Origin: Anaerolineales bacterium
GTDB lineage: Bacteria; Chloroflexota; Anaerolineae; Anaerolineales; Villigracilaceae
Length of the DNA stretch: 64,000 bases
Direction of reading: 5' to 3'
Assembly: GCA_016744335.1 (NCBI GenBank)
Contig: JADGEO010000002.1
Location: forward strand, 1-64,000
A program made the position numbers and the translations under genes. A model generated the notes under the pieces. It did no database searches. It saw nothing but the letters and a program-made list of their open reading frames with translations, and had not been told where the DNA came from. Within the stretch, counting starts at the first letter, position 1. Each line of letters begins with the position of its first letter. Below are positions 1 to 64,000 of this stretch, in pieces.

Positions 1-297
1 AAATATGCAGCAGCTGTACGTTCTTGGAAAAACAACTGGGAAGACTTAGCAACCTTTTTTGAGTTTCCGCAAGAAATCAGACGTCTAATCTATACAACAA
101 ACACTGTGGAAGGCTATCATCGCCAGTTACGAAAGATAACCAAAAATAAAGGCTCTTTTCCTACAAAAGAATCTCTCCGAAAATTGCTCTATTTGGCTAC
201 GATGGATATTACAAAAAAATGGACTGGCTCCATTCACAATTGGCCGTTAATCCTTAATCAATTAGCCATTCGGTTTGAAGACCGATGGCCTAAATAA
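1..297 (+). CDS. IS256-family transposase, C-terminal part (cut by window edge)
   Basis: The reading frame is open from base 1 to the stop at 295-297, so only about 98 C-terminal residues of the protein are visible. Residues in the order R-R-x-I-Y-T-T-N-x-x-E, followed by L-R-K-x-T-K, are the typical C-terminal signature of mutator/IS256 transposases: the Glu of the T-N-x-x-E motif is the last acid of the DDE catalytic triad. The tail with W-x-x-x-x-x-x-W-P-L-I-L-N-Q-L is also family typical. The visible part is intact, so the element may be complete outside the window. The DDE N-terminal half cannot be seen. Confidence 0.88.
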   Translation, partial: KYAAAVRSWKNNWEDLATFFEFPQEIRRLIYTTNTVEGYHRQLRKITKNKGSFPTKESLRKLLYLATMDITKKWTGSIHNWPLILNQLAIRFEDRWPK

Positions 298-331
298 TAG
301 TCCGTTTACACAATCTTCTTGACACCCCCAA
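298..331 (+). mobile_element. Probable right end of the IS256-type element
   Basis: Directly after the transposase stop lies a tract reading gtccgtttacacaa, then cttcttgacacccc. A terminal repeat of this style (GGGGTGTCAAG... ...TGTGTAAACGGAC on the other strand) is typical of IS256-family ends. The element boundary is placed near base 330; the left end and the target duplication are outside the window, so it cannot be confirmed here. Confidence 0.6.
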
Positions 332-454
332 TATTTTCGGGTAAGAAATACAAAACAACAAGCTACAACGAGTTTTTTGTTCATTTTTCAAAAAACATAC
401 TATTGAAATGTCTCCAATATTTTTGACAAACCAAATGAATTGCTTTTCATTCCT

Positions 455-949
455 CTACTCTGTCAACTTCATAATATATTCAAAGCCATCAAAACATAAC
501 AGAACTGATACATTTTTTTTGCTCAACACAACCCCTCCCTCAATACAACTTAACCTCAAAATATCCATCACCTCATCATCACCTTCAAGATAAACTTCTG
601 AAATACCCTTAGCCTGCAATTCTTTCACTATCTCTTTTGCTTTTTGGCGAAAAGATTTATACACAGAGAGCGAATCTTTTGCATATTGAGAGGCGCGTTG
701 CGTGAAAACACGCATCCCTTCGGGGGTCAAATCGTATTGTAACCGTGTTCGGTCTAAATGCGACACTTTGACATATCCACGGCTTACCAATCGCTTGATA
801 TACCAATTGACGCTCCCGACAGCCATATCTAAGCGTGCAGAAAGATTGGATTGCGTAACGAGAGAATCTTCTGAAATTGCTTCAAGAAGGTCGTATTCTT
901 TCGCTTTGATGGGGATATTTGCCTGAGCGTTCATTTTCTGAATTCTCAT
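455..949 (-). CDS. MarR-like winged-helix regulator, EPS-associated type
   Basis: A 164-residue protein. Residues about 18-85 form a winged helix: L-L-E-A-I-S-E-D then T-Q-S-N-L-S-x-R-L-D (recognition helix region), then a wing rich in charged residues ending Y-D-L-T-P-E-G. The D-L-T-P-E-G strand is the hallmark of the MarR family found beside polysaccharide genes (EPS-associated MarR). Residues 86-125 are a charged helix that may dimerise. The C-terminal 40 residues resemble a small alpha/beta fold with V-Y-L-E-G-D-D-E-V and an L-R-L-S-C motif, which I do not recognise. It lies at the downstream end of the wbp-like genes, so local control of that cluster is an inference. The alternative start is the internal ATG at 934. 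Confidence 0.75.
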   Translation of the reverse strand: MRIQKMNAQANIPIKAKEYDLLEAISEDSLVTQSNLSARLDMAVGSVNWYIKRLVSRGYVKVSHLDRTRLQYDLTPEGMRVFTQRASQYAKDSLSVYKSFRQKAKEIVKELQAKGISEVYLEGDDEVMDILRLSCIEGGVVLSKKNVSVLLCFDGFEYIMKLTE

Positions 950-1007
950 GCAGAATGATTAATCTGTCAAGGCGGGATTTTGGGGATGAAAAGACACACC
1001 GCACACA

Positions 1008-1051
1008 CTTCGACAGGCTCAGCACACGCACTTCGGCAGGCTCAGCACACG
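1008..1051. repeat. Tandem pair of CTTCGACAGGCTCAGCACACG repeats
   Basis: Two 21-bp copies, at 1008-1028 and 1031-1051, differ at one base (cttcgaca versus cttcggca). The CTTCGACxxGCTCA core recurs, in frame, inside other genes of this window. Confidence 0.85.
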
Positions 1052-1052
1052 C

Positions 1053-1170
1053 GTTCTGGGCTTGGGCGCTAAATCCCAAGCTGGGGATGCGGCGTGGGCA
1101 GGATGTTGTTCAAGCTACGAAGGTGTCCATTACGGGCAAGCAAGTTTTGGGTCGCGCGTGTCGCGGTGTC
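1053..1170. repeat. Degenerate CGCG-rich intergenic repeat, copy i
   Basis: This spacer shares the block gcaagttttgggtcgcgcg, followed by tgtcgcgg, with 47408-47437 and, inverted, with 51838-51875. The upstream half (gcttgggcgcta...) also aligns loosely with the 47 kb copy. No ORF or promoter is convincing here. Confidence 0.5.
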
Positions 1171-1196
1171 ACATCCTATCCCCCTCCCGAAGAAAA

Positions 1197-2258
1197 TCAT
1201 TCTAGAATCTTCGCAATCTTCTCCGCCGCGTGTCCATCACCATAGATACTTGGTCTTTCTTTTGGCGTTTTTTTATCATTCACGGCGACAAGAATCTTCT
1301 TTTTATCTGCGCCAACGAGTGTGTTCCAGCCTATATTTACGGTCTCTACCCATTCGGTTTCTGAGCGCAAGGTAACGCAGGGAGTTGCCAGCCAATAGGC
1401 TTCTTTTTGCAATCCCCCCGAATCGGTAAGGACGGTTTTGGCATTTTTCGCCAACGAGAGCATATCGAGATAGCCAACCGGGGCTATAAGTTTGAGCTTA
1501 GGGGCAAATTCTGCCATATTGTCAATCAAATTGGCGATTTTGCCACGCGTGCGAGGGTGGACGGGGAAGATGATATTTTCATCTAGCTCCCGGAAGGCTT
1601 CAAAGATGGCACGGAGATTATCGACGTTATCGGTATTGGCGGGGCGGTGCACGGTTGCCAGCAAATAATCGTTGGGGGCGATGTTGAGAGAGTTTAACAG
1701 GGTAGAGTTTTTCTCAGAGCGTTCTGTAAAGCCTAAAACAGCATTGTACATTACATCGCCAACGATATGCACGCCTTTGGTGATTCCTTCGTTGGCAAGA
1801 TGCTGGGCAGAGACTTCGGTGGGACAAAAGAGCAGGTCGGAGGCATGGTCGGTGAGAACGCGATTATGTTCTTCGGGCATTCGGCGGTTAAATGAGCGTA
1901 ATCCCGCTTCGACATGAGCGATAGGAATATGAAGTTTCACCGCCGCAAGAGAGCCTGCTAAGGTTGAGTTTGTGTCACCATAAAGTAGAATATAATCTGG
2001 TTTTTCTTCGAGCAAGAGTTTTTCTATGCCCATCAGCATTTGTGCCGTTTGCCAACCATGCTGACCTGAGCCAACTTCGAGATTGATATTCGGTTCTGGG
2101 ATGCCCATCTCATCGAAGAAAATTTGGGACATTTGCGGGTCGTAATGCTGACCGGTGTGAACGAGAAATTCTTCATGCCCCGCCGCGCGTAATACTTTAC
2201 TGACGGGGGCGGCTTTCACAAATTGCGGTCTTGCGCCGATAACGGTTAGTATTTTCAT
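1197..2258 (-). CDS. wbpI: UDP-GlcNAc 2-epimerase family; probable UDP-diacetamido-glucuronate 2-epimerase (WbpI-like)
   Basis: This 353-residue protein is a non-hydrolysing UDP-sugar 2-epimerase. It starts K-I-L-T-V-I-G-A-R-P-Q-F-V-K and has H-T-G-Q-H-Y-D, G-D-T-N-S-T-L-A-G, H-V-E-A-G-L-R-S and P-E-E-H-N-R, all in their usual places, and near the C-terminus T-D-S-G-G-L-Q-K-E-A. The family contains WecB (UDP-GlcNAc) and WbpI (UDP-2,3-diacetamido-GlcA). The wbpB, wbpD and wbpE homologues lie directly upstream on the same strand, so WbpI is the better functional call: it would invert C2 to give UDP-ManNAc3NAcA. The ATG at 2258 is chosen over a GTG at 2270. It is the last gene of the likely operon. 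Confidence 0.85.
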   Translation of the reverse strand: MKILTVIGARPQFVKAAPVSKVLRAAGHEEFLVHTGQHYDPQMSQIFFDEMGIPEPNINLEVGSGQHGWQTAQMLMGIEKLLLEEKPDYILLYGDTNSTLAGSLAAVKLHIPIAHVEAGLRSFNRRMPEEHNRVLTDHASDLLFCPTEVSAQHLANEGITKGVHIVGDVMYNAVLGFTERSEKNSTLLNSLNIAPNDYLLATVHRPANTDNVDNLRAIFEAFRELDENIIFPVHPRTRGKIANLIDNMAEFAPKLKLIAPVGYLDMLSLAKNAKTVLTDSGGLQKEAYWLATPCVTLRSETEWVETVNIGWNTLVGADKKKILVAVNDKKTPKERPSIYGDGHAAEKIAKILE

Positions 2259-2261
2259 TGT

Positions 2262-2361
2262 TTTGTACACAGATTTCTCAGATTACACGGAGAAAACTTG
2301 ATAGCTAAAAAAAAACAAAAAGAGCACGCTCCGTGCAATCCGCGTTTCTCCGTGTCCTAAA
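2262..2361. repeat. Long imperfect palindrome (CACGGAGAAA type)
   Basis: The left arm carries cacagatttctcagattacacggaga and the right arm cgtgcaatccgcgtttctccgtg (each split here for reading). They can pair with an A/T-rich centre. It fills the spacer between the wbpE-like and wbpI-like genes and resembles the palindromes at 3.5, 4.2, 8.2 and 15.4 kb. Confidence 0.65.
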
Positions 2362-2365
2362 AGTT

Positions 2366-3460
2366 CTATCCCTTAACAACTTCAATCACATAAGCAATTT
2401 GTTCATCGCTCATTTCTGGATAAACAGGAATGGCGATGGTCTCTGCACTCGCTCTCTCGGCTACGGGGAAATCGCCCTTTTTATATCCTAATTCTTTTGC
2501 AGGTTCTGATAAATGCAAAGGTTGCGGGTAATAAACGCTTGAGCCAATCTCTGCTTCTTTTAGTTTTTCTTGTAGTTCATCCCGATTTGGTACTTGCAAA
2601 ATATAAAGATGATAAACATGTGTACGATTTTCTGCTTCATAAGGCGTTTGGACATTTTCTACACCAGCCAGAGCATTACTATAAATATGCGCTACTTTTC
2701 TTCTGCCATCATTCCATTGGTCAATATGGGGCAACTTCACGCGTAAAACCGCCGCCTGCAACGCGTCAAGGCGACTGTTATAGCCCAAAACTTCGGGGAA
2801 GTATTTTTTCTTCCAGCCGTGAGCGCGTAACATCGTTATTTTTTCTGCTAATTTAGGGTTATCCGTCACAACCATCCCACCATCGCCATAACCACCCAAA
2901 TTTTTGCTAGGGAAAAAGCTAAGACAACCAATATCGCCGATACTGCCTGTTTTACGCCCTTTATATTCTGCGCCAAAAGCCTGTGCATTATCTTCAATAA
3001 TGGCTAAATCATTTTCTTTAGCAATTTCCGCCAACGCATCCATGTCAGCAGATTGACCGTAAAGATGCACAGGGATAATAGCCTTTGTTTTGTCGGTCAC
3101 ACTTGTGCGGGTTTGGGCTATGTCAATGCAATAATCTTTTGCATCCACATCTACCAAAACGGGAGTCGCGCCAACGTGCAAAACTGCACCGATGGTGGCA
3201 AAAAAGGTGTAGGCGGGCAAAATTACCTCGTCCCCTGCACCAATGTCGAGGGCGCGCAAAGCAAGTATGAGCGCGTCCGTTCCGGAGGCTACACCAATCC
3301 CGTGCGCTACGCCTAAATAATCTGCTACTTCTTTTTCAATCGCCTTAACTTCGGGTCCTAAAATAAAGTGTCCCGAATCTAAAACACGCTGAATTGCCGC
3401 ATCCATTTCGGGCTTAATTGCTGAGTATTGTGATACTAAATCTAATAAGGGGACTTTCAT
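2366..3460 (-). CDS. wbpE: DegT/DnrJ/EryC1/StrS-type sugar aminotransferase (WbpE-like)
   Basis: A PLP enzyme of 364 residues, full length for the family. It starts K-V-P-L-L-D-L, carries the cofactor-binding G-T-D-A-L near residue 60, an E-D-N-A-Q-A motif (Asp157, pyridine nitrogen contact), and S-F-F-P-S-K-N-L-G-G with Lys186 as the predicted Schiff-base lysine. By position it would transaminate the 3-keto intermediate made by the WbpB-like dehydrogenase to the 3-amino sugar. AGGAG lies 6-10 bases before the ATG. It is downstream of the acetyltransferase gene across a palindromic spacer. The exact sugar substrate is inferred from context; other members of this family act on 4-keto sugars. 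Confidence 0.88.
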   Translation of the reverse strand: MKVPLLDLVSQYSAIKPEMDAAIQRVLDSGHFILGPEVKAIEKEVADYLGVAHGIGVASGTDALILALRALDIGAGDEVILPAYTFFATIGAVLHVGATPVLVDVDAKDYCIDIAQTRTSVTDKTKAIIPVHLYGQSADMDALAEIAKENDLAIIEDNAQAFGAEYKGRKTGSIGDIGCLSFFPSKNLGGYGDGGMVVTDNPKLAEKITMLRAHGWKKKYFPEVLGYNSRLDALQAAVLRVKLPHIDQWNDGRRKVAHIYSNALAGVENVQTPYEAENRTHVYHLYILQVPNRDELQEKLKEAEIGSSVYYPQPLHLSEPAKELGYKKGDFPVAERASAETIAIPVYPEMSDEQIAYVIEVVKG

Positions 3461-3481
3461 TTCTTTCTCCTATAGAAGTTT

Positions 3482-3562
3482 AAACACAAAGGTCACAAAG
3501 AAGGCACAAAGGAAAAACTTTTTTTGTTTTTCTGAGAGTACCTTTGTGTGTTTCGTGTTTAA
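3482..3562. repeat. Long palindrome (ACACAAAGG type)
   Basis: The left arm acacaaaggtcacaaagaag pairs with right-arm stretches acctttgtgtg and tttcgtgttt around a run of T. It lies between the wbpD-like and wbpE-like genes and has a near relative at 4151-4237. Confidence 0.7.
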
Positions 3563-4137
3563 ATTCTTTTAAGTTTTCCATCTTCTTCTTGATATTTGGA
3601 TTCGCATTCCTCACACTGGATAACTGCCCCCGAGCTTTTTTCTTCGGGAAGTTTGATGCCGCATTGGCACATCCACGCGTGGATTTTGGCTGGGTTGCCA
3701 TAAACGAGTGCGTACGCGGGGACGTCTTTTGTGACCACCGCACCCGCCCCAACAAAGGCATATTCTCCGAGCGTGGTGCCGCAAACCACAGTTGCATTTG
3801 CGCCGATGGTCACGCCGCGTTTGACGCGCGTAATCATATATTCGCCACGTCTATTTACATGGCTACGGGGATTAATCACATTCGTAAAAACCATCGAGGG
3901 TCCGAGAAAAACATCATCTTCCAAAATTACGCCCGTATAAACCGAAACATTATTTTGAATTTTGACATTATTCCCAATCTCAACATCATTGGCAATAAAA
4001 ACATTCTGCCCGATATTGCAACCTGCGCCGATTTTGACTTTGGGCATAAGGTGGCAAAAATGCCAGATGCTGGTATTCTCGCCAACTTCAGCACCTTCAT
4101 CTACAAAACTGGAGGGGTGTATATAAAACTTTGTCAT
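3559..4137 (-). CDS. wbpD: Left-handed beta-helix N-acetyltransferase (WbpD-like) with C-terminal Cys motif
   Basis: A 192-residue protein with hexapeptide repeats (I/V-G-x-x-x-x) running from about residue 10 to 145: V-G-E-N-T-S-I-W, I-G-A-G-C-N-I-G, I-G-N-N-V-K-I-Q-N-N-V, then V-T-I-G-A-N-A-T-V and G-A-G-A-V-V-T-K-D-V. The N-P-A-K-x-x-x-W end of the helix domain fits WbpD/WlbB, which acetylates the 3-amino group of UDP-2-acetamido-3-amino-glucuronate. The C-terminus (C-Q-C-G ... C-E-E-C) could bind zinc; its role is unknown. The ATG at 4137 matches family starts (M-x-x-F-Y-I-H-P-S-S); an upstream in-frame start at 4164 lies inside the palindrome. Confidence 0.87.
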   Translation of the reverse strand: MTKFYIHPSSFVDEGAEVGENTSIWHFCHLMPKVKIGAGCNIGQNVFIANDVEIGNNVKIQNNVSVYTGVILEDDVFLGPSMVFTNVINPRSHVNRRGEYMITRVKRGVTIGANATVVCGTTLGEYAFVGAGAVVTKDVPAYALVYGNPAKIHAWMCQCGIKLPEEKSSGAVIQCEECESKYQEEDGKLKRI

Positions 4138-4150
4138 AGTTGTTTTTTTG

Positions 4151-4237
4151 AACACAAAGGTCACAAAGGTTCACGAAGGAAAAGCTTTGTTTTTTGTTTT
4201 TAGCTTTGTGTTTCTTGGTGTCCTTCGTGTTTAGCTT
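4151..4237. repeat. Long palindrome (ACACAAAGG type), second copy
   Basis: The left arm (acacaaaggtcacaaagg, then ttcacgaagg) pairs with the right arm (agctttgtgtttcttgg, then tgtccttcgtgttt). It separates the wbpB-like and wbpD-like genes, in the same relative position as the copy at 3482-3562 one gene further on. Confidence 0.75.
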
Positions 4238-4242
4238 TTTCT

Positions 4243-5193
4243 CTACTTCTTCAAAAAGGGATGCGCCAGAGCATCAATCCGAGAAATCTTCGTATTACGG
4301 ATATTATAAGCCAACTCAATCGAGGGGCGTGCATCATCTAAACCAAAGCCATTTCCAGCTAAGGTACGTTCATAAACGCGCGTGTGCAAATCGGTAAATC
4401 CACCTGAAAACTCAATCTCATCACCATCAACCGTAATAGACCGATAAGTTTTTGGCTGTCCCGGCTCAATTTTTACGGGCAAATCACGCTCATCTACAGA
4501 TAAAAACCATTTTACTTGCGCGCGCTCAAATTCCACAAAACCAGACATACTCTTTTCTTCATCACGATGCACTCTAATCATCCCTGGCTTTCCAAAGAGC
4601 CATTGCAACATATCAAAAAAATGAATGCCGATATTCGTAGCAACACCGCCCGATTTTGAGTGATCGCCCTTCCACGAAGTATGGTACCAAGGACCTCTTG
4701 AAGTCACATAAGAAAGCAAAACTTCATGTTGTTTGCCTGATTTATCTGCGTCTAGCTTTTCTTTCAACGCCACCAGCGCAGGATGTACACGCAACTGCAA
4801 AATAGTTTTAATTTTGCCCTGATACTCTTCCTCAACACGCGCCAATTGGTCGATATTCCACGGATTAATCACCAGTGGTTTCTCACAAATCGCAGTTGCC
4901 CCCACCCGCAAAGCCAACCGACAATGGGCATCATGTAGATAATTTGGAGTCATTATGCTCACATAATGCACCTGCTTATCTTCATCACGATGACGTAATT
5001 TTTCAAGATGACGGTCAAAACGCTCAATCTCAGTAAAGAAACGCACATCTTGAGTATAGCGGTCCAAAATCCCCACCGAATCAGCAATATCGGCGGCGGC
5101 AATCAATCGATTGCCCGTATCTTGAATAGCCTTCAAATGACGCGGGGCAATATAGCCTGCAACGCCAATAGCGGCAAAGTTTTTAGTTGTCAT
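4243..5193 (-). CDS. wbpB: Gfo/Idh/MocA oxidoreductase, UDP-GlcNAcA 3-dehydrogenase type (WbpB/WlbA-like)
   Basis: A 316-residue NAD(P)-dependent sugar dehydrogenase. The Rossmann start is F-A-A-I-G-V-A-G-Y-I-A-P-R-H. C-E-K-P-L at about 103-107 supplies the catalytic Lys, and G-G-V-A-T-N-I-G-I-H-F-F-D carries the conserved His/Asp of the family. Y-I-A-P-R-H-L-K-A-I and W-Y-H-T-S-W-K-G-D are characteristic of WbpB/WlbA, which oxidises C3 of UDP-GlcNAcA. The gene starts 9 bp after the stop of the methyltransferase gene, so the two are probably cotranscribed. wbpA (UDP-GlcNAc 6-dehydrogenase), needed for the first step, is not in the window. Confidence 0.87.
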   Translation of the reverse strand: MTTKNFAAIGVAGYIAPRHLKAIQDTGNRLIAAADIADSVGILDRYTQDVRFFTEIERFDRHLEKLRHRDEDKQVHYVSIMTPNYLHDAHCRLALRVGATAICEKPLVINPWNIDQLARVEEEYQGKIKTILQLRVHPALVALKEKLDADKSGKQHEVLLSYVTSRGPWYHTSWKGDHSKSGGVATNIGIHFFDMLQWLFGKPGMIRVHRDEEKSMSGFVEFERAQVKWFLSVDERDLPVKIEPGQPKTYRSITVDGDEIEFSGGFTDLHTRVYERTLAGNGFGLDDARPSIELAYNIRNTKISRIDALAHPFLKK

Positions 5194-5202
5194 ATTCTCT
5201 TT

Positions 5203-6036
5203 TTACTCCTTCCGAAACTGCAAGCAATAATGATGAAAAGTATTGCTCACCCACGCGTTGCCCATCCCAAAGGGGAACAAACGCTGATTGTCTTGCATCC
5301 AAATACGCTCATCTTTCAGCGTATACACTTTACCCAACTCCCTCGCAATATCCCATGCCAACGGATAAATTTTGCCCTTCTTCTTCACATTTTTTACAAT
5401 AATCGTTAAATAGGCTTTATTTTTCAAGAGAGAATCCAAGCCTACGTAAATCCCTACTAACTTCTCAAGGAAAACTTCATAATCGTGGATATTCCCCACA
5501 TCATCGGGATTATTAGAATAAACCACATCCAACTCGTCTTCTTCCCTTCGTGTCTTTTGTGTTTTTGCGCCCTTTGCATGAAGCATATCCCAATAGGGCG
5601 GAGATGTGATGATGTAGTCAATTTCTGGGATGTCAAAACTGGATGCGTTCGCGGCATCCCCGTTGATTATCTTTGCAGTCACTTCGACACGGCTCAATGC
5701 TGGCTCTGGGCTTGCTTCCGTTAAATCAGCTTTTTCTTCGGCGAGAACTTCTTTTGCAATTTTCGCGTATTTTGGGTTGAGTTCAATGCCATACGAGTGC
5801 CGTCCGCTACGCAACGCGGCGACTAAGGTAGAGCCAGTCCCTGCCATGGGGTCGAGAACAGTTGCCCCTTCTTTTGTGAAAAATTCGATAAATTCCTGCA
5901 CTAAAGTCTCAGGATATTTAGCGGGATGGCGCAAAACATCCTTTTTTCGGCGGGGCGGATTATGGATAAACCAAGATTTCTGAAATTTCAGCCAAGTTTT
6001 ATTGTCGAGATCATTTAATCGATTTTTATATGCCAT
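5203..6036 (-). CDS. DNA methyltransferase with SPPYW motif (N4-cytosine/N6-adenine type)
   Basis: A 277-residue AdoMet-dependent DNA methyltransferase. Motif I (L-D-P-M-A-G-T-G-S-T) is at 61-70 and catalytic motif IV (T-S-P-P-Y-W) at 144-149, the order of motifs in alpha or gamma-type enzymes. S-P-P-Y is most often seen in N4-cytosine and some N6-adenine enzymes. No restriction endonuclease is adjacent, so it looks solitary. Residues about 107-119 (E-A-S-P-E-P-A-L-S-R-V-E-V) are encoded by a dispersed repeat, placed in frame between motifs I and IV. It is tightly linked (9 bp) to the sugar gene downstream, an odd partnership that may only reflect insertion of the gene in the operon. Confidence 0.85.
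   Translation of the reverse strand: MAYKNRLNDLDNKTWLKFQKSWFIHNPPRRKKDVLRHPAKYPETLVQEFIEFFTKEGATVLDPMAGTGSTLVAALRSGRHSYGIELNPKYAKIAKEVLAEEKADLTEASPEPALSRVEVTAKIINGDAANASSFDIPEIDYIITSPPYWDMLHAKGAKTQKTRREEDELDVVYSNNPDDVGNIHDYEVFLEKLVGIYVGLDSLLKNKAYLTIIVKNVKKKGKIYPLAWDIARELGKVYTLKDERIWMQDNQRLFPFGMGNAWVSNTFHHYCLQFRKE
5678..5715. repeat. In-frame dispersed repeat inside the methyltransferase gene
   Basis: The tract cttcgacacggctcaatgct is almost the same as cttcaacaccgctcaatgcc at 62993-63012 in the cytochrome gene, and related to the tandem pair at 1008-1051. It encodes P-E-P-A-L-S-R-V-E-V on the minus strand. Confidence 0.75.
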
Positions 6037-6088
6037 AGGGTATGGTCTCTTCTATTAATTACGGGCAGAAGGTTTTATATTGCGTAAA

Positions 6089-6244
6089 ACGTATTGCGTA
6101 ATAATTCTGACTGATAAGAACTTAGGAAGAAACAAATTATCCATTAATGAGACAAAACTTGATTAAAGTATGCTTCAAATGTATAAGTTATTTGATTCTC
6201 ATTCCTAAGTAGGTTTTAGGATTTCGTTTTTTTACACAATACGT
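6089..6244. repeat. Outer inverted repeat surrounding the 89-bp element
   Basis: ACGTATTGCGTAA (6089-6101) pairs with TTACACAATACGT (6232-6244), 12 of 13 positions. The arms flank the palindromic element at 6121-6209, so one repeat is nested in another. Confidence 0.6.
6121..6209. repeat. 89-bp palindromic element, copy A
   Basis: It begins cttaggaagaaaca and ends ctcattcctaag. It aligns along its whole length with the reverse complements of 20126-20214 and 46576-46664, sharing tgcttcaaatgtataagtta. All three copies are exactly 89 bp. It has no coding capacity and looks like a miniature transposable element. Confidence 0.85.
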
Positions 6245-6252
6245 AATGCGCT

Positions 6253-7101
6253 TTACTCTCTTTCCGTACTCGTTGGCACGGGAGTTTTTGTCGGCGTAAT
6301 CGTTGGGGTAGGGCTAACGTAGCCCACAGAGTGTAAAACTAAATTAGAAAAAGTAACAGTCATTGCGCCATTTTCTGGTGCAGTTTCAGAAAAAACGCCA
6401 ATAGTGCCAGCATCGCGTAATTGTGCATCTATAACACTAAATTGATAATGATCATTGAGATAAAATCGCATTTCTGTGCCGGCCACCCATACACCAAGCC
6501 GAACATCATCAGGGGAGCCAAGAGGTACATCTGCACTACCGATAGGTTCTGCTAAGATTCGGGGACGATTATAAATTTTCTTCAATTCTAAACGCACTGT
6601 CCCATCACAGGCAAGAGCATATCGATACATAGCATTGTCATTGGCACGAAAAAGGAATCCGTAAGAATCCCCACCTGTACAACGGGCAGGGTGTGCGTCT
6701 ATCTCTGCATAAAAATCATCCAGCAAAGGTTCATTTCGTAGGCTAAAGAAATGAGTTTCTGGGCTTTTGATGGCGATTGTTATTCTATTACGGTTGATGA
6801 TAATACTGCCCTCTTCTGATTCTACGGTATTCCATGCGCTATCGGAGCTGAAATCGTCTGTCGCTATAATCTCACCAACGCCAGGCAGAGGGGCTGGAGT
6901 AGAAGTGTTATGCTGAACTATTTGCGGAGTTGCTGTGGCTGTGGGGGGGAACCATTGAATGGTAGCGGTTGGGGGCGCAGGAGATGCGTCCACAGGGAGA
7001 GCAAGTTCGGGGCGCGTTTCTTCCGCCTCGCACGCGGATAATGATAAGAAAATAATAGTGAAGAGCACGAAGCCGAAGACGCGAAAATGTTTAAATCTCA
7101 T
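6253..7101 (-). CDS. Lipoprotein with LamG/DUF1080-like beta-sandwich domain
   Basis: A 282-residue exported lipoprotein. Residues 1-24 are a signal peptide with a lipobox L-S-A-C, so Cys24 would be lipidated. It is followed by a P/T-rich linker (about 28-75), a beta-rich domain from about 82 to 262 (D-F-S-S-D-S-A-W-N ... F-L-F-R-A-N-D-N-A-M-Y-R-Y ... M-R-F-Y-L-N-D-H-Y-Q-F ... G-T-I-G-V-F) and a second P/T-rich tail. The pattern of strands matches concanavalin/LamG-like family domains that bind or cleave glycans, but no catalytic residues can be named. It is separated from the upstream gene (7135) by a short gap and may be cotranscribed with it. Function unknown. Confidence 0.75.
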   Translation of the reverse strand: MRFKHFRVFGFVLFTIIFLSLSACEAEETRPELALPVDASPAPPTATIQWFPPTATATPQIVQHNTSTPAPLPGVGEIIATDDFSSDSAWNTVESEEGSIIINRNRITIAIKSPETHFFSLRNEPLLDDFYAEIDAHPARCTGGDSYGFLFRANDNAMYRYALACDGTVRLELKKIYNRPRILAEPIGSADVPLGSPDDVRLGVWVAGTEMRFYLNDHYQFSVIDAQLRDAGTIGVFSETAPENGAMTVTFSNLVLHSVGYVSPTPTITPTKTPVPTSTERE

Positions 7102-7134
7102 AAAAAAGAAAAATAGAAACGGGTTCCTATTTTT

Positions 7135-8145
7135 TCACTCATACCGCTTACGGATATTGGGCACAAGATATTCGCTAAAGGCGCGCTCGGCATCGTAGAT
7201 AGGATCCCAGCCCCAATCTCGGCGAGCGGCATCGTCTTTCATGTCGATGGGCCAAGAATCTATAATGCGTTGACGATTCACATCAGGTTTATAAGTGATT
7301 TGGGCATCGGGGAAATACTTTTTGACGTATTCAGCAAATTCTTCTGCACTGAGGCTAAAGGCAGTGATATTGTAAATTTGATGGGTGAGATTCTCACGCG
7401 GGGCAGATGCGATTTGGATAAGTGATGTAACTGCATCGGGCATTGCCATAAATGAGATGGCGGCAGTTTCTCGGACAAAACACGCGTAGGGTTTGTCTTG
7501 CGCGGCGGCATGGAGCATCTCTGGACCATAATCACTGGTGCCCCCACTGGGAACGGTGAACGCAGAAATCAACCCCGGGAAGCGCACACAACGAAAATCG
7601 AGCATGGTGGGGTTATCATCGGCAAGTTGTTTATAGTAGTTGCTATAGTAAACGCCGAGTGTTTCTCCGTAGAGTTTATTTGCGCCATACATGGTGATGG
7701 GCGTATTCCACTCCCACTCTTGAGGGCGGGGATTTTTGGCTTTGTTTTCTAGTGAGCCCATCCCAAATGCGGCAACAGAGCTGGGATAGATAAATTTAAC
7801 AGGCTTTCTGTTCCACTCTGATTGTTCTGCGGCAAGTTGGAGCAACTTCATTGTGCCGCCTACGTTCACATCGTGTGCCAACATAGGGCTATATTCTGCT
7901 CTTGTAGAGAGTAATGCGGCAAGGTGATAAATATGCGTAATATCAAATTCGCTGATAATACGCTCGAAAAGGGATTGGTCTAAAATATCGCCTACGATAT
8001 GATGGACTTTCATCGCCAGTTCGGGCGGAAGGGGCATAATATCCATGCTGATAATATGAGTCTCGCTATTTTCAGCAAGTTTTGCGACCAAGGCTTGGCC
8101 AACTTCTCCTGCCGCACCAGTGATAAGAATTGCTTTTTTACGCAT
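7135..8145 (-). CDS. NAD-dependent epimerase/dehydratase family, L-threonine 3-dehydrogenase-like
   Basis: An extended short-chain dehydrogenase of 336 residues. It has the NAD motif G-A-A-G-E-V-G-Q near residue 10, a serine in Y-P-S-S-V, and Y-G-A-N-K (catalytic Tyr and Lys) near 155-159. R-F-P-G-L-I-S-A followed by G-G-T-S-D-Y and the late S-F-M-A-M-P-D-A are signatures of the UDP-galactose-epimerase-like threonine dehydrogenases, which oxidise L-threonine to 2-amino-3-oxobutyrate. The usual partner kbl is not next to it; a class III aminotransferase is. AGGAGG stands 3-4 bases before the ATG. A UDP-sugar epimerase activity is the main alternative. Confidence 0.78.
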   Translation of the reverse strand: MRKKAILITGAAGEVGQALVAKLAENSETHIISMDIMPLPPELAMKVHHIVGDILDQSLFERIISEFDITHIYHLAALLSTRAEYSPMLAHDVNVGGTMKLLQLAAEQSEWNRKPVKFIYPSSVAAFGMGSLENKAKNPRPQEWEWNTPITMYGANKLYGETLGVYYSNYYKQLADDNPTMLDFRCVRFPGLISAFTVPSGGTSDYGPEMLHAAAQDKPYACFVRETAAISFMAMPDAVTSLIQIASAPRENLTHQIYNITAFSLSAEEFAEYVKKYFPDAQITYKPDVNRQRIIDSWPIDMKDDAARRDWGWDPIYDAERAFSEYLVPNIRKRYE

Positions 8146-8215
8146 ACCGCCTCCTGTTTCAGAATTTTAAATTTTAGCGTTCTCTTCTCAACTTTTCGTG
8201 AAGTAATATGAATTT

Positions 8216-8322
8216 CACCACAGAGAGCACAGAGAAACACAGAGATTTATTTTGAGAAAAATCTTTCTGCTTTTCTCATCATTAAAAATTTTCTCTGTGA
8301 ACTCTGTGTACTTCATAGTAAA
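8216..8322. repeat. Long palindrome (CACAGAG type)
   Basis: The left arm accacagagagcacagagaa pairs with the right arm ttctctgtgaactctgtgt around an A/T-rich centre. It lies between the aminotransferase and the epimerase genes, and is built like those at 2.3, 3.5, 4.2 and 15.4 kb but with a different word (CACAGAG). Confidence 0.7.
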
Positions 8323-8345
8323 AAAACTGCTAATTCGTGTTGAAC

Positions 8346-9659
8346 CTATTTTTCTTTCTCTGCAATGCCAATAGCTTCATCGAAGGCTCTTAAGCCTTCA
8401 TCAATTTCAGCTTTAGTGATATTTAGTGGCGGAGAAACACGAATTGTGCTTTCACCGCACCCGAGGGTGATTGTGCCACGTTCAAAAGCAAGGTCAGAGA
8501 CACGGTCACGGAATGCGCCAGCAGGCTCACGTGTTTCTTGGTCCTTGACAAAATCAACGCCAATCATCAAGCCCTTACCACGCACATCGCCAATACTGGG
8601 ATGATGTGCGGCAATTTCTTCGAGAGCGTCTAGCGCATACGCACCAACTTCTGCCGCATTTTGCATGAAAGATTCACCAATTAGGTCTATAGTTTCACAA
8701 GCGGCGGCGCAAGCGAGGGGATTTCCACCGTAAGTATTGCCATGTGCACCTGTTTTCCACGTCATAACAGATTTGCGCGCAATCATTGCACCAAGTGGAA
8801 CGCCAGAAGCGATTCCCTTCGCAGAGGTGACAATATCAGGCTCTACGCCAAAATTTTCTATAGACCACCATTTGCCTGTGCGCCCCATGCCTGCCTGTAC
8901 TTCGTCAGCAATCAATAAAATACCGTACTTATCGCAAAGCTCACGCAAAGCGGGGAAAAACTCAGGCGGTGGGATAATATATCCGCCCTCACCCTGAATA
9001 GGTTCAATCACGATACCTGCAATTTCATCGCCGGGCATAACGCGCCCCATAATCTCTTCTTCTATATAACGAACAACTGTTTCGCCATAACCTTCACCCT
9101 TCCGACTTGCCAAAAGCGGTCTATAAGTATTAGGGTATGGGGCGTGTATTACGCCGTCCATCACAGGACCAAACCCGCGTTTATATTTAGCTTTGCTGGC
9201 GGTAAAAGCCAATGCACCCATTGTGCGTCCGTGAAATCCACCCAAGAAACCGATGAAGCCAGAGCGTCCAGTATGATAGCGAGCAAGTTTGATTGCCGCT
9301 TCCACCGATTCAGTTCCTGAGTTGGTCAAAAACACGCGCGCATCTTCTTCAAAGGGGGCAATCTCGGCTAATTTTTCACTTAACTCAATCCACTTTTCGT
9401 GATAAAAATCCGAAGAAATATGCAAGAATTTCTCAGCTTGTTCCTGAATGGCTTTAACCACTTGGGGATGGCTGTGTCCCGTTGATGCGACAGCAATTCC
9501 TGCCGCAAAATCGAGAAAACGATTACCGTCTACGTCCCAAACTTCGCTACCTTTGCCATGATCCATTGCAAAAGGAAATGCACGAGGGTAAGAGGGTGAA
9601 ACGACAGATAAATCGCGCTCAATGAGCGCACTGGCTTTTTTGCCTGGGTAGTTTTTCAT
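8346..9659 (-). CDS. Class III PLP aminotransferase (GABA/acetylornithine type)
   Basis: A full-length class III aminotransferase, 437 residues. L-T-N-S-G-T-E-S-V-E-A-A-I-K-L-A-R binds the phosphate, G-G-F-H-G-R-T carries the ring-stacking aromatic, I-A-D-E-V-Q-A-G-M-G-R-T-G-K is the Asp-containing signature, and T-S-A-K-G-I-A-S-G-V-P supplies the PLP Lys. The sequence resembles the archaeal/Thermotogae-type 4-aminobutyrate aminotransferases; the same subfamily includes enzymes with broad omega-amino or racemase activity, so gabT is not asserted. Its neighbour (threonine-dehydrogenase-like) also points to amino-acid catabolism. A palindromic spacer separates the two genes. Confidence 0.85.
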   Translation of the reverse strand: MKNYPGKKASALIERDLSVVSPSYPRAFPFAMDHGKGSEVWDVDGNRFLDFAAGIAVASTGHSHPQVVKAIQEQAEKFLHISSDFYHEKWIELSEKLAEIAPFEEDARVFLTNSGTESVEAAIKLARYHTGRSGFIGFLGGFHGRTMGALAFTASKAKYKRGFGPVMDGVIHAPYPNTYRPLLASRKGEGYGETVVRYIEEEIMGRVMPGDEIAGIVIEPIQGEGGYIIPPPEFFPALRELCDKYGILLIADEVQAGMGRTGKWWSIENFGVEPDIVTSAKGIASGVPLGAMIARKSVMTWKTGAHGNTYGGNPLACAAACETIDLIGESFMQNAAEVGAYALDALEEIAAHHPSIGDVRGKGLMIGVDFVKDQETREPAGAFRDRVSDLAFERGTITLGCGESTIRVSPPLNITKAEIDEGLRAFDEAIGIAEKEK

Positions 9660-9687
9660 TATATTGAACTCCTTGAAAATAAATTTT

Positions 9688-10623
9688 TTATGTTTTCATT
9701 TCCACGAGTGCCAACGCGCCTAGTAAGCCTGCGTCATCCCCTAACTCGGCAGTGGTGATTTTAAGATTGTCTAAATAAGTATGACCAAAAATATGCTCCT
9801 TTAGTGAAGTGTGAAAAGGCTTAAAAAGCAAATCTCCACTCATTGAAACCCCGCCACCAAAAATTAAAACGGAGGGGTTAAATATATGGAGAAAACTAGC
9901 AACACCAATGCCCAGATATTTTCCTGCTCGATCAAAAGCAGATATTGCTAACTTATCGCCGCTTTGGGCGGCTGCGGCTATCGTTTTAGCCGTTCGGGTC
10001 GAACTTGACCTGAGGCTTGATGCCGTTGATGGATCTTTGAGTTGGTCTTCAACGTATTTTGCAATCGCCGTTCCAGAAGAGAATGCTTCTAAATGCCCGC
10101 GATGCCCACATCCGCAAATAGGACCATCTGCCAGTATAGTCACATGACCCAACTCCGCGCCCAAACCGTCCACGCCCTCCAGCAAGTGTCCATCAGAGAT
10201 GACCCCACCCCCAACACCGGTGCTAATTGTCAGGTAAAGCAGATGTTCATGTCCGCGCCCGGCACCGTATTTCCACTCCCCCAATGCCGCTAAATTGGCA
10301 TCATTGCCCAAATAAACGGGGATATTAAAATAATCGTTGAGTTTGTCAACAATAGGAAAATTTTCCCATTCATCTATATTGGGTGTGTCTAAGATAACGC
10401 CTGTGCGCGGATTTAAGGGTCCTGGTGCGGCAATGCCAATTGCGCCCAGAGTCTCATTTGCAGGAATTACCTCCTCAATTAAACCAAGAAGCCGCCCAAA
10501 AACAGCTTCGTTTTTTGAGCGGGTCTTAATTTTCTGATGTTTAAGGGGTGTTATTTCATTAGGTCGAAATGACGCAGCACGGATATGCGTCCCGCCCAAG
10601 TCTACAGCGATAAAAATACTCAT
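9688..10623 (-). CDS. ROK-family sugar kinase (glucokinase-like)
   Basis: The protein has 311 residues, the usual ROK size. A-V-D-L-G-G-T-H-I-R-A is the phosphate-1 motif. L-G-N-D-A-N-L-A-A-L-G-E carries the catalytic Asp. S-T-G-V-G-G-G-V-I is the adenosine/phosphate-2 motif. G-H-V-T followed by C-G-C-G-H-R-G-H-L-E is the ROK zinc signature (Cys x3/His). It would phosphorylate a hexose at the cytoplasmic face of glycolysis. Residues about 191-205 (P-S-T-A-S-S-L-R-S-S-S-T-R-T-A) are of low complexity and may derive from a small repeat insertion in a naturally variable loop. Confidence 0.88.
   Translation of the reverse strand: MSIFIAVDLGGTHIRAASFRPNEITPLKHQKIKTRSKNEAVFGRLLGLIEEVIPANETLGAIGIAAPGPLNPRTGVILDTPNIDEWENFPIVDKLNDYFNIPVYLGNDANLAALGEWKYGAGRGHEHLLYLTISTGVGGGVISDGHLLEGVDGLGAELGHVTILADGPICGCGHRGHLEAFSSGTAIAKYVEDQLKDPSTASSLRSSSTRTAKTIAAAAQSGDKLAISAFDRAGKYLGIGVASFLHIFNPSVLIFGGGVSMSGDLLFKPFHTSLKEHIFGHTYLDNLKITTAELGDDAGLLGALALVEMKT
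9992..10032. repeat. Possible in-frame repeat in the ROK kinase gene
   Basis: The tract ggtcgaacttgacctgaggc is of low complexity and encodes a Ser/Thr/Arg-rich loop. It shares only short words (TCGAAC, CTTGA, TGAGGCTTGA) with the CTTCGAC repeats elsewhere, so membership is weak. Confidence 0.35.
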
Positions 10624-10675
10624 GGTAGGTATTATACTCGCTTGGGAAGACTTGTGTCACGAGGACGAGTGTCAT

Positions 10676-10933
10676 TTATTTATGCTTGAAACGTACAAAA
10701 ACCCGCCCAAAATTCTTGCTATCTTTGTCTATGCGATGATATAGAGGGCGAATATGCTTTTGATTGAGAAAACGCAATACTTTTTTCTTAAGCTGCCCGC
10801 TCCCTTTACCGGGGATGATTTCTACAAGCGTGATTTTCTTATCAATCGCTTCTTGAATGATTCGGTTAAGTTCTGCATCAATCTTATAGCCTTTATTATA
10901 AATATCGTGAAGGTCGAGTTTTAGTTTTGCCAT
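10676..10933 (-). CDS. Stand-alone Smr-domain protein
   Basis: An 85-residue protein that consists only of an Smr (MutS2 C-terminal) domain: L-D-L-H-D-I-Y at the start (the D-L-H motif), then E-I-I-P-G-K-G-S-G-Q-L-K-K-K-V (the H/I-P-G-K-G-x-G motif) and a final basic strand. Smr domains are nucleic-acid nucleases or binding modules; in MutS2 and SmrB they act on branched DNA or on ribosome-bound mRNA. Whether this one cuts is not visible. It sits between the ROK kinase gene and a palindromic spacer and is probably a single gene. Confidence 0.82.
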   Translation of the reverse strand: MAKLKLDLHDIYNKGYKIDAELNRIIQEAIDKKITLVEIIPGKGSGQLKKKVLRFLNQKHIRPLYHRIDKDSKNFGRVFVRFKHK

Positions 10934-10960
10934 AATTGCCTATAACTATTCTGTCCTGGT

Positions 10961-11060
10961 GAGACTACAAAAGTCTTAAATGACGATTTCACAAAAAAGC
11001 AGAACTCGCAGTAGAGTTTTTTCACACAGAAATCGTTTCTACAGAGACTTTTGTAGTCTC
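10961..11060. repeat. 100-bp palindromic element
   Basis: The ends are perfect 16-bp inverted repeats, GAGACTACAAAAGTCT and AGACTTTTGTAGTCTC. Further in, cgatttcacaaaaaagcaga can pair with the opposite arm's cacacagaaatcg in part. It lies between the smr and radical-SAM genes. The size (100 bp) and clean ends suggest a MITE; no second copy is in the window. Confidence 0.7.
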
Positions 11061-11103
11061 ATTTTTAATGATTATAATTAATTTTACTATGAGATAAGAT
11101 ATG

Positions 11104-12228
11104 CTATACCATCTCAATTAATAATAGTTCAACTTCTTTCGCTAGAGATTTCCCTATGTCTGGCACTTTTTCTAAGCCTTTGATTCCCATCATACGGTAA
11201 AGCAAAGCTATATCTTGCTCCATATCCTCTATTGCCCACGCCGCTTTTCTATACGCCCAAATCTGATTTTTGGAGACACGCTCAAGTTCCATATTATAGA
11301 CTTTGTTGGCAAAAATCTCGACTATGCGTTTGTTTTTAGCTCGCTTATCTCCATCGATGATAGGACGCGGCATCCTATCGCTAATGCCGTGCTTCTCACA
11401 AAACTCGCGGATTTTTAACGCCGTTCTGCACCATTTATCACCAACTGCGCCGTAGCTTTTACCGCGTGGATAGCATTCTTCGTAGGCAGATAAAAGCTGA
11501 GGTTCACGCTCGGCAAGATAATTGAAGAAGTAAGCACGCTGTTGGTCGGAGAGTGTCAAGCCCGATGCAAGAACGAATCGCCCGCCACTGTCGGCTGTTT
11601 GGCGAATAATATCTTCCAAGTTCGCATCATCGTCACATAATTCTGGCAAAAGGGGCATCATGGAGGTGCCGGTCATTATCCCCGCGGAGGCAATTTTTTC
11701 CATCGCTTCAAAGCGTTTTTCTGGTGGCGGGGCAAGTCTTTCTATTCGATTGATTTTCTCGTAATTGGGAGAATTTTTGGTATGAATAATGCTAAATGCA
11801 ACCACTGCACGAGCACGAGATTCTATGTCTTGCAATAGTTCAATATCGCGCAAAATCAGCGGAGAGCGTTCGAGAATGAACACGGGAAAATTACGCTCAC
11901 GACAAACTTCGAGCATTTTACGGGAGAGTTCAAATTTACGCTCGGCGGGCTGGTAATCGCCAATGAAAATCAAATCCGTTTTGGCGCGAAAGAGTGCTTT
12001 TCGCAGGAGTTCGGGGGCATTTTCTTTGACTTTGATTTTATAGGCAAAGTCATCGGCATCATCATAAGGTGAAAATTTTTGCTCGCGGCAATAGCAAAAT
12101 TCGCATCCATGCTGGCACCCAAGATAGGGATACGCACTATAACGCGTCCAGAACCAATGGTCGGCGCGTTTATTTTTGTTGAGAATTGTTTTGGGTTTGT
12201 AGGAGATGAATTCAGTTTTACGGGGCAT
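11104..12228 (-). CDS. Radical SAM protein (spore-photoproduct-lyase-like group) with C-terminal helix-hairpin-helix
   Basis: A 374-residue protein. Cys38-x3-Cys42-x2-Cys45 in G-C-Q-H-G-C-E-F-C-Y-C is a classical radical SAM 4Fe-4S site. The following Y-K-I-K-V-K-E-N-A-P-E-L-L-R and the G-D-Y-Q-P-A-E region match the SplB-like family often called Rv2578c type, of unknown substrate. The last about 30 residues (M-G-I-K-G-L-E-K-V-P-D-I-G-K-S-L-A-K-E-V) read as a helix-hairpin-helix DNA-binding motif, an addition not usual for the family. A role on DNA (repair of photo-lesions) is an inference from both parts. Gap to the upstream Gfo/Idh gene is 25 bp. Confidence 0.8.
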   Translation of the reverse strand: MPRKTEFISYKPKTILNKNKRADHWFWTRYSAYPYLGCQHGCEFCYCREQKFSPYDDADDFAYKIKVKENAPELLRKALFRAKTDLIFIGDYQPAERKFELSRKMLEVCRERNFPVFILERSPLILRDIELLQDIESRARAVVAFSIIHTKNSPNYEKINRIERLAPPPEKRFEAMEKIASAGIMTGTSMMPLLPELCDDDANLEDIIRQTADSGGRFVLASGLTLSDQQRAYFFNYLAEREPQLLSAYEECYPRGKSYGAVGDKWCRTALKIREFCEKHGISDRMPRPIIDGDKRAKNKRIVEIFANKVYNMELERVSKNQIWAYRKAAWAIEDMEQDIALLYRMMGIKGLEKVPDIGKSLAKEVELLLIEMV

Positions 12229-12253
12229 AGAAAAGACTTTATTTATACTTCAG

Positions 12254-13240
12254 CTATTCAAAAGGATATTTCAACCCAATCTCTGCACGAATATCGTCCA
12301 TCAAAGTCATCATTGAAAGCGTGTAATCGTGAGAGACTTTAGGACTCTCTAAGAATCCTGCACGAATACAACGCATCGCTTCTTCGGTTTGATACTCAAA
12401 CCCTGTTGCCCTAAAGGGAGCAGAGACAACTTCATCTTTTTTATTTGTCACGCTTAGAGTGGCTCCTGCACTCCCCCAAAAATTTGGATGAATACGGATA
12501 TGTCCTTTTGTGCCGTAAATGAAGAAATCATTCATGTTTTCGGCAAGAAAAGTGCTCGTAAATTGTGATACCACACCATTTTTGTAAACCAATATCGCTG
12601 AAAGTAACTCGTCTACACCAGTATTTCCCATCAAGGCATGTACTTTAATGGCTTCAGGAAAAGCACCCATAACCCACTCGGACACAGCTAAAGGATAAAT
12701 GCCAATATCCAGTAAAGCACCACCTGCCAGATTTGGGTCAAATAAACGTCCCGTTTCATCTCTTTCGGGACGAAAGCCAAAGGTAGAGGTCATCATTTTG
12801 ATTTCTCCGATACGCCCAGCATCCAGCCATTGGCGAACAGTATCGTAAATTGGCAAAAAACGGGTCCACAGGGCTTCCATTAGGAAGAGTTTTTTTTCAC
12901 GCGCCCTTTCAATCAGTTTTTTTGTTTCAGCGGCGGTAACTGTCATTGGCTTTTCGCATAAGACGTGTTTACCCGCTTCAAGCGCCAGCATACTATGCTC
13001 AAAATGCTGATGATGTAAGGAGCTAATATAGACTGCATCTACGTTGGGGTCAGCTACGAGAGTGGCATAAGCGTCGTAGGCTTTAGGCACTTTGTATTTC
13101 TTTGCAAAAGTCTCTGCTCGCTTTTTACTCGAACTGGCGACTGCAACAATCTCTGCATCGGGAATGGTTTTTATCCCCTTTGCAAAGGCATGGGCTATTT
13201 TCCCGGGAGAGATAACGCCCCATTTGATTTTTTCTGTCAT
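12254..13240 (-). CDS. Gfo/Idh/MocA-family oxidoreductase
   Basis: A 328-residue NAD(P)-dependent dehydrogenase. It starts K-W-G-V-I-S-P-G-K-I-A-H (Rossmann), has L-C-E-K-P-M-T with the catalytic Lys at about 97, and G-G-A-L-L-D-I-G-I-Y-P with the family D-I-G-x-Y signature. That form is typical of the trans-1,2-dihydrobenzene-1,2-diol / glucose-fructose-type dehydrogenases, so the substrate is likely a sugar or polyol but cannot be named. Its start overlaps the stop of the upstream exoprotein gene by 4 bp (ATGA), so the two are translationally coupled. Confidence 0.83.
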   Translation of the reverse strand: MTEKIKWGVISPGKIAHAFAKGIKTIPDAEIVAVASSSKKRAETFAKKYKVPKAYDAYATLVADPNVDAVYISSLHHQHFEHSMLALEAGKHVLCEKPMTVTAAETKKLIERAREKKLFLMEALWTRFLPIYDTVRQWLDAGRIGEIKMMTSTFGFRPERDETGRLFDPNLAGGALLDIGIYPLAVSEWVMGAFPEAIKVHALMGNTGVDELLSAILVYKNGVVSQFTSTFLAENMNDFFIYGTKGHIRIHPNFWGSAGATLSVTNKKDEVVSAPFRATGFEYQTEEAMRCIRAGFLESPKVSHDYTLSMMTLMDDIRAEIGLKYPFE

Positions 13241-14790
13241 TTCTTTTTCCTTCTCTCAAAAGCCAAACCTGCTATCCCTGCGGGAATCACAAACCCACCC
13301 ACACAAGGGATTGGGCTACCGCTCGGCTTTTCTTCAGATGACTCTTTTTCATCTGGTTCGTTTTCAGTTTCTGGCACAAGTTCAGGAACTTCTGACACCG
13401 CTGAATCTTGCCCTAGAGCTAGGTTGTCTACATAAATCGTACCGCTGGGGGCTATTTCGGTATTATCAGGTGTATTGAAGCCAAAAGCTATCCCGTTAAT
13501 TTGCTCTGGTTTGGTAAAAGGAGAGCCAGCGTTTTCTTCCCATTCTACACGTTTAAAATTTGACCAAGGGATATAAATAGGAATCCATTCTTCGGTAGCA
13601 TCAGAAGACACTACATAAACATAATCTTCATTTTCAAGAAAAAGGTCTACGTTGAAAACTGTATTGTCTTGCACCGCATAAACGTAAAAAGAAAGTCCTT
13701 CAGTATCACTCCAGTTTTGGGGATTTTCATAGGTTAAGTCACAGGTAGCCCAAGAATAAAGTTCAATCTCGTAGTCTATCTTCATTGCATATTGCCCACT
13801 TTGAACAATTTCAGAGCTAGAAACACAGGAGATTTGGCTATTACTCGCATCATCTTTATAAGCCTCCCAACCATAACTATTTGCAGGATCTCCTCCCTCA
13901 AAATCATCTATCAAAATGGATGAAGAGGGCGCAGTTGCAGGTGTAGGCGGGGATTCTGTATCAGCAACGGGATCAGGTTCACTCGCGGGCGGTGCGGACG
14001 CGTCCCCAGCTTGCCACCGTTGGTAAGCGGCATTTAGCTGAGGGACAAATGCCTCCGTTGCCAGCCGACTTCCCTCTCCCGAAGGGTGGTCGTCGTCTGT
14101 GGGGTAATAGAGGGTGTTCCCACCATCTGGCCCTGTCAAAATATCATAAAAATCAAAAACGGCAACATTGGTGCCTTCATAATCTACCAACCACTCGTTT
14201 TTGAGCCAATTATTAAAGGCACGGGCATTTTCAGCATTGGCAGGGTCAGAAAGGGGCGGGGCGGTAACGGCAATAAAAAGTTTATCAGGATGCGCAGAAA
14301 AATACTCAAGAATGGAAATGTAGACACGCTTGGCACCACCAACGGTCATCCCGCCATAATCACTAGGAGGGTCGTCTGGATTGCCTTCAAGGTCAGAGTT
14401 CGGGAAGCAAGATTTGAACATGATAATCTCATTTTCTCCTCCTGGATCAGATAAAAGACGTGCATAATCGGCGTTTTGTTCTGTTTCATTATAAAGAGCG
14501 TCCATATAAACAGGAGTTTGGTCGCTAGCAAACCACTCATTCCAATTAGGAATATCGGTACGATCGCCGATATTGTTGGGTCCCCAACCATAATGGGTAT
14601 CACTGACAAAATAATTGTTTTCGCCAAGTGCTTGACCGAGATTGCCATAACCATCGTTAAGCCAATGTCTACCCGTGGAGTGATGAATAAAAATTAGCTT
14701 AACGGGTTCTTCTGGTGTATTCCCCGATTGTTGCGGCGCGGCGGCAATGAGAAGAATAGCGATGAGAATGATAATTGCTGTCTTTTTCAT
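13237..14790 (-). CDS. Exported SGNH-like hydrolase with CBM-like domain and C-terminal anchor
   Basis: A 517-residue secreted protein. Residues 1-18 are a signal peptide. Residues about 30-245 look like an SGNH-type esterase fold: F-I-H-H-S-T-G near the start and D-D-D-H-P-S-G-E-G late, the latter placing an Asp-x-x-His pair. A Pro/Ala linker follows, then a beta-rich domain at about 292-470 (I-D-D-F-E-G-G ... G-Q-Y-A-M-K-I-D-Y ... I-Y-V-D-N-L) like CBM11-type carbohydrate binding modules. The C-terminus is a Pro-rich, charged stretch, then P-I-P-C-V-G-G, a hydrophobic segment and R-R-K-K-K. The gene is coupled to the Gfo/Idh oxidoreductase gene. Likely glycan deacetylation or de-esterification at the cell surface (inference). 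Confidence 0.7.
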   Translation of the reverse strand: MKKTAIIILIAILLIAAAPQQSGNTPEEPVKLIFIHHSTGRHWLNDGYGNLGQALGENNYFVSDTHYGWGPNNIGDRTDIPNWNEWFASDQTPVYMDALYNETEQNADYARLLSDPGGENEIIMFKSCFPNSDLEGNPDDPPSDYGGMTVGGAKRVYISILEYFSAHPDKLFIAVTAPPLSDPANAENARAFNNWLKNEWLVDYEGTNVAVFDFYDILTGPDGGNTLYYPTDDDHPSGEGSRLATEAFVPQLNAAYQRWQAGDASAPPASEPDPVADTESPPTPATAPSSSILIDDFEGGDPANSYGWEAYKDDASNSQISCVSSSEIVQSGQYAMKIDYEIELYSWATCDLTYENPQNWSDTEGLSFYVYAVQDNTVFNVDLFLENEDYVYVVSSDATEEWIPIYIPWSNFKRVEWEENAGSPFTKPEQINGIAFGFNTPDNTEIAPSGTIYVDNLALGQDSAVSEVPELVPETENEPDEKESSEEKPSGSPIPCVGGFVIPAGIAGLAFERRKKK

Positions 14791-14870
14791 GGAAAACTCC
14801 TTTTAAATACTGAATGGCGAATACCGCTTATCAGCGCTTCTAGCCTTTTCTAACAGTGTCTAATGAAAAA

Positions 14871-15419
14871 TCAAAAAACAAGCGCCAGCACAATAATAAT
14901 GGTAATAATTATCAACCAAACCCATAACCAACCACCGGGATCTGCGCTCCCTGCAAAAATCCCATTTGGCGTGATGCGAATAACGACCATTTCTTCACCT
15001 TTTTCTTGCAAATCTTCATCTGAGATGGTGAAGGCGTTGATACCTGCCATGAAACCGGCAAACCCACTGTTTTTTAGGATCTGGCGCATCATGCTCAATT
15101 TTTCATCCGCATCTGTGACTGTTAGCGCATTCCCCGAAACTGTACCAGCGGGCATAATCATTTCTATTTGTGGATTTGCTGTCAGGTTTTTATACCAATG
15201 GGCTATTTTGCCAAACCCCGATAAGCAGTAGATATTTCCTTTGTGAATGGCGTAGTTGACAGGGGCGTAGCGCGTTAATCCTGATTTATGTCCGACAGTT
15301 TTCAAGACCATGATATAGCCAGAGATCGGACTTCCCGTGAGAAAGCCCAATCCGCTTTTAAAGACAGGCACCATGAAGTACTTATTGAGATAACGAAAAA
15401 TCTTGCGGAGTGCTTTCAT
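14871..15419 (-). CDS. Deazaflavin (F420)-dependent nitroreductase-family protein with C-terminal membrane helix
   Basis: A 182-residue protein. The core (about 20-150) has L-K-T-V-G-H-K-S-G-L-T-R-Y-A-P-V, then F-G-K-I-A-H-W-Y-K-N-L-T-A-N-P, which are the two hallmark motifs of the F420H2-dependent Ddn/DUF385 split-barrel family. The last 22 residues (W-L-W-V-W-L-I-I-I-T ...) form a membrane helix, which would anchor the enzyme close to the quinone pool. Family members reduce quinones or nitroaromatics. It is flanked by palindromic repeats and seems to be a single gene. Confidence 0.8.
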   Translation of the reverse strand: MKALRKIFRYLNKYFMVPVFKSGLGFLTGSPISGYIMVLKTVGHKSGLTRYAPVNYAIHKGNIYCLSGFGKIAHWYKNLTANPQIEMIMPAGTVSGNALTVTDADEKLSMMRQILKNSGFAGFMAGINAFTISDEDLQEKGEEMVVIRITPNGIFAGSADPGGWLWVWLIIITIIIVLALVF

Positions 15420-15438
15420 TCGATCTCCCTTGTTTTTT

Positions 15439-15541
15439 GTACATAGAGAAACACGGATTTCACGGAGAAAAACTTTTTTGTTTTCTCTTTTTCAATAACG
15501 TCAATCTCTTTTCCGTGCCCTCTGTGAAATCCGTGTACTAA
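15439..15541. repeat. Long palindrome (CACGGATTTCACGGAG type)
   Basis: The left arm gtacatagagaaacacggat and ttcacggagaa pair with the right arm ccgtgccctctgtgaaatcc and gtgtac, with A/T-rich runs in the centre. It overlaps the 3' end of the disrupted small lipoprotein frame and fills the spacer to the F420-type gene. Confidence 0.75.
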
Positions 15542-15804
15542 AAAATATGGCACAGGCTCAATAAATATATCAAGTGCGCGATTGGGTAATTCTCTGCCCA
15601 GCCATCGGGGTCGTCACCGACAATCCACGCGAGTTCTAACTTTTATTCCCAAGAAGCACGATATTCTTCAGCGGGAGATATTGGGGGCACAGCGGATGCA
15701 CTTTCAACGGAATCAAGTTCGGGCGCGCGCTTCGCGGTTTCTATATCTCCAGAACAGCTAGTTAAGATAAGAGTTAACATAAGGAGTAATGTGATTTTTT
15801 TCAT
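15538..15804 (-). pseudogene. Small lipoprotein gene interrupted by an in-frame stop
   Basis: From the ATG at 15804 (AAGGAGT-like sequence upstream is weak) a frame encodes K-K-I-T-L-L-L-M-L-T-L-I-L-T-S-C-S-G-D, a clear lipobox with Cys17, and runs to a TAA at 15643-15645 after 53 codons. The same frame continues without another stop for 34 more codons (L-E-L-A-W-I-V-G-D-D-P-D-G-W-A-E-N-Y) and ends at 15538. The continuation looks protein-like, so this seems to be a lipoprotein of about 87 residues with a nonsense mutation, or a true 53-residue lipoprotein with a chance extension. The spacer palindrome starts at its 3' end. Confidence 0.5.
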
Positions 15805-15851
15805 ACACTTATCTTATAGAGTTTTATCTTTTAATACAAGTGCTTTAAATG

Positions 15852-15886
15852 AAAAACCCTTCCGATAAATAAAAGGAAGGGTTTCT
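15852..15886 (-). terminator. Rho-independent terminator
   Basis: Stem aaacccttcc / ggaagggttt (15854-15863 with 15875-15884), with T-rich sequence on the minus-strand 3' side. It follows the stop of the 15904 gene. Confidence 0.8.
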
Positions 15887-15903
15887 ATAAGGCTGAAAAA
15901 AGT

Positions 15904-16656
15904 TTAGCGCACTTGCTTGAAGTGAACGAGCACTAAGTTTTTATCACACTCACTTGAGGTACTAAAGAAAATTTGATCAGAGAGTGGCATACCTGCGGCA
16001 TCGAAAATACGAATCCACAAAGTGTCTTCAGAAGGAAGGGGCAAAGTGCCTAGCACAAACTCAAAACCAGACGGACCATAGGCTTGGCTAACGCCACTTA
16101 CTGTCATCATGTCGATAGTTTCACCAACCAAAGAGCCTTGCACGCGCACAACTACGCCTTGCATTGGGCTTCCGTCTATATCTTCTACTGTTCCACCAAC
16201 ACCAAGCCAATCACAATTCGTTTCGGGGTGAATAATTTTGCTATCAATCAATTGCACAGTGGCTTCAAAGGGCATTTCGGGTGTTGCTGTTGCCGTTGGG
16301 GGTTCTGGGGTGAAGGTTTTTGTATAAAGCTCTAAAGGCGTATCTGTTGGAATCGCTGTAAAAGTCGGACGCGGTGTCTCGGTAATAGTGGGCTGAATGG
16401 TGGGCGTTTTAGTCCACGGGGTTGCCAACTGCAAAGGGGTAATCGTTGCTGTAGGAATAAGAACAGGTGGGGTGGGGGTATTGGGGCGCAAAGGATTTAA
16501 TGCAGAGTATGGGTTGATAAATAGCAAGAAAAAATACGCACCTAAACAAATTGTAGCAATAAGAAGAATAACAGAAAAAACATCTAGCATATCAATGCGT
16601 TTTTTTTCTTTCTTGGGAGTTTCATCAAATTCTTCTTCAAAGTCATAGTCTGCCAT
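15904..16656 (-). CDS. Membrane-anchored protein with P/T-rich linker and extracellular beta domain
   Basis: A 250-residue protein, not recognised as a named family. Residues 1-22 are acidic then basic (E-K-K-R) and cytoplasmic, 24-47 form a membrane helix, 60-125 are a long P/T-rich linker, and 126-250 form a globular domain with two Cys (N-C-D-W-L-G-V-G-G and S-E-C-D) and a predicted beta-sandwich (V-R-V-Q-G-S-L ... L-W-I-R-I-F-D-A-A-G). The fold may be CarboxypepD_reg/Ig-like: G-G-T-V-x-D-x-x-G-x-P-x-x-G-V-V-V is typical of such domains. The membrane topology is N-in, C-out. It is followed by a terminator. Confidence 0.65.
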   Translation of the reverse strand: MADYDFEEEFDETPKKEKKRIDMLDVFSVILLIATICLGAYFFLLFINPYSALNPLRPNTPTPPVLIPTATITPLQLATPWTKTPTIQPTITETPRPTFTAIPTDTPLELYTKTFTPEPPTATATPEMPFEATVQLIDSKIIHPETNCDWLGVGGTVEDIDGSPMQGVVVRVQGSLVGETIDMMTVSGVSQAYGPSGFEFVLGTLPLPSEDTLWIRIFDAAGMPLSDQIFFSTSSECDKNLVLVHFKQVR

Positions 16657-16773
16657 AAGATATTCTCCTACAAAGCCATACGCTAAAACGTATGACTGAT
16701 ATGCAAAACCCGCTAAAAGCGGTTATATTACGCGTTTTTTAGTGCGCTTGCTTGCTCTAATTCACGCTAAGTC

Positions 16774-17667
16774 TTAGTTCTCTATTTTACTATCTTTTTC
16801 TGCTTTTTCTAGCCATTCTCTTAATGCGTTTTCTTGCAGAGCTAGAAGCGCATCAGGTGAAAGCAGGCGGCTTGCATCTTTTTCTAAAACCATAATAATA
16901 TGAAAACCAACTTCTGTCTCTATTATTTTGCTCGGCTCATCTACACTCAAAGAAAATGCGATTGTTTCTATGCTCTGGTCTAGCAAATAACCCCGTGGAA
17001 ACCAGAATAAGTCACCATGGGTTACAGGGTCATAAGCCGATGCCAATTCGCTAAAATCTGCCCCCGCAGATAAATTAGCCTGCACTTCTTGCGCCGTCTC
17101 CAAATTATAGAGCAAAATCTGCTGGGCGTGTACCTGTTCTGCGGATTCTGAGAGATCTGCAAGGATTTTGTCACGCATCCACGCCGCTGAGATTGCTTTT
17201 TGGAGGGATGAAGAGAGCGTTTCGCGCGTGTAATTATGGCTTGCTAACCACGTGGATAGGTTTTCTTGCCCCCCAACATCTACCGTTAAAGCCTCGATTC
17301 GAGCTTCAAGTTCGGCATCTGTGAGCGTAAAACCTTCTTCGTATGCAGCTTGAGCTAAGAGTGCCTGGGCAATTAAATCATTCAGAACGCGTTCTTCTGC
17401 TTCTTTAACTGGAACCACTTCTCCTAAAGCCTCTTGTGCTTGTTGAAAGCGGATTAGCTCAGCATTGAATTCATCGAGAGAAATCACATCGCCATTCACA
17501 GTCACCGCGGCGGGGACGGGGGTTGCAGTTACGGTTGGTGAAGGCAAGGCAGCTGTTTGGGTCGCGGGGGCAAGTGTAGGGTCAGGCGTGCTTTCAGCCT
17601 GCCCACACGCGGCTAAGATGGGGAGTAAAAATAAAGCTAAAAAACGGAAGCAAGTTCGGGTATCCAA
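16774..17667 (-). CDS. Parvulin-type peptidyl-prolyl isomerase lipoprotein (PrsA/SurA-like)
   Basis: A 297-residue lipoprotein. It has a signal peptide with L-A-A-C (Cys21), a P/T linker, a SurA-N-like helical region at about 50-160 (V-N-G-D-V-I-S-L-D-E-F, then E-E-R-V-L-N-D-L-I-A-Q-A-L-L), and a rotamase domain from about 180: V-H-A-Q-Q-I-L-L, A-S-A-Y-D-P-V-T-H-G-D-L-F-W-F-P-R-G, V-G-F-H-I-I-M-V. Such proteins help fold exported proteins on the outer face of the membrane. The start must be TTG at 17667, as no ATG precedes the signal sequence; a weak AAGGA lies 10-14 bases upstream. Confidence 0.85.
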   Translation of the reverse strand: MDTRTCFRFLALFLLPILAACGQAESTPDPTLAPATQTAALPSPTVTATPVPAAVTVNGDVISLDEFNAELIRFQQAQEALGEVVPVKEAEERVLNDLIAQALLAQAAYEEGFTLTDAELEARIEALTVDVGGQENLSTWLASHNYTRETLSSSLQKAISAAWMRDKILADLSESAEQVHAQQILLYNLETAQEVQANLSAGADFSELASAYDPVTHGDLFWFPRGYLLDQSIETIAFSLSVDEPSKIIETEVGFHIIMVLEKDASRLLSPDALLALQENALREWLEKAEKDSKIEN

Positions 17668-17684
17668 GAGAAGAGATGTCCTTA

Positions 17685-17782
17685 AGACCCGAAAGGTTTT
17701 CGATGATTTCTGTGAAAACTATAATTTCGGGAAAGTAAATGAATTTTGATAGGCCAAGACCCAGATGAAACCTTTCGGGTCT
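17685..17782. repeat. Inverted repeat upstream of the parvulin gene
   Basis: AGACCCGAAAGGTTT (17685-17699) and AAACCTTTCGGGTCT (17768-17782) are perfect 15-bp inverted repeats 68 bp apart. They sit in the leader region of the parvulin gene. Confidence 0.7.
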
Positions 17783-17811
17783 GTTTTCGATTTGAGATTA
17801 TACCGTAAAGC

Positions 17812-17841
17812 AAAAACCCCGTTCATAAATGAACGGGGTTT
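17812..17841 (-). terminator. Terminator after groEL
   Basis: Stem aaccccgttca / tgaacggggtt with a short tat-type loop and a T-run on the minus strand. It lies between the groEL 3' end and the parvulin start. Confidence 0.75.
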
Positions 17842-17950
17842 GTAAGGGCTGGTCTTGCACCTGCCCCAAACTAGGATAGGTTGTAAGGGCTGGTCTTGCA
17901 CCTGCCCCAAACTAGGATAGGTGCGAAAGGATAGGTGCGAAAGGATAGGT
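17841..17950. repeat. Tandem repeats downstream of groEL
   Basis: Two 41-bp copies of a unit starting tgtaagggctggtcttgcac are at 17841-17881 and 17882-17922, followed by two and a half copies of the 14-bp unit gtgcgaaaggatag. They sit between the groEL stop (17973) and its terminator. Confidence 0.85.
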
Positions 17951-17972
17951 GCGAGACCTATCCCTACATCCC

Positions 17973-19932
<1,960 letters not shown>

Positions 19933-19959
19933 CGAGCAAAAATATCCTTATACAAAATT

Positions 19960-19986
19960 TTAGCACCCTAAGCCTCAAGGTGCTAA
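19960..19986 (-). promoter_or_regulatory. CIRCE operator (HrcA site)
   Basis: TTAGCACCC - 9 bases - AGGTGCTAA, with the exact 9-9-9 spacing of CIRCE; it differs from the consensus TTAGCACTC/GAGTGCTAA at one base in each arm. It lies just downstream of the predicted transcription start of groES, where HrcA would block transcription. Confidence 0.88.
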
Positions 19987-19997
19987 TTTCGTTCCGA

Positions 19998-20026
19998 ATG
20001 ATACTTCTCAGGGTATATAGCGTCAA
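19998..20026 (-). promoter_or_regulatory. Sigma70-type promoter of groES-groEL
   Basis: On the minus strand, TTGACG (20021-20026), a 17-bp spacer and TATCAT (19998-20003). It is near ideal and stands just ahead of the CIRCE operator. Confidence 0.8.
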
Positions 20027-20074
20027 GGGGATGTTAACAGACTCTTATATAGTTCTGATATTTTTTCTTGCCCA

Positions 20075-20260
20075 AGACACTCGGTTTTTGTCTGGCTCTT
20101 GTGCCCCTCTTATATACAGAACTCCCTTAGGAAAGAGAATTATATAACTTATACATTTGAAGCATATCTTACTCAAATTTGGCGATTTAGATGTATAAGT
20201 TATTTCTTCCTAAGTCCTTAGCTCAAAAGCGTCGTATAAAAAAGAAAAAACCGAGTGTCT
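20075..20260. repeat. Outer inverted repeat around the second 89-bp element
   Basis: AGACACTCGGTTTTT (20075-20089) and AAAAACCGAGTGTCT (20246-20260) are perfect 15-bp inverted repeats. The 89-bp palindromic element lies inside them. No gene is visible in 20027-20453; the rest of this spacer holds short AT-rich words and a CGCGCG-rich tract near 20345. Confidence 0.65.
20126..20214. repeat. 89-bp palindromic element, copy B
   Basis: It starts cttaggaaagag and ends cttcctaag. The arms ataacttatacat and atgtataagttat are perfect. It matches 46576-46664 in the same orientation and 6121-6209 inverted. Confidence 0.88.
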
Positions 20261-20453
20261 GCTTGATGAGATTGTTCTGCTTGCCCCGTTAAATCAGCGT
20301 ATGTGCAAACGAAGGGCATTTCCCCGCTTATAAACATCATGAAACGCGCGTGATTTGGGCTTGGTTGCCCGTATGAACTTTGCTCCAAGAAAAAAGCAGA
20401 TCACGCCCCCGCGTAACCTGCTTTTTCAATTGATTATTGCATAGTAAATACTA

Positions 20454-21548
20454 CTACTCCCCCTTCCCAAAAAGCACAACATAATAACCAAAACTATCAA
20501 AGAAGGCGTAGCCAATACCAATATCGGCATATTCTGTGCTAATGAGATTTTCGCCATGCGCTGGGTCTTCGGTATCCAATCTCCACCATTCTTTCACTTC
20601 TTCTGGGCTAAGGAGCGGATTACTCCCATAAACATTTTCTGTAACTATGGCTGTATATCCTAGCTCATCAACACGATCTTGAGGCGTAGACCCATCGGAG
20701 CCTACATGCTCAAAAAATTGGTTACAAGCCATATCTTGTGCATGGGCTTGTGCGGCATCTGATAATTCTTGGTTCATAGCATAGGGCGTTAATCCCTCAT
20801 CTACTCTATAGGTATTAACAGAGGCAAAGACTCCATCACGGCGCGTACCGTCAAGAGAATAACTACAAGCCGCGGCTCCGTTAGTTGGCGTGACACTGAC
20901 CACAGGTGTTGAGACATCACTCGATGTTGCATCAACTTCAGGCACTCCACTACCTACAGCGTTAAAAATGAGCCACAAACGCGAATCGCCTTCAAGCGCC
21001 ATTGGCAAGCCTTCTGGATTTTTGAGGACAAAATAGCCTTCATAAAAGCCAGGGGTGCTAGGCGCAACCAAGTCAACAGAAACATCTGCACTCTCTCCTG
21101 GATTTGTACGTGATACAGGAGATGTTTCGGGTGCCCCAAAAGAGGCTCCTGAATAATGGGCTACTGAATAGCCTTCCCACCATATACACGTGCCTGTATT
21201 TTGAACACGCCATGTTTTCGTGAAAGTTTCTCCACTATTAACTTCGCTATTATCGGGAATGGTCACATCGCTAATAAATTTACCCGAGTTAATACAATCT
21301 ACCGCATTCTCTGGCGGTGAGAGCGTTGCCGTAGGAGTAGGTGTAGAGATGTTCTCTGCCGGGAGCGTTGGCACAGATGTATTCGTCACAGCGGGAGGCT
21401 CCGTAGCGGGCGCAAGCGTCGAGGTTGGAGAGTCTTGCTCTGCTATAGTAGCAGTAGCTGTTGGTGTTTCTGCCCCACAAGCTGAAATACTTATTGCAAT
21501 TAAAAGAATCACTTGTATCCAAATGAGAGAAAGCAACTTTTTATTCAT
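20454..21548 (-). CDS. Lipoprotein with NBR1-type FW domain and CAP (SCP/PR1) domain
   Basis: A 364-residue lipoprotein. Signal peptide with S-I-S-A-C, P/T-rich linker (about 30-80), FW (NBR1-like Ig) domain at about 85-195 with N-T-G-T-C-I-W-W-E-G-Y and the late G-F-Y-E-G-Y-F-V-L motif, a second short linker, and a CAP domain at about 230-364. The CAP part has V-N-T-Y-R-V-D-E-G-L, A-Q-A-H-A-Q-D-M-A (active-like His), F-F-E-H-V-G-S-D-G and G-H-G-E-N-type sequence A-H-G-E-N-L. Such CAP proteins are extracellular and bind small hydrophobic molecules or have unknown action. ATG at 21548 has AAGGAG 9 bases upstream. Confidence 0.82.
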   Translation of the reverse strand: MNKKLLSLIWIQVILLIAISISACGAETPTATATIAEQDSPTSTLAPATEPPAVTNTSVPTLPAENISTPTPTATLSPPENAVDCINSGKFISDVTIPDNSEVNSGETFTKTWRVQNTGTCIWWEGYSVAHYSGASFGAPETSPVSRTNPGESADVSVDLVAPSTPGFYEGYFVLKNPEGLPMALEGDSRLWLIFNAVGSGVPEVDATSSDVSTPVVSVTPTNGAAACSYSLDGTRRDGVFASVNTYRVDEGLTPYAMNQELSDAAQAHAQDMACNQFFEHVGSDGSTPQDRVDELGYTAIVTENVYGSNPLLSPEEVKEWWRLDTEDPAHGENLISTEYADIGIGYAFFDSFGYYVVLFGKGE

Positions 21549-21648
21549 ATTATTCTCCTTATAGCTAAAGTATATCAAAAAAAGGTCATGCTTCAAGTCT
21601 AACCTTTAACTCAGACACGTGCAAACACGAGCGTTACCACGTCACCTT

Positions 21649-22476
21649 CTACTCCCCCGGCACATGCTCCTTTTTCTCCTGCCCCAACTCCAAAGAACGC
21701 TGATACGCCGCCCATATTGCGCGAGAAATTGCCGTGCGTATCCCCGCTTTTTCGAGATAATAAAGTGCCTCTGCCGAAGTCCCACCCGAAGATGTAACTT
21801 GGTTTCGTAACGCAGCAACATGCACATCATTTTTCTCATAAAAATTGACCGAACCGCGCATCGTCTGTACCACTAATTTCTCAGAAATTCGGCGCGGAAA
21901 CCCCATGTGAACCCCCGCGTCAATCATCGCCTCCATAAACATATACACGTAAGCGGGACCAGAACCAGAAAGCGCAGTCGCCATATCAAGATAGTATTCA
22001 TCTTCAACAAAAACATCCTCCCCTAAAGCCGATAAAATTTTCTGCGCCTGCTCTTTTTGGATTTCAGAAACCGCATCGGACGCGACCCAAACCGTGATGC
22101 CTTCCCCAATTCTTGCTGGCGTATTTGGCATCGTGCGGACTATTTTCTCGTGTCCTAAGCCCGTACCAATTTTATCGATCGTTGCACCAGCAATAATCGA
22201 TAAAACCAAAGCATTTTCGGAGATACTCCCTTTTAATTCTTCCAGCACAGCACCTAAACGTTGCGGCTTAACCGAAAGAACGACCACGTCTGCATTTTTG
22301 ACCGCGTTTATATTGTCTGTAAAAGGTTGCACGCCATATTTTTCTCGTAACTCCTCCCCGCGCCCTTCGCGAGGGTCACTGGCATAGAGATTTTCTGGTT
22401 TTGCCAAATCTTCACGTAATAAACCCACAATCATCGCCCCCGCCATGGCACCTGAGCCAATAAATGCTATTTTCAT
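21649..22476 (-). CDS. proC: Pyrroline-5-carboxylate reductase
   Basis: A 275-residue NADPH-dependent enzyme for the last step of proline synthesis. I-A-F-I-G-S-G-A-M-A-G-A-M-I is the nucleotide-binding start. V-V-L-S-V-K-P-Q-R-L and R-T-M-P-N-T-P-A-R-I-G-E-G are family signatures. A-L-S-G-S-G-P-A-Y-V-Y-M-F-M-E-A and H-V-A-A-L-R-N-Q-V-T-S-S-G-G-T-S-A-E-A-L form the C-terminal dimer domain and substrate loop. Complete length; the tail is short and charged (E-K-K-E-H-V-P-G-E). It is followed within 100 bp by the CAP lipoprotein gene and preceded by a MITE-like element. Confidence 0.95.
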   Translation of the reverse strand: MKIAFIGSGAMAGAMIVGLLREDLAKPENLYASDPREGRGEELREKYGVQPFTDNINAVKNADVVVLSVKPQRLGAVLEELKGSISENALVLSIIAGATIDKIGTGLGHEKIVRTMPNTPARIGEGITVWVASDAVSEIQKEQAQKILSALGEDVFVEDEYYLDMATALSGSGPAYVYMFMEAMIDAGVHMGFPRRISEKLVVQTMRGSVNFYEKNDVHVAALRNQVTSSGGTSAEALYYLEKAGIRTAISRAIWAAYQRSLELGQEKKEHVPGE

Positions 22477-22497
22477 TTTATTTTTTCCTTCTTTTTT

Positions 22498-22617
22498 TAT
22501 TAGGCTTCTTGCAAAAGTCTATATTATCCATGCTCTCTGCGCCGCCCTCGGCGCAGGTTTCTCAAGAACACGCCGCCGAGGACGGCGGCTAGAGCACTTA
22601 TGCAAGAGGTCTATTAG
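22498..22617. repeat. MITE-like element of ~118 bp, copy 1
   Basis: The ends ttattaggcttcttgcaaaa and ttatgcaagaggtctatta are imperfect inverted repeats. The centre carries cgccgccgaggacggcgg and gcgccgccctcggcgc. It is nearly identical to 33997-34115 over its whole length. Confidence 0.85.
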
Positions 22618-22632
22618 AGTCTATCGAAAACT

Positions 22633-22677
22633 GGCTAGAAGAACCCGTTCCCTTGAAGGGAATGGGTTCTTCTAGCC
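22633..22677. terminator. Large hairpin downstream of hutI
   Basis: Arms ggctagaagaacccgttccc and gggaatgggttcttctagcc pair with one mismatch. It probably ends hutI transcription. Related CCCTTGAAGGGA hairpins occur at 47.2 and 49.9 kb. Confidence 0.65.
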
Positions 22678-22772
22678 ACAGAAATTGTATTTTTAATAAA
22701 GTCTATTGGGTAGCTGAGAATTTCGTGAAATAGAACGACCATATATCGTCCTGAATTTTCACGCTTTAAAAA

Positions 22773-24050
22773 TTATGCTGTCTGATAATAACCAATATCT
22801 ACTGAATAGACTTGCCCACGTTTAATCACTTTTTTAACTAAATTTGTGCCAAATCTATAACCAAGCTGCCGATAATCAGGCACGGTGAGAAGGAGCATAT
22901 CAGCTTCTTTGCCAATTTCAAGGGAGCCAACTCGATCATCTCGGCGAATGGCATAGGCGGAGTTGATGGTGGAGGCAACGATTGCTTGAGCGGGGGTCAA
23001 TTTCATAGAGCGACAGGCTAAAGCCAAGACAAATTGCATCGATTCATTCCACGCTGTGCCGGGATTGCAATCTGTGGCTAAGGCAAGAATTACGCCCGCA
23101 TCGAGCATTTTTTGCGCGGGGGTGTAATCGCAATGCGCCAAGCCGAATGGGGTACAAGGCAAAGAGACTGCAACTGTTTCTGAATTCGCCAGTTTCTCTA
23201 TATCTTCGTCAAAAGTAACTACAAGGTGATCAGCAGATGCCGCACCTAATTCTACAGCAAGGCTTGCGCCACCTAAATTATCAAACTCATCGGCATGAAT
23301 TTTGAGGGGGAATCCGAGTTCTTTTGCCTTCTCTAAAACCTGACGAGATTGCGCCAAATCAAACGCGCCTGTTTCGCAGAAAACGTCTACAAAGGGTTTA
23401 TTTTGGTGGCGAGGGGCGTGGGTTCCCCACCAATCGCTAACTATCGGGAGCATAATCTCTGTGACGTGGTCGGTATAGCCTTGCGGATCACCTTTGAACT
23501 CAGGGGCAATGGCATGTGCGCCCAAAAATGTGATGGCGATGTCTAGCGGTCCTTGACGATCTAAGGTGAGGAGGGCTTTGAGCATCCGCAATTCGGTAGC
23601 AGTTTGAAGACCATAGCCAGTTTTGACTTCAATGGTTGTTGTTCCAGTTGAAAAAGTGCGCCTTAAACGGGATCTAGTTTGGGTCAGGAGCATCTCGAGG
23701 GAGGCTTTTCGGGTATCGCGCAAAGTTGACAGAATCCCTCCGCCCGCTTTAAGGATATCCAGATAATGCGTACCTTCCAATCGCATTTCAAATTCTTTAG
23801 CACGGTCGCCGCCCCAAATGAGATGGGTGTGCGGGTCTACGAACCCCGGCATGAGAACGCTCCCCGAAGCATCGAGGGTGGGTTCTTCGGGATATTTTTT
23901 GCGAAGGGCTTGCGTTGTGCCGATATCGTAAATTTTTTCTTCACGGATGAGAAGGGCACCATTTTCAATGATGCCGAGTTCGCCAAGGTCACGTCCCCGT
24001 TGGGGACCGCCAGCGATGGTGAGAAGTTGGGTTGCAGAGTGTATTAGCAT
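22773..24050 (-). CDS. hutI: Imidazolonepropionase
   Basis: An amidohydrolase-fold enzyme of 425 residues that converts 4-imidazolone-5-propanoate to N-formimino-glutamate in histidine degradation. P-G-F-V-D-P-H-T-H-L-I-W-G-G-D-R holds the first metal His pair. E-V-K-T-G-Y-G-L, L-G-A-H-A-I-A-P-E and K-I-H-A-D-E-F-D-N are the next substrate and metal residues, and A-T-D-C-N-P-G-T-A (Asp near 324) is the last. No other hut gene is seen in the window. The upstream glpK gene ends 42 bp away on the same strand, so cotranscription is possible. Confidence 0.93.
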   Translation of the reverse strand: MLIHSATQLLTIAGGPQRGRDLGELGIIENGALLIREEKIYDIGTTQALRKKYPEEPTLDASGSVLMPGFVDPHTHLIWGGDRAKEFEMRLEGTHYLDILKAGGGILSTLRDTRKASLEMLLTQTRSRLRRTFSTGTTTIEVKTGYGLQTATELRMLKALLTLDRQGPLDIAITFLGAHAIAPEFKGDPQGYTDHVTEIMLPIVSDWWGTHAPRHQNKPFVDVFCETGAFDLAQSRQVLEKAKELGFPLKIHADEFDNLGGASLAVELGAASADHLVVTFDEDIEKLANSETVAVSLPCTPFGLAHCDYTPAQKMLDAGVILALATDCNPGTAWNESMQFVLALACRSMKLTPAQAIVASTINSAYAIRRDDRVGSLEIGKEADMLLLTVPDYRQLGYRFGTNLVKKVIKRGQVYSVDIGYYQTA

Positions 24051-24092
24051 TTTTTATATCCAGTGGTCTAATAGTCAGGTAGTCGAAGTGGC

Positions 24093-25619
24093 TTACTCTA
24101 CCCAATCAAAGGTGCGCGTAACGGCTTTCTTCCAGCCTGCGTAAAGATTGGTGCGCTCTCTGGCGTCCATTTTGGGTTGCCATTTTTTTCCTTCGCCCCA
24201 ATTGACACGGAGTTCATCTAAGTTATTCCAAAAGCCAACTGCCAACCCCGCCGCATAAGCCGCGCCGAGAGCGGTAGTTTCGGTAACTTTTGGGCGCACA
24301 ACAGAGACGCCAAGTTGGTCGGCTTGAAACTGCATCAATAATTCATTGAAAACCATCCCCCCATCTACTTTGAGGGAGGTGAGTTCTACCCCTGAGTCTT
24401 TTTTCATGGCATCTAAGACTTCACGAGTTTGGTAGGCGGTGGCTTCGAGGGTTGCGCGAGCGATATGCCCTTTGTTGATATAGCGCGTCATCCCCACAAT
24501 TGCACCACGAGCATCACTGCGCCAGTAGGGCGCAAAAAGCCCGCTAAAAGCAGGGACAAAATAAATCCCGCCGTTGTCGTCTACTTCTTGGGCAAGGACT
24601 TCGATGTCTTCAGAATTTTCTATAATACCTAAATTGTCCCGCAACCACTGAACAAGTGCGCCCGTAATCGCAATCGAGCCTTCGAGGGCATAAACGGCAG
24701 GTTGCTCGCCGATTTTATAGCCCAGAGTTGTTAGTAAACCTGCTTTTGAAGGCACTATTTTCTCACCTGTATTCATGAGCATAAAACAACCTGTGCCATA
24801 GGTGTTTTTGGCTTCTCCTTCATTGAAACAGGTCTGTCCAAATAATGCGGCATGTTGGTCGCCAAGGTCGCCGGCGATGGGCATACCTTCAAATACGCCG
24901 CCGAGTGCTACGGGTCCCATCTCAACATGCCCATAAATCTCTGAGGAGGAGCGAATTTCAGGCATCATTACGCGAGGGATATTCATTAACTCTAGTAATT
25001 CATCATCCCAATTGAGGGTTTCTAAATTCATGAGCAGGGTGCGTGAGGCGTTGGTCACATCGGTGACATGCTCCCCCGTCAAATTCCAGATAAGCCAAGT
25101 ATCCATTGTGCCAAAAAGCAAATCGCCACGTTCTGCCGCCGCGTGTGCGCCTTCGACACTGTCTAAAATCCATTTAATTTTGGGACCTGAAAAATAAGTC
25201 GCTAAGGGCAACCCCGTTTTGGCTCGCAAGCGGTCTTGTCCGCCACCTGTACTGAGCGAAGTCGAAGTGTCTTTTGCTAACTCGTTACAAATTTCATCTG
25301 TACGCGTGTCTTGCCAAACAATTGCGTTGCCTAGGGGTTCACCGCTTTGCTTATCCCAAACGACAGTGGTTTCACGTTGATTAGTGATGCCGATTGCGGC
25401 GATGTCGCTTGCATCAATATCGCCTTTTTTGAGTGCGCCCGCCATCACCTCATGAACCCGTACCCATATTTCAAGCGGATCATGCTCTACCCAACCAGGT
25501 TTAGGGTAAATTTGTTTATGTTCTTTTTGGTCTACTGCCACAACTTCACCCGCGTGGTTAAAAACTATAAAACGGGTGCTGGTGGTGCCTTGGTCTAAAG
25601 CAGCGATATATTTTTTCAT
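24093..25619 (-). CDS. glpK: Glycerol kinase
   Basis: A 508-residue FGGY kinase that phosphorylates glycerol to glycerol 3-phosphate. [13 protein letters not shown] is the N-terminal phosphate loop, followed by G-W-V-E-H-D-P, N-Q-R-E-T, F-S-G-P-K-I, and [21 protein letters not shown] and [10 protein letters not shown] are C-terminal domain signatures, and L-K-V-D-G-G-M is the adenosine motif. Residues about 135-145 ([12 protein letters not shown]) stem from a repeat at 25240-25271. ATG at 25619 is chosen with AAGGAAAA upstream; the longer frame would run into the tRNA. Confidence 0.95.
25240..25271. repeat. In-frame dispersed repeat in glpK
   Basis: Reverse strand reads gacacttcgacttcgctcag, then tacaggtggcg. 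The CTTCGACTTCGCTCAG core matches the repeat family at 1008-1051. It encodes an 11-residue Ser/Thr/Gly-rich insertion between N-E-L-A-K and L-R-A-K-T-G of glycerol kinase. Confidence 0.75.
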
Positions 25620-25775
25620 GCGTTTTCCTTCTTCTATTGGATGTCTTTCTTTATACTTCGGGGATTTATATTTTCGATAGCGCAAAAAATGCCTAAGCCC
25701 CTCTGAATTCCGCAGTTTCTTCTCATTGTAGAAGGTGAGAAAGAGCGCAATTGACAAATTTTGTCTTTTAAAAAT

Positions 25776-25848
25776 GCCCCGGGCGGAAGTCGAATCCACA
25801 ACCTATCGCTTAGGAGGCGATTGCTCTATCCTATTGAGCTACCGGGGC
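25776..25848 (-). tRNA. tRNA-Arg (CCT anticodon)
   Basis: On the minus strand: acceptor GCCCCGG / CCGGGGC, D-arm GCTC...GAGC, anticodon stem ATCGC / GCGAT around loop CTCCTAA (anticodon CCT), and T-arm with TTCGACT. All four stems pair. The discriminator base is A; CCA is not encoded. Confidence 0.93.
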
Positions 25849-25953
25849 TAGTACGTGTGATTATAGCATTGCTAAATCTTGATGCCAAGCAAAAAAAATA
25901 AATTTGATGATAAAATCAGATATTCATACATTATTTTATTAAGGGACAATCTC

Positions 25954-28167
25954 GTGGACAAAACTATTAAGTCATCCAAAGAGCCAGAAGAGGCTAAAGA
26001 GCCTAAAAAGCCAAATAAAAAGATTGGGCATTATGAGATAAAGTCGGAATTAGGGCGCGGGGGTATGGCAACCGTTTATCTTGGCTACGACGATCGTTTT
26101 GAACGTGAGGTCGCGGTAAAAGTATTACCCGCCGAATTTTTACACGACCCTCAATTTAGCGTGCGTTTTCACCGCGAGGCAAGAACTGTTGCCGCTTTAG
26201 AGCACCCTGCAATTGTACCCGTTTATGATGTAGGCGAATCAGACGAGGGTTTACACTATTTTGTAATGCGCTATATGGATGGAGGCTCACTCGCCGACAA
26301 ACTCGCCGAAGGCGATATCAGCCTTCAAGAAGTCGCACGCATTATTAGCATTATTGCCCCAGCTCTAGATGATGCGCATAAAAAAGGAATTATTCACCGC
26401 GACCTTAAGCCCGCCAACATTCTCTTCGATCACAATAACCGCCCGTATCTTTCAGATTTTGGCATTGCTAAAATTAGCGGCGCACAACAAGACGTAACCG
26501 GGAGCGCAATTATCGGCACGCCCGCTTATATGTCTCCCGAACAAGCACAGGGCAAAGAAATAGATGGCAGAAGCGATATTTATGCGCTAGGTGCCATCAT
26601 CTATCGTATGCTCACTGGCACTCGCCCCTATAGCGGCGATACGCCCATGAGCATGGCTATCAAACACATCACCGACCCCACACCCGATATTCTCAACGAA
26701 AACCCTACCCTACCCATTGCCATGAGCGCCTTCATTTACCGCTCAATGGACAAGGAACCCGAAGGACGTTTTCAGACCGCTATTGAACTATCTGATACGC
26801 TCAACGCTTTAGCCAGCGACAAAAGTACCGTAGGTATCAAAACTCTATCTAGCCACACCAAACCTTCAATGACGAAGATAAGGGTAAGACAAGATAGCCA
26901 ACCACCCCAAAAGAAAAAAGTTGGATGGGTAATTGGAATTGTGGTACTGCTAGGGTTGGTGGGATTGGGATTTGCACTCAAAGCCCTTCTCCCCACCAGC
27001 GTTGCCGAACGCGCGCCAAGCCCAACTTCACGCGTGTCTTCAACATCTGCCCCCAGTACACTTGCACCTCCCACCCTCCCCCCCCCATCTCCTTTTTCCC
27101 CAACAGAGACCGAATTCCCAACTGAAACAGCTACGCCGGAGCCTCCTGCAAACCCTATTATTGGCGGTGCTGACAAAATCGCCTTTTTAGCAAATGGCAA
27201 TATCTGGCTAATGAATACAGATGGAAGCGATTTGCAAGAACTAATTACCAATGGGGCTCTTAAAACCAATTTACAATGGATGCCCGATAGGAAAAGCCTA
27301 ATTTATGTGGCGGGTAAATGTATTCAAACAATGGATACAGAAGCAGACATTATTGATGAAGTGACCTGTTTTCAACAGGCAGAATACCTTGAGGCTATTC
27401 AAATTTCTCCCGATGGCAAAAGGATTGCCATTAGCATGAACAGAGAGCTTTTTATAGTGCCTTTTGACCTTGAAATCCTTTCTGAGGCTAAAACCCGCTC
27501 TGATTTACAGGCTATTGAGGGAGGATGCTTCTTTGAAGATGAGTCAGTAATAGATGTTCGTTGGCATGATTATGAAGACCAAATTGCCATACTCTTTGCG
27601 GGCACATCGCCTAATGGCACACGCGCAGATTTGATAAGAACTATGGATATTTCAAATTGTCAATCGGCGGCTTCGGCGGTAGCAACAGGCACTGCGGTAG
27701 CAGAAAGTGAAGAAGATGACGACTATAAGCTTTATTTTGTTGATAAGCTAGATGAATTCCCCGCCAATCGCTTTACCATGAAAGGGTATAACGGCACTAC
27801 ACCTTATATTGAAGAATTTGATTGGGATGGCGCAGACACCTTTTTGATGAATACCTTTAAGCGCAGTGGTGGGTACGGATATTTTTATACCTACAATACA
27901 CTTTCGCATAAAGCCGAGCAATTAGACCCAGTTGGCGTAAGCACTTGTTGCTATCGAGACGCTCGCTGGAGTCCTGATGGAACGCATTTTATCGTAGCTT
28001 ATCAAGATGTTGCGTTAGGTGCAGATGCAGAAATTTTGATTTATTTCCTACGTTTTGGCACTTTGGGCACAGGCGTAAGTTACGAGCCAATGCTTATGCC
28101 TGAAGGTTTTTTTGAAGATATAAAAGAAATGCCACAATTTGCATTCAGACCTGCTACAGAGGAATGA
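25954..28167 (+). CDS. Membrane Ser/Thr protein kinase with extracellular TolB-like beta-propeller
   Basis: A 737-residue Hanks-type kinase. Catalytic residues are all present: G34-R-G-G-M-A, Lys56 in V-A-V-K-V-L, H-R-D at 148-150 with K-P-A-N, D-F-G at 168-170 and S-P-E-Q. A basic linker leads to a membrane helix at about 330-352 (W-V-I-G-I-V-V-L-L-G-L), a P/T-rich stretch and a C-terminal beta-propeller-like domain from about 400 (I-A-F-L-A-N-G-N-I-W-L-M-N-T-D-G-S, I-S-P-D-G-K-R-I-A, W-S-P-D-G-T-H-F). Thus an outside sensor may drive an inside kinase. The start is the GTG at 25954, with AAGGGA 7 bases upstream; the ATG at 25879 has no such site. Confidence 0.88.
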   Translation: MDKTIKSSKEPEEAKEPKKPNKKIGHYEIKSELGRGGMATVYLGYDDRFEREVAVKVLPAEFLHDPQFSVRFHREARTVAALEHPAIVPVYDVGESDEGLHYFVMRYMDGGSLADKLAEGDISLQEVARIISIIAPALDDAHKKGIIHRDLKPANILFDHNNRPYLSDFGIAKISGAQQDVTGSAIIGTPAYMSPEQAQGKEIDGRSDIYALGAIIYRMLTGTRPYSGDTPMSMAIKHITDPTPDILNENPTLPIAMSAFIYRSMDKEPEGRFQTAIELSDTLNALASDKSTVGIKTLSSHTKPSMTKIRVRQDSQPPQKKKVGWVIGIVVLLGLVGLGFALKALLPTSVAERAPSPTSRVSSTSAPSTLAPPTLPPPSPFSPTETEFPTETATPEPPANPIIGGADKIAFLANGNIWLMNTDGSDLQELITNGALKTNLQWMPDRKSLIYVAGKCIQTMDTEADIIDEVTCFQQAEYLEAIQISPDGKRIAISMNRELFIVPFDLEILSEAKTRSDLQAIEGGCFFEDESVIDVRWHDYEDQIAILFAGTSPNGTRADLIRTMDISNCQSAASAVATGTAVAESEEDDDYKLYFVDKLDEFPANRFTMKGYNGTTPYIEEFDWDGADTFLMNTFKRSGGYGYFYTYNTLSHKAEQLDPVGVSTCCYRDARWSPDGTHFIVAYQDVALGADAEILIYFLRFGTLGTGVSYEPMLMPEGFFEDIKEMPQFAFRPATEE

Positions 28168-28231
28168 TTTTGGCATAGAAAAAGTATGAGACTTTATTGA
28201 GAATTAACAATCAGAAAAAGAATCTATTAAC

Positions 28232-28266
28232 AAAAAAGTCCCCTTTTTAGAAAAGGGGACTTTTTT
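28232..28266. terminator. Bidirectional terminator
   Basis: Stem aaaaaagtccccttttt / aaaaaggggactttttt with only two loop bases between arms on paper. It lies between convergent genes (the kinase and the AI-2E gene), and has T-runs on both strands. Confidence 0.9.
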
Positions 28267-28270
28267 ATTT

Positions 28271-29713
28271 TCAGCTAAAAGACGCTTTCACCTTATTTGT
28301 CCAGCCGCGTAACCTATCTCGCCAAGGCACTTTTTCATCTTCAATTATCTCTAGCGGGGGCGGTGTTTCTAAAATTTTATTATAAAGATACATAAAAATC
28401 TCCCTCCCCGAAGAAATGACAGGTGTGGCAAGAAAAATTCCTAAAATACCAAATAACACACCACCAATAAAAACGCCCAATAAGACAATAAGTGGAGGTA
28501 GCTCTAGGGCATCGCCTAAAATTTTGGGAACAACAAGCTGATTTTCTAGAAGCTGTATAACTACATAAAACCCAATAATAATAAGCGCAAAAATCCATGG
28601 CTCAATTGCAAAATGCTGTGATCCGAAAAGAAAAGCCAAAATAACAGCCGGAATAGCCGCTAAAATAGGGCCTAAGGAGGGAATCACCTCCATCAAACCC
28701 GCAAAAACACCTAATAATAAAGCCTGCGGAGTACCAAGAATAAGGTTACCTATCCACACCAATACACCAATTGCGGCCATCAAAACCAATTGCGCCCGCA
28801 AAAAAGAAGACCAGATAGCACCAAGCCGCTCCATCAAACCCACCCACTCTTCCTTATAGGCGGGCGGAAAAACTTCCACAAACCCTTTATAAAGTTGCTT
28901 GCCTGATAAACTCAAATAAAGACTTATCATCAATGTAAAGAAAAAAGCTACAAAAGCAGAAATAATAGGTCCTAAAATGGTGGCTAAAATCCCCACCGTT
29001 TTTGCCAACCTGTCACCAAGCGTAGCTACCGAAGCCTCTAAGCTAACTGGTTCAGGCGGATCCATTGTTGGTACTCCCTGCAATACAGCCAATAATGCGT
29101 TCAACCCAGGAGAAAAAAGAGCACTAACAAAGGGGATTCCATCCACGACTGCCGCTAAACCCTCTACCCATAAAGTCAAACTCTCCATTACCGCCTGCAC
29201 ATCTATTGTCAACACAAAATTTGCTGCATCAACCAAAGTCGGTATCAAAATAATGGGCAAAGAAATCAAAAGCAATAACACAAAAATATACGTTAATGCG
29301 GTGGCTATTCCTCGGCTTGCTTTCATTTTATTCTCAAAAAATGAAATAATAGGTTGTACCAAAAATGCCATAATTGCCGCAAAAACGATTAGCGGAATAG
29401 CACTAGAGCTTATAAAAACAATCCCTACTAAAACCAAGAAAAGAAATGTGCCCACAATATACTTTGTAGTGGGACTCCACCTTGCAGATAGCTCATCTTC
29501 CACCTGAGGATGATGAACCGCAATGCGCGTGTTTTCTGCTTGAGAAATGTCCAGAGGCATTTTTTTGGCTTCAAGCAATTGAGGCTTCGGCTTTCCCTCA
29601 CCTTTCGGCGTTTTTTGGCTAAATAAACGCAAGATGCCAACCAGCACAGAAAGAAGCGCACTAATAACCGCGCCAAGAGCAAGGGGTGAAAAATTATTCT
29701 TTTGAGATGTCAT
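28271..29713 (-). CDS. AI-2E family (PerM/TqsA-type) membrane transporter, 480 residues
   Basis: An integral membrane protein. After a cytoplasmic stretch with a basic/acidic segment (1-75) come about eight membrane helices: V-G-T-F-L-F-L-V-L-V-G-I-V-F-I, F-A-A-I-M-A-F-L-V-Q-P-I, the long middle region with F-F-F-T-L-M-I-S-L-Y-L-S, and G-L-M-E-V-I-P-S-L-G-P-I-L-A-A-I-P-A with the family-typical P-S-L-G-P. A C-terminal P-P-L-x-x-L-L-G-V-F-I-G-G is also typical. Members export autoinducer-2 or act as Na+/H+ antiporters; the substrate here is unknown. N-terminal extension of ~75 residues is longer than usual. Confidence 0.85.
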   Translation of the reverse strand: MTSQKNNFSPLALGAVISALLSVLVGILRLFSQKTPKGEGKPKPQLLEAKKMPLDISQAENTRIAVHHPQVEDELSARWSPTTKYIVGTFLFLVLVGIVFISSSAIPLIVFAAIMAFLVQPIISFFENKMKASRGIATALTYIFVLLLLISLPIILIPTLVDAANFVLTIDVQAVMESLTLWVEGLAAVVDGIPFVSALFSPGLNALLAVLQGVPTMDPPEPVSLEASVATLGDRLAKTVGILATILGPIISAFVAFFFTLMISLYLSLSGKQLYKGFVEVFPPAYKEEWVGLMERLGAIWSSFLRAQLVLMAAIGVLVWIGNLILGTPQALLLGVFAGLMEVIPSLGPILAAIPAVILAFLFGSQHFAIEPWIFALIIIGFYVVIQLLENQLVVPKILGDALELPPLIVLLGVFIGGVLFGILGIFLATPVISSGREIFMYLYNKILETPPPLEIIEDEKVPWRDRLRGWTNKVKASFS

Positions 29714-29797
29714 AACTTTACCTTCATAGTATCAGGCTCATATTGCCTTATAACGCCTGTCGCAAATTATCTAAAACTCAGGTTTATAATAAAATTG

Positions 29798-29995
29798 CTA
29801 AGACACAAAGTTTTATATTTCTTGTGTCCTAGCACAATATAAGAGGAATTATCTAGCCTTTGTATCGGGAGAATAAACTTAAAAGTCTAGCTACCTAACA
29901 CTTTGGATAAACTGACTTTCAAATCTCACGCAAAGACACGAAGCCACTAAGAAAAACCTAAAAACTTTGCGTTCTGGCATCTTTGTTAGTATAAC
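29798..29995. repeat. Two small palindromes upstream of the AI-2E gene's spacer
   Basis: At 29798-29834, gctaagacacaa pairs with cttgtgtcctagc. At about 29934-29995, cacgcaaagacacgaagc and cactaagaa pair loosely with aactttgcgttctgg and tttgttag. Both resemble the CACAAAG palindromes of 3.5 and 4.2 kb. The rest of 29714-30056 shows no gene. Confidence 0.5.
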
Positions 29996-30056
29996 AACCT
30001 TTACGTGAGACACGTAACCACGATATTTTAAAACTGTCGAATAGCCAGCTTAGGCG

Positions 30057-31277
30057 TTACTGATTATCAATCTCTGTCTTCTTTTTTCTGCGCCTACTCC
30101 ATTGCGTTGCACCACCTAAGACAATTGCTCCGCCTGTTACACCAATTGAGCCACAAATAGGGGGGCTTGATGAAGCAGGATTAACAGGATCAATTGACAC
30201 TTCTCCTTCATCCGTTGGCTCTATCTCTGGCGGGCTTGTTGGCTCTATTTCTGGTGGGCTTGTTGGTGCGGGAGGATCGGTAGGAAGAAGAGGGGCATCT
30301 GTTGGTCCAGGCGCTGGCTCAGTGGCTTCGCCTGGGACAACTGTAGGCGTACCATCGTCATTTTTGATTGTGCCAAATAAAAACCATCCAGCTATACATA
30401 GCATGACGATAATTAAAAGAGCAAGAATGATTGAAGACCAATTGGTACTTTTCTTTGCAGGCGGTGGGGGAGGCGGCGCATAACTTTGAGGAGGCGGTGC
30501 TGAAACCTGTTGGGAAGGCGGTGGGGGAGGAGCTTGCAAAGAACTTGCAAATGCACTACGAAACTCCGCCGCGCTCTGAAAACGAGCATCGGGGTTTTGC
30601 GCCATTGCTTTGAATATAATTTTTTCTACCGCAGAGGGCAAATCGGGGCGTTTGGTATTAAGGCTAAGAACCGTGCCAACGGGAGGTGGTGCGCCTGTTA
30701 AAACTTCAAATAAAAGCACACCCAACGCGTAAATATCAGTGCGTTTATCGACAACGCCGCCGCTCCTTTGTTCAGGGCTTAGATAAGGGCTGGCAGATGC
30801 CGTTAAAGGCTGAGCAAGCCCAAAGTCCGCTAGAAGCGGGCTGTTTCCTGCATCCAAAAAGATATTTTCTGGTTTGAGGTTGCCATGCACATATCCTTGC
30901 CCGTGAATATAATCCAGAGCTTCTACAATTTGGTTAATAAGTGCTTGGGCTTCAAGTGGGTTATAAAAATGGGATAAATTGCTATCCAAATTTCCGCGAT
31001 CAAAAAAAGCAGAGCCAAGGTAAGCAACACCTTCAATCTGCCCAGAATCGTAAATGGGTAAAAGATTACGATGCGACATTTGTGAGGCTAGTTTCGCCTG
31101 TTGCAAGAAACGTTGTGTGTCTAATGAGGTGGGACTAAGGTTTGGGTTGAGGACTTTCACAGCAAGGTATCGGTTTTTGCTAGGCTGAAAAGCCTTGAAC
31201 AGAATGGTATTACCACTTTGACTTATGAGTTCGGTGAGTTGGTATTCTCCGAGTGTTTTTCCTGTTAATTGGGACAT
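30057..31277 (-). CDS. Ser/Thr kinase-like protein lacking the catalytic Asp (probable pseudokinase)
   Basis: A 406-residue protein with a kinase fold at 10-265, but H-R-D is replaced by H131-G-N133 (in V-H-G-N-L-K-P-E-N) and the glycine loop reads L-I-S-Q-S-G-N-T-I-L-F, lacking G-x-G-x-x-G. Lys41, D-F-G (151-153) and S-P-E-Q are retained. This suggests nucleotide binding without efficient phosphotransfer. A Pro-rich linker, a membrane helix at about 290-310, a second P/T-rich linker, and the C-terminal S-P-P-I-C-G-S - hydrophobic - R-R-R-K-K-K tail follow. The tail resembles that of the 13237 protein. It lies 64 bp after the lipid kinase gene, perhaps in one operon. Confidence 0.8.
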   Translation of the reverse strand: MSQLTGKTLGEYQLTELISQSGNTILFKAFQPSKNRYLAVKVLNPNLSPTSLDTQRFLQQAKLASQMSHRNLLPIYDSGQIEGVAYLGSAFFDRGNLDSNLSHFYNPLEAQALINQIVEALDYIHGQGYVHGNLKPENIFLDAGNSPLLADFGLAQPLTASASPYLSPEQRSGGVVDKRTDIYALGVLLFEVLTGAPPPVGTVLSLNTKRPDLPSAVEKIIFKAMAQNPDARFQSAAEFRSAFASSLQAPPPPPSQQVSAPPPQSYAPPPPPPAKKSTNWSSIILALLIIVMLCIAGWFLFGTIKNDDGTPTVVPGEATEPAPGPTDAPLLPTDPPAPTSPPEIEPTSPPEIEPTDEGEVSIDPVNPASSSPPICGSIGVTGGAIVLGGATQWSRRRKKKTEIDNQ

Positions 31278-31341
31278 TTTCTACTCCTTTTATGCAACCA
31301 GAAAGGTTTTTCTTTCGCTAATTGTACACGATGAATAAATG

Positions 31342-32256
31342 CTATTCTTTTGGCACAAGAATTTGAATGGCTTGGGGTATGGCTGTAGCTGTAATGGGCG
31401 TGGAACCGTAGTCTTCGCCATCTATCCAGACGTTTTGAGGGGTATCGGATTCCAAGGTGATTTTTCTTCCTTGCCAATGATAAATACCCAAGCCCTCTTG
31501 GCTTTCAGTACGGTCTTTTCTCTCCCCCACTCTAAATAGATAGTGCGAGAGAGCGCGCAAAGGCTGTACTTTGGCAGTAAGGGCATATAAATCTAGCAGA
31601 CCATCGCTAACATCTACGTGTTCTACTTCGGGGAGGGGGATGCCCAACACACCTCCGAGTGCGCCTGCGTTAAGAATAAAGCAGAGCATAGCTTCCCCTT
31701 CAATAACTTCACCATCTACAGTGGCACGGTATTGGGCGGTGGGGGCTTCTTTGAGAAATTTGATAGAGGCGTTTACATAAGCGAGTTGCCCAAATTTATC
31801 TTTCATTTCTCGGCTGGCGGCTCTTTCTGTATCAAATCCTGCATAAGCACGAAGCATAAAATTTTCTTCGTTAATTTTGGCTAGGTCTATTTTTTTTATT
31901 TGATTATCCCCTACAATCAATTCTGTTGCCTGCTGAAGAATACGCGGGATATTAAGCTCGTAGGTCATTGCATTGCCTGTGCCACCAGGCAAGATTGCCA
32001 TTGGTGTATTGCTGTTCATTAGGGCATTCGCGACTTCCATTTGGGTTCCATCCCCGCCATAGCCGGCTACTAAATCTACGCCTTGCTCAAGGGCTTCTTT
32101 AGCGAAACGTTGTGCATCTCCTGATTTTTGGGTAACGCGCACATCCCAATCTATACCATGAGGGTAAAAAACTGTATTAATAGTGTTGAGAATCGGTTCG
32201 GGTTGCCCCGCGGCGGGATTGACAATAACACGGACTTTTTTATATCGAGATGACAT
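31342..32256 (-). CDS. Diacylglycerol/lipid kinase family protein (YegS/DgkB-like)
   Basis: A 304-residue lipid kinase. I-V-N-P-A-A-G is the N-terminal motif, G-Y-G-G-D-G-T-Q-M-E-V is the ATP/substrate G-G-D-G-T signature, and L-P-G-G-T-G-N-A-M-T-Y-E follows. The C-terminal beta-sandwich carries the D-G-L-L-D-L-Y motif at about 210-216. It would phosphorylate diacylglycerol or a similar lipid at the inner membrane face. It starts 3 bp after the YihY gene's stop, so they are cotranscribed, and lies between YihY and the pseudokinase. Substrate not resolved. Confidence 0.87.
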   Translation of the reverse strand: MSSRYKKVRVIVNPAAGQPEPILNTINTVFYPHGIDWDVRVTQKSGDAQRFAKEALEQGVDLVAGYGGDGTQMEVANALMNSNTPMAILPGGTGNAMTYELNIPRILQQATELIVGDNQIKKIDLAKINEENFMLRAYAGFDTERAASREMKDKFGQLAYVNASIKFLKEAPTAQYRATVDGEVIEGEAMLCFILNAGALGGVLGIPLPEVEHVDVSDGLLDLYALTAKVQPLRALSHYLFRVGERKDRTESQEGLGIYHWQGRKITLESDTPQNVWIDGEDYGSTPITATAIPQAIQILVPKE

Positions 32257-32259
32257 AGA

Positions 32260-33108
32260 TCATAACTCCTTTCCAATTTTAGAGCCAAAATAAAAGGCAT
32301 AGGCTCTTGTGAAAACTGCTCCAAAAAGAAAAATTTGAGAAAATATATAGAAGCTAATCAGAATCACCGCTACTGCACCCGCGGCTTCAAATGCAGAGTT
32401 GAAATTCCCGCTTGTTAGATAAAAACCAAGTAGTTTGCCGCCTAATGCCATCAAAAGAACAGTCACCACAGAAGCGACCCATACATCACGCCAAGCTATG
32501 TCTGCATCAGGAAGCGTTTTATAAATGAGTGCAAAAGAGAGAGCCGCCAACCCTAAAAAGCTAAGAGAATTTAGATAAGGCATATCAGCAAGAATCGGAA
32601 TGAGAGAATCAAGCCACGAAAGAATGATATTAATGAGAGTTGCGGCAATGAGCACTATACCAACACCAATAACCATTAAAAAGGAAAGAAGGCGTTGCTT
32701 AACCATTACCAAAGTTCCACCTTTAGCGGGGGGAGGAACTCTCCAAATAGCATTTAAAGCATACTGCACCTGAAAAAACAATCCCGATGCGGCAATTAGA
32801 AGAGCAAGAAAAGCAATGATTGAACTTAACAAAGATGCTTCCCCGAGGGACGCTTGAGAGAGGTTAGCAACTGATTTTTCAATAAGCTCTGCTATATCTG
32901 TGCCAAAAGTCGCTTCAACTCTTCCGTAGAGATTGTTTGCCATAAGAAGTTGTTCGCCAAAAAAGCCCGCTATAGTAAAAGCGATATAAATAACAGGCGC
33001 AAATGAAAACATACCAAAATAGGCAAGTGCCGCCGCGAGTACATTCGGACGTTCTGTGACCCAGATTTTATAAAGCTCTTTTATGAAGCTGTGAATGGAT
33101 TTCTTCAT
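32260..33108 (-). CDS. YihY/BrkB-family membrane protein
   Basis: A 282-residue membrane protein with about six helices. A-L-A-Y-F-G-M-F-S-F-A-P is the N-terminal family motif (A-A-L-A-Y-x-x), followed by the extracellular region near 60-90 and helices at about 90-110, 135-165, 175-195, 210-230 and 245-265 with the S-F-Y-I-F-S-Q-I-F-L-F-G-A end. YihY proteins were once thought to be RNase BN; they are membrane transporters or envelope factors of unknown substrate. The gene is 3 bp from the lipid kinase gene. Confidence 0.85.
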   Translation of the reverse strand: MKKSIHSFIKELYKIWVTERPNVLAAALAYFGMFSFAPVIYIAFTIAGFFGEQLLMANNLYGRVEATFGTDIAELIEKSVANLSQASLGEASLLSSIIAFLALLIAASGLFFQVQYALNAIWRVPPPAKGGTLVMVKQRLLSFLMVIGVGIVLIAATLINIILSWLDSLIPILADMPYLNSLSFLGLAALSFALIYKTLPDADIAWRDVWVASVVTVLLMALGGKLLGFYLTSGNFNSAFEAAGAVAVILISFYIFSQIFLFGAVFTRAYAFYFGSKIGKEL

Positions 33109-33276
33109 GAAATTACCTTTAACTGATTTACTCTTCTAAGTTATCGCATTTATGCTGTCTACCCTAAAGTCTTACATAAATGCCATAGAGCGAATATATA
33201 AGTTTTTGACTAATGTTTTTTACTCAGAATGAGTCCATTATAGCGTTTTTCGTACAAAAAGGGAGGAAAACAACAA

Positions 33277-33807
33277 TTAAACGAGTTCTTTCATCAAAGC
33301 ACTATAGGCTATGTCGTGATGCTCGGATAATTTTCCAGCCAAATCTACGGGTAAATCTGCGATGAAAATCTCGGCATCAGTGGCACGAAGGGCATCTAAG
33401 ATTTTTGGGGCAAAGTCTTGACACACCACCGCAAGAATTGCAGAGGAATCAGGAAGAATGGAAGCAACTGCTTTATTAATCTGCTCTGAGGAGATACGAT
33501 TTTCACTTTTTCGTTTTCCTACTAGCCCACCAACAACTGAGCCTAATGCACCTAAAAGCACTGTTCCACCACCAGATGCAATACCGACCACTGCCCCCAA
33601 AACAACACCTCCTAGAGCGCCCTTTGCCGGCGTCATACCTACGTCTTTATAACTGATCCGACCGTGTGCATCTTTAGACATAGCAACCAGTGCTTGAAGT
33701 TCCCCTAGCATCTCTTTTTGATTTTTCTTCAGTTGCTCTATTATTTCTTCTGCTTCTTTTTGTCCATCAAAGATGGCGAAAACAAATTGATATTCTTTTT
33801 CACTCAT
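33277..33807 (-). CDS. DUF1269-type glycine-zipper protein (copy 1)
   Basis: A 176-residue protein starting M-S-E-K-E-Y with GGAGAAGG just upstream; a longer start at 33849 is less likely. It has an alpha/beta N-terminal part (Q-F-V-F-A-I-F-D-G-Q-K-E-A-E-E), a central glycine-zipper (G-A-L-G-G-V-V-L-G-A-V-V-G-I-A ... G-S-V-V-G-G-L-V-G-K), and a C-terminal part with S-S-A-I-L-A-V-V and the A-K-L-S-E-H-H-D end. Two homologues lie at 52554 and 53436. DUF1269 proteins are of unknown function, possibly membrane-associated stress proteins. Confidence 0.8.
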   Translation of the reverse strand: MSEKEYQFVFAIFDGQKEAEEIIEQLKKNQKEMLGELQALVAMSKDAHGRISYKDVGMTPAKGALGGVVLGAVVGIASGGGTVLLGALGSVVGGLVGKRKSENRISSEQINKAVASILPDSSAILAVVCQDFAPKILDALRATDAEIFIADLPVDLAGKLSEHHDIAYSALMKELV

Positions 33808-33996
33808 TCTTCCTTCTCCTATACTACCGTCATAAAGCGAGGCTACCAACCGCTAATTTCAGAAAAAAACCAGTCATATTACAGCTTCCAAATTTTATGT
33901 TTTCTTCTCAGATTACAGCTATTTTACATATAAATCACCTCTGTAAAAGTTTTTATGATCTGCTCTAGGCTGAAAAAACAAATACTGATGAAAGTT

Positions 33997-34115
33997 CTAT
34001 TAGACCTCTTGTAAAAGCCTGTTTTCTCTACGCTCCCTGCGCCGTTCTCGGCGCAGGCTTCTCTAAAACACGCCGCCGAGGACGGCGGCTAGAGCACTTA
34101 TACAAGAGGTCTATT
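33997..34115. repeat. MITE-like element of ~118 bp, copy 2
   Basis: The ends tattagacctcttgtaaaag and cttatacaagaggtctatt form 17 of 19 paired bases. The interior is the same GC-rich cgccgccgaggacggcgg as in the 22.5-kb copy. No ORF inside. Confidence 0.88.
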
Positions 34116-34222
34116 GATATTCATCCTTTAAATCTATCTGTATACGCTAGGCATCCTGCTCGAATTTTTAGCACTCAAGGTCAAAACGCGTGCGTAGTGC
34201 GCCATCGTCCAAATAAATTTAT

Positions 34223-34903
34223 TTATCGGTTGGCGGCGCGTAACATCAGCAAGAAGAGGTTGATAAAATCCAAATAAAGAGATAGCGCACCAATCACTAC
34301 TAATCCGCCTCGGGCAGGGTGGTCGTCTATTTGCTGTCCTATTTGCTTGAGACGTTGGGTATCATAGGCTGTTAGCCCCACAAAAAGACCAATGCCAATA
34401 AAGGTTAGAAGCATGTTTAAACCTGGAAAAAACCAACTGAACATCCAAGCCAGCGTCCAGCCTAATAAAAGCATAAATAATATATTGCCTGATGAACTAA
34501 AATCTCGTTTGAAGGTCATTCCAAAGATGCTGGTGAGAAAAAATGTCCCTGACGTAAGCCAAAAGACCTGTGCTATTTCGGATTCTGAATAAACGATAAA
34601 GAGGGAGGCAAAGGTTAGCCCAGTTAGCGCAGAATAGAGCAAGAAAAGCAACCCTGCCATAGCTGGTGACATGCGCATTACCGCCGCACTAAGTGAAACA
34701 ACAAGAATAACCTGAAGAATGAATAATCCAAATGCAAAACCAGGGTGAAGCGTTTGTACCAAAAGGTCTTGATTATTGCTTGTCCATGAGGCAACCAAAC
34801 CTGTGACAAGCAAGCCTAAAGCCATCAATAAATAAACTTGTCCCAGAAAGGTGTTAACTCTTGTTTCACTTAGGACCATAGTTTTAGCTTTTACTTGCGA
34901 CAT
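34223..34903 (-). CDS. Bax inhibitor-1 family membrane protein (YccA/YbhL-like)
   Basis: A 226-residue protein with seven membrane helices. It carries V-N-T-F-L-G-Q-V-Y-L-L-M-A-L-G-L-L at the N-terminus, Y-S-A-L-T-G-L-T-F-A-S-L in the middle and Y-D-T-Q-R-L-K-Q-I-G near residue 185, then A-L-S-L-Y-L-D-F-I-N-L-F-L at the C-terminus. A-Y-D-T-Q and L-x-L-Y-L-D-F-I-N-L-F are the conserved BI-1 motifs. BI-1 members leak calcium/protons and contribute to membrane quality control. The gene stands near the MITE and a single-gene unit is likely. Confidence 0.93.
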   Translation of the reverse strand: MSQVKAKTMVLSETRVNTFLGQVYLLMALGLLVTGLVASWTSNNQDLLVQTLHPGFAFGLFILQVILVVSLSAAVMRMSPAMAGLLFLLYSALTGLTFASLFIVYSESEIAQVFWLTSGTFFLTSIFGMTFKRDFSSSGNILFMLLLGWTLAWMFSWFFPGLNMLLTFIGIGLFVGLTAYDTQRLKQIGQQIDDHPARGGLVVIGALSLYLDFINLFLLMLRAANR

Positions 34904-35001
34904 AAGATACTCCTTTTTTTAGGGGGGATGAGGATAAAAGCAAGCCACCGCCCCAACCTTTGGCTTGCTACCGTTAGAATCAACAGTGTACTGAAAGTTT
35001 G

Positions 35002-36291
35002 CTACTCCCATTTCTCTTGATATTCGGCAAATCTATGCTCAAGCACAATAGGAAAGGCATCTTCTTCTATTATATCCATTTCAGGGACAGAAGATGATAG
35101 TTTTTCTATATGGTCTCCATACCATTTAGAGAGGGGAAGTGCCGTTATACCATGAAGAACAATGCTCATAGAAACCGTTACGATAACGGTAAGGACTATT
35201 GTATCGCCATTTGGCACATCGGGAACGCTCCCAACAACAACTGTCGCTAAAACAATAGAGGCTAATCCACGCGCCCCAAACCATCCCATAAAAAGAGATG
35301 TAGTAGGTTGTAACTTTGTTCGCCACATAGATATAAAAACGGGCAAAATACGAACAAGTGTTAGGCTAAGAAAGGCGTAGAGAAAAATTTGCCAAGTGAT
35401 GTCTTCCCATACTCTATAAAGTGTTTGGCCTAGAAAAATAAAAATCAACAAACTAAGCAAATTCATCAAAGTATTGGAAAATACCAGTTCTTTTTTGCGA
35501 ATTTTTTTATCAAAAATATTGAGAGAAATCCCGGCTACAAAAGAAGCAATAAAATAATTTCCACCAAAATAATTAGCCATAGACAAGGCTAAGACCGCCA
35601 ATGAAGGAAAGACCAGACCACGAAAAAGGGGGAGCATCCATTTTTTCTCCTCTGCTTTTTGTGTAATCCATCCCCCTGCACCGCCTACAAAAATACCCAC
35701 AGCAAGGGCTATCAAAATTTGCAGAATGGGAACAATAAGATGTTGCCTTGCAACTTCATAGTCTAGTCGTGTTTGCGCAAGAATGATAAAAACAGTTACC
35801 AGAGGGGTTGTAAGACCATCATTTATATTAGATTCTAAACTAATTGCTTGCCGAATTCGCGGTGGCACATGCGGATTCCGCAAAATACCCCCTACTAAAT
35901 TGGTATCCGATGGCGTAAGGATGACTGCCAATAAAGCGGCTTCTAGCCATCCAATTTCAGGAATGAGCCAAAAAGCAAATAAAGTACCTAGCACAACCGT
36001 TAACGGAAGAGCAACAAATAAAAGGCGAGAGGATAATGATATATCACCTTTAAATGCTGATAATCCTGTTCGCGCCGCATTATTAAAAAAGCTCAACCCC
36101 AAAGTGGCTGCGCCTACAAAAAACAAAATAGGTGCAATATCATTTGTGCCTAAATCTTTTGCCAAATCTGAATTAATTATAATGCCCGCAATAAGAAAAA
36201 AAATAGGGGCATTGATAATTGATTTTTCTAATTTCCCAGAAAAAAGACTAAATATGAGAAAAACTACGGCTATAGCAATTATATCTATCAT
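35002..36291 (-). CDS. Sodium/proton antiporter (CPA1, NhaP-like)
   Basis: A 429-residue protein with about 12 membrane helices. The Asp-containing motif is at L-A-V-I-L-T-P-S-D-T-N-L (T-P-S-D near residue 140), and S-N-I-N-D-G-L-T-T-P-L gives the second ion-site acids (N-D-G). F-M-G-W-F-G-A-R-G-L-A-S-I-V-L-A is the C-terminal R-G motif. These are signatures of CPA1-type Na+/H+ or K+/H+ exchangers. Start chosen at the ATG at 36291; a GTG at 36333 would add 14 residues. Specific cation not resolved. Confidence 0.9.
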   Translation of the reverse strand: MIDIIAIAVVFLIFSLFSGKLEKSIINAPIFFLIAGIIINSDLAKDLGTNDIAPILFFVGAATLGLSFFNNAARTGLSAFKGDISLSSRLLFVALPLTVVLGTLFAFWLIPEIGWLEAALLAVILTPSDTNLVGGILRNPHVPPRIRQAISLESNINDGLTTPLVTVFIILAQTRLDYEVARQHLIVPILQILIALAVGIFVGGAGGWITQKAEEKKWMLPLFRGLVFPSLAVLALSMANYFGGNYFIASFVAGISLNIFDKKIRKKELVFSNTLMNLLSLLIFIFLGQTLYRVWEDITWQIFLYAFLSLTLVRILPVFISMWRTKLQPTTSLFMGWFGARGLASIVLATVVVGSVPDVPNGDTIVLTVIVTVSMSIVLHGITALPLSKWYGDHIEKLSSSVPEMDIIEEDAFPIVLEHRFAEYQEKWE

Positions 36292-36501
36292 AGGATTTTT
36301 TTCTAAAAATGGAATAGATGCAAGCGTAAACACGATCTACAGTGTGCTAATTATAATGTATAGACGAATTTGTGGTTGTTATTGTTTTCAGGACTAAAGC
36401 TGCCATAAATCAACTGCGAAACCACAACTATCGAGTAATAAATTTTATCAGAAAAAAAGGAACGATTTCAAAAAACCTTTCAGAGATGCTTAAGATAAAG
36501 A

Positions 36502-36536
36502 TAAACCTGACAAGTCATTGAGATTTGTCAGGTTTA
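36502..36536. terminator. CCTGACAAGTC hairpin (terminator)
   Basis: taaacctgacaagt pairs with atttgtcaggttta around a short loop. It lies downstream of the DUF805 gene on its strand. The same hairpin family appears at 37054 and 53387. Confidence 0.75.
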
Positions 36537-36592
36537 TATATCGTTCTATTTATCGCTTCAGGCGAAATATATCAAGACAATTCACTTTGCGC

Positions 36593-36958
36593 CTAAACAC
36601 TCTCTTTCGGGTTTTCTCCATATTGATTAGCTCCATAATCACCGTCGGTAAAAAGGAGTATCAACAACCAAATAGAGCCAATAAGAGGAATAAAGGTAAT
36701 AAGCATATACCAAGCACTTTTTCCTGTATCGTGAAGTCTTCTTACCAAAACAGATATGCTCGGCACAATAACGGCAAAAGTATAAATTAAGGAAATTATG
36801 CCATAATTTGCATCAAGGGCTAGGCCTAGTAAATAATCTAAACCAAAAGCAACTGAAGCAAAAATCATATTAAATAATATAAACATCCAATACTCTGTTC
36901 GTCTTGCTCTACCTTCAAATACAGCATATTTTTTCATCGCTTGCAGATACCAATTCAT
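36593..36958 (-). CDS. DUF805 membrane protein
   Basis: A 121-residue protein. It starts M-N-W-Y-L-Q-A-M-K-K-Y-A-V-F-E-G-R-A-R-R-T-E-Y-W-M-F, the exact DUF805 signature, followed by three to four membrane helices and R-R-L-H-D-T-G-K-S-A-W near residue 74 that is also family-conserved. The C-terminal tail is charged (G-D-Y-G-A-N-Q-Y-G-E-N-P). DUF805 members are inner membrane proteins with no known function. Terminated by the CCTGACAAGTC hairpin. ATG has an AAGGAGTG 6-12 bases upstream. Confidence 0.9.
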   Translation of the reverse strand: MNWYLQAMKKYAVFEGRARRTEYWMFILFNMIFASVAFGLDYLLGLALDANYGIISLIYTFAVIVPSISVLVRRLHDTGKSAWYMLITFIPLIGSIWLLILLFTDGDYGANQYGENPKESV

Positions 36959-37053
36959 AAAACACTCCTTTTTGTGATACTAAATAATTGAGAAAACAGT
37001 AAAATCATTCTGGTCTTAGCAAAGTGAGAAGTCAATAAAAACTCAGTAAAAAG

Positions 37054-37104
37054 AAAAACCTGACAGGTCCTAGACTTCTCAGAAGTGCGACCTGTCAAGT
37101 TTTT
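37054..37104. terminator. CCTGACAGGTC hairpin after pckG
   Basis: aaaacctgacaggtc pairs with gacctgtcaagtttt around an inner stem cttctcagaag. It follows pckG by about 30 bp on its strand. Confidence 0.8.
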
Positions 37105-37130
37105 GTAGGGATTCTATTTTCCAGAAAAAA

Positions 37131-38993
37131 TTAAGCGAGGGTAGAGGGAGCTACCACTGCGCCATGTTTCTCTGCTAGAGCTTCTAGGTTTGCACGTTGA
37201 GATTTAAGCACTGTCCAAAACTCTTCGGGCATATTTTCTTCTACGCTGTAGAGTTCTTCCATGCGATCCAATTTTGCAAGGTACTTATCGGTACGGATGC
37301 TAAATTGCTCTACGTATTCTTTTTCGGTATAGTCACGACCATCAAATGCGCCATCAAAGAGAGTTTTGAGGTCTTCGTATTTAGGAATGAAGCCAATGGG
37401 GGTTTCGATAGCTTCATAATCACCATGAACGCGCCCTTCTGCCCACAAAGCCCAAACGCGCTTATCGGTTTTTTCGTTCATATATTTGCCATCTGCGTCC
37501 TTGATGAAGTAATTGGTAGCAAAAACTTTAGGACAACGTTTGAGTTTATTGCCAAATTTGAGATGGTTTCTAAGATAAAGAGAAAGCGGCACAATAACGA
37601 AATCCATATTTGCCATGGGGCTAGATGCTCGTTTCCCAACTGCGCCGAGTGTGGTGGCTGTAGTTTCAGATTCTATCGTTGCGCCAACAAATACACCATG
37701 CTCCCAACTGAGGCTTTCCGCTACAGGAACGGTGGTGTCTGAATCCCTGCCGCCATAGAAAATCCCGTCAATGGCTACGCCATCAGGATTATCGTAATTC
37801 TCATCGGCATTATCTAGTTCGCTGATACTCAAGGTAAAACGAGCGTTAGGATGAGCGAGCTTAATTTCTTTGCCAGCATCATCAGTATCGCCTTCTTTCC
37901 ATTCACCTGAGAAGTTGGTGCCTTTAGTGGGAACATCAACATCATCGCTCATGCCCAGCCAATAAGGCTTGCCATCTTCGGCGACTAAAACATTGCTAAA
38001 AATTAATTCTTTGGGTTCAGTAATGGCTTTATAAATAAGGGGGTCATCTTTTGCATTTACATCACGAATAATACCGAAAATACCGCGCTCGATATTTACG
38101 CCGCGCATTTCACCCTCTGCGCCTTCGCGAAGGTAGGCAATATCATCACCAACAACAGTTGCGCCTTCAATCATGGCGGTAGATGTTTTGCCACATCCAC
38201 TGGGATACGCACCCGCAAAATAAGTCTTTCGGCTCTCATCTAAGGGATAAAAAGCAGAGATAAACATGTGCTCAGTAAGCCAATCTTCGTTATTTGCTTT
38301 ATTAATTGCTAAGCGTAAAGCCAGTTTCTTACAAGCAAGTGAGTTACCCGCATATTGATTATTAACAGACATTACACGATTCTCGGTAGGGTCAATATAA
38401 ATGCGGCGTTTATCTACATTTTGGGTGATATTATCTTTCAGTTCCCCTGCGCTATGACAGAAATGGAAATATTCATTTTTATCTTCCATATTCTTGAATT
38501 CTTCATAACCTTGTCGATACAAAATATCTTCACTGTGAGCTACATAAAAAGAATCGGTGATTTGTAAGGTGCGAATGGAAAAACGGGAGTTTGTTGGTCC
38601 TAAGCAGAAAAAACGCACAATCATCGTTTTGCCTTCCATAACACCATCAAGCAATTCAAACATTTCAGCTAAACCAGCTTCACGCTCAACCACGTTTAAA
38701 CCGCGGCTCAAAGTTTGCCCAGCGGGCAAAAGTGTAGCGGTATTGGCTTTATCACGTCCTTGGTCTTGAATCCCATCAAAATGGATTGTATGCCCTTCCA
38801 TTGCCATTTTTTTCTCTTCGCCATTATCTAAAGCCAACTGCCGAACCTTGGCAATATCTTCAGGCGAATCATCAAAAACCATCACAGTTTCTGGTTTCAT
38901 TCTTTGAATGGCTCTATTAATATCTACCCAAACCTTGGGGTTATCTAAAGCGTCTAACTTCCCCTTATCAGCATCTGAAATTTTATAGGTCAT
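37131..38993 (-). CDS. pckG: Phosphoenolpyruvate carboxykinase, GTP-dependent type
   Basis: A 620-residue enzyme that converts oxaloacetate and GTP to PEP, the first committed step of gluconeogenesis. Motifs in order: S-V-N-N-Q-Y-A-G-N-S-L-A-C-K-K-L-A-L-R (substrate site), G-A-Y-P-S-G-C-G-K-T-S-T-A-M (kinase-1a, with the reactive Cys), V-G-D-D-I-A (kinase-2), F-Y-G-G-R-D-S-D-T-T-V-P, and N-Y-F-I-K-D-A-D-G-K-Y near the C-terminus. Full length. It is preceded by a spacer with no regulator and ended by a strong hairpin. Reverse (anaplerotic) operation is possible. Confidence 0.96.
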   Translation of the reverse strand: MTYKISDADKGKLDALDNPKVWVDINRAIQRMKPETVMVFDDSPEDIAKVRQLALDNGEEKKMAMEGHTIHFDGIQDQGRDKANTATLLPAGQTLSRGLNVVEREAGLAEMFELLDGVMEGKTMIVRFFCLGPTNSRFSIRTLQITDSFYVAHSEDILYRQGYEEFKNMEDKNEYFHFCHSAGELKDNITQNVDKRRIYIDPTENRVMSVNNQYAGNSLACKKLALRLAINKANNEDWLTEHMFISAFYPLDESRKTYFAGAYPSGCGKTSTAMIEGATVVGDDIAYLREGAEGEMRGVNIERGIFGIIRDVNAKDDPLIYKAITEPKELIFSNVLVAEDGKPYWLGMSDDVDVPTKGTNFSGEWKEGDTDDAGKEIKLAHPNARFTLSISELDNADENYDNPDGVAIDGIFYGGRDSDTTVPVAESLSWEHGVFVGATIESETTATTLGAVGKRASSPMANMDFVIVPLSLYLRNHLKFGNKLKRCPKVFATNYFIKDADGKYMNEKTDKRVWALWAEGRVHGDYEAIETPIGFIPKYEDLKTLFDGAFDGRDYTEKEYVEQFSIRTDKYLAKLDRMEELYSVEENMPEEFWTVLKSQRANLEALAEKHGAVVAPSTLA

Positions 38994-39136
38994 TTTTTTT
39001 CCTTTTCTAAATTGAATACGATTTTATTTTAATACGCTAAAAACTCTGAAAAATGAGTTCAATACAGTACTTTATAACCCCCAAAAATAATTTTAGTGAC
39101 AAAAAAGAAAGAACTCAATATGTCTTATATAGCAAA

Positions 39137-39161
39137 AAAGCCTGCACGCCGTGCAGGCTTT
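39137..39161 (-). terminator. Rho-independent terminator after DUF4870 gene
   Basis: aaagcctgcac pairs with gtgcaggcttt around GCC. It lies 18 bp after the stop of the gene at 39179 and is followed by a T-run on the minus strand. Confidence 0.85.
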
Positions 39162-39178
39162 CTTCAAATAACTTAAAC

Positions 39179-39529
39179 TTAGACCCACCCCTGACCTTTG
39201 ATAAAGTCAGTAACCACGGGGACATCAAAATACTCACCCTGATAAGCTTTATAAGCCCAATATAAGAAAACCAGCCAGACAATGGGAAGACAAAGCGCGC
39301 CTATAACCGTAATACTAAGAACTATAGCTATAACAGCAAAAGCCACATTTAAAGCAAGAGATTGAACAGCATGGAATTTAATAAATGGTCTTTCTTTCTT
39401 ATCATCTACAAATAACACGATCAAGGCAACAATACCGAAGGCGTAACCAAGTGCCGCCCACAATTTGTCATCGCTGGTAATTTCTGCTTCTGTATAAGTT
39501 GGTTCTTCATAAACTGGTTCTTCTGTCAT
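39179..39529 (-). CDS. DUF4870-type small membrane protein
   Basis: A 116-residue protein. An acidic, Pro/Thr-rich N-terminus (M-T-E-E-P-V-Y-E-E-P-T) is followed by D-D-K-L-W-A-A-L-G-Y-A-F-G-I-V-A, E-R-P-F-I-K-F-H-A-V-Q-S-L-A, and two further helices. H-A-x-Q-S-L near residue 52 and Y-x-A-Y-x-A near 90 are DUF4870/TIC20-like signatures. About four membrane helices. Function unknown. It is divergent from fmt, so the 95-bp gap may hold both promoters. Confidence 0.85.
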   Translation of the reverse strand: MTEEPVYEEPTYTEAEITSDDKLWAALGYAFGIVALIVLFVDDKKERPFIKFHAVQSLALNVAFAVIAIVLSITVIGALCLPIVWLVFLYWAYKAYQGEYFDVPVVTDFIKGQGWV

Positions 39530-39611
39530 TTTTACTCCTCATAAATATATGAATAAGACTTAATAGACCCTATTTTACAGTGATTGCCCCCAAAAAGCAA
39601 ATAAAAAAGTT

Positions 39612-39617
39612 GTATAA
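39612..39617 (+). promoter_or_regulatory. Possible -10 hexamer of fmt (leaderless start)
   Basis: A perfect TATAAT stands only 7 bases before the fmt ATG at 39625, in the usual distance of a transcription start on the ATG itself. No Shine-Dalgarno is seen. No good -35 at 17 bp is visible, so this is weak. Confidence 0.45.
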
Positions 39618-39624
39618 TACCCTC

Positions 39625-40554
39625 ATGAAAAACTCACCCAGAATCGTATTTATGGGATCGCCCGATTTCGCCGCGATTTCCTTACACGCCTTAGCAAAAA
39701 ATTTTAATATAGTTGGGTGCGTCACTCAACCCGATAAACGCGCAGGACGTGGCAAAAAACTCATCTCTCCACCAGTTAAAATTCTTGCAAATGAGTTGAA
39801 TATCTCCACCATCCAACCCCATCAAATAAAAGATGAGAACGTGATGGATGAACTGCGCCGCTTCGCCCCTGACCTTATCGTGGTTGCCGCCTACGGACAA
39901 ATTTTGCGCCCCGAACTACTCGCCCTCCCACATTATGGATGCGTAAACGTACACGGATCACTGCTCCCCCGTTGGCGCGGTGCCGCCCCCATCCAAGCGG
40001 GCATTCTCGCAGGCGATGCAGAAGCTGGCATCACCATCATGCTCATGGACAAAGGCATAGATACAGGTGACATGCTCTCCAAACGCGCTATTCCTATAGA
40101 AAACGATGATACCGCTGAAACACTATTCAACAAACTTGCCCCCTTAGGCGCAGATTTGCTCGTAGAGACTTTGCCTAAATATATTACAGGTGAAATTCTA
40201 CCTCAACCCCAACCCGAAGAAGGCGCAACCTATGCCAAAATGCTCAAAAAAGCTGATGGGGAGCTAGATTTTTCAAAAACAGCGGTAGAACTAGAGCGAC
40301 AAATCCGTGCCTTCTCTCCGTGGCCCAGCTCCTTCTTTCAGTGGGAGGGGAAACGCATCAAAGTTCACCGCGCAAAGGTTGAGACGCAGAAAAGCCCCGG
40401 CATTGGCACACAAGTTCAAGTTAAGGGTGTACCTGCTATAGGCACAGCAGAGGGGATTTTACTCCTCGAAGAAATTCAACCCGCAGGAAAAAAACCCATG
40501 TCGGGAAAATCCTTCTTGGCAGGAGGTAGGAATTGGGGAAATCCCTCTCTTTAA
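39625..40554 (+). CDS. fmt: Methionyl-tRNA formyltransferase
   Basis: A 309-residue enzyme that formylates initiator Met-tRNA. It starts R-I-V-F-M-G-S-P-D-F-A-A-I-S-L, has V-T-Q-P-D-K-R-A-G-R-G-K (loop 1), V-A-A-Y-G-Q-I-L, and V-N-V-H-G-S-L-L-P-R-W-R-G-A-A-P-I-Q-A-G-I (with catalytic Asn-His-Ser-Leu-Leu-Pro-type motif, Asn replaced as N-V-H-G-S). M-D-x-G-I-D-T-G-D-M-L follows. The C-terminal OB-like domain extends from about 210. The ATG is chosen over an upstream in-frame start at 39580. It runs alone on the plus strand, and ends 23 bp from the convergent 40578 gene. Confidence 0.95.
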   Translation: MKNSPRIVFMGSPDFAAISLHALAKNFNIVGCVTQPDKRAGRGKKLISPPVKILANELNISTIQPHQIKDENVMDELRRFAPDLIVVAAYGQILRPELLALPHYGCVNVHGSLLPRWRGAAPIQAGILAGDAEAGITIMLMDKGIDTGDMLSKRAIPIENDDTAETLFNKLAPLGADLLVETLPKYITGEILPQPQPEEGATYAKMLKKADGELDFSKTAVELERQIRAFSPWPSSFFQWEGKRIKVHRAKVETQKSPGIGTQVQVKGVPAIGTAEGILLLEEIQPAGKKPMSGKSFLAGGRNWGNPSL

Positions 40555-40577
40555 TCTCCCCCGAGGGGGGAGAAGAA

Positions 40578-41768
40578 TTAAAACGCCGCCTTTATCAACG
40601 GAATTTCCATTTCTTGTGGTGTTAGCCCACCATGGTGCCCGTAGTAATTCATCTCAAATTTATCTTTTTCATACCACCAAACCGATTCATAGCGATAGGA
40701 GAGAATGACCAAGTTCCCCACTCGTGAAAGAAAAGTTTCTGAGATAGTTTCACCGAAATAACCTGCGTCAATAAGTTCCTGCATTTTGACCACATCGGCT
40801 TTACCTTCAAGGCGAGATTGTAGAAATTCTTGCGCTTCATTTAGCAAATCGTCTTTGATATATAAAAACATATCTCTGGGAGAGCCAGCGGGGACGAGCG
40901 AATCGCCAGCCTTATTTACTTTGAAGAACTTTTCGATGCCCTCAAATCTGGGGTCACGATTGAGAAAGATGGTTGTGGCGGGGTCAACTTCTACATGACC
41001 ATGGTCGGCGGTGAGGAGAAAAAGCGTCTCTCCACGCGAATGCTTTTTTAATGGAATCAAGAATCGGGTTAGGAGCGTATCGAGTAGAGTTTCTATCTCT
41101 GCGCGGGCGTGCAGGGATGTCGGTCCGTATTTATGCAGAATCCCATCCACATCCCCGAAATAGAATCCTATATAGCGAGACTTGTGTGATTTGTTGAGGA
41201 GCAGATGCAAATTAACCATTGCTTCTGAAATTGTGCTGTAGCCGTGTAGTTTAGCCCCATTTGCGACAATATCAGAGTAGGCGGATTTTACGATGCCGCT
41301 ATGCTGAAAAATATGCGCTTCTACGCCCAAAGCCTTGAGCACGGGATATATATTTTGATTTGGGTACAACTCGCTTGGGGCAACGCCGCTAGGCTTTGCT
41401 GTATCACATTCTTTTGCTCCCCCATAAGAATAAAGTAGGGAGGCAAAAATAGCATCGAGTTTGGGTTCGTAATACTGCCATTCAAAAATGCCACTCTCGC
41501 CAACGGGCAAGCCCGTGTGCCAAGTGGTAACGTGCGCCGCTGTTGTAGATGGAAACTGGGAGGTAATTTTTTCTATACTGCCGTGTTTTTCAAGCTCAAC
41601 AAAAAAAGGGTGTTCTTTAAAATCTTGATAAAATCGCCAGCCAAAGCCGTCAATGAAGAAGAAGATGGCCGTTTGATATTCTTTTTTTTCAAAAATCTCT
41701 TGAATATGCTGGGGGAGATGAGCAAATCCACCTGAGTCGTAGCGGGGTTTAATGAAGTTTGGGTTCAT
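40578..41768 (-). CDS. Alkaline-phosphatase superfamily phosphodiesterase (NPP-like)
   Basis: A 396-residue protein. F-F-F-I-D-G-F-G-W (metal-binding Asp), S-T-T-A-A-H-V-T-T-W-H-T-G-L (nucleophile Thr), Y-F-G-D-V-D-G-I-L-H-K-Y-G-P (Asp/His pair) and T-A-D-H-G-H-V-E-V (second metal D-H-G-H) are all present and are the pattern of nucleotide pyrophosphatase/phosphodiesterases. It probably works in the cytoplasm, as no signal peptide is visible. Start set at 41768 (M-N-P-N-F-I-K-P); a further ATG 21 bases upstream is possible. The GNAT gene upstream is 18 bp or more away, so both may be in one transcript. Confidence 0.83.
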   Translation of the reverse strand: MNPNFIKPRYDSGGFAHLPQHIQEIFEKKEYQTAIFFFIDGFGWRFYQDFKEHPFFVELEKHGSIEKITSQFPSTTAAHVTTWHTGLPVGESGIFEWQYYEPKLDAIFASLLYSYGGAKECDTAKPSGVAPSELYPNQNIYPVLKALGVEAHIFQHSGIVKSAYSDIVANGAKLHGYSTISEAMVNLHLLLNKSHKSRYIGFYFGDVDGILHKYGPTSLHARAEIETLLDTLLTRFLIPLKKHSRGETLFLLTADHGHVEVDPATTIFLNRDPRFEGIEKFFKVNKAGDSLVPAGSPRDMFLYIKDDLLNEAQEFLQSRLEGKADVVKMQELIDAGYFGETISETFLSRVGNLVILSYRYESVWWYEKDKFEMNYYGHHGGLTPQEMEIPLIKAAF

Positions 41769-41806
41769 ATATTTCTCTTTAGAAGACAAAAGTTGAGATG
41801 TGTGTT

Positions 41807-42913
41807 TTAGGGCTCGCTTTTTTTATTAGCCATCTTGTTTCTTAGTTCTGGCATCCAAACGTAAATGAACAAAGTCAAGAGGCTATTTTTATGAATAATT
41901 CTAATTTTGCTGTATTTTCGCGTTGTTGGTTGCCACTTAAGTTTATATGATTCTGTGCCGCGCAAAAAATCTATCTCTTTATAGCCTAATGCAAAAGATT
42001 TTTCGGTTGCTAATTTAGAGAGCAAAGTGCCTATAGATACTTTAGGGTCAAAACGATAATCAATAGATGCGCGCCAAGATTCATATATACCATTTCGTAT
42101 AAAGCCATATTCATAAGCGAGAGGTGTATTATCAATTTCTAGCAAAAATAAAAGCAATTGCCCTTTTTCTTGCATACGCTTCAATAGTTTTTTATGAAAT
42201 TCTTGCTCTTGAGTTGATTGATAAATAATGGGGTATTTGCTATATTGGTCAATTTCAATAATTTTCTGAAAGACTTCCCAAGTTGCATTTTCTCCAGAAA
42301 AGTAAAAAAAAGAAACTTCTCCCTTTGCCGCGGCGTTGCGCACAGCTCTGCGGATATTTTTACGAAAATGGCGCGAAAGGCTTGCGTGGTAATCGTCCCA
42401 ATTCCCTTCAAGCGGAATATGAAAATGCACCGATTCTTTTTCTTTTATTTTCATCCCCTTTTCGTTCAGATATGATTTAAATTGCGTTAAAGCGGGGTCA
42501 CTTTTAAGAAAGTTATTGAGCACTACCGTATCCCAATCTTTCTTGTGTTCAACAAGATAGTTGCCCATGGCAAGCAAGGCGCGTTCACTTTTATCTTTGA
42601 GTAGAAATCCGCTCACATCACATAAGGGCGTGCCCAAAGGCTCTAATACACGAAAAGAAAATCCCCTTCTCTTTTCAGTAGAAATCATTAGGGGCATAAT
42701 ACCCAGCAACTCATCTGACTGCCATGCGGTCATTAAGTAAAGTTTATGTTTTTCTCCGTAGACCTCCCACCAAGAATATAACCACACCCAAGACAAAAAA
42801 ATTGTCTGAACATGGTTTTGTGCAAGAAGGACACCCCAAGCATCTTTTAGATCTAGAAACTCTTCTTTCTCTTGAATATGACGAATTTTAATGGCTTTGT
42901 TTTTAGGTGACAT
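41807..42913 (-). CDS. GNAT-fold acetyltransferase (BioF2/CelD-like)
   Basis: A 368-residue protein. The core (170-335) carries L-S-R-H-F-R-K-N-I-R-R-A-V-R-N (basic helix), L-A-Y-E-Y-G-F-I-R-N-G-I-Y-E-S-W-R-A-S-I-D-Y (family motif with the conserved Tyr/Trp), and L-G-Y-K-E-I-D-F-L-R-G-T-E-S-Y-K-L-K-W. That is the Acetyltransf_6/CelD family, often linked to polysaccharide or peptidoglycan modification (FemAB-related). Its place beside a phosphodiesterase and an MscS channel does not define a substrate. Start ATG at 42913. Confidence 0.82.
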   Translation of the reverse strand: MSPKNKAIKIRHIQEKEEFLDLKDAWGVLLAQNHVQTIFLSWVWLYSWWEVYGEKHKLYLMTAWQSDELLGIMPLMISTEKRRGFSFRVLEPLGTPLCDVSGFLLKDKSERALLAMGNYLVEHKKDWDTVVLNNFLKSDPALTQFKSYLNEKGMKIKEKESVHFHIPLEGNWDDYHASLSRHFRKNIRRAVRNAAAKGEVSFFYFSGENATWEVFQKIIEIDQYSKYPIIYQSTQEQEFHKKLLKRMQEKGQLLLFLLEIDNTPLAYEYGFIRNGIYESWRASIDYRFDPKVSIGTLLSKLATEKSFALGYKEIDFLRGTESYKLKWQPTTRKYSKIRIIHKNSLLTLFIYVWMPELRNKMANKKSEP

Positions 42914-43167
42914 TTTTTATGCAAACCTTTGGGTTATTTAAGATGCCTTAGAATCTCTTTTGGAAGATGTATATTAGCTAGGGGGACTAGTATTTCTATA
43001 GCAATAGAAATACGCACCGCTCTCAATTTAGGCTTGAGTGCCAACCCCTAAACACTAGCGCGGTGGAGACATTGAAAAGCTCACGCAGAAAAAAAATTGA
43101 CCAACGGCTCTCAAACTAAATTCACGTTTGAGGCGGCGAAGAAGAATTATCCTGCTTGCATCAGCTT

Positions 43168-44502
43168 TTATTCTTCTTCATCATTTTTTACCATTCTCAA
43201 ATTAATATCCTGCGTTGGGAATGGGGATTCTATCCCTGCTTCATCGAGGGCAGCTTGTAAGGCTGTATTAACAGCATCAAACATTTGGCGGGTATCAATA
43301 TAAGATTCTATCCACCAGCGAACGCGGAAGGTCATGGCACTTGCCCCCATTGTTACATAGAGCGCATCTACGGGTTTGTCTTTTAAAACGCCCTCAACTT
43401 GCCTAACGGTATCAACAATCAGTTCGCGGACTTTTTCTATATCTTGACCGTAGCCAATACCAATTTCGAATTGCACTCGATAACGTGGGTCAGGGAAGGT
43501 GTAATTGACTACCTGACTCTTGCCAATAATAGAGTTAGGAACAATCACGAGACGATTGTCACGGGTGCGAATACTGGTGGTACGAGAGCCTATTGACACA
43601 ACATCGCCCCAAGTATCTAACCCCTGAATTTCAATACGGTCGCCGATACGATAAGGTTGGCTAATGAGGATGATGAAACCAGCAATAAGATCTCCAAGAA
43701 CATCTTGTGCCGCTAGAGAAATTGCTAACCCACCTATGCCGAGTGCTGTTGCCATTGCCCCTATTTCAACACCAAAACGACTTAGCAGTACTTGAATGCC
43801 AAAAATCGCTAAAATAATATGCGCAACTCGGTGTAGCAAAGGCAAGATATTTTCGAGACTCTCAATATCGCTTGCATCACTTCTTTCTGCAATTTCTAAG
43901 ACATAGGTGTCAATAGCATAATCTATCAATATCCAAAGTATTGATACGCCAATTATTAGGTAAATTGTAAAATAAAAATGATGTAAAAACTCCTTAAAGC
44001 CTGCAGGAATAAAAAGAAGACGATTAACCGCGAACTCAATGAAAAGTGTGTTAACCATCCAGCGAATATGAGGAACAAATACTTTTAGCAGGTCTTGATC
44101 GGGGGTTATTCGCAGATATTGAACAAGCTTGCGTAACAAGTAGATTACAACTCGCCATCCAATAAAGATACCAAAAAGAATAAATAAGATAGATACACCT
44201 AAATTAATCCATCCATCAACCCTTAGCCCAAGTACCACTGTTTCATTAATGCCCACGGCATCGGTGATTTTTTCGACTGCATCAGTCACTATTCCAGGCA
44301 GAGGTGTAGCCTTTGGAGTGGGTGTGGTTATAGCAATTTCCTCTACGGCTGAGGTAGCTTCAGGGACTGGGGAAACCACAGAGGTAGCAGTAGGTGTTTC
44401 TGTGGAGGGCACCTCAGTTGATATTTCGCTACTACATGATGCGCTAAAGAAAGCCAAGAGAAGTATTATGCTAAGGTAAGTGATTGTCATTTTTCTTTTC
44501 AT
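43168..44502 (-). CDS. MscS-family mechanosensitive channel with lipoprotein-like N-terminus
   Basis: A 444-residue protein. Residues 1-24 form a signal with S-A-S-C (lipobox-like), then a P/T-rich linker, membrane helices at about 95-120, 155-180, 210-235 and 245-262, the pore-lining helix A-T-A-L-G-I-G-G-L-A-I-S-L-A-A-Q-D-V-L-G-D-L-I-A-G near 250-280, and the MscS beta domain G-D-R-I-E-I-Q-G-L-D-T-W-G-D-V-V-S-I-G-S-R-T-T followed by R-D-N-R-L-V-I-V-P-N-S. The C-terminal alpha/beta domain is full. It would release osmolytes under tension. Lipidation of an MscS channel is unusual and needs proof. Confidence 0.88.
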   Translation of the reverse strand: MKRKMTITYLSIILLLAFFSASCSSEISTEVPSTETPTATSVVSPVPEATSAVEEIAITTPTPKATPLPGIVTDAVEKITDAVGINETVVLGLRVDGWINLGVSILFILFGIFIGWRVVIYLLRKLVQYLRITPDQDLLKVFVPHIRWMVNTLFIEFAVNRLLFIPAGFKEFLHHFYFTIYLIIGVSILWILIDYAIDTYVLEIAERSDASDIESLENILPLLHRVAHIILAIFGIQVLLSRFGVEIGAMATALGIGGLAISLAAQDVLGDLIAGFIILISQPYRIGDRIEIQGLDTWGDVVSIGSRTTSIRTRDNRLVIVPNSIIGKSQVVNYTFPDPRYRVQFEIGIGYGQDIEKVRELIVDTVRQVEGVLKDKPVDALYVTMGASAMTFRVRWWIESYIDTRQMFDAVNTALQAALDEAGIESPFPTQDINLRMVKNDEEE

Positions 44503-44570
44503 ACTTAAATCCTAGATATTGTTGCTATACGCCCTTTATGTTTTTTGCTAAAACTAGCAAGTTTTGATAA

Positions 44571-44608
44571 AAAAACCAGAGAGAGATTTATAATCCCCTC
44601 TCTGGTTT
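44571..44608 (-). terminator. Rho-independent terminator after the second AI-2E gene
   Basis: aaaccagagagagatttata pairs through tcccctctctggttt, forming an 11-bp stem, with T-run on the minus strand. It lies 25 bp after the stop. Confidence 0.8.
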
Positions 44609-44632
44609 AAGTTTTTGAAAATTATGCCAAGG

Positions 44633-45733
44633 CTATAATTTCTCTTTCACTTCTACTTCAGAGGGCGTTTTCATAACTACCCCCTCTTCACGCAAGCGTT
44701 GTATTATTTGAACCGTAATTGCTGTTAACGGCACAGCCAGAACCATTAATAGAACACCACCTATAATCCCTGCTGTAATGGTGACCAAAAAGATTAAAAA
44801 CGGATGCAATTTAAGCATTGATCCTAAAGCCCAAGAACTTACAACTGTTTGTAAAACTCCGTTTGAGATAATAACTGCAATAAGAACAATTAACGCAGTC
44901 TCTGCACCACCTGCTCCTAAAGCAATCAACACAGCAAAAGCTCCCCCAACCCAAGCGCCTAAATAGGGAACAAATGAAGTGAAAAAGTATACGACAAGAA
45001 TAGAGCCTGCAAGAGGCACATTTAGAAGAATGAGAGGAATAGCCACTACTGCGGCAGTTATCGAAGCTGTTAGTGCCGTACCCCGAAAATAAACCAATAC
45101 TGTCTGACTAGCATCGGTAACAATCTCTTCACTTACTTGAGCACTAAGGGTAATTTGAGTGGCTATCCAGGATTCAAATGTATTCGTATCTCGTAAAAAG
45201 AAATAAAGGAAGAATAAACTAAAATAGGTTCCTACGCCAAGCGAGACTATATTTGAAATTGTGCTTCCTAAAAAGCTAAAAACACCTTTAAAAAGAATGG
45301 GCAAACTCTCTGAAAGTGCTTCTTCCACTTGCTCAGGGGATGATGGTGAAATATCAGGTTGTCCCAATTCAATTTGCAAACTTTCAACCCCTGCCTGCAT
45401 TTGAGATGCGATCTCAGGCGTTTGTTGAACAACCCCCACGATAACCAAATAAACAAGAGCACCAAGACCAATCAAGACGAGAAGCATTGCAATTATAGAG
45501 CTTATCGTTCGCGGCACTTTTCGGTGCGTCAAGAACTCGACCAAAGGACGCAAGAGAATTGCCGCTAAAATACTAATCAGTAACGGGACTACAATCTCAG
45601 TTAAGACAGATAGAAACGCCACAAGAACTGCAAGTGCCAAGACAACACCAAGAAAGAGCCAGCCCTTTACACCTAACTGGCGTAACCAAAGTGGAGCATA
45701 GTCGATAGTATTACTCTTCTGAGAATTATTCAT
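44633..45733 (-). CDS. AI-2E family transporter, second copy
   Basis: A 366-residue paralogue-like member of the AI-2E family. Eight helices include L-F-L-G-V-V-L-A-L-A-V-L-V-A-F-L-S-V and the family motif Y-F-F-T-S-F-V-P-Y-L-G-A-W-V-G-G-A-F-A near residue 265 (equivalent of the P-S-L-G-P motif of the 28-kb copy). Typical length, unlike the extended 28-kb copy. Substrate unknown. It is 36 bp downstream of the DUF4239-like gene. Confidence 0.86.
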   Translation of the reverse strand: MNNSQKSNTIDYAPLWLRQLGVKGWLFLGVVLALAVLVAFLSVLTEIVVPLLISILAAILLRPLVEFLTHRKVPRTISSIIAMLLVLIGLGALVYLVIVGVVQQTPEIASQMQAGVESLQIELGQPDISPSSPEQVEEALSESLPILFKGVFSFLGSTISNIVSLGVGTYFSLFFLYFFLRDTNTFESWIATQITLSAQVSEEIVTDASQTVLVYFRGTALTASITAAVVAIPLILLNVPLAGSILVVYFFTSFVPYLGAWVGGAFAVLIALGAGGAETALIVLIAVIISNGVLQTVVSSWALGSMLKLHPFLIFLVTITAGIIGGVLLMVLAVPLTAITVQIIQRLREEGVVMKTPSEVEVKEKL

Positions 45734-45769
45734 AGGTTCTCCTTTTTTACTTGAAAATCTAAAGCCTCT

Positions 45770-46537
45770 TTACCTCATTGATGCTAATAAGTCTACCATT
45801 GCCGTTTGGCTCACGCTAAGCAGACCTTCCTGCGGCCGATCAAGATCTACAACGACCATTAAAACAGCAACAAAAGCCAGCGCAAAGAGAACTGTAGCTG
45901 TAGAATCTCTTTTTCCATCTGAGCTATCCACTACGCCCATCAGCAAGAAACTCACCATTGCCGCGGCATATAACATCATACCAAACAATCTCGGCAAACG
46001 CTTTTGAGCGGCTGTTATTCGCAATAAGTGAACATCTATGACTTCATTGATCGATTCAACGAAAAGCGCAAAAGTATCTAATTCTTCACCCTCTTCAAGA
46101 TTTTCAACAACAATTTCCCATAATTCTCCATGAATTTCTTCAGAGCGAACGATTGCCCTTTCTAAATATGCTGGGTCTGTGGCTGAAAGACGTACTTCTG
46201 TATATTCTTTTAAAAGCTCGCGCGTTGCATCTCTATCTACATCGTTTAGAAAATCAGCTCTTAAATAGCTGGTTCCTATGGCATTTGCTTCCATAACTAC
46301 CATTGCTTTTCGACCATCCTGCTGATTGATAACAATGCCAATAGTGAATGCCAATAAAAAAGCCATCAAGCCCAACAAACTCCCCACAACGGTACCCATT
46401 ATAGGCCCTCTTTGTTCTTCAGGGTTTCTACGATACCGCCATCGCCCAAGAAGAAAGCCAATTTCAGACATTAAGAGAAATAATCCGACAGTTATTAAAT
46501 AGGCTTCCAACAAAGAGAATTTATCCATAATAACCAT
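45770..46537 (-). CDS. DUF4239/bestrophin-like membrane protein
   Basis: A 255-residue protein. Membrane helices lie at about 10-30, 48-68 (G-S-L-L-G-L-M-A-F-L-L-A-F-T-I-G-I), 188-205 and 215-235. E-A-N-A-I-G-T-S-Y-L-R-A-D-F at 84-97 is the conserved core of this family (the E-A-x-x-I-G/A-x-x-Y-L-R pattern). Function is unknown; a link to bestrophin-like channels is a name only. AAGGTG lies 8 bases before the ATG. It is the probable first gene of a two-gene unit with the AI-2E gene. Confidence 0.78.
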   Translation of the reverse strand: MVIMDKFSLLEAYLITVGLFLLMSEIGFLLGRWRYRRNPEEQRGPIMGTVVGSLLGLMAFLLAFTIGIVINQQDGRKAMVVMEANAIGTSYLRADFLNDVDRDATRELLKEYTEVRLSATDPAYLERAIVRSEEIHGELWEIVVENLEEGEELDTFALFVESINEVIDVHLLRITAAQKRLPRLFGMMLYAAAMVSFLLMGVVDSSDGKRDSTATVLFALAFVAVLMVVVDLDRPQEGLLSVSQTAMVDLLASMR

Positions 46538-46575
46538 TTAAATGCACCTTCTGTAAAAACTTTTTTTTAGAAATT

Positions 46576-46664
46576 CTTAGGAGTGGGATTTAAATAACTT
46601 ATACATTTGAAGCATACCTCACTCAAACTTTGCCTTATTAATGGATAAATTGTTTTTTCCTAAG
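46576..46664. repeat. 89-bp palindromic element, copy C
   Basis: It begins cttaggagtg and ends ttttttcctaag. It shares aataacttatacatttgaagc with 20126-20214 in the same orientation, and its reverse complement shares tgcttcaaatgtataagtta with 6121-6209. Length is exactly 89 bp, as in both other copies. Confidence 0.88.
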
Positions 46665-46686
46665 TCCTTAGTAAGTGGTAAGACGG

Positions 46687-46729
46687 AGAAAAAGCCCCTA
46701 TTCTCTTTAATGAAGAATAGGAGCTTCTC
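46687..46729 (-). terminator. Rho-independent terminator after the 46742 gene
   Basis: gcccctattctc pairs with gaataggagc (one mismatch) around tttaatgaa, with T-rich minus-strand tail. It is 12 bp after the stop. Confidence 0.75.
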
Positions 46730-46741
46730 ATCTATAGTTTA

Positions 46742-47110
46742 TTATGAAAATTTCTTCCATTGCGTGCGTAGAACCGTACCAAGAATCATCACTGGGATTA
46801 TCTCATAGAATATCGACATCAGCCCAAGCGATACCAAACCAACAACCATAGCTAAGAAACTTGATGCAACATAGACTTGCCAGCCCCACATTTTCCACTT
46901 CCAAATTCCCAAAGCGGCAATCACATTAGCAAATGAGTGTAAGCTCATTAATGCTAGTAACCAGGGTCTAGATATAGAAGCACCTTCGATGCGCCATGTA
47001 TGGAAAAAATATGTAGCTATTAGCCCTTGTAAAACGATAATAACCAGCAAAAATGTTAGCCAGCCACTGCGGTGATGCTTTACCTGCTTATCTTCAGTTT
47101 TCTTCGACAT
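46742..47110 (-). CDS. Small membrane protein, four helices
   Basis: A 122-residue protein I do not recognise. After a charged N-terminus (S-K-K-T-E-D-K-Q-V-K-H-H) four hydrophobic segments follow: about 18-35, 48-66, 74-92 and 98-115. Arg/Lys/Trp flank them (W-K-W-K-M-W-G-W-Q). Such small membrane proteins with a G-I-W-K-x-K-x-W-G motif are common as uncharacterised proteins in this group and may have relatives in the 49393 protein, which has similar size and helices. It has no clear operon partner. Confidence 0.65.
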   Translation of the reverse strand: MSKKTEDKQVKHHRSGWLTFLLVIIVLQGLIATYFFHTWRIEGASISRPWLLALMSLHSFANVIAALGIWKWKMWGWQVYVASSFLAMVVGLVSLGLMSIFYEIIPVMILGTVLRTQWKKFS

Positions 47111-47199
47111 TTTTAATTCGGCCGCATTTACGCAACCATTCTCCTTGTATAAATTATCAATTATTTGAATACGAAATTATAGCATTAGTTGATGAGGTA

Positions 47200-47235
47200 C
47201 ATTCCCTTGAAGGGAACGAGTTCTCCTAGCCTGTT
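47200..47235. repeat. CCCTTGAAGGGA hairpin
   Basis: attcccttgaagggaa is a palindrome flanked by related words (acattccc...gagttctcc). It belongs with the hairpins at 22633 and 49907. It is 90 bp from the nearest start and may be a decayed terminator. Confidence 0.55.
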
Positions 47236-47319
47236 TTTGATAGGAACTATTTATCAGATATTTTGATTCGAACTGTTCTTTAGAGATGCACTATTTCATT
47301 ACGAAATCGCGTTTGTTCG

Positions 47320-47440
47320 CAACACGCGTATTTTTGACTTGCGCGCTGAACCCAAACATCCGCGCGGCGTGAAGTTGCTTACGCCTAAAAGATGCCTGTT
47401 ACTCAGCACGCAAGTTTAGGTCACGCGCGTCGCGGAGTTT
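47320..47440. repeat. Degenerate CGCG-rich intergenic repeat, copy ii
   Basis: The spacer contains cacgcaagtttaggtcacgc, then gcgtcgcgg, and, earlier, aacacgcgtatttttgactt. It matches the reverse complement of 51838-51962 and parts of 1053-1170. No gene is seen in 47111-47453 apart from this and the hairpin at 47200. Confidence 0.55.
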
Positions 47441-47453
47441 TTATCCAACAGAA

Positions 47454-47885
47454 TTAATTGTCAAAGATGTTGAATGCCCAGTATCCTGCTCCGCCTTCTA
47501 AGCGAATCGTAATTCGGCTTTCTTCGGCTAACTCAGCAGGGATGGTATAAGTTGCGGTCATTACGCCCGTTTCGTCTGTGGTCGTTTTGCCAACTTCGAT
47601 GCCACTAGAAGCATCTGTATCTTCTTTATCCATCTTGGCTGTTAGTTCTGTGTCTGCGGGGAAACCTTGGGCACTAACGGTTACGCTAACGCCTGTTTCA
47701 ACCGCACCAATGGTAATAGAAGGAACGATTTCAGGAATGAGTGTTTCGGCAGGTGGTACTGTTTCTTCTGGGGCTGAATTATTAGCTGAAACTAAATAAA
47801 ATGCGCCGCCTAAGAGTAGAAGGACGATTAAAACGATAAGTATTATATTGGTGGTATTCTTTGAGTTTTTTGTTGATTCTGACAT
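47454..47885 (-). CDS. Membrane-anchored protein with small Ig-like domain
   Basis: A 143-residue protein. It has a short cytoplasmic N-terminus (S-E-S-T-K-N-S-K-N), a membrane helix at about 15-37 (I-I-L-I-V-L-I-V-L-L-L-L-G-G-A-F-Y), and an extracellular domain of about 90 residues with V-S-V-T-V-S-A-Q-G-F-P-A-D-T-E-L and G-V-M-T-A-T-Y-T-I-P-A-E-L, a pattern of beta strands of an Ig/FN3-like fold. ATG at 47885 is chosen because AAGGAG is 8 bases upstream; the earlier in-frame start at 47903 lies before it. Function unknown. Confidence 0.7.
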   Translation of the reverse strand: MSESTKNSKNTTNIILIVLIVLLLLGGAFYLVSANNSAPEETVPPAETLIPEIVPSITIGAVETGVSVTVSAQGFPADTELTAKMDKEDTDASSGIEVGKTTTDETGVMTATYTIPAELAEESRITIRLEGGAGYWAFNIFDN

Positions 47886-47970
47886 ATTATTCTCCTTTTT
47901 CATAAAAAAGTAGCAGATTTAGCAAGAAAGTACAAAGCTCTCTGCTAAATCTGCTACTTAAATTGTGGCT

Positions 47971-49332
47971 TTATTCTACAACTTGAATGATGTTATAGAA
48001 ATAACAAATTGTTTCGCCGCCCATGGTGATTGTCCAATATTCGCCGAACTCGCCAACCGCACTTGGGGATGTCATCGGTACGATAACGCTATAAATTTCA
48101 CCAGTCGCAACATCTGCGGTTAGGTTCAAGTCGACAATATCGCTAAGGGGCTGGTCTGTCACTGCGCCTGTCTTTACAATAAGCGCATCTGCTACTGTCC
48201 AGGTTGCTGTTCCAACATTTTCAAGATCCCAAACCATATCAAAAGTTTCGCCACCTTTGAAGGTCGTTCCATCTATAGGGTCTTGTGAAACCAACTCACA
48301 GGTGACTGTGCCTGTGGGGGGAACAGACGTGGCAGGCGGAATCTCTGTAGCAGGAGGCGGGGAAGATGCTTCTACAACAGGGACATTCTCTACATTATAG
48401 GCGGCAACATAAGAACCATGCACCCACCCCAAGCCATCGGCGACATATTGTGAACCGACATTTACTTGCCACCAGAGACCATCTGCACTTTTCCCTGTAA
48501 TTGTAGCTGAAGCACTCGGTGCCGCAACACCCAAAACGGGATAATTGGTTGCTGGACCGCTACGCACATTAAGATAATCGGTAGCTACGCCATAAGGTCC
48601 TGTAGTATCTGGGGCGGGGAGTTCGCTAGCCTGTGGTTCAGGCGGGGTTGCGATTACGGCTAAGTCTTCGGGGACATTCTCTGTGGTGACAAATTCTTTC
48701 TGTACCCATCCATGCCCGTCTCCGACAACATCAGGATCAAGGCGTACAACCCACCACAATCCATCTTCGCTAACGCCGATGAGCAATGCACTAGCGCCAG
48801 GTTGACCAATACCATAGGCAGGGAAATGATCACTAGGACCACTGCGCACATAGACCCCGTCCGCGGCGATCACGGCAGGTTGTCCTTCTTCTACAGGCTC
48901 AAATTCTGCTGTAGGCGGAACTGGTGGGGCTTCGATTGTAGGTAAACCCTCTGTAGAGGTTACTGTGGAAAAATTCACATCCACCCACCCAGTACTGGGA
49001 GAGACAATGGGCATATCAACGGCGTAATAAGCACCATCGGTGCTCACGCCCAATAATTTAGCCGTTTCACCACCCAGCATTAATTTATAAACTGGGTATT
49101 GCGTGCCAGGTCCACTGCGTACATTCACATTTTGGCTTGCCGTAAGGCTTTGTTCATCAGGATTAGCTGTGGGCAAAATATCTATGGGTTCACCTTCGGG
49201 AGGAGAGGCTATGGCTTCACCCTCTGCAGGTGCGCTTGTAGCGGCATCATCTCCCGATGAGCAGGCACTGAGAAGTAATGCCATTATCAATAGAGAGAAT
49301 ACTAAAACACGCCATATTTTCGTCTTTTTCAT
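47971..49332 (-). CDS. Lipoprotein with three SH3b domains and an NBR1-type FW domain
   Basis: A 453-residue lipoprotein. Signal with L-L-S-A-C (Cys24). Three bacterial SH3 repeats follow: N-V-N-V-R-S-G-P-G-T-Q-Y-P-V-Y, D-G-V-Y-V-R-S-G-P-S-D-H-F-P-A-Y and D-Y-L-N-V-R-S-G-P-A-T-N-Y-P-V-L, each followed by G-W-V. The FW domain (about 345-453) has L-E-N-V-G-T-A-T-W and ends T-I-C-Y-F-Y-N-I. SH3b domains bind cell-wall or peptides. The domain set differs from the two other FW proteins of the window, which suggests a shared surface module. Neighbour 49393 is a membrane protein, with a 60-bp gap. Confidence 0.87.
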   Translation of the reverse strand: MKKTKIWRVLVFSLLIMALLLSACSSGDDAATSAPAEGEAIASPPEGEPIDILPTANPDEQSLTASQNVNVRSGPGTQYPVYKLMLGGETAKLLGVSTDGAYYAVDMPIVSPSTGWVDVNFSTVTSTEGLPTIEAPPVPPTAEFEPVEEGQPAVIAADGVYVRSGPSDHFPAYGIGQPGASALLIGVSEDGLWWVVRLDPDVVGDGHGWVQKEFVTTENVPEDLAVIATPPEPQASELPAPDTTGPYGVATDYLNVRSGPATNYPVLGVAAPSASATITGKSADGLWWQVNVGSQYVADGLGWVHGSYVAAYNVENVPVVEASSPPPATEIPPATSVPPTGTVTCELVSQDPIDGTTFKGGETFDMVWDLENVGTATWTVADALIVKTGAVTDQPLSDIVDLNLTADVATGEIYSVIVPMTSPSAVGEFGEYWTITMGGETICYFYNIIQVVE

Positions 49333-49392
49333 ATTTTTTTCCTTTTTCCATAAAGCAAGATAAGTCTTGCTTTACATCAGATTAAATTAAGT

Positions 49393-49788
49393 TTAGTGTC
49401 GTCCAAAAGCTTGGCGTACACTGGGCAACATAATATAGACAAGAATTAAAGAGTTAACGAGGAAGCTAATACTCACATCTGTCCAATCTGCCCTGCCTAC
49501 TAGATAACTAAAATCTACAATCAAGTTAAATGTTGATGTAACGGCTAAAAATAGCCAAGCCTGTTCATCCATATTCCAAAGCATCTGAACAAGCCAGAAC
49601 CAAACCCAAGCCATCAAGCCCCACATCATCGCAGACCATAAACTAAAGCCCTGCATTGTAAACGCTCCGATGAAAAAGGGCAAAATGCCTAGCGATTGAA
49701 GAACATGGACTACAGCCAACACGCCAGCAACACCCGCAAGAATGGCTAAAAATGTTACTCCGACTGGACGTTTTTTTGTTTTTGACAT
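49393..49788 (-). CDS. Small membrane protein, four helices
   Basis: A 131-residue protein, not recognised. It starts K-T-K-K-R-P-V-G-V-T-F-L-A-I-L-A-G-V-A-G-V-L, and has helices at about 12-35, 48-66, 72-92 and 103-122. The start K-R-P-x-G-V-T is common in small membrane proteins of the DUF2127 or YrzE type. It is next to the FW/SH3b lipoprotein. Compare the 46742 protein. Function unknown. Confidence 0.65.
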   Translation of the reverse strand: MSKTKKRPVGVTFLAILAGVAGVLAVVHVLQSLGILPFFIGAFTMQGFSLWSAMMWGLMAWVWFWLVQMLWNMDEQAWLFLAVTSTFNLIVDFSYLVGRADWTDVSISFLVNSLILVYIMLPSVRQAFGRH

Positions 49789-49906
49789 AACTTCTCCTTG
49801 TTTTTTCTAACTACTCGTGTCTCCCACAAAGTAGCACTTTTTCTCATCATAACAAAGGATTGTCTCCAAGAAAAGCTCCTATGCAAGATGATACTGATAA
49901 CTACTA

Positions 49907-49950
49907 GCAAGGAAACCCCGTTCCCTTGAATGGAGCGGGTTTTCCTTGCC
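49907..49950. terminator. CCCTTGAA hairpin after 49967 gene
   Basis: gcaaggaaaccccgttccc pairs with ggagcgggttttccttgc around ttgaat. It follows the stop of the 49967 gene by 17 bp on the minus strand. Confidence 0.75.
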
Positions 49951-49966
49951 TATTTTCAACAAAAGT

Positions 49967-51802
49967 TTACTTGCTAAAAGACATAATGTCTTTAGCAACT
50001 TCTTCACCGTTTTCGTCTACGAAATCAATAAAGCTAAGCATATTTAGATCAATCTTATATTCTTCAACATCTTCAAGCAACGATAAGAAATTGGCTTCTT
50101 GCTCCATAATGCCAGCCGGCTCAGCACAGGTTGCTTTTGGTGCAACTATGTCACTAAGTTCAAGCGCAGTGCCATCTGTTGTATATTTGCCTGAAAGGGT
50201 ATTACACCCTGTATTGCCCGTAAAACTCCCATCATCGGCAAAAATTAGCTCTAAATGTGTTCCCGAGATTGGCGGGGATAAATTTTCATCATCGCTCTTG
50301 GCTAAGATACCACCGAGAACCCAAGTGGCATCAAGCAAATCGTCACCAGGTTCCCCTGTAGAAGGCTCATCAGTCGGGATGGGTGTCTCAACCGGCACAG
50401 AAGGAGTCTCTGTGGCAACTACAGGCGTACCTTCTGGCGTAGCAGTTGGGTCACCAGGGTCGGCAAGAACTTCAACGGCAACCGTAATATTTTCTCCAAA
50501 TACTTCCTCATCTGTGTTGTGCATTTGCCAATAGCCTACATATTGAGCGACATCTTCTGGAGCAACCAAAGCAACGTAGACATCATATTCTTGGTTAGGC
50601 TCTACAACACCTTCAATTGCAGTAGGTTGCCCGTCCATTTGCGCTTCGGGCACATTGCCGCGCACAAAGTTGAGGTAATAGGTATCATCCCAAGTACAGG
50701 TACCCGTATTTTTAATGCGCCAACCTTTTTGAAAGGCTTCGGCTGGTGCAACTATGGGGAATTCTGTTAAATCCTTATCATCATAATTTAAGTCTTTAAC
50801 AAGCTCCATTTCGTTTGTACAAGCAATTGGTGTTTCTGTTGCGGCTGGCGTTTCGGTTGGCTCAACTGTAGGCTCTGCAGTGGGTGGCGGGATAATATCT
50901 TCGGGCTTCAATCCAAGATACTGCTCTACCAATTGGTCAACTCGACCTTCATTTTGCAGATCTAATAATGCTTGGTTAATAACTTCTCGAAGCGTATCTG
51001 CCCCATTAGGAACAGCAATTGCTAATTTTTGCTGGTTAAGATTTTGCCCTACTAACATCAACTCAGGATTAGATAATGCCAAAGTGGCAGGCTGTAAATC
51101 TAAAATAACTAAGTCAAGGCGTTTAAGTGCAAGGTCGTTAATGGCATGTTCTGATTCAGAATACGCAAAAAGTTGGTCTTGAGAAATAAGATTGGTATTA
51201 ACCAACTCTTCTTGTACCCAAGTTTGGTAAACAGAAAACTCTTGCACACCAATTTTTTTGCCCGCCATTTGGCTAGGTTCGGTAATTTGACCAATACCTG
51301 AATCTGCACGGGCTAAAATGCCATCTTGACTCACATAATAGATATTTGAAAAATCAAAATCAGCTTCACGCGCATCGGTAACAGAAAGCGCGGCAATAAC
51401 CGTATCTGATTGCCCAGCGATTATAGTTGCCCCTAATTTTTCAAAGGCATAATCTGAAATTTCTACTTCAACGCCTAATCGGCTGCCAATTTCACGAATT
51501 AGAGCTGCATCAAAACCATCTACTATATAATTGTCGTTATAATATGAAAAAGGCGGGTAATCGGCAGAGGTAGCTACTCTTAACACGCCTGCTGTTTGAA
51601 TTTTTGCCCAAGAATCATCTTGTGCTATAGGGGTTGGGCTTTCTCCTTTTTGTGAGTTGAAAAACCAAAAGCCCCCACCTACCATCACTAAACATAATAT
51701 CAGGATGAGCAATATAGCCAAAAGTGGAAAAGTTTTTTTACCTTCTTCCTTGGTTATATTTTCGTCATCTTCTTCATAGACTTCTTCATTTTCTTCATAC
51801 AT
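49967..51802 (-). CDS. Membrane-anchored fusion: amino-acid-type solute-binding domain, FW domain and META domain
   Basis: A 611-residue protein. An acidic N-terminus (E-E-N-E-E-V-Y-E-E-D-D-E-N) and a membrane helix at about 27-50 are followed by a solute-binding family 3 domain at about 65-300: V-L-R-V-A-T-S-A-D-Y-P-P-F-S-Y, V-D-G-F-D-A-A-L-I-R-E-I and G-K-K-I-G-V-Q. Then an FW domain at about 325-440 (I-K-N-T-G-T-C-T-W-D-D-T-Y), a P/T linker and a META/HslJ-like domain at about 485-600 (W-V-L-G-G-I, F-A-D-D-G-S-F-T-G-N-T-G-C-N-T-L-S-G). It has no ABC permease nearby. It looks like a surface-tethered ligand sensor or scavenger. Confidence 0.83.
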   Translation of the reverse strand: MYEENEEVYEEDDENITKEEGKKTFPLLAILLILILCLVMVGGGFWFFNSQKGESPTPIAQDDSWAKIQTAGVLRVATSADYPPFSYYNDNYIVDGFDAALIREIGSRLGVEVEISDYAFEKLGATIIAGQSDTVIAALSVTDAREADFDFSNIYYVSQDGILARADSGIGQITEPSQMAGKKIGVQEFSVYQTWVQEELVNTNLISQDQLFAYSESEHAINDLALKRLDLVILDLQPATLALSNPELMLVGQNLNQQKLAIAVPNGADTLREVINQALLDLQNEGRVDQLVEQYLGLKPEDIIPPPTAEPTVEPTETPAATETPIACTNEMELVKDLNYDDKDLTEFPIVAPAEAFQKGWRIKNTGTCTWDDTYYLNFVRGNVPEAQMDGQPTAIEGVVEPNQEYDVYVALVAPEDVAQYVGYWQMHNTDEEVFGENITVAVEVLADPGDPTATPEGTPVVATETPSVPVETPIPTDEPSTGEPGDDLLDATWVLGGILAKSDDENLSPPISGTHLELIFADDGSFTGNTGCNTLSGKYTTDGTALELSDIVAPKATCAEPAGIMEQEANFLSLLEDVEEYKIDLNMLSFIDFVDENGEEVAKDIMSFSK

Positions 51803-51835
51803 GGTTCTCTCCTTTTTTCATTGCAGGGATGGGAT

Positions 51836-51962
51836 GCACGGCAACGCGCGTGCCCTAAACTTGTGTACCAATCTTCCATATTTTTCTGGCGTAAACAACT
51901 TGCTTAGGCTCGCACTAAAGTTATGTCTAGGGTCTCAACACGCAAGCTAAAAACGCGCACGT
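51836..51962. repeat. Degenerate CGCG-rich intergenic repeat, copy iii (inverted)
   Basis: The left end cacggcaacgcgcgtgccct and aaacttgtgta is the reverse complement of the acacaagtttagggcacg form that aligns to copies i and ii. The remaining spacer of 51803-52196 has no gene I can support. Confidence 0.5.
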
Positions 51963-52112
51963 CCCGAAATCCTTCCATTTTATTTCAACTATTTTTTTCA
52001 CTATATCACAAAAAGTTCTAAAATCTAAATATCTTGATTCTATATTTAAGGCTTACCCGCGAAAATAAGAAATATATGCTTTAGATTCTGATGTGGGTAT
52101 TGCCCCGTTAGC

Positions 52113-52170
52113 AAAAACGTGACAGCCACTCTCCTCTTTACTAATCATTGGAAAAGGGCTGTCACGTTTT
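52113..52170 (-). terminator. Terminator after the 52197 gene
   Basis: aaaacgtgacagcc pairs with ggctgtcacgttt, 13 bp, with an internal ~30-base loop. The minus-strand 3' side is followed by T-rich sequence. Confidence 0.7.
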
Positions 52171-52196
52171 ATGTCGTTCTTTGTTGGAATTAGAAA

Positions 52197-52484
52197 TTAA
52201 GACCCATGATAACCAGGAACCTGATTGCGGCTTCGTGCGCCACCAGCGTACCCAGCTAAATCAGCCATGAGAGCCAAACCAATCCAAATCCAGTCAAAGA
52301 CCGACACTGGGAAGACAATTACATACATTATGGTTGTCCACGGGAAAAAAATAAATCCAATTAGTGGGGTAACCCAACCATTGAAAGCAGATAGTATTCT
52401 AAGTTGCCCCCAAGGTAATAGCCAGCCAACTAATATCGCTAACCTAGGACCAAAAAGCAATAGTGAGGAAAAGAAACAACACAT
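52197..52484 (-). CDS. Small membrane protein
   Basis: A 95-residue protein. Two to three hydrophobic segments (about 3-23, 40-60, 63-85) and a short tail with G-G-A-R-S-R-N-Q-V-P-G-Y-H. The W-T-T-I-M-Y-V and W-I-W-I-G-L-A-L-M-A-D-L-A-G-Y-A-G-G-A pattern suggests a small conserved membrane protein but not a known family. The start is not certain: it lies just after the DUF1269 gene's end (52554). A terminator follows it. Confidence 0.6.
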   Translation of the reverse strand: MCCFFSSLLLFGPRLAILVGWLLPWGQLRILSAFNGWVTPLIGFIFFPWTTIMYVIVFPVSVFDWIWIGLALMADLAGYAGGARSRNQVPGYHGS

Positions 52485-52553
52485 ATTAGTACTCCCTTTT
52501 TTGTTTTTAAGCCTTCCCCTCTCTCGTGTGAGAGGGGAAGGTTTTAAAGCCTT

Positions 52554-53297
52554 TTATTCTTCTTCTTTTTCTTCTTCTTTCTCTTCTTCTTCTTCAAACG
52601 TTCCGACAGTACCTTCAATGAGAAGTTCGTCTTCGGTTTCAGTTGTAGATATAACGGCAAAGCCTTCTTCTGTAGCCACAAATTGACTGCTTGTTACACC
52701 GTCTTCATTTGCAATCATATAACCGCCTTCAACCCCATTTTCTCCACCAGCTACACGCCCAGCAGTAAAGCCTTCTTTAGAGGCAATGGCTGTATAGGCT
52801 ACATCGTGACCCACTTTGAGTTGCTCGGCAATATCAGCTTGCAGTTCTAAAGTAAAGATATCGGCTTCGGCTTCAGCTAAAGCTTTTTCTACTTGTGATA
52901 CCCACTTATGTTCCACTACTGCAATAATGGCGGAGGAGCCGGGGGTCAATCCTTCACCAAGTGCTTTCAAACGATCGTCTGAAAAACCACTATCGCGCAA
53001 TTTAGCAGTTAATCCACCTACTATGGCACCAACTACAGCAGGAACTGCTAAAGCAGGACCAGCAAGCAAACCAATAACACCACCAGCGATGCCACCAAGA
53101 ACGGTACCTTTGCCACCACTCATATCGCCAGTTTCTTTGATATGAAGTTTGCCTTTTTCATCTTTTTTCAGTACAGCCGCATTATCAATTTTGATTAGAT
53201 TTGCTCTTTGGGCTTTCTTAAGCTCTTTCAAAGCTGATTTTGCTGTTTTTTCATCATTGAACGCCGCTACAATTAGTTGAACAGGATTCTCACTCAT
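52554..53297 (-). CDS. DUF1269-type glycine-zipper protein with acidic tail (copy 2)
   Basis: A 247-residue protein. It starts P-V-Q-L-I-V-A-A-F-N-D-E-K-T-A, the DUF1269 alpha/beta start. The glycine-zipper membrane part is G-G-K-G-T-V-L-G-G-I-A-G-G-V-I-G-L-L. D-R-L-K-A-L-G-E-G-L-T-P-G-S-S-A-I-I-A-V-V is the family C-terminal motif (about 110-130). The last 75 residues are an unusual extension ending in a run of about 15 Glu with few Lys. The extension may be extra to the family. It lies 138 bp downstream of the 53436 homologue, probably one transcript. Confidence 0.82.
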   Translation of the reverse strand: MSENPVQLIVAAFNDEKTAKSALKELKKAQRANLIKIDNAAVLKKDEKGKLHIKETGDMSGGKGTVLGGIAGGVIGLLAGPALAVPAVVGAIVGGLTAKLRDSGFSDDRLKALGEGLTPGSSAIIAVVEHKWVSQVEKALAEAEADIFTLELQADIAEQLKVGHDVAYTAIASKEGFTAGRVAGGENGVEGGYMIANEDGVTSSQFVATEEGFAVISTTETEDELLIEGTVGTFEEEEEKEEEKEEE

Positions 53298-53386
53298 TTT
53301 TATTTCTCCTAGATATAAAGTTCTTTTATTTTTAGTTTCTCTATATTAAAAAACGCCCTTTAAAAAGGAATGCCCCCTTTTTAGAA

Positions 53387-53417
53387 TACCTGACAAGTCT
53401 TTCAGACTTGTCAGGTA
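53387..53417. terminator. CCTGACAAGTC hairpin
   Basis: tacctgacaagtct pairs perfectly with agacttgtcaggta around ttc. It follows the stop of the 53436 gene. Same family as 36502 and 37054. Confidence 0.8.
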
Positions 53418-53435
53418 CTTTCTTAAATTAAACGT

Positions 53436-53924
53436 TTAGGCAAAGGCGGCTTTTAATTTTTCTTCTTGCTCGCCAGAGAGGTTTGAAGTTAAAAGTTCAA
53501 ACTCTAACCCAGCTTCATTGATTGCCGCGGTAACTTTGTCTAGCACTACGTCACTTGTCATCAAAAAGAGTGCTGAGGTACCTTCGGTAACATTCACACG
53601 GATTGATTCTATGAAGCTATCATCTATACCATAATCAGCAAATTTACCAGCTAATGCACCCATAGCGGCACCGATTGCCATGCCAAAGAAGGGTACGAAA
53701 AAGATAAGGCCAAAAAGCATACCCCAGAAAGCACCGTCTAAGGCACCACGTCCTGTTAACTCAATCATCTGTTTGGTTTTGGGGGCTTTTTTGCCCTCTA
53801 CCCAAACTACCGAAGCGGCGTCTTGCAATGTAATAAGTTTTTGTTTGGTCAAGCCTTTGACCAAGTCGAGCATTTTTTCTGCACCTTGTGTATCTTCAAA
53901 TTTGAATACGGTAATAGTTGACAT
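53436..53924 (-). CDS. DUF1269-type glycine-zipper protein (copy 3)
   Basis: A 162-residue protein. T-I-T-V-F-K-F-E-D-T-Q-G-A-E is the N-terminal strand and helix, followed by G-R-G-A-L-D-G-A-F-W-G-M-L-F-G-L-I-F-F-V-P-F and G-A-A-M-G-A-L-A-G-K-F-A-D-Y-G-I (membrane zipper), then F-I-E-S-I-R-V-N-V-T-E-G-T-S-A-L-F-L-M. Members of this size, without the acidic tail, are the commonest form. It lies next to the 52554 homologue. Function unknown; many members respond to stress. Confidence 0.85.
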   Translation of the reverse strand: MSTITVFKFEDTQGAEKMLDLVKGLTKQKLITLQDAASVVWVEGKKAPKTKQMIELTGRGALDGAFWGMLFGLIFFVPFFGMAIGAAMGALAGKFADYGIDDSFIESIRVNVTEGTSALFLMTSDVVLDKVTAAINEAGLEFELLTSNLSGEQEEKLKAAFA

Positions 53925-54004
53925 TTTTTAATCTCCTTAAATAGATTAGTTAGTTGATTGGTTAATTGGTTAATAAAAAAAGGCATGTACCCAAGAATGG
54001 GTTT

Positions 54005-54463
54005 TTACAGCCCTAATAACTGTGCCTTCTTGGCTTCAAAATCTTCATCGCTGATGATGCCTTGATCGCGCAAGCTAGCTAGTTTTTCAAGTTCGCCAAG
54101 GTAAGAGGGCTCTGCATCTACAGGCGGTGCCACTGGGGCTGGAGCAGGTGTTCCAACAGGCGCAGATTGTGCATCCAAAGCCTTTTGCTCTTCTGCCGTC
54201 AATGATTGCCCTTCAATCCCAAGCTCATTCATCGCTGTGCTCAAATCTTCATCTGTTAAATCTGCTGGGGGCATACCTGTATGTTCTTCAACACGTTGTG
54301 CGTCTTGCTGAGACATCTTGACCGCCGCATAAGTGCCGCTCGCCGCAATTGCAACCATACCACCTACGAGAATCATCCTTCGGCGTACCCTACGACGCGT
54401 TCTACGACGCGCTCTGCGACGCCCTCTGCGCCTGCCTCTTCGTCTTCCCGCCGCTCTTCCCAT
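54005..54463 (-). CDS. SHOCT-domain protein with an Arg-repeat N-terminus
   Basis: A 152-residue protein. Residues 2-30 consist of R-R-R-x blocks (x = G, A, T, V) with 20 Arg among the first 30 residues, then a membrane helix (M-I-L-V-G-G-M-V-A-I-A-A-S-G-T-Y-A-A-V) at about 31-49. A middle acidic region, a Pro/Ala linker and a C-terminal SHOCT domain follow (L-G-E-L-E-K-L-A-S-L-R-D-Q-G-I-I-S-D-E-D-F-E split here; ends K-K-A-Q-L-L). Such a basic N-terminus could bind nucleic acid or acidic lipids. ATG at 54463 is chosen because AGGTACTAAA lies upstream; a frame extends 15 bases further. It is the first gene of the DUF1269 group. Confidence 0.78.
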   Translation of the reverse strand: MGRAAGRRRGRRRGRRRARRRTRRRVRRRMILVGGMVAIAASGTYAAVKMSQQDAQRVEEHTGMPPADLTDEDLSTAMNELGIEGQSLTAEEQKALDAQSAPVGTPAPAPVAPPVDAEPSYLGELEKLASLRDQGIISDEDFEAKKAQLLGL

Positions 54464-54775
54464 TTTTAGTACCTCCATAATTTGATTGTATTATGATATA
54501 CACCATCCTAATTATACCTTATTTTTAAGGTTCATTTACTTATTGATCGCATTTTCACATTTTTATTGAATACACCATTTCTTAAAAAGCGGTGCGTAAG
54601 CCAACGACTATTTAGATGCCTCGCCTACCTATAAAGTTTCTTTTCTGAGACCCTTTACTAACTATCATTAGATGCCAAAGATGTTTTTTTCTTATCTTCT
54701 CTCTAACTTAACCTATCTGTTTTTTAATTATGCATGGGTTGATAGAAATCATTGCACGAAGTGATTTCCATCCTA

Positions 54776-54804
54776 TTGACCTCGTTCGTCATTTCATGTA
54801 CCCT
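54776..54804 (+). promoter_or_regulatory. Predicted sigma70 promoter of gdhA
   Basis: TTGACC (54776-54781), a 17-bp spacer and TACCCT (54799-54804). A transcription start near 54811 would give a ~100-nt leader before the gdhA ATG at 54913. Confidence 0.55.
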
Positions 54805-54846
54805 ATGAGCAATATGGAGATACTTGAGCGACCTTCCTTTTAAACA

Positions 54847-54872
54847 ACGGGCATACCAAACGGTATGCCCGT
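54847..54872 (+). terminator. Hairpin with U-rich tail in the gdhA leader (attenuator-like)
   Basis: acgggcatacc pairs perfectly with ggtatgcccgt around AAAC, followed by ttatcttttctc. It is 40 bases before the gdhA ATG and after the predicted promoter. No plus-strand gene lies upstream, so it is not an ordinary gene-end terminator. Confidence 0.6.
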
Positions 54873-54912
54873 TTATCTTTTCTCAACCTATGTCCGTCTT
54901 TAAGGAGACAAA

Positions 54913-56199
54913 ATGTCTGAACAGATCAATGCTTTTGAAATGGCCCAAAAACAATTTGACCATGTTGCGGAACTGCTCGATCTAGACCCGCAAATCGCCG
55001 AAGTTTTACGTTGGCCCGCACGGGAATTTTCTTTCCGTATCCCCGTTCGCATGGATGATGGCACTTTACGCGTTTTTCAAGGCTATCGCGTACAACATAG
55101 CGACGCCCGTGGTCCCAACAAAGGTGGCATCCGTTTTCACCCGAATGAAACCATGGACACCGTCCGCGCACTCGGCACTTGGATGACCTGGAAATGCGCT
55201 GTAGCTGACATTCCTTTAGGCGGCGGCAAAGGTGGCGTTATCGTTGATCCTGCAACTCTTTCGACTGCTGAAAAAGAACGCCTCACACGTGGTTGGGTAC
55301 AAAATATGTACCGCAACATCGGACCCCGCCAAGATGTCCCCGCTCCAGATGTAGGAACAAACCCCCAAATGATGGGCTGGATGATGGATGAATACTCCAA
55401 ATTGGTTGGAGAATTTACCCCCAGCGTATTCACAGGTAAACCCCTCGGCGGCGGCGGCTCAGAAGGTCGTACAGAAGCAACTGGCTATGGCGTAATTTAT
55501 ACCGTTCGTGAAGCGATGAAACATCTCGGCATGGAATCAAAAGGCACCACCATGGCAATTCAAGGTTTTGGCAATGTTAGCCAATACGCGGCAATTGGTT
55601 TTGTTGAAATGTTGGGTGGTGAAATTGCTTGTGTCTCCTGTTGGGATCGTGATGACAAAGCCGCTTACACTTATAGCCACCCCAATATGTGTGATCCAAA
55701 ATTCTTACAATCTATCACCGATAAATACGGTATGATCGACTCCGCAAAAGCCAAAGAGGCTGGCTACGTTCAAGAAGATGCTGATGCGTGGATTACCAAA
55801 GACGTAGACGTTTTGATGCCCGGCGCACTTGAAGGGCAGGTCAATGCTGAAACAATGAAAACTGTCAGCGATCAAGTGAGAATCATCGCCGAAGGCGCAA
55901 ATGGTCCCACTACCCCCGAAGCAGATGAGATTATTCAGGAAAAAGGCATTTTCGATATTCCTGATTTCCTCTGCAATGCGGGTGGCGTAACCGTTTCCTA
56001 TTTTGAAGGCGTACAAAATGATATGAACTTCTATTGGCCTAAAGATGAAGTTCTAGAAAAACTTGACCAGAAAATGACCAAAGCCTTCAAAGCAGTTTTG
56101 GATATGTCTGAGAAAGAAAAAGTCTATATGCGTGATGCCGCTTATATGGTCGCCATCGGCGATGTTGTTAAAGCAATGCAATTGCGCGGTTGGGTTTAA
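54913..56199 (+). CDS. gdhA: Glutamate dehydrogenase (NAD(P)-type)
   Basis: A 428-residue Glu/Leu/Phe/Val dehydrogenase. P-N-K-G-G-I-R-F-H-P (substrate-binding Lys) and T-W-K-C-A-V-A-D-I-P-L-G-G-G-K-G-G-V (catalytic Lys in G-G-G-K-G-G) are exact. P-A-P-D-V-G-T-N and G-F-G-N-V-S-Q-Y (NAD domain glycine loop) follow, then G-A-L-E-G-Q-V-N-A-E and N-A-G-G-V-T-V-S-Y-F-E. It interconverts glutamate and 2-oxoglutarate plus ammonia, and may be reversed in nitrogen assimilation. AAGGAG lies 7-8 bases upstream. A bidirectional terminator follows. Confidence 0.96.
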   Translation: MSEQINAFEMAQKQFDHVAELLDLDPQIAEVLRWPAREFSFRIPVRMDDGTLRVFQGYRVQHSDARGPNKGGIRFHPNETMDTVRALGTWMTWKCAVADIPLGGGKGGVIVDPATLSTAEKERLTRGWVQNMYRNIGPRQDVPAPDVGTNPQMMGWMMDEYSKLVGEFTPSVFTGKPLGGGGSEGRTEATGYGVIYTVREAMKHLGMESKGTTMAIQGFGNVSQYAAIGFVEMLGGEIACVSCWDRDDKAAYTYSHPNMCDPKFLQSITDKYGMIDSAKAKEAGYVQEDADAWITKDVDVLMPGALEGQVNAETMKTVSDQVRIIAEGANGPTTPEADEIIQEKGIFDIPDFLCNAGGVTVSYFEGVQNDMNFYWPKDEVLEKLDQKMTKAFKAVLDMSEKEKVYMRDAAYMVAIGDVVKAMQLRGWV

Positions 56200-56247
56200 A
56201 AAATAGATACGATGATTGAAACGATCATCTGAAATACGAAGTATAGT

Positions 56248-56286
56248 AAAAAAAAGCCTTCCGTAAAAAACGGAAGGCTTTTTTTA
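56248..56286. terminator. Bidirectional terminator between gdhA and tlyA
   Basis: aaaaaaagccttccgt pairs with acggaaggcttttttt around aaaa. T-runs on both strands and convergent genes on each side. Confidence 0.93.
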
Positions 56287-57087
56287 TTTACTACCAACTA
56301 CACTATTGATTACCACTTCTTGATTTATTAGTTCTTGCCCCTCATCTTTCTCCATTCCTAACCAAACTAAAAACTCGATATTCCCCTTCGGTCCCTGTAT
56401 TGGCGAGCGAATTAAGCCACACAGGTGAAACCCTTTATCTTGGGCAAAATCTATAATCTCATATAAGACTCTTTTGTGTATTTTTGGTTCTCGAATCACG
56501 CCTTTGCCGAGAGTGGCTTCTTCACGGGTAGCTTCAAATTGAGGTTTAATAAGAGCAATTACACTGCCTGCTCTCTCCTTCTCGTGAGGAGGGAAAACCC
56601 ATTTTTTTACCACAGGTAATAAAACCTTCAGCGAGATAAAAGAGGCATCGATTACGACTAAATCAATGGGTTCAGGCAATTTCTCAACTTTACGGGCGTT
56701 GGTTTGCTCCATCACGACCACACGAGGGTCGTTTCGCAGTTTCCATGCCAATATACCGTGCCCTACATCAATAGCGTAAACTTTCTTAGCACCCTGTTGA
56801 AGCAAGCAATCGGTAAAACCGCCCGTAGAAGCACCCGCATCGGCACAGACGCTTTCCTGCACGGATACAGAAAACGCGTCCATAGCGGCGGCAAGTTTAT
56901 CTCCCCCGCGCGAGACGTAGCGTTTACCCGAATCCACACTGAGGGGCACGTCATCCTGTATTTTCATGGAAGGGGCGATAGCGAGCTGTCCAGCTACACG
57001 AACTTTGCCCGCGATAACCAAACGCTGTGCTAAATCTTGCGTTTCGGCAAACCCACGCTGAACGAGAGAAATATCTAAACGAATCAT
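56284..57087 (-). CDS. tlyA: TlyA-type rRNA 2'-O-methyltransferase
   Basis: A 267-residue protein. An S4 RNA-binding domain at 1-60 (L-D-I-S-L-V-Q-R-G and A-G-K-V-R-V) is followed by K-Y-V-S-R-G-G-D-K-L, then the AdoMet motif A-D-A-G-A-S-T-G-G-F-T-D-C-L-L and A-I-D-V-G-H-G-I-L, K-P-Q-F-E-A near the catalytic Lys, and a C-terminal strand. It is the FtsJ-like K-D-K-E-type family, which methylates 16S and 23S rRNA. Names such as hemolysin A refer to this family. ATG at 57087 is chosen because TTG at 57105 would be unusual; no strong RBS. Ends within the bidirectional terminator. Confidence 0.93.
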   Translation of the reverse strand: MIRLDISLVQRGFAETQDLAQRLVIAGKVRVAGQLAIAPSMKIQDDVPLSVDSGKRYVSRGGDKLAAAMDAFSVSVQESVCADAGASTGGFTDCLLQQGAKKVYAIDVGHGILAWKLRNDPRVVVMEQTNARKVEKLPEPIDLVVIDASFISLKVLLPVVKKWVFPPHEKERAGSVIALIKPQFEATREEATLGKGVIREPKIHKRVLYEIIDFAQDKGFHLCGLIRSPIQGPKGNIEFLVWLGMEKDEGQELINQEVVINSVVGSK

Positions 57088-57220
57088 GGCTCTATTGTAT
57101 ACCAAATACTTGAATGTAGAATTTCTCTATAGTCATCGCTTCTGCTCTTCTAAGCTACAGTCACTTTTTAAGCAGGAACGGGCTTTCTAGGAAAAATTTA
57201 CCAATCTTATAATGAGTGTC

Positions 57221-57634
57221 CTACGATGATAATAAAATAATCGCACCTAATGCCATTCCAACACCAAGGAGTTGTCTTAATGTGAGCGCTTCATGTAAAA
57301 AAAGCATACCCAACCCCAGCGTGATGAGTGGATAAAGTGCGGTCATTGAAACAACAACTACGCTACGCCCACGAGTGATGGCAGAGAAAAAGAAAAAAGT
57401 TGCTAATGCCGCAGATACCCCTGAAATCATCGCATAAAAAATACCAATGGGCTTGCCCCCCGGTTGAAAACGTAATAAAAATGCCGCAATTGCAACAACT
57501 AGTGCTGAGCCAATAGAGTGGTATATAACAGCATCGGTGTCATTCAAATAAGATGTTGCAAGTTTTGAGAAAAAGCCCCATAGCCCCCATAAGAGCATCG
57601 CGGCAAAGGTAAATAAAAGCCAAAGGTTGTTCAT
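57221..57634 (-). CDS. Single-domain EamA-type transporter
   Basis: A 137-residue membrane protein with five helices, one EamA (DMT) unit rather than the usual two. W-G-L-W-G-F-F-S-K-L-A at 15-25 and A-L-Y-P-L-I-T-L-G-L-G at about 100-110, plus F-L-H-E-A-L-T-L-R-Q-L-L-G-V at 113-126, are family motifs. Single-unit members are usually paired with a second gene or act as dimers. It overlaps no gene but starts 5 bp after the small 57640 ORF, and may be in the mutL unit. ATG at 57634 is chosen over a TTG at 57637. Confidence 0.82.
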   Translation of the reverse strand: MNNLWLLFTFAAMLLWGLWGFFSKLATSYLNDTDAVIYHSIGSALVVAIAAFLLRFQPGGKPIGIFYAMISGVSAALATFFFFSAITRGRSVVVVSMTALYPLITLGLGMLFLHEALTLRQLLGVGMALGAIILLSS

Positions 57635-57639
57635 CAAAA

Positions 57640-57753
57640 TTATAAATCCTTCCCATATAATTCAATCTCTGAATCACCCTCAGGGATATAGTCTCGCACA
57701 TCATCTATAGAAAACTCGGTAAAAATTAGGTGTTTTCTTTTAATTATGTTCAT
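57640..57753 (-). CDS. Small conserved-looking ORF between mutL and EamA (37 aa)
   Basis: A 37-residue frame starting M-N-I-I-K-R-K-H-L-I-F and ending E-L-Y-G-K-D-L. It starts 9 bp after the mutL stop and ends 5 bp before the EamA start, so spacing fits an operon, but it has no recognised domain and no strong RBS (weak aaag). Real status uncertain: it could also be a remnant of a longer gene. Confidence 0.35.
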   Translation of the reverse strand: MNIIKRKHLIFTEFSIDDVRDYIPEGDSEIELYGKDL

Positions 57754-57762
57754 TTTTAAAGA

Positions 57763-59517
57763 TTATCGTGGTCCCGTCCGCCCAAATTGACGTTCGAGCA
57801 TATCCACCGAAAGGTGTATCATAGTTGGGCGACCATGTGGGCAGGTGCGCGGGGATTCGCAGTTTTCTAAATCACGCAAAAGGTTCTCTTGCTCAGCATG
57901 AGAGAGCGTTTGACCGCCTTTTACCGCCATCCTTTTGCAGACGCGGGCGGCAATTTTATCTTCTATATTTTCTTGCAAAGGTGTTTCATCGGCTTCAAAA
58001 TCTTCGACCAAAACGCGGAGTGCGGCGGCTGGATTTGAGCCGCTGAAAAAAGTCGGGATGGCGCGAATTTGGAAGGCGTTGGGACCAAAAGTCTCTACTT
58101 CAAAGCCAAATTTTTGTAGCACGTGGAGATGCTCATTCAATATCGTAGTCTGCTCTGGGGGAAATTGAACGATGACGGGTTCTAATAATTTTTGCGATGC
58201 AATGGTATTTGCTTCACGTTGCGCTAAGAGACGCTCAAATAAGACGCGTTCGTGGGCGGCGTGTTGGTCGATGAGATAGAGCCCATCGGGTCCTTCGGCG
58301 ATGATATAAACTTGCCCAATTTGCCCGACCAAGCGCATGAGGGGGATATTGGGGATGGTTCTCTGCTCTTCTTCAAAATTATGATTATTGGGGGCATTCT
58401 GCTCATTAGGGGCACTCAAGCTTGGGTCACGCGCATCTCGAGAAAATCCCCACGCGGGGTCAATCCCGCTACTCCGCTTATCTTCCCCTCCCCACAGCGC
58501 GGGCGGAGCAATCCCCATCTGCGGAACGGGGGTATAGGCTAAAATCGCTTTGCGCGTAGAACGCTGAACGAAGCTAAACATACGGCTTGGGTCTGAAAAT
58601 CGCACTTCGGCTTTGGTGGGGTGCACGTTTACATCCACATCGGCGGGGTTGAGTTTGATAAATAATGCGGCAAGCGGGTAACGCCCGACCATAAGCAGGG
58701 TGTGATAGGCTTTGATGACCGCGGTAGCGAGCGAAATATCTTGCACCCAACGACCGTTGATAAAAAAAGTGATTTCTCGCCGATTGGAGCGGGTGAGCGA
58801 TGTGGGGCTGATGAATCCTGTTAATTCGAGATTATTTTCAATCGAGTTCACTTCTAGCAATTGCTTTGCCACATCTACGCCGTAAAGGGTGGCAAGAATA
58901 GCTCTGCGGTCACCGTTGCCACTGGTTTGCAAGGTGGATTTTCCGTTTTGGATGAGTTTGAAGCGCACATCGGGATAGGCGAGCGCGTAGCGGGTGAGAA
59001 GCGCATCTATACGGCGACGCTCTGTTGTATCGGTTTTTAGGAATTTGAGGCGAGCGGGGACATTATAAAAAAGATTTTCGACTCGAAGTACCGTGCCGCG
59101 CGGTGCCCCAACTTGCTGAGGAGCAGTGAACATCCCACCTTCAACGAGCATTCGCGTGGCAACATTATCAGCATCTGTGCGAGATGTGAGCGTAAGCCGC
59201 GCCACCGAACCTATAGATGCAAGGGCTTCGCCCCGAAATCCGAGTGTGGATATACTAAAAAGCTGGTCAGCGGAGTAAAGTTTACTCGTAGAATGACGCT
59301 CAACCGCCAGCGGCACTTCATCGGCGGGGATTCCGTGTCCGTTGTCGGCAATTTCTATCATCTTTTTGCCCGCTTCTTCGACAGTGACGCTGATTTCTGT
59401 TGCACCAGCATCGAGGGCATTTTCGACCAATTCTTTAACCACAGATGCTGGTCTTTCGACCACTTCACCAGCGGCTATCTGGGAGGCTAATTCTGGGGGG
59501 AGAGTTTTTATAGGCAT
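57763..59517 (-). CDS. mutL: DNA mismatch repair protein MutL (endonuclease type)
   Basis: A 584-residue MutL. GHKL ATPase motifs: E-L-V-E-N-A-L-D-A-G-A, D-N-G-H-G-I-P, G-F-R-G-E-A-L-A-S-I and the T-S-K loop R-H-S-T-S-K. C-terminal: D-Q-H-A-A-H-E-R-V-L-F-E (the D-Q-H-A-x2-E-x4-E metal site of the endonuclease), A-C-K-R-M-A-like C-K-R-M-A and C-P-H-G-R-P (zinc ligands). So this is the nicking type, not the methyl-directed type. The mid-protein linker at about 358-390 contains S-R-D-A-R-D-P-S-L-S-A-P-N, coded by a fragment of the CGCG-rich repeat. ATG at 59517 (M-P-I-K-T-L) fits family start. No mutS in the window. Confidence 0.96.
   Translation of the reverse strand: MPIKTLPPELASQIAAGEVVERPASVVKELVENALDAGATEISVTVEEAGKKMIEIADNGHGIPADEVPLAVERHSTSKLYSADQLFSISTLGFRGEALASIGSVARLTLTSRTDADNVATRMLVEGGMFTAPQQVGAPRGTVLRVENLFYNVPARLKFLKTDTTERRRIDALLTRYALAYPDVRFKLIQNGKSTLQTSGNGDRRAILATLYGVDVAKQLLEVNSIENNLELTGFISPTSLTRSNRREITFFINGRWVQDISLATAVIKAYHTLLMVGRYPLAALFIKLNPADVDVNVHPTKAEVRFSDPSRMFSFVQRSTRKAILAYTPVPQMGIAPPALWGGEDKRSSGIDPAWGFSRDARDPSLSAPNEQNAPNNHNFEEEQRTIPNIPLMRLVGQIGQVYIIAEGPDGLYLIDQHAAHERVLFERLLAQREANTIASQKLLEPVIVQFPPEQTTILNEHLHVLQKFGFEVETFGPNAFQIRAIPTFFSGSNPAAALRVLVEDFEADETPLQENIEDKIAARVCKRMAVKGGQTLSHAEQENLLRDLENCESPRTCPHGRPTMIHLSVDMLERQFGRTGPR
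58414..58441. repeat. Fragment of the CGCG-rich repeat inside the MutL linker
   Basis: actcaagcttgggtcacgcg, then catctcgag, matches gcaagtttaggtcacgcgcg in the 47-kb repeat at about 21 of 25 positions. It is translated as the R-D-A-R-D-P-S-L-S part of the MutL linker. Confidence 0.5.
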
Positions 59518-59544
59518 GGGGATATTATATACCAGATAATCGCT

Positions 59545-59690
59545 TTCACATGGACCTAAACGTCCATGCTCAAGGCTGAAGCTTGCTAAAGCAGACTCTT
59601 CTCGGCCGACTTTAGTCGGGTTTAGCCCATTAGCGCGGGCGTTAACGCCCGCGCGGAATAGTTTCTTCAAACTATCATGTGGCTAGAAAA
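59545..59690. repeat. Multi-hairpin intergenic repeat upstream of mutL
   Basis: Contains acatggacctaaacgtccat, gccgactttagtcgg and cgcgggcgttaacgcccgcg, three consecutive palindromes. They can form a clover-like RNA or DNA. No ORF. It lies just upstream of mutL in 59518-59766. Confidence 0.7.
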
Positions 59691-59766
59691 GTTTTTAAAA
59701 TTCGTAAAAACATGTCCAGTCCGTAAAATCAGCATTCTATTTTGATTCCCCTAAACGTTTACGAAT

Positions 59767-59793
59767 AAAAAAACGGCTTTTCAGCCGTTTTTT
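59767..59793 (-). terminator. Rho-independent terminator after osmC-like gene
   Basis: aaaaaaacggctt pairs with agccgtttttt around ttc, with a T-run on the minus strand. It is about 25 bp after the stop. Confidence 0.85.
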
Positions 59794-59817
59794 ATTTCTT
59801 TATTATCTTTTTCTAGC

Positions 59818-60240
59818 TTAAGCTAATTTAGCATCCATTGTAATCTCTGCATTCAAAACACGTGACACTGGGCATCCACCTTTTGCACCTTCGGCAATTT
59901 TAGCAAAGGTTTCAGCATTTGCACCGGGGACTGTAGCAACCACATCCAAGTGAATGCGAGTGATGGTAAAACCCGCATCCGTTTTCTCAAATGTGAGCGT
60001 AGAATTGGTGCTAACCGATTCAGGGGTTAGTTCGGCTTTTTCCAATTCGGCAGAAAGTGCCATCGAAAAACAGCCCGCGTGCGCGGCGGCAATTAATTCT
60101 TCGGGGTTGGTGCCAATTCCGTTCTCAAAGCGAGTGCTAAAAGAAAATTGTGTATCCGCAAGAACGCCACTATCGCTAGATATTTTTCCCGTGCCGCCCT
60201 TAAGACCGCCATTCCATACTGCTGAAGCTTTACGTTTCAT
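59818..60240 (-). CDS. OsmC-family peroxiredoxin
   Basis: A 140-residue OsmC-type hydroperoxidase. [14 protein letters not shown] at the start, [18 protein letters not shown] at 43-60 with the peroxidatic Cys (A-G-C-F), and G-C-P-V-S-R-V-L near the C-terminus with the resolving Cys. Full length. It detoxifies organic hydroperoxides in the cytoplasm. The two Cys spacing is canonical. The gene is single, followed by a terminator. Confidence 0.93.
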
Positions 60241-60339
60241 GTTTTTATATCTCCTAAATAAGATGTTTTTTATGAACTTTGTAATAAAAATTATATCACA
60301 AAGAACAAGGGTATTTCAACCTTAGGGTTTTTCAACAAA

Positions 60340-61560
60340 TTAGGGAGCAAGTGTTGGCATAACGCCATAGGTCGGCGCACAAACAATATCGTAATAAGCT
60401 AACTCTGTTGCTTTATTTTGCTCAGCATACGCGGCGGCTTCTTTGCCTATTATGCGAACTTCATCAATATGCCCTGCCGCATCCGTATCTGTATAGCGCG
60501 GAATGGTCATCAAAGGGTCGTTCATTCCCCCCTCAGCAATAAACGCGGGGCGTTGTTCATCATGATTATCGGTTATAGGAATCCAATTAAACATCACGGG
60601 ACCGCGTGGGTTGGTCGTGAATCCCAGCCTGTAGCCAAGTTCGCGCGCAGTTGCAATTGGGCGCAGACCAAATCCGCCCCCGGGCCAAATAATAGCCAGC
60701 GGCGTATTGCCATAATGCTCCTGAATGCCCTTAATTGACCCTTGTAATTCGGTCATAAGAAACTCATCGGTAGAATTATCACTCATCGGGATATTATGAA
60801 TCACCCCATGCGCCTGATAATCTACCCACCCTTCGGCGGCAAGTGCGGCGTTTTCATCCCAAATCAACTGTATGGTATCAGGATGGCTAATAAAAGCATT
60901 CGTCACCGACCACCCATAATCCTCATAAAAGGGACGGAAATTTTTATTAAAATACTGCGCATAATGCCGATCATCTGAAGTCAAAAGCACCGATCGAGAA
61001 GGAATTTTAGCGTTACTCTCCAAAAACCCTGCCACTTGCTCCGTATTAATTGCCTGAAATCCTTGCTCATGTAAATCGTTCAATAATTGGTTCAAGTCCC
61101 CCGCATTAATTTGGTTAGGCTTATCCACCTCACCACTCGTGATGCCGTGAATCATCACCACCATCACCACCGTTCCCGGCACACTATTATTTGGGTTCCA
61201 TTTTGCTTGCAAATACTCACAAGTATCTGAAATATAAGTATGCGGCGTATCAAGCGAATGTAAAAGAGACGATTGATAAGCAACTGGCAACGCAGGCGGG
61301 GTACGAATTGGTGTTGCTGTGGGGACGGATGTCGCAGTCGGCGCATCTGTGGGGGGGATAGCCTCAGCCGTCTGCGTATATTCTGTCTGGATAGTTGCCA
61401 GCGCATCGACCGCGATTTGGGCTGGGTCGAGGGCAGTGGGCGTTGGAGCTGGTGATGAGCCGCATCCCGCTAAAAAAACAGCACTCAAGCCCAAGAAAAG
61501 AGCGTATCGAATAACAAAGCCCAAAGCTTTGCTCTTATACTTCAAAGAGATTTTCTTCAT
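60340..61560 (-). CDS. Polysaccharide-deacetylase-like lipoprotein with altered motif
   Basis: A 406-residue lipoprotein. Signal with F-L-A-G-C (Cys33), a P/T-rich linker to about 95, and a NodB-like domain from about 120. The first catalytic motif T-F-D-D-G is replaced by T-S-D-D-R (in V-L-L-T-S-D-D-R-H-Y), but the paired Asp is retained. H-G-V-I-H-N (H-x3-H) is present and W-P-G-G-G-F-G replaces the usual R-P-P-Y-G. Thus a metal site could still exist. It may deacetylate surface glycans or be a binding relic. No close operon partner: 368 bp separate it from the cytochrome gene, and OsmC is 99 bp away. Function inferred only. Confidence 0.7.
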   Translation of the reverse strand: MKKISLKYKSKALGFVIRYALFLGLSAVFLAGCGSSPAPTPTALDPAQIAVDALATIQTEYTQTAEAIPPTDAPTATSVPTATPIRTPPALPVAYQSSLLHSLDTPHTYISDTCEYLQAKWNPNNSVPGTVVMVVMIHGITSGEVDKPNQINAGDLNQLLNDLHEQGFQAINTEQVAGFLESNAKIPSRSVLLTSDDRHYAQYFNKNFRPFYEDYGWSVTNAFISHPDTIQLIWDENAALAAEGWVDYQAHGVIHNIPMSDNSTDEFLMTELQGSIKGIQEHYGNTPLAIIWPGGGFGLRPIATARELGYRLGFTTNPRGPVMFNWIPITDNHDEQRPAFIAEGGMNDPLMTIPRYTDTDAAGHIDEVRIIGKEAAAYAEQNKATELAYYDIVCAPTYGVMPTLAP

Positions 61561-61853
61561 AAATTTCCTACTTAATTCACATCATAGCTTAAAATCGTTT
61601 TACCTAACCAAATTTTACCAGAAAGAAAATAACCGCATCTTCTCGAATCTAAAGACCGACCACAACGCAGGAAGCGAGCTAAAATAGTTTTTTACAAGAG
61701 AAATGGTAAACTTTGACAATAAACTCTATCGAGAATAAAATTCTTAACCGCCAATCCTCGTAAACCTTAGCAAAAAACAAAAAGTTAGTGAAGATTGGTG
61801 AAGATTAGCGGTTCTAAATCTTGAGAACTTTAATCCCGAATTTATTAGAAACA

Positions 61854-61890
61854 AAAAAAGCTCCCCGCCCTAATTAGGACGGGGAGCTTT
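61854..61890 (-). terminator. Rho-independent terminator after the octaheme gene
   Basis: aaagctccccgccct pairs with aggacggggagcttt around aatt, flanked by A-run (T-run on minus). It is 38 bp after the stop at 61929. The rest of 61561-61853 holds no gene I can support. Confidence 0.9.
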
Positions 61891-61928
61891 GATTTTACTA
61901 AGCCTTGCTCAGGCTAATTATACAAGTA

Positions 61929-63281
61929 TTAGGGAGCAAGTGACCAAGGTGCCGCTGTTTCGATTTCGCCTGTTTCCATGCGTGTTTCGTAAATGGCGGT
62001 GGCGAGGTTTAGTTTCTGTTGGAGCATGAAGAAACCGTGCCAGTGTGCCCAGTCTGGTGCACCCATCATTGCGCCTTGGCGAGCGCGGCGGCCATCGTGG
62101 TGCCAAATATGATAATGCAGGATCATAAAGCCGTCTTCCCAAGGATTATCTTTTAGCAAGCCTGCGTCAGCCAATTCTACGCGCATGGCCTCTACGGGTG
62201 TCCAGTACTCTACGTTGTAGAGTTCAACAGCTTTGTCACCACTTGCGAAATAGTTTTTGGTATGGGTGGTTGTATGACATTCGCCACAAACCTGTTCCAT
62301 TTCGGCACGTCCGGCAACACCGTCGCCAGCGAACATTTCCATTGGGTCATCTTCAGTGCGGACTTTAGAAGTCTTTGCCCAGAGATTCCAGTAGAGACGT
62401 TGGGTTACGTTGTGAGTGGTCTCAAGATCGCCGATACCGCTCATATGACAAGTAGCACAGGTAGGCGCACGATAATCGCCAGGTTCCCATTCGCCAGAGG
62501 GGCTATCCCAAGTCCATTCTTCGCCTTCAGCCATAAAGATTTGGCCGTGCTTGGTGTTTTCAAATATCTCAATATCGGGATGATCAGGACCAATATGGCA
62601 TCCACCGCAGGCTTCTGGCTTGCGTGATTCAGCAATATCGAAACTATGTCGGCTGTGGCAGACAGTACAATTTCCAATTTCACCAGTGGGGTATATATTA
62701 CCAATACCAGCGGAGGGGTAAGTCTCTGCTGTGGGGTGCCCAGTATCATCTACTTCAATTGTGACACCATGGCATTGTTGACAACCAGTTTCATCAGATG
62801 CACCACTGAGTTCATCATTTTCGCGTCCTTCGTGAACATGGATCAGAGCCTGCATTGAGTCTTTTTCTTCGTATTGGATAGCCGCACGCTCATGTCCACT
62901 TGCGTGGAATTCGGAAACCGCATCTTCATGACATTCACCACAAGTTGCAGGGGCAACTAACATAGAGACAGTAACGGTCAAATCTTCATGACCTTCAACA
63001 CCGCTCAATGCCATGGGGGAGTCTGCGTCAACTTCATGACAGTCGATACAGGAGATACCTTCGTCTGCGTGACGACTTCCATCCCAGTCAGAGACGATGC
63101 CGTGAGTTTCTGTGGCATGGCACTCTACACAAGAGCGCCCCTCGTCAGTCAAGCTAACTGTTTGGTATCCACTAGAACTTTCAGCGGCTTCAGGTGCATC
63201 TGCACCTCCGCAAGAAACAAGAGCCAAACTAGCGAGAAGTATGGCAAAAACGAGCATAAAGATTCTTTCTTTTTTCATCAT
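61929..63281 (-). CDS. Octaheme cytochrome c, hydroxylamine-oxidoreductase-like
   Basis: A 450-residue exported protein. Signal with L-V-S-C (Cys24, lipoprotein likely). Eight C-x-x-C-H sites at about 51, 78, 114, 167, 205, 225, 275 and 332. After heme 8 comes H-Y-H-I-W-H-H-D-G-R-R-A-R-Q-G-A, then P-D-W-A-H-W-H-G, the C-terminal helical block of the HAO family. Where oxidative HAOs often have P-D-Y (Tyr near the cross-link), this has P-D-W. It lacks the long C-terminal extension of bacterial HAO. The tetraheme partner directly upstream favours a reductase (nitrite or hydroxylamine reduction). Residues 88-97 (S-P-M-A-L-S-G-V-E-G) come from a repeat between hemes 2 and 3. Confidence 0.87.
   Translation of the reverse strand: MMKKERIFMLVFAILLASLALVSCGGADAPEAAESSSGYQTVSLTDEGRSCVECHATETHGIVSDWDGSRHADEGISCIDCHEVDADSPMALSGVEGHEDLTVTVSMLVAPATCGECHEDAVSEFHASGHERAAIQYEEKDSMQALIHVHEGRENDELSGASDETGCQQCHGVTIEVDDTGHPTAETYPSAGIGNIYPTGEIGNCTVCHSRHSFDIAESRKPEACGGCHIGPDHPDIEIFENTKHGQIFMAEGEEWTWDSPSGEWEPGDYRAPTCATCHMSGIGDLETTHNVTQRLYWNLWAKTSKVRTEDDPMEMFAGDGVAGRAEMEQVCGECHTTTHTKNYFASGDKAVELYNVEYWTPVEAMRVELADAGLLKDNPWEDGFMILHYHIWHHDGRRARQGAMMGAPDWAHWHGFFMLQQKLNLATAIYETRMETGEIETAAPWSLAP
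62990..63017. repeat. In-frame dispersed repeat in the octaheme gene
   Basis: accttcaacaccgctcaatg, then ccatggg. It matches cttcgacacggctcaatgct in the methyltransferase gene at 17 of 20 positions. It encodes P-M-A-L-S-G-V-E-G between heme motifs 2 and 3, without breaking the frame. Confidence 0.75.
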
Positions 63282-63316
63282 TCACCTCTTTTTATTGATT
63301 ATCAAACATTAAATAA

Positions 63317-63868
63317 TTATTTTTCAAAGCCGTATTTATATTTTGTTTCCAACAGGTATTTGTTCAAATTGTCGTGCCCAACCTCTGCGTGACAATCCAC
63401 ACACTCAGAGCCTGTTTTTCCTTCAAAATAAGTGTCATGGAATTCTTTATCAGCGGTTGCCTCTTCCAAATTGCGATGACAAGTTAGACATCCACTATCG
63501 TAAACATATTCGTTATGGTCAGCTCGTTTTGCTTGCCAATCCAAGTCTGCCTCGTTTTTTGTTAGCGTTACCCACACATCATGTGTGCCAGATTGAGCTT
63601 TGCCAACAAAATGAGTAAAGACATTTTCATGGGAAACATGACAATCGGTGCAAGCCGCCATTACACCGCGAGGATTATTTCCTCCATGTACCGAATCATG
63701 ATAAGACTTAACCATCGGTTCCATGGTGTGACAAGTGCCACAGAAATCAGCGTGAGAAGATACCTCAATGCCTGTTTCAATGGTCATCCACGAAACTACT
63801 GTCAGCAAAAGCAAGATACCGATGATGCCGAGCCAGGAGAACGTTTTTTTGCCTTCTTTCATTTTCAC
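63317..63868 (-). CDS. NapC/NrfH-type tetraheme cytochrome c (HaoC/CycB-like)
   Basis: A 183-residue membrane-anchored cytochrome. Residues 10-30 are a membrane helix (W-L-G-I-I-G-I-L-L-L-L). Four C-x-x-C-H sites at about 43, 73, 127 and 156. The first is C-G-T-C-H-T-M, i.e. the C-x-x-C-H-x-M seen in NrfH, with Met as likely heme ligand. It has the quinol-oxidising NapC/NirT/NrfH family pattern and would pass electrons from menaquinol to the octaheme enzyme. It ends 35 bp before the octaheme gene, on the same strand, so they form one operon. ATG at 63868 has GAGGTG 4-9 bases upstream. Confidence 0.9.
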   Translation of the reverse strand: MKMKEGKKTFSWLGIIGILLLLTVVSWMTIETGIEVSSHADFCGTCHTMEPMVKSYHDSVHGGNNPRGVMAACTDCHVSHENVFTHFVGKAQSGTHDVWVTLTKNEADLDWQAKRADHNEYVYDSGCLTCHRNLEEATADKEFHDTYFEGKTGSECVDCHAEVGHDNLNKYLLETKYKYGFEK

Positions 63869-64000
63869 CTCAACTTTATTATATTTTCCGAAAAAACAAT
63901 CGAATCCACTACGTGAATTATTAAAATATTACTGATAAAATTAATCTGGCGTTAATATACTCGAAAAAGAACCTAATATCAACCAGCAAAACAGATGATA
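63869..64000 (-). other. Upstream region of the cytochrome operon, no gene
   Basis: AT-rich sequence. No convincing -35/-10 pair, no FNR-like TTGAT-N4-ATCAA and no riboswitch are seen. The window ends here, so the promoter may be further upstream. Confidence 0.4.

Follow-up and report, generated by a model that had tools for sequence, protein, structure and literature searches.

On the reverse strand of the window, i.e. the whole stretch of 64,000 nucleotides from an Anaerolineales genome that was analysed here, lies a gene for a membrane-anchored protein in which a family 3 solute-binding protein (SBP) domain, SBP_bac_3, is joined to an FW and a META domain (Table 1). We put the probability at about 0.5 that this protein is an anchored extracellular receptor of the amino-acid type, standing outside any ABC import operon, whose ligand alters the engagement of an FW/META platform. 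The SBP domain would close on a small ligand, probably an extracellular amino acid. FW and META, complemented in long relatives by about three Ig-like sandwiches, would serve as stalk and platform in contact with another protein or with the cell envelope; ligand binding would alter this contact, and the signal would leave via a partner encoded elsewhere, not nearby. The model is weakest at this last step. Bacterial FW domains and META domains have no settled function, and a conserved family that joins both to a fold with a testable ligand offers a direct handle on them. It could also show whether these bacteria, which are largely uncultured, detect amino acids outside the cell but do not take them up.

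The open reading frame starts with ATG and is preceded by an AGGAG-like ribosome site. The coordinates given in the first-pass annotation are exact, and three Pfam domains exceed their cut-offs and confirm the fusion described there: SBP_bac_3 (PF00497; E 3.8e-30, 104.8 bits against a gathering threshold of 26.4), FW (N_BRCA1_IG; residues 350-445, E 1.7e-20, 74 bits against 28), and META (E 2.3e-15, 57 bits against 24). Amino-acid SBP models of NCBIfam match only well below their own cut-offs, so the protein fits no named subfamily. The membrane anchor, also claimed in that annotation, was recovered as an N-terminal transmembrane segment, visible as a helix in the structure model and in the hydropathy, and the three domains would face outward. 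By a crude rule, the protein has no lipobox, Cys37 falling within the membrane helix; many relatives do have one, and the anchors across the family differ under the same rule, being either a lipobox or a plain transmembrane segment. Chloroflexota are mostly monoderm and their SBPs are usually tethered, so membrane anchoring is ordinary for a binding protein. Neither Pfam nor the model reveals a cytosolic output or signalling domain in the window protein, the inside part being the short tail. The GC content of the gene (0.42) is near the window mean (0.44) and thus gives no compositional sign of transfer. Terminators (4 versus 3.0 expected) and promoters (12 versus 6.7, sd 2.6) are near chance and were therefore not used.

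Table 1. Features of the SBP_bac_3-FW-META gene; positions are those of the window.
Feature	Position	Strand	Basis
Whole gene, SBP_bac_3-FW-META fusion, 611 aa	49967..51802	(-)	Open reading frame, Pfam
Acidic N-terminal tail, residues 1-24, predicted cytoplasmic	51731..51802	(-)	Sequence, low pLDDT; topology inferred
Transmembrane signal anchor, residues 25-43	51674..51730	(-)	Model helix H25-43, hydropathy
SBP_bac_3 domain, two-lobed amino-acid-type binding fold, residues 74-297	50912..51583	(-)	Pfam, model, Foldseek
R145 codon, expected ligand-carboxylate clamp	51368..51370	(-)	R in 82/85 rows; role presumed from LAO/GlnBP
D235 codon, expected ligand-amino clamp	51098..51100	(-)	D in 76/85 rows; role presumed from LAO/GlnBP
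FW (N_BRCA1_IG) domain, residues 336-445	50468..50797	(-)	Pfam, family alignment
Low-complexity Pro/Thr linker, residues 446-488, replacing the Ig-like sandwiches of long relatives	50339..50467	(-)	Alignment, models
META domain, residues 493-591, with Cys533 and Cys559	50030..50326	(-)	Pfam, alignment

The AlphaFold model of the protein (mean pLDDT 81.5) is mostly above 90 in the SBP and FW blocks and about 60-86 in META, with a disordered linker around residues 467-514. The best Foldseek matches of the SBP domain are arginine-/ornithine-binding and other amino-acid SBPs (TMt about 0.8; ArgBP E 4e-21), and a sequence search of the PDB also places it among amino-acid binders. It has the fold and clamp residues in common with SBP_bac_3 proteins of polar-amino-acid (PAAT) importers, e.g. 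Thermotoga ArgBP, LAO, and GlnBP, from which the window protein differs in its multi-domain C-terminal extension and in having no linked permease gene. With LAO and GlnBP as numbering guides, the carboxylate clamp is taken to be R145 and the amino clamp D235. Both are conserved, as are T142 (81), Y82 (81), S140 (S or T in 79), and Q187 (77), counted over 85 rows, 8 of the 93 family members having been left out because of inserts or as outliers; R77, S72, Y14, D11, and Q122 of LAO are among the mutated positions listed in PDB titles. The pocket points to an amino-acid-like ligand. The side-chain positions S79 and V191 presumably differ from LAO, so the identity of the ligand cannot be read off, and F189 replaces a G present in 72/85 rows, so the pocket of the window protein itself may be altered.

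The FW domain likewise shows strict conservation, with W361 and W371 kept in 85/85 rows and W425 in 84/85, and with Cys in 85/85 rows both at position 328, just ahead of the domain, and at 369 within it. The conserved Trp residues are common to NBR1-like FW proteins, and the META domain is common to the META/HslJ family, although HslJ itself is small, periplasmic, and stands alone, and META here would be the terminal module of a receptor. Both domains may serve as interaction modules: the FW domain of fungal Nbr1 binds protein cargo (a passage in PMC9233695), comparison with MxiM suggests a putative hydrophobic cavity in META/HslJ (a passage in PMC3270026), and proteins of the META/HslJ type have been linked to properties of the envelope and to oxidative stress (a passage in PMC11724541). 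The last of these associations would also suit a protein whose SBP fold has ceased to be a receptor for small molecules and works as an envelope adhesin or scaffold, or as a binder of peptidoglycan or other surface polymers, while FW, Ig, and META would be surface modules of a generic kind. We regard this as improbable. FW modules are common in the genome (12 places, versus none in 14/14 control genomes), so that the presence of FW says little on function, and SBP_bac_3 occurs fused to the murein enzyme MltF, an NCBIfam model matched below its cut-off; however, the amino-acid clamp is kept family-wide, a constraint not expected of a dead fold, and no enzyme domain was detected in 46 scanned members.

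A comparison of the window's open reading frames of at least 100 aa with 12 permease and 3 ATPase references (1e-5) gave no match to either set and hence no ABC permease, in agreement with the first-pass statement that none lies in the surroundings. The gene is surrounded by genes for PEP carboxykinase, an AI-2E family transporter, a mechanosensitive channel, MutL, a multihaem cytochrome, two DUF1269 proteins, and other FW proteins, none of them an ABC permease. The two DUF1269 proteins are adjacent and of unequal length (52554-53924), and a SHOCT-domain protein (54005-54478) carries an Arg-rich N-terminus with repeated Arg triplets. Further FW fusions combine SH3_3 repeats with FW (47971-49332) and FW with CAP (20454-21596).

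The same holds for the relatives. BLAST at 1e-5 with the 12 permease references returned no match among all open reading frames of 44 family loci (618,371 bases), nor in 35 further loci (388,556 bases) plus the window, the references all stemming from the window's own genome, so that a very distant permease could escape detection. With the three ATPase references, six ATPase-like matches appeared in the 44 loci, each more than 2.3 kb off, and four in the 35 loci plus the window, the nearest 569 bases off (in L199). Some contigs may figure in both sets under different names, and the sets comprise about 80 loci altogether; adjacent permease and ATPase genes, which mark the SBP of an ABC importer, were found neither there nor in the window. 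It is therefore well supported, together with the pairing of the orphan permease described below with another SBP type, that the window protein is not tied to its own ABC importer; it may act as a receptor or a scavenger in concert with a partner encoded elsewhere. The first-pass suggestion that ligand is not fed to a transporter thus stands for a linked importer; it does not extend to a distant, shared permease that is supplied in trans.

Such trans-feeding, in which the protein would be a transport SBP for a shared polar-amino-acid permease with FW/META as a mere stalk, is in our judgement rather unlikely; the permease could be, for example, that of contig C33 or of C56. In its favour, SBPs sharing one permease are known, and the window protein has kept its clamp residues. 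Its genome (G000; about 96% complete, with 3.62 Mb in 134 contigs) holds 43 BPD_transp_1 and four SBP_bac_3 places, and the PAAT permease model TIGR01726 exceeds its cut-off three times, twice in C56 and once in C33. In C56, two permease genes and an ATPase gene stand in a row with a binding-protein-like gene, a complete Aap-like set; C33 (L089:7046-8639) has a PAAT permease and an ATPase without an adjoining SBP, flanked by genes that we take to be HemW-like and PlsX-like. A further SBP_bac_3 place, C68 (L087:8370-10295), encodes a 641-aa double-SBP chain, SBP_bac_3 followed by Phosphonate-bd, adjoined by an ATPase and a 607-aa permease.

Relatives of the C33 permease argue against this pair as the partner. 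They were found in 335/396 genomes of the class (1e-25), and 20 regions around matches were chosen, some for their high rank and some because the genome was of interest; the permease open reading frame was recovered in 19 of them (all but L162). A C68-type SBP (45-76% identity to that of the own genome) adjoins the permease in 14 of these 19 regions, an FW-type SBP in none; among the five exceptions, four end at a contig edge (L166, L167, L171, and L177) and one (L179) is truly without. The cognate SBP of C33 is thus most likely of the C68 type, and the orphan permease is an unlikely transporter for the window protein. Trans-feeding is further disfavoured by the sampled loci, where FW-type genes never adjoin a permease, and by four members in which three META domains interrupt the SBP past the clamp Asp and might hinder docking. 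The genome also encodes an SBP-type sensor, a 1343-aa protein with SBP_bac_3, PAS, and GAF (C89, L275:69-6778), whose gene overlaps that of an 893-aa PocR-PAS-GGDEF protein by a few bases.

Apart from META-rich lipoproteins, no neighbour gene is conserved in many of the 44 loci, so a partner of the proposed receptor, if any, must be encoded elsewhere. This finding, the missing cytosolic signalling domain, and the possibly altered pocket (F189) count against the receptor reading. The protein may sense or store its ligand, as proposed earlier; sensing by a stand-alone amino-acid SBP is already known, which makes the SBP-FW-META protein a variant rather than a new kind. Mycobacterial GlnH is a stand-alone SBP for which aspartate/glutamate sensing through GlnX and PknG is proposed (a passage in PMC6069109); like the window protein, it is an anchored amino-acid-type SBP, proposed to report levels and not to feed import (passages in PMC6069109 and PMC8546545). 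GlnH is encoded with GlnX and PknG, whereas the window gene lacks such an operon and has FW and META added. The GlnH-GlnX-PknG route itself is absent, as PknG_TPR (PF16918) has no match in the genome, although among the controls it does match in Corynebacterium glutamicum. FW proteins occur in chloroflexi, and their bacterial architectures are diverse, encompassing XRE-FW, tandem FW, and membrane proteins (Marchbank et al., PMC3357945, section 3.1); the SBP-FW architecture goes unmentioned in that section. In literature on bacterial FW/NBR1, on Chloroflexi FW/solute-binding, and on META plus solute-binding, with few subscription journals covered, the SBP-FW-META architecture was not found.

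The SBP-FW core recurs in the class. A search for relatives in 100 genomes gave matches in 100/100, mostly FW alone or SBP alone; those spanning SBP and FW came from G097, G053, and, distantly, G096 (24% identity). None spanned both in the eight other genomes of the genus (best E 2.9e-21, versus 1.9e-88 and 3.8e-87 in true relatives). Class-wide, 98/396 genomes match at 1e-22, and by hand count about 50 of 395 other genomes hold a match spanning both domains (query from 100 or below to 430 or above), often two each. In the phylum, 8/400 genomes match at 1e-40, the four from outside the class with SBP alone. A contig search with the single protein gave nothing, and one with the family alignment gave added loci. 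All 46 members of the first alignment have SBP and FW by Pfam, and 17 have META. The added loci raised the number to 126 members, or 93 once duplicates were removed. META, scored by a profile from six members including the window protein, is carried by 35/93, C-terminally in 31 and inside the SBP in four. The 93 comprise 39 long members without META, 28 long with META, 14 short without META, five cut by contig ends, four with META in the SBP, and three short with META.

The last group consists of the window protein, L180, and L181, the same domain order being confirmed in the latter two by Pfam. L180 and L181 belong to two other genomes, show 43-46% identity, and share no neighbours; synteny is likewise absent, their matches in the window being this gene and FW-type cross-hits. 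This recurrence, with that of the SBP-FW core in 93 compared members, makes a chance or species-specific fusion without function very improbable, even though the gene is patchy and missing from the eight other genomes of the genus; the conservation refutes a chance open reading frame.

In a tree of 93 rows and 390 columns of SBP and FW, built by a quick method, a branch with an SH-aLRT of 99 sets the three short META-bearing rows apart. They lie within a larger group of 27 rows, 24 with META, whose support is weak (85). As this group is mostly META-bearing, loss of the Ig-like modules in the trio would be the simplest reading. In a model of the long form L116 (mean pLDDT 83), these appear as three beta-sandwich modules between FW and META (about 490-572, 577-660, and 673-757). 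The presence of META needs at least eight changes on the tree, so META is easily gained or lost. The same-family relatives G053 and G460 fall in another clade, one with two FW domains, and the history of the gene is thus patchy; with the eight genus genomes lacking the gene, recent inheritance within the genus or family is unsupported.

META and SBP are repeatedly joined. Four members (L243, L249, L251, and L252) have three META domains inserted in the SBP_bac_3 fold, directly after the strand ending in D235; in the numbering of the window protein, the insert lies between about 235-239 on one side and 239-250 on the other. In L249, a single Pfam SBP_bac_3 match spans 85-655 with META within. 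No more than 6 kb away, a gene for a META-rich lipoprotein occurs in 11/44 loci, which are partly non-independent (L111 and L112 are near copies); three of these lipoproteins carry one to four META each by Pfam, one also DUF4377. Adjacent pairs of members occur in 15/77 loci, in 14 of them on the same strand. A broader reading, tentative and doubtful at present, is that of a surface amino-acid receptor family (SBP-FW-Ig-META, often as paired genes, with META-rich lipoproteins beside some loci) that is particular to this Chloroflexota class and reports extracellular amino acids without import. META and SBP would form one unit in which META reads or gates the binding state; such a unit would explain why META occurs C-terminally, within the SBP, and also as part of a gene close by. 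In one clade of transmembrane-anchored long members (L114, L116, L118, L182, L183, L195, and L219), the members share an N-terminal tail that is acidic, about 50 residues long, and contains Thr and Tyr; it is a possible cytoplasmic contact site.
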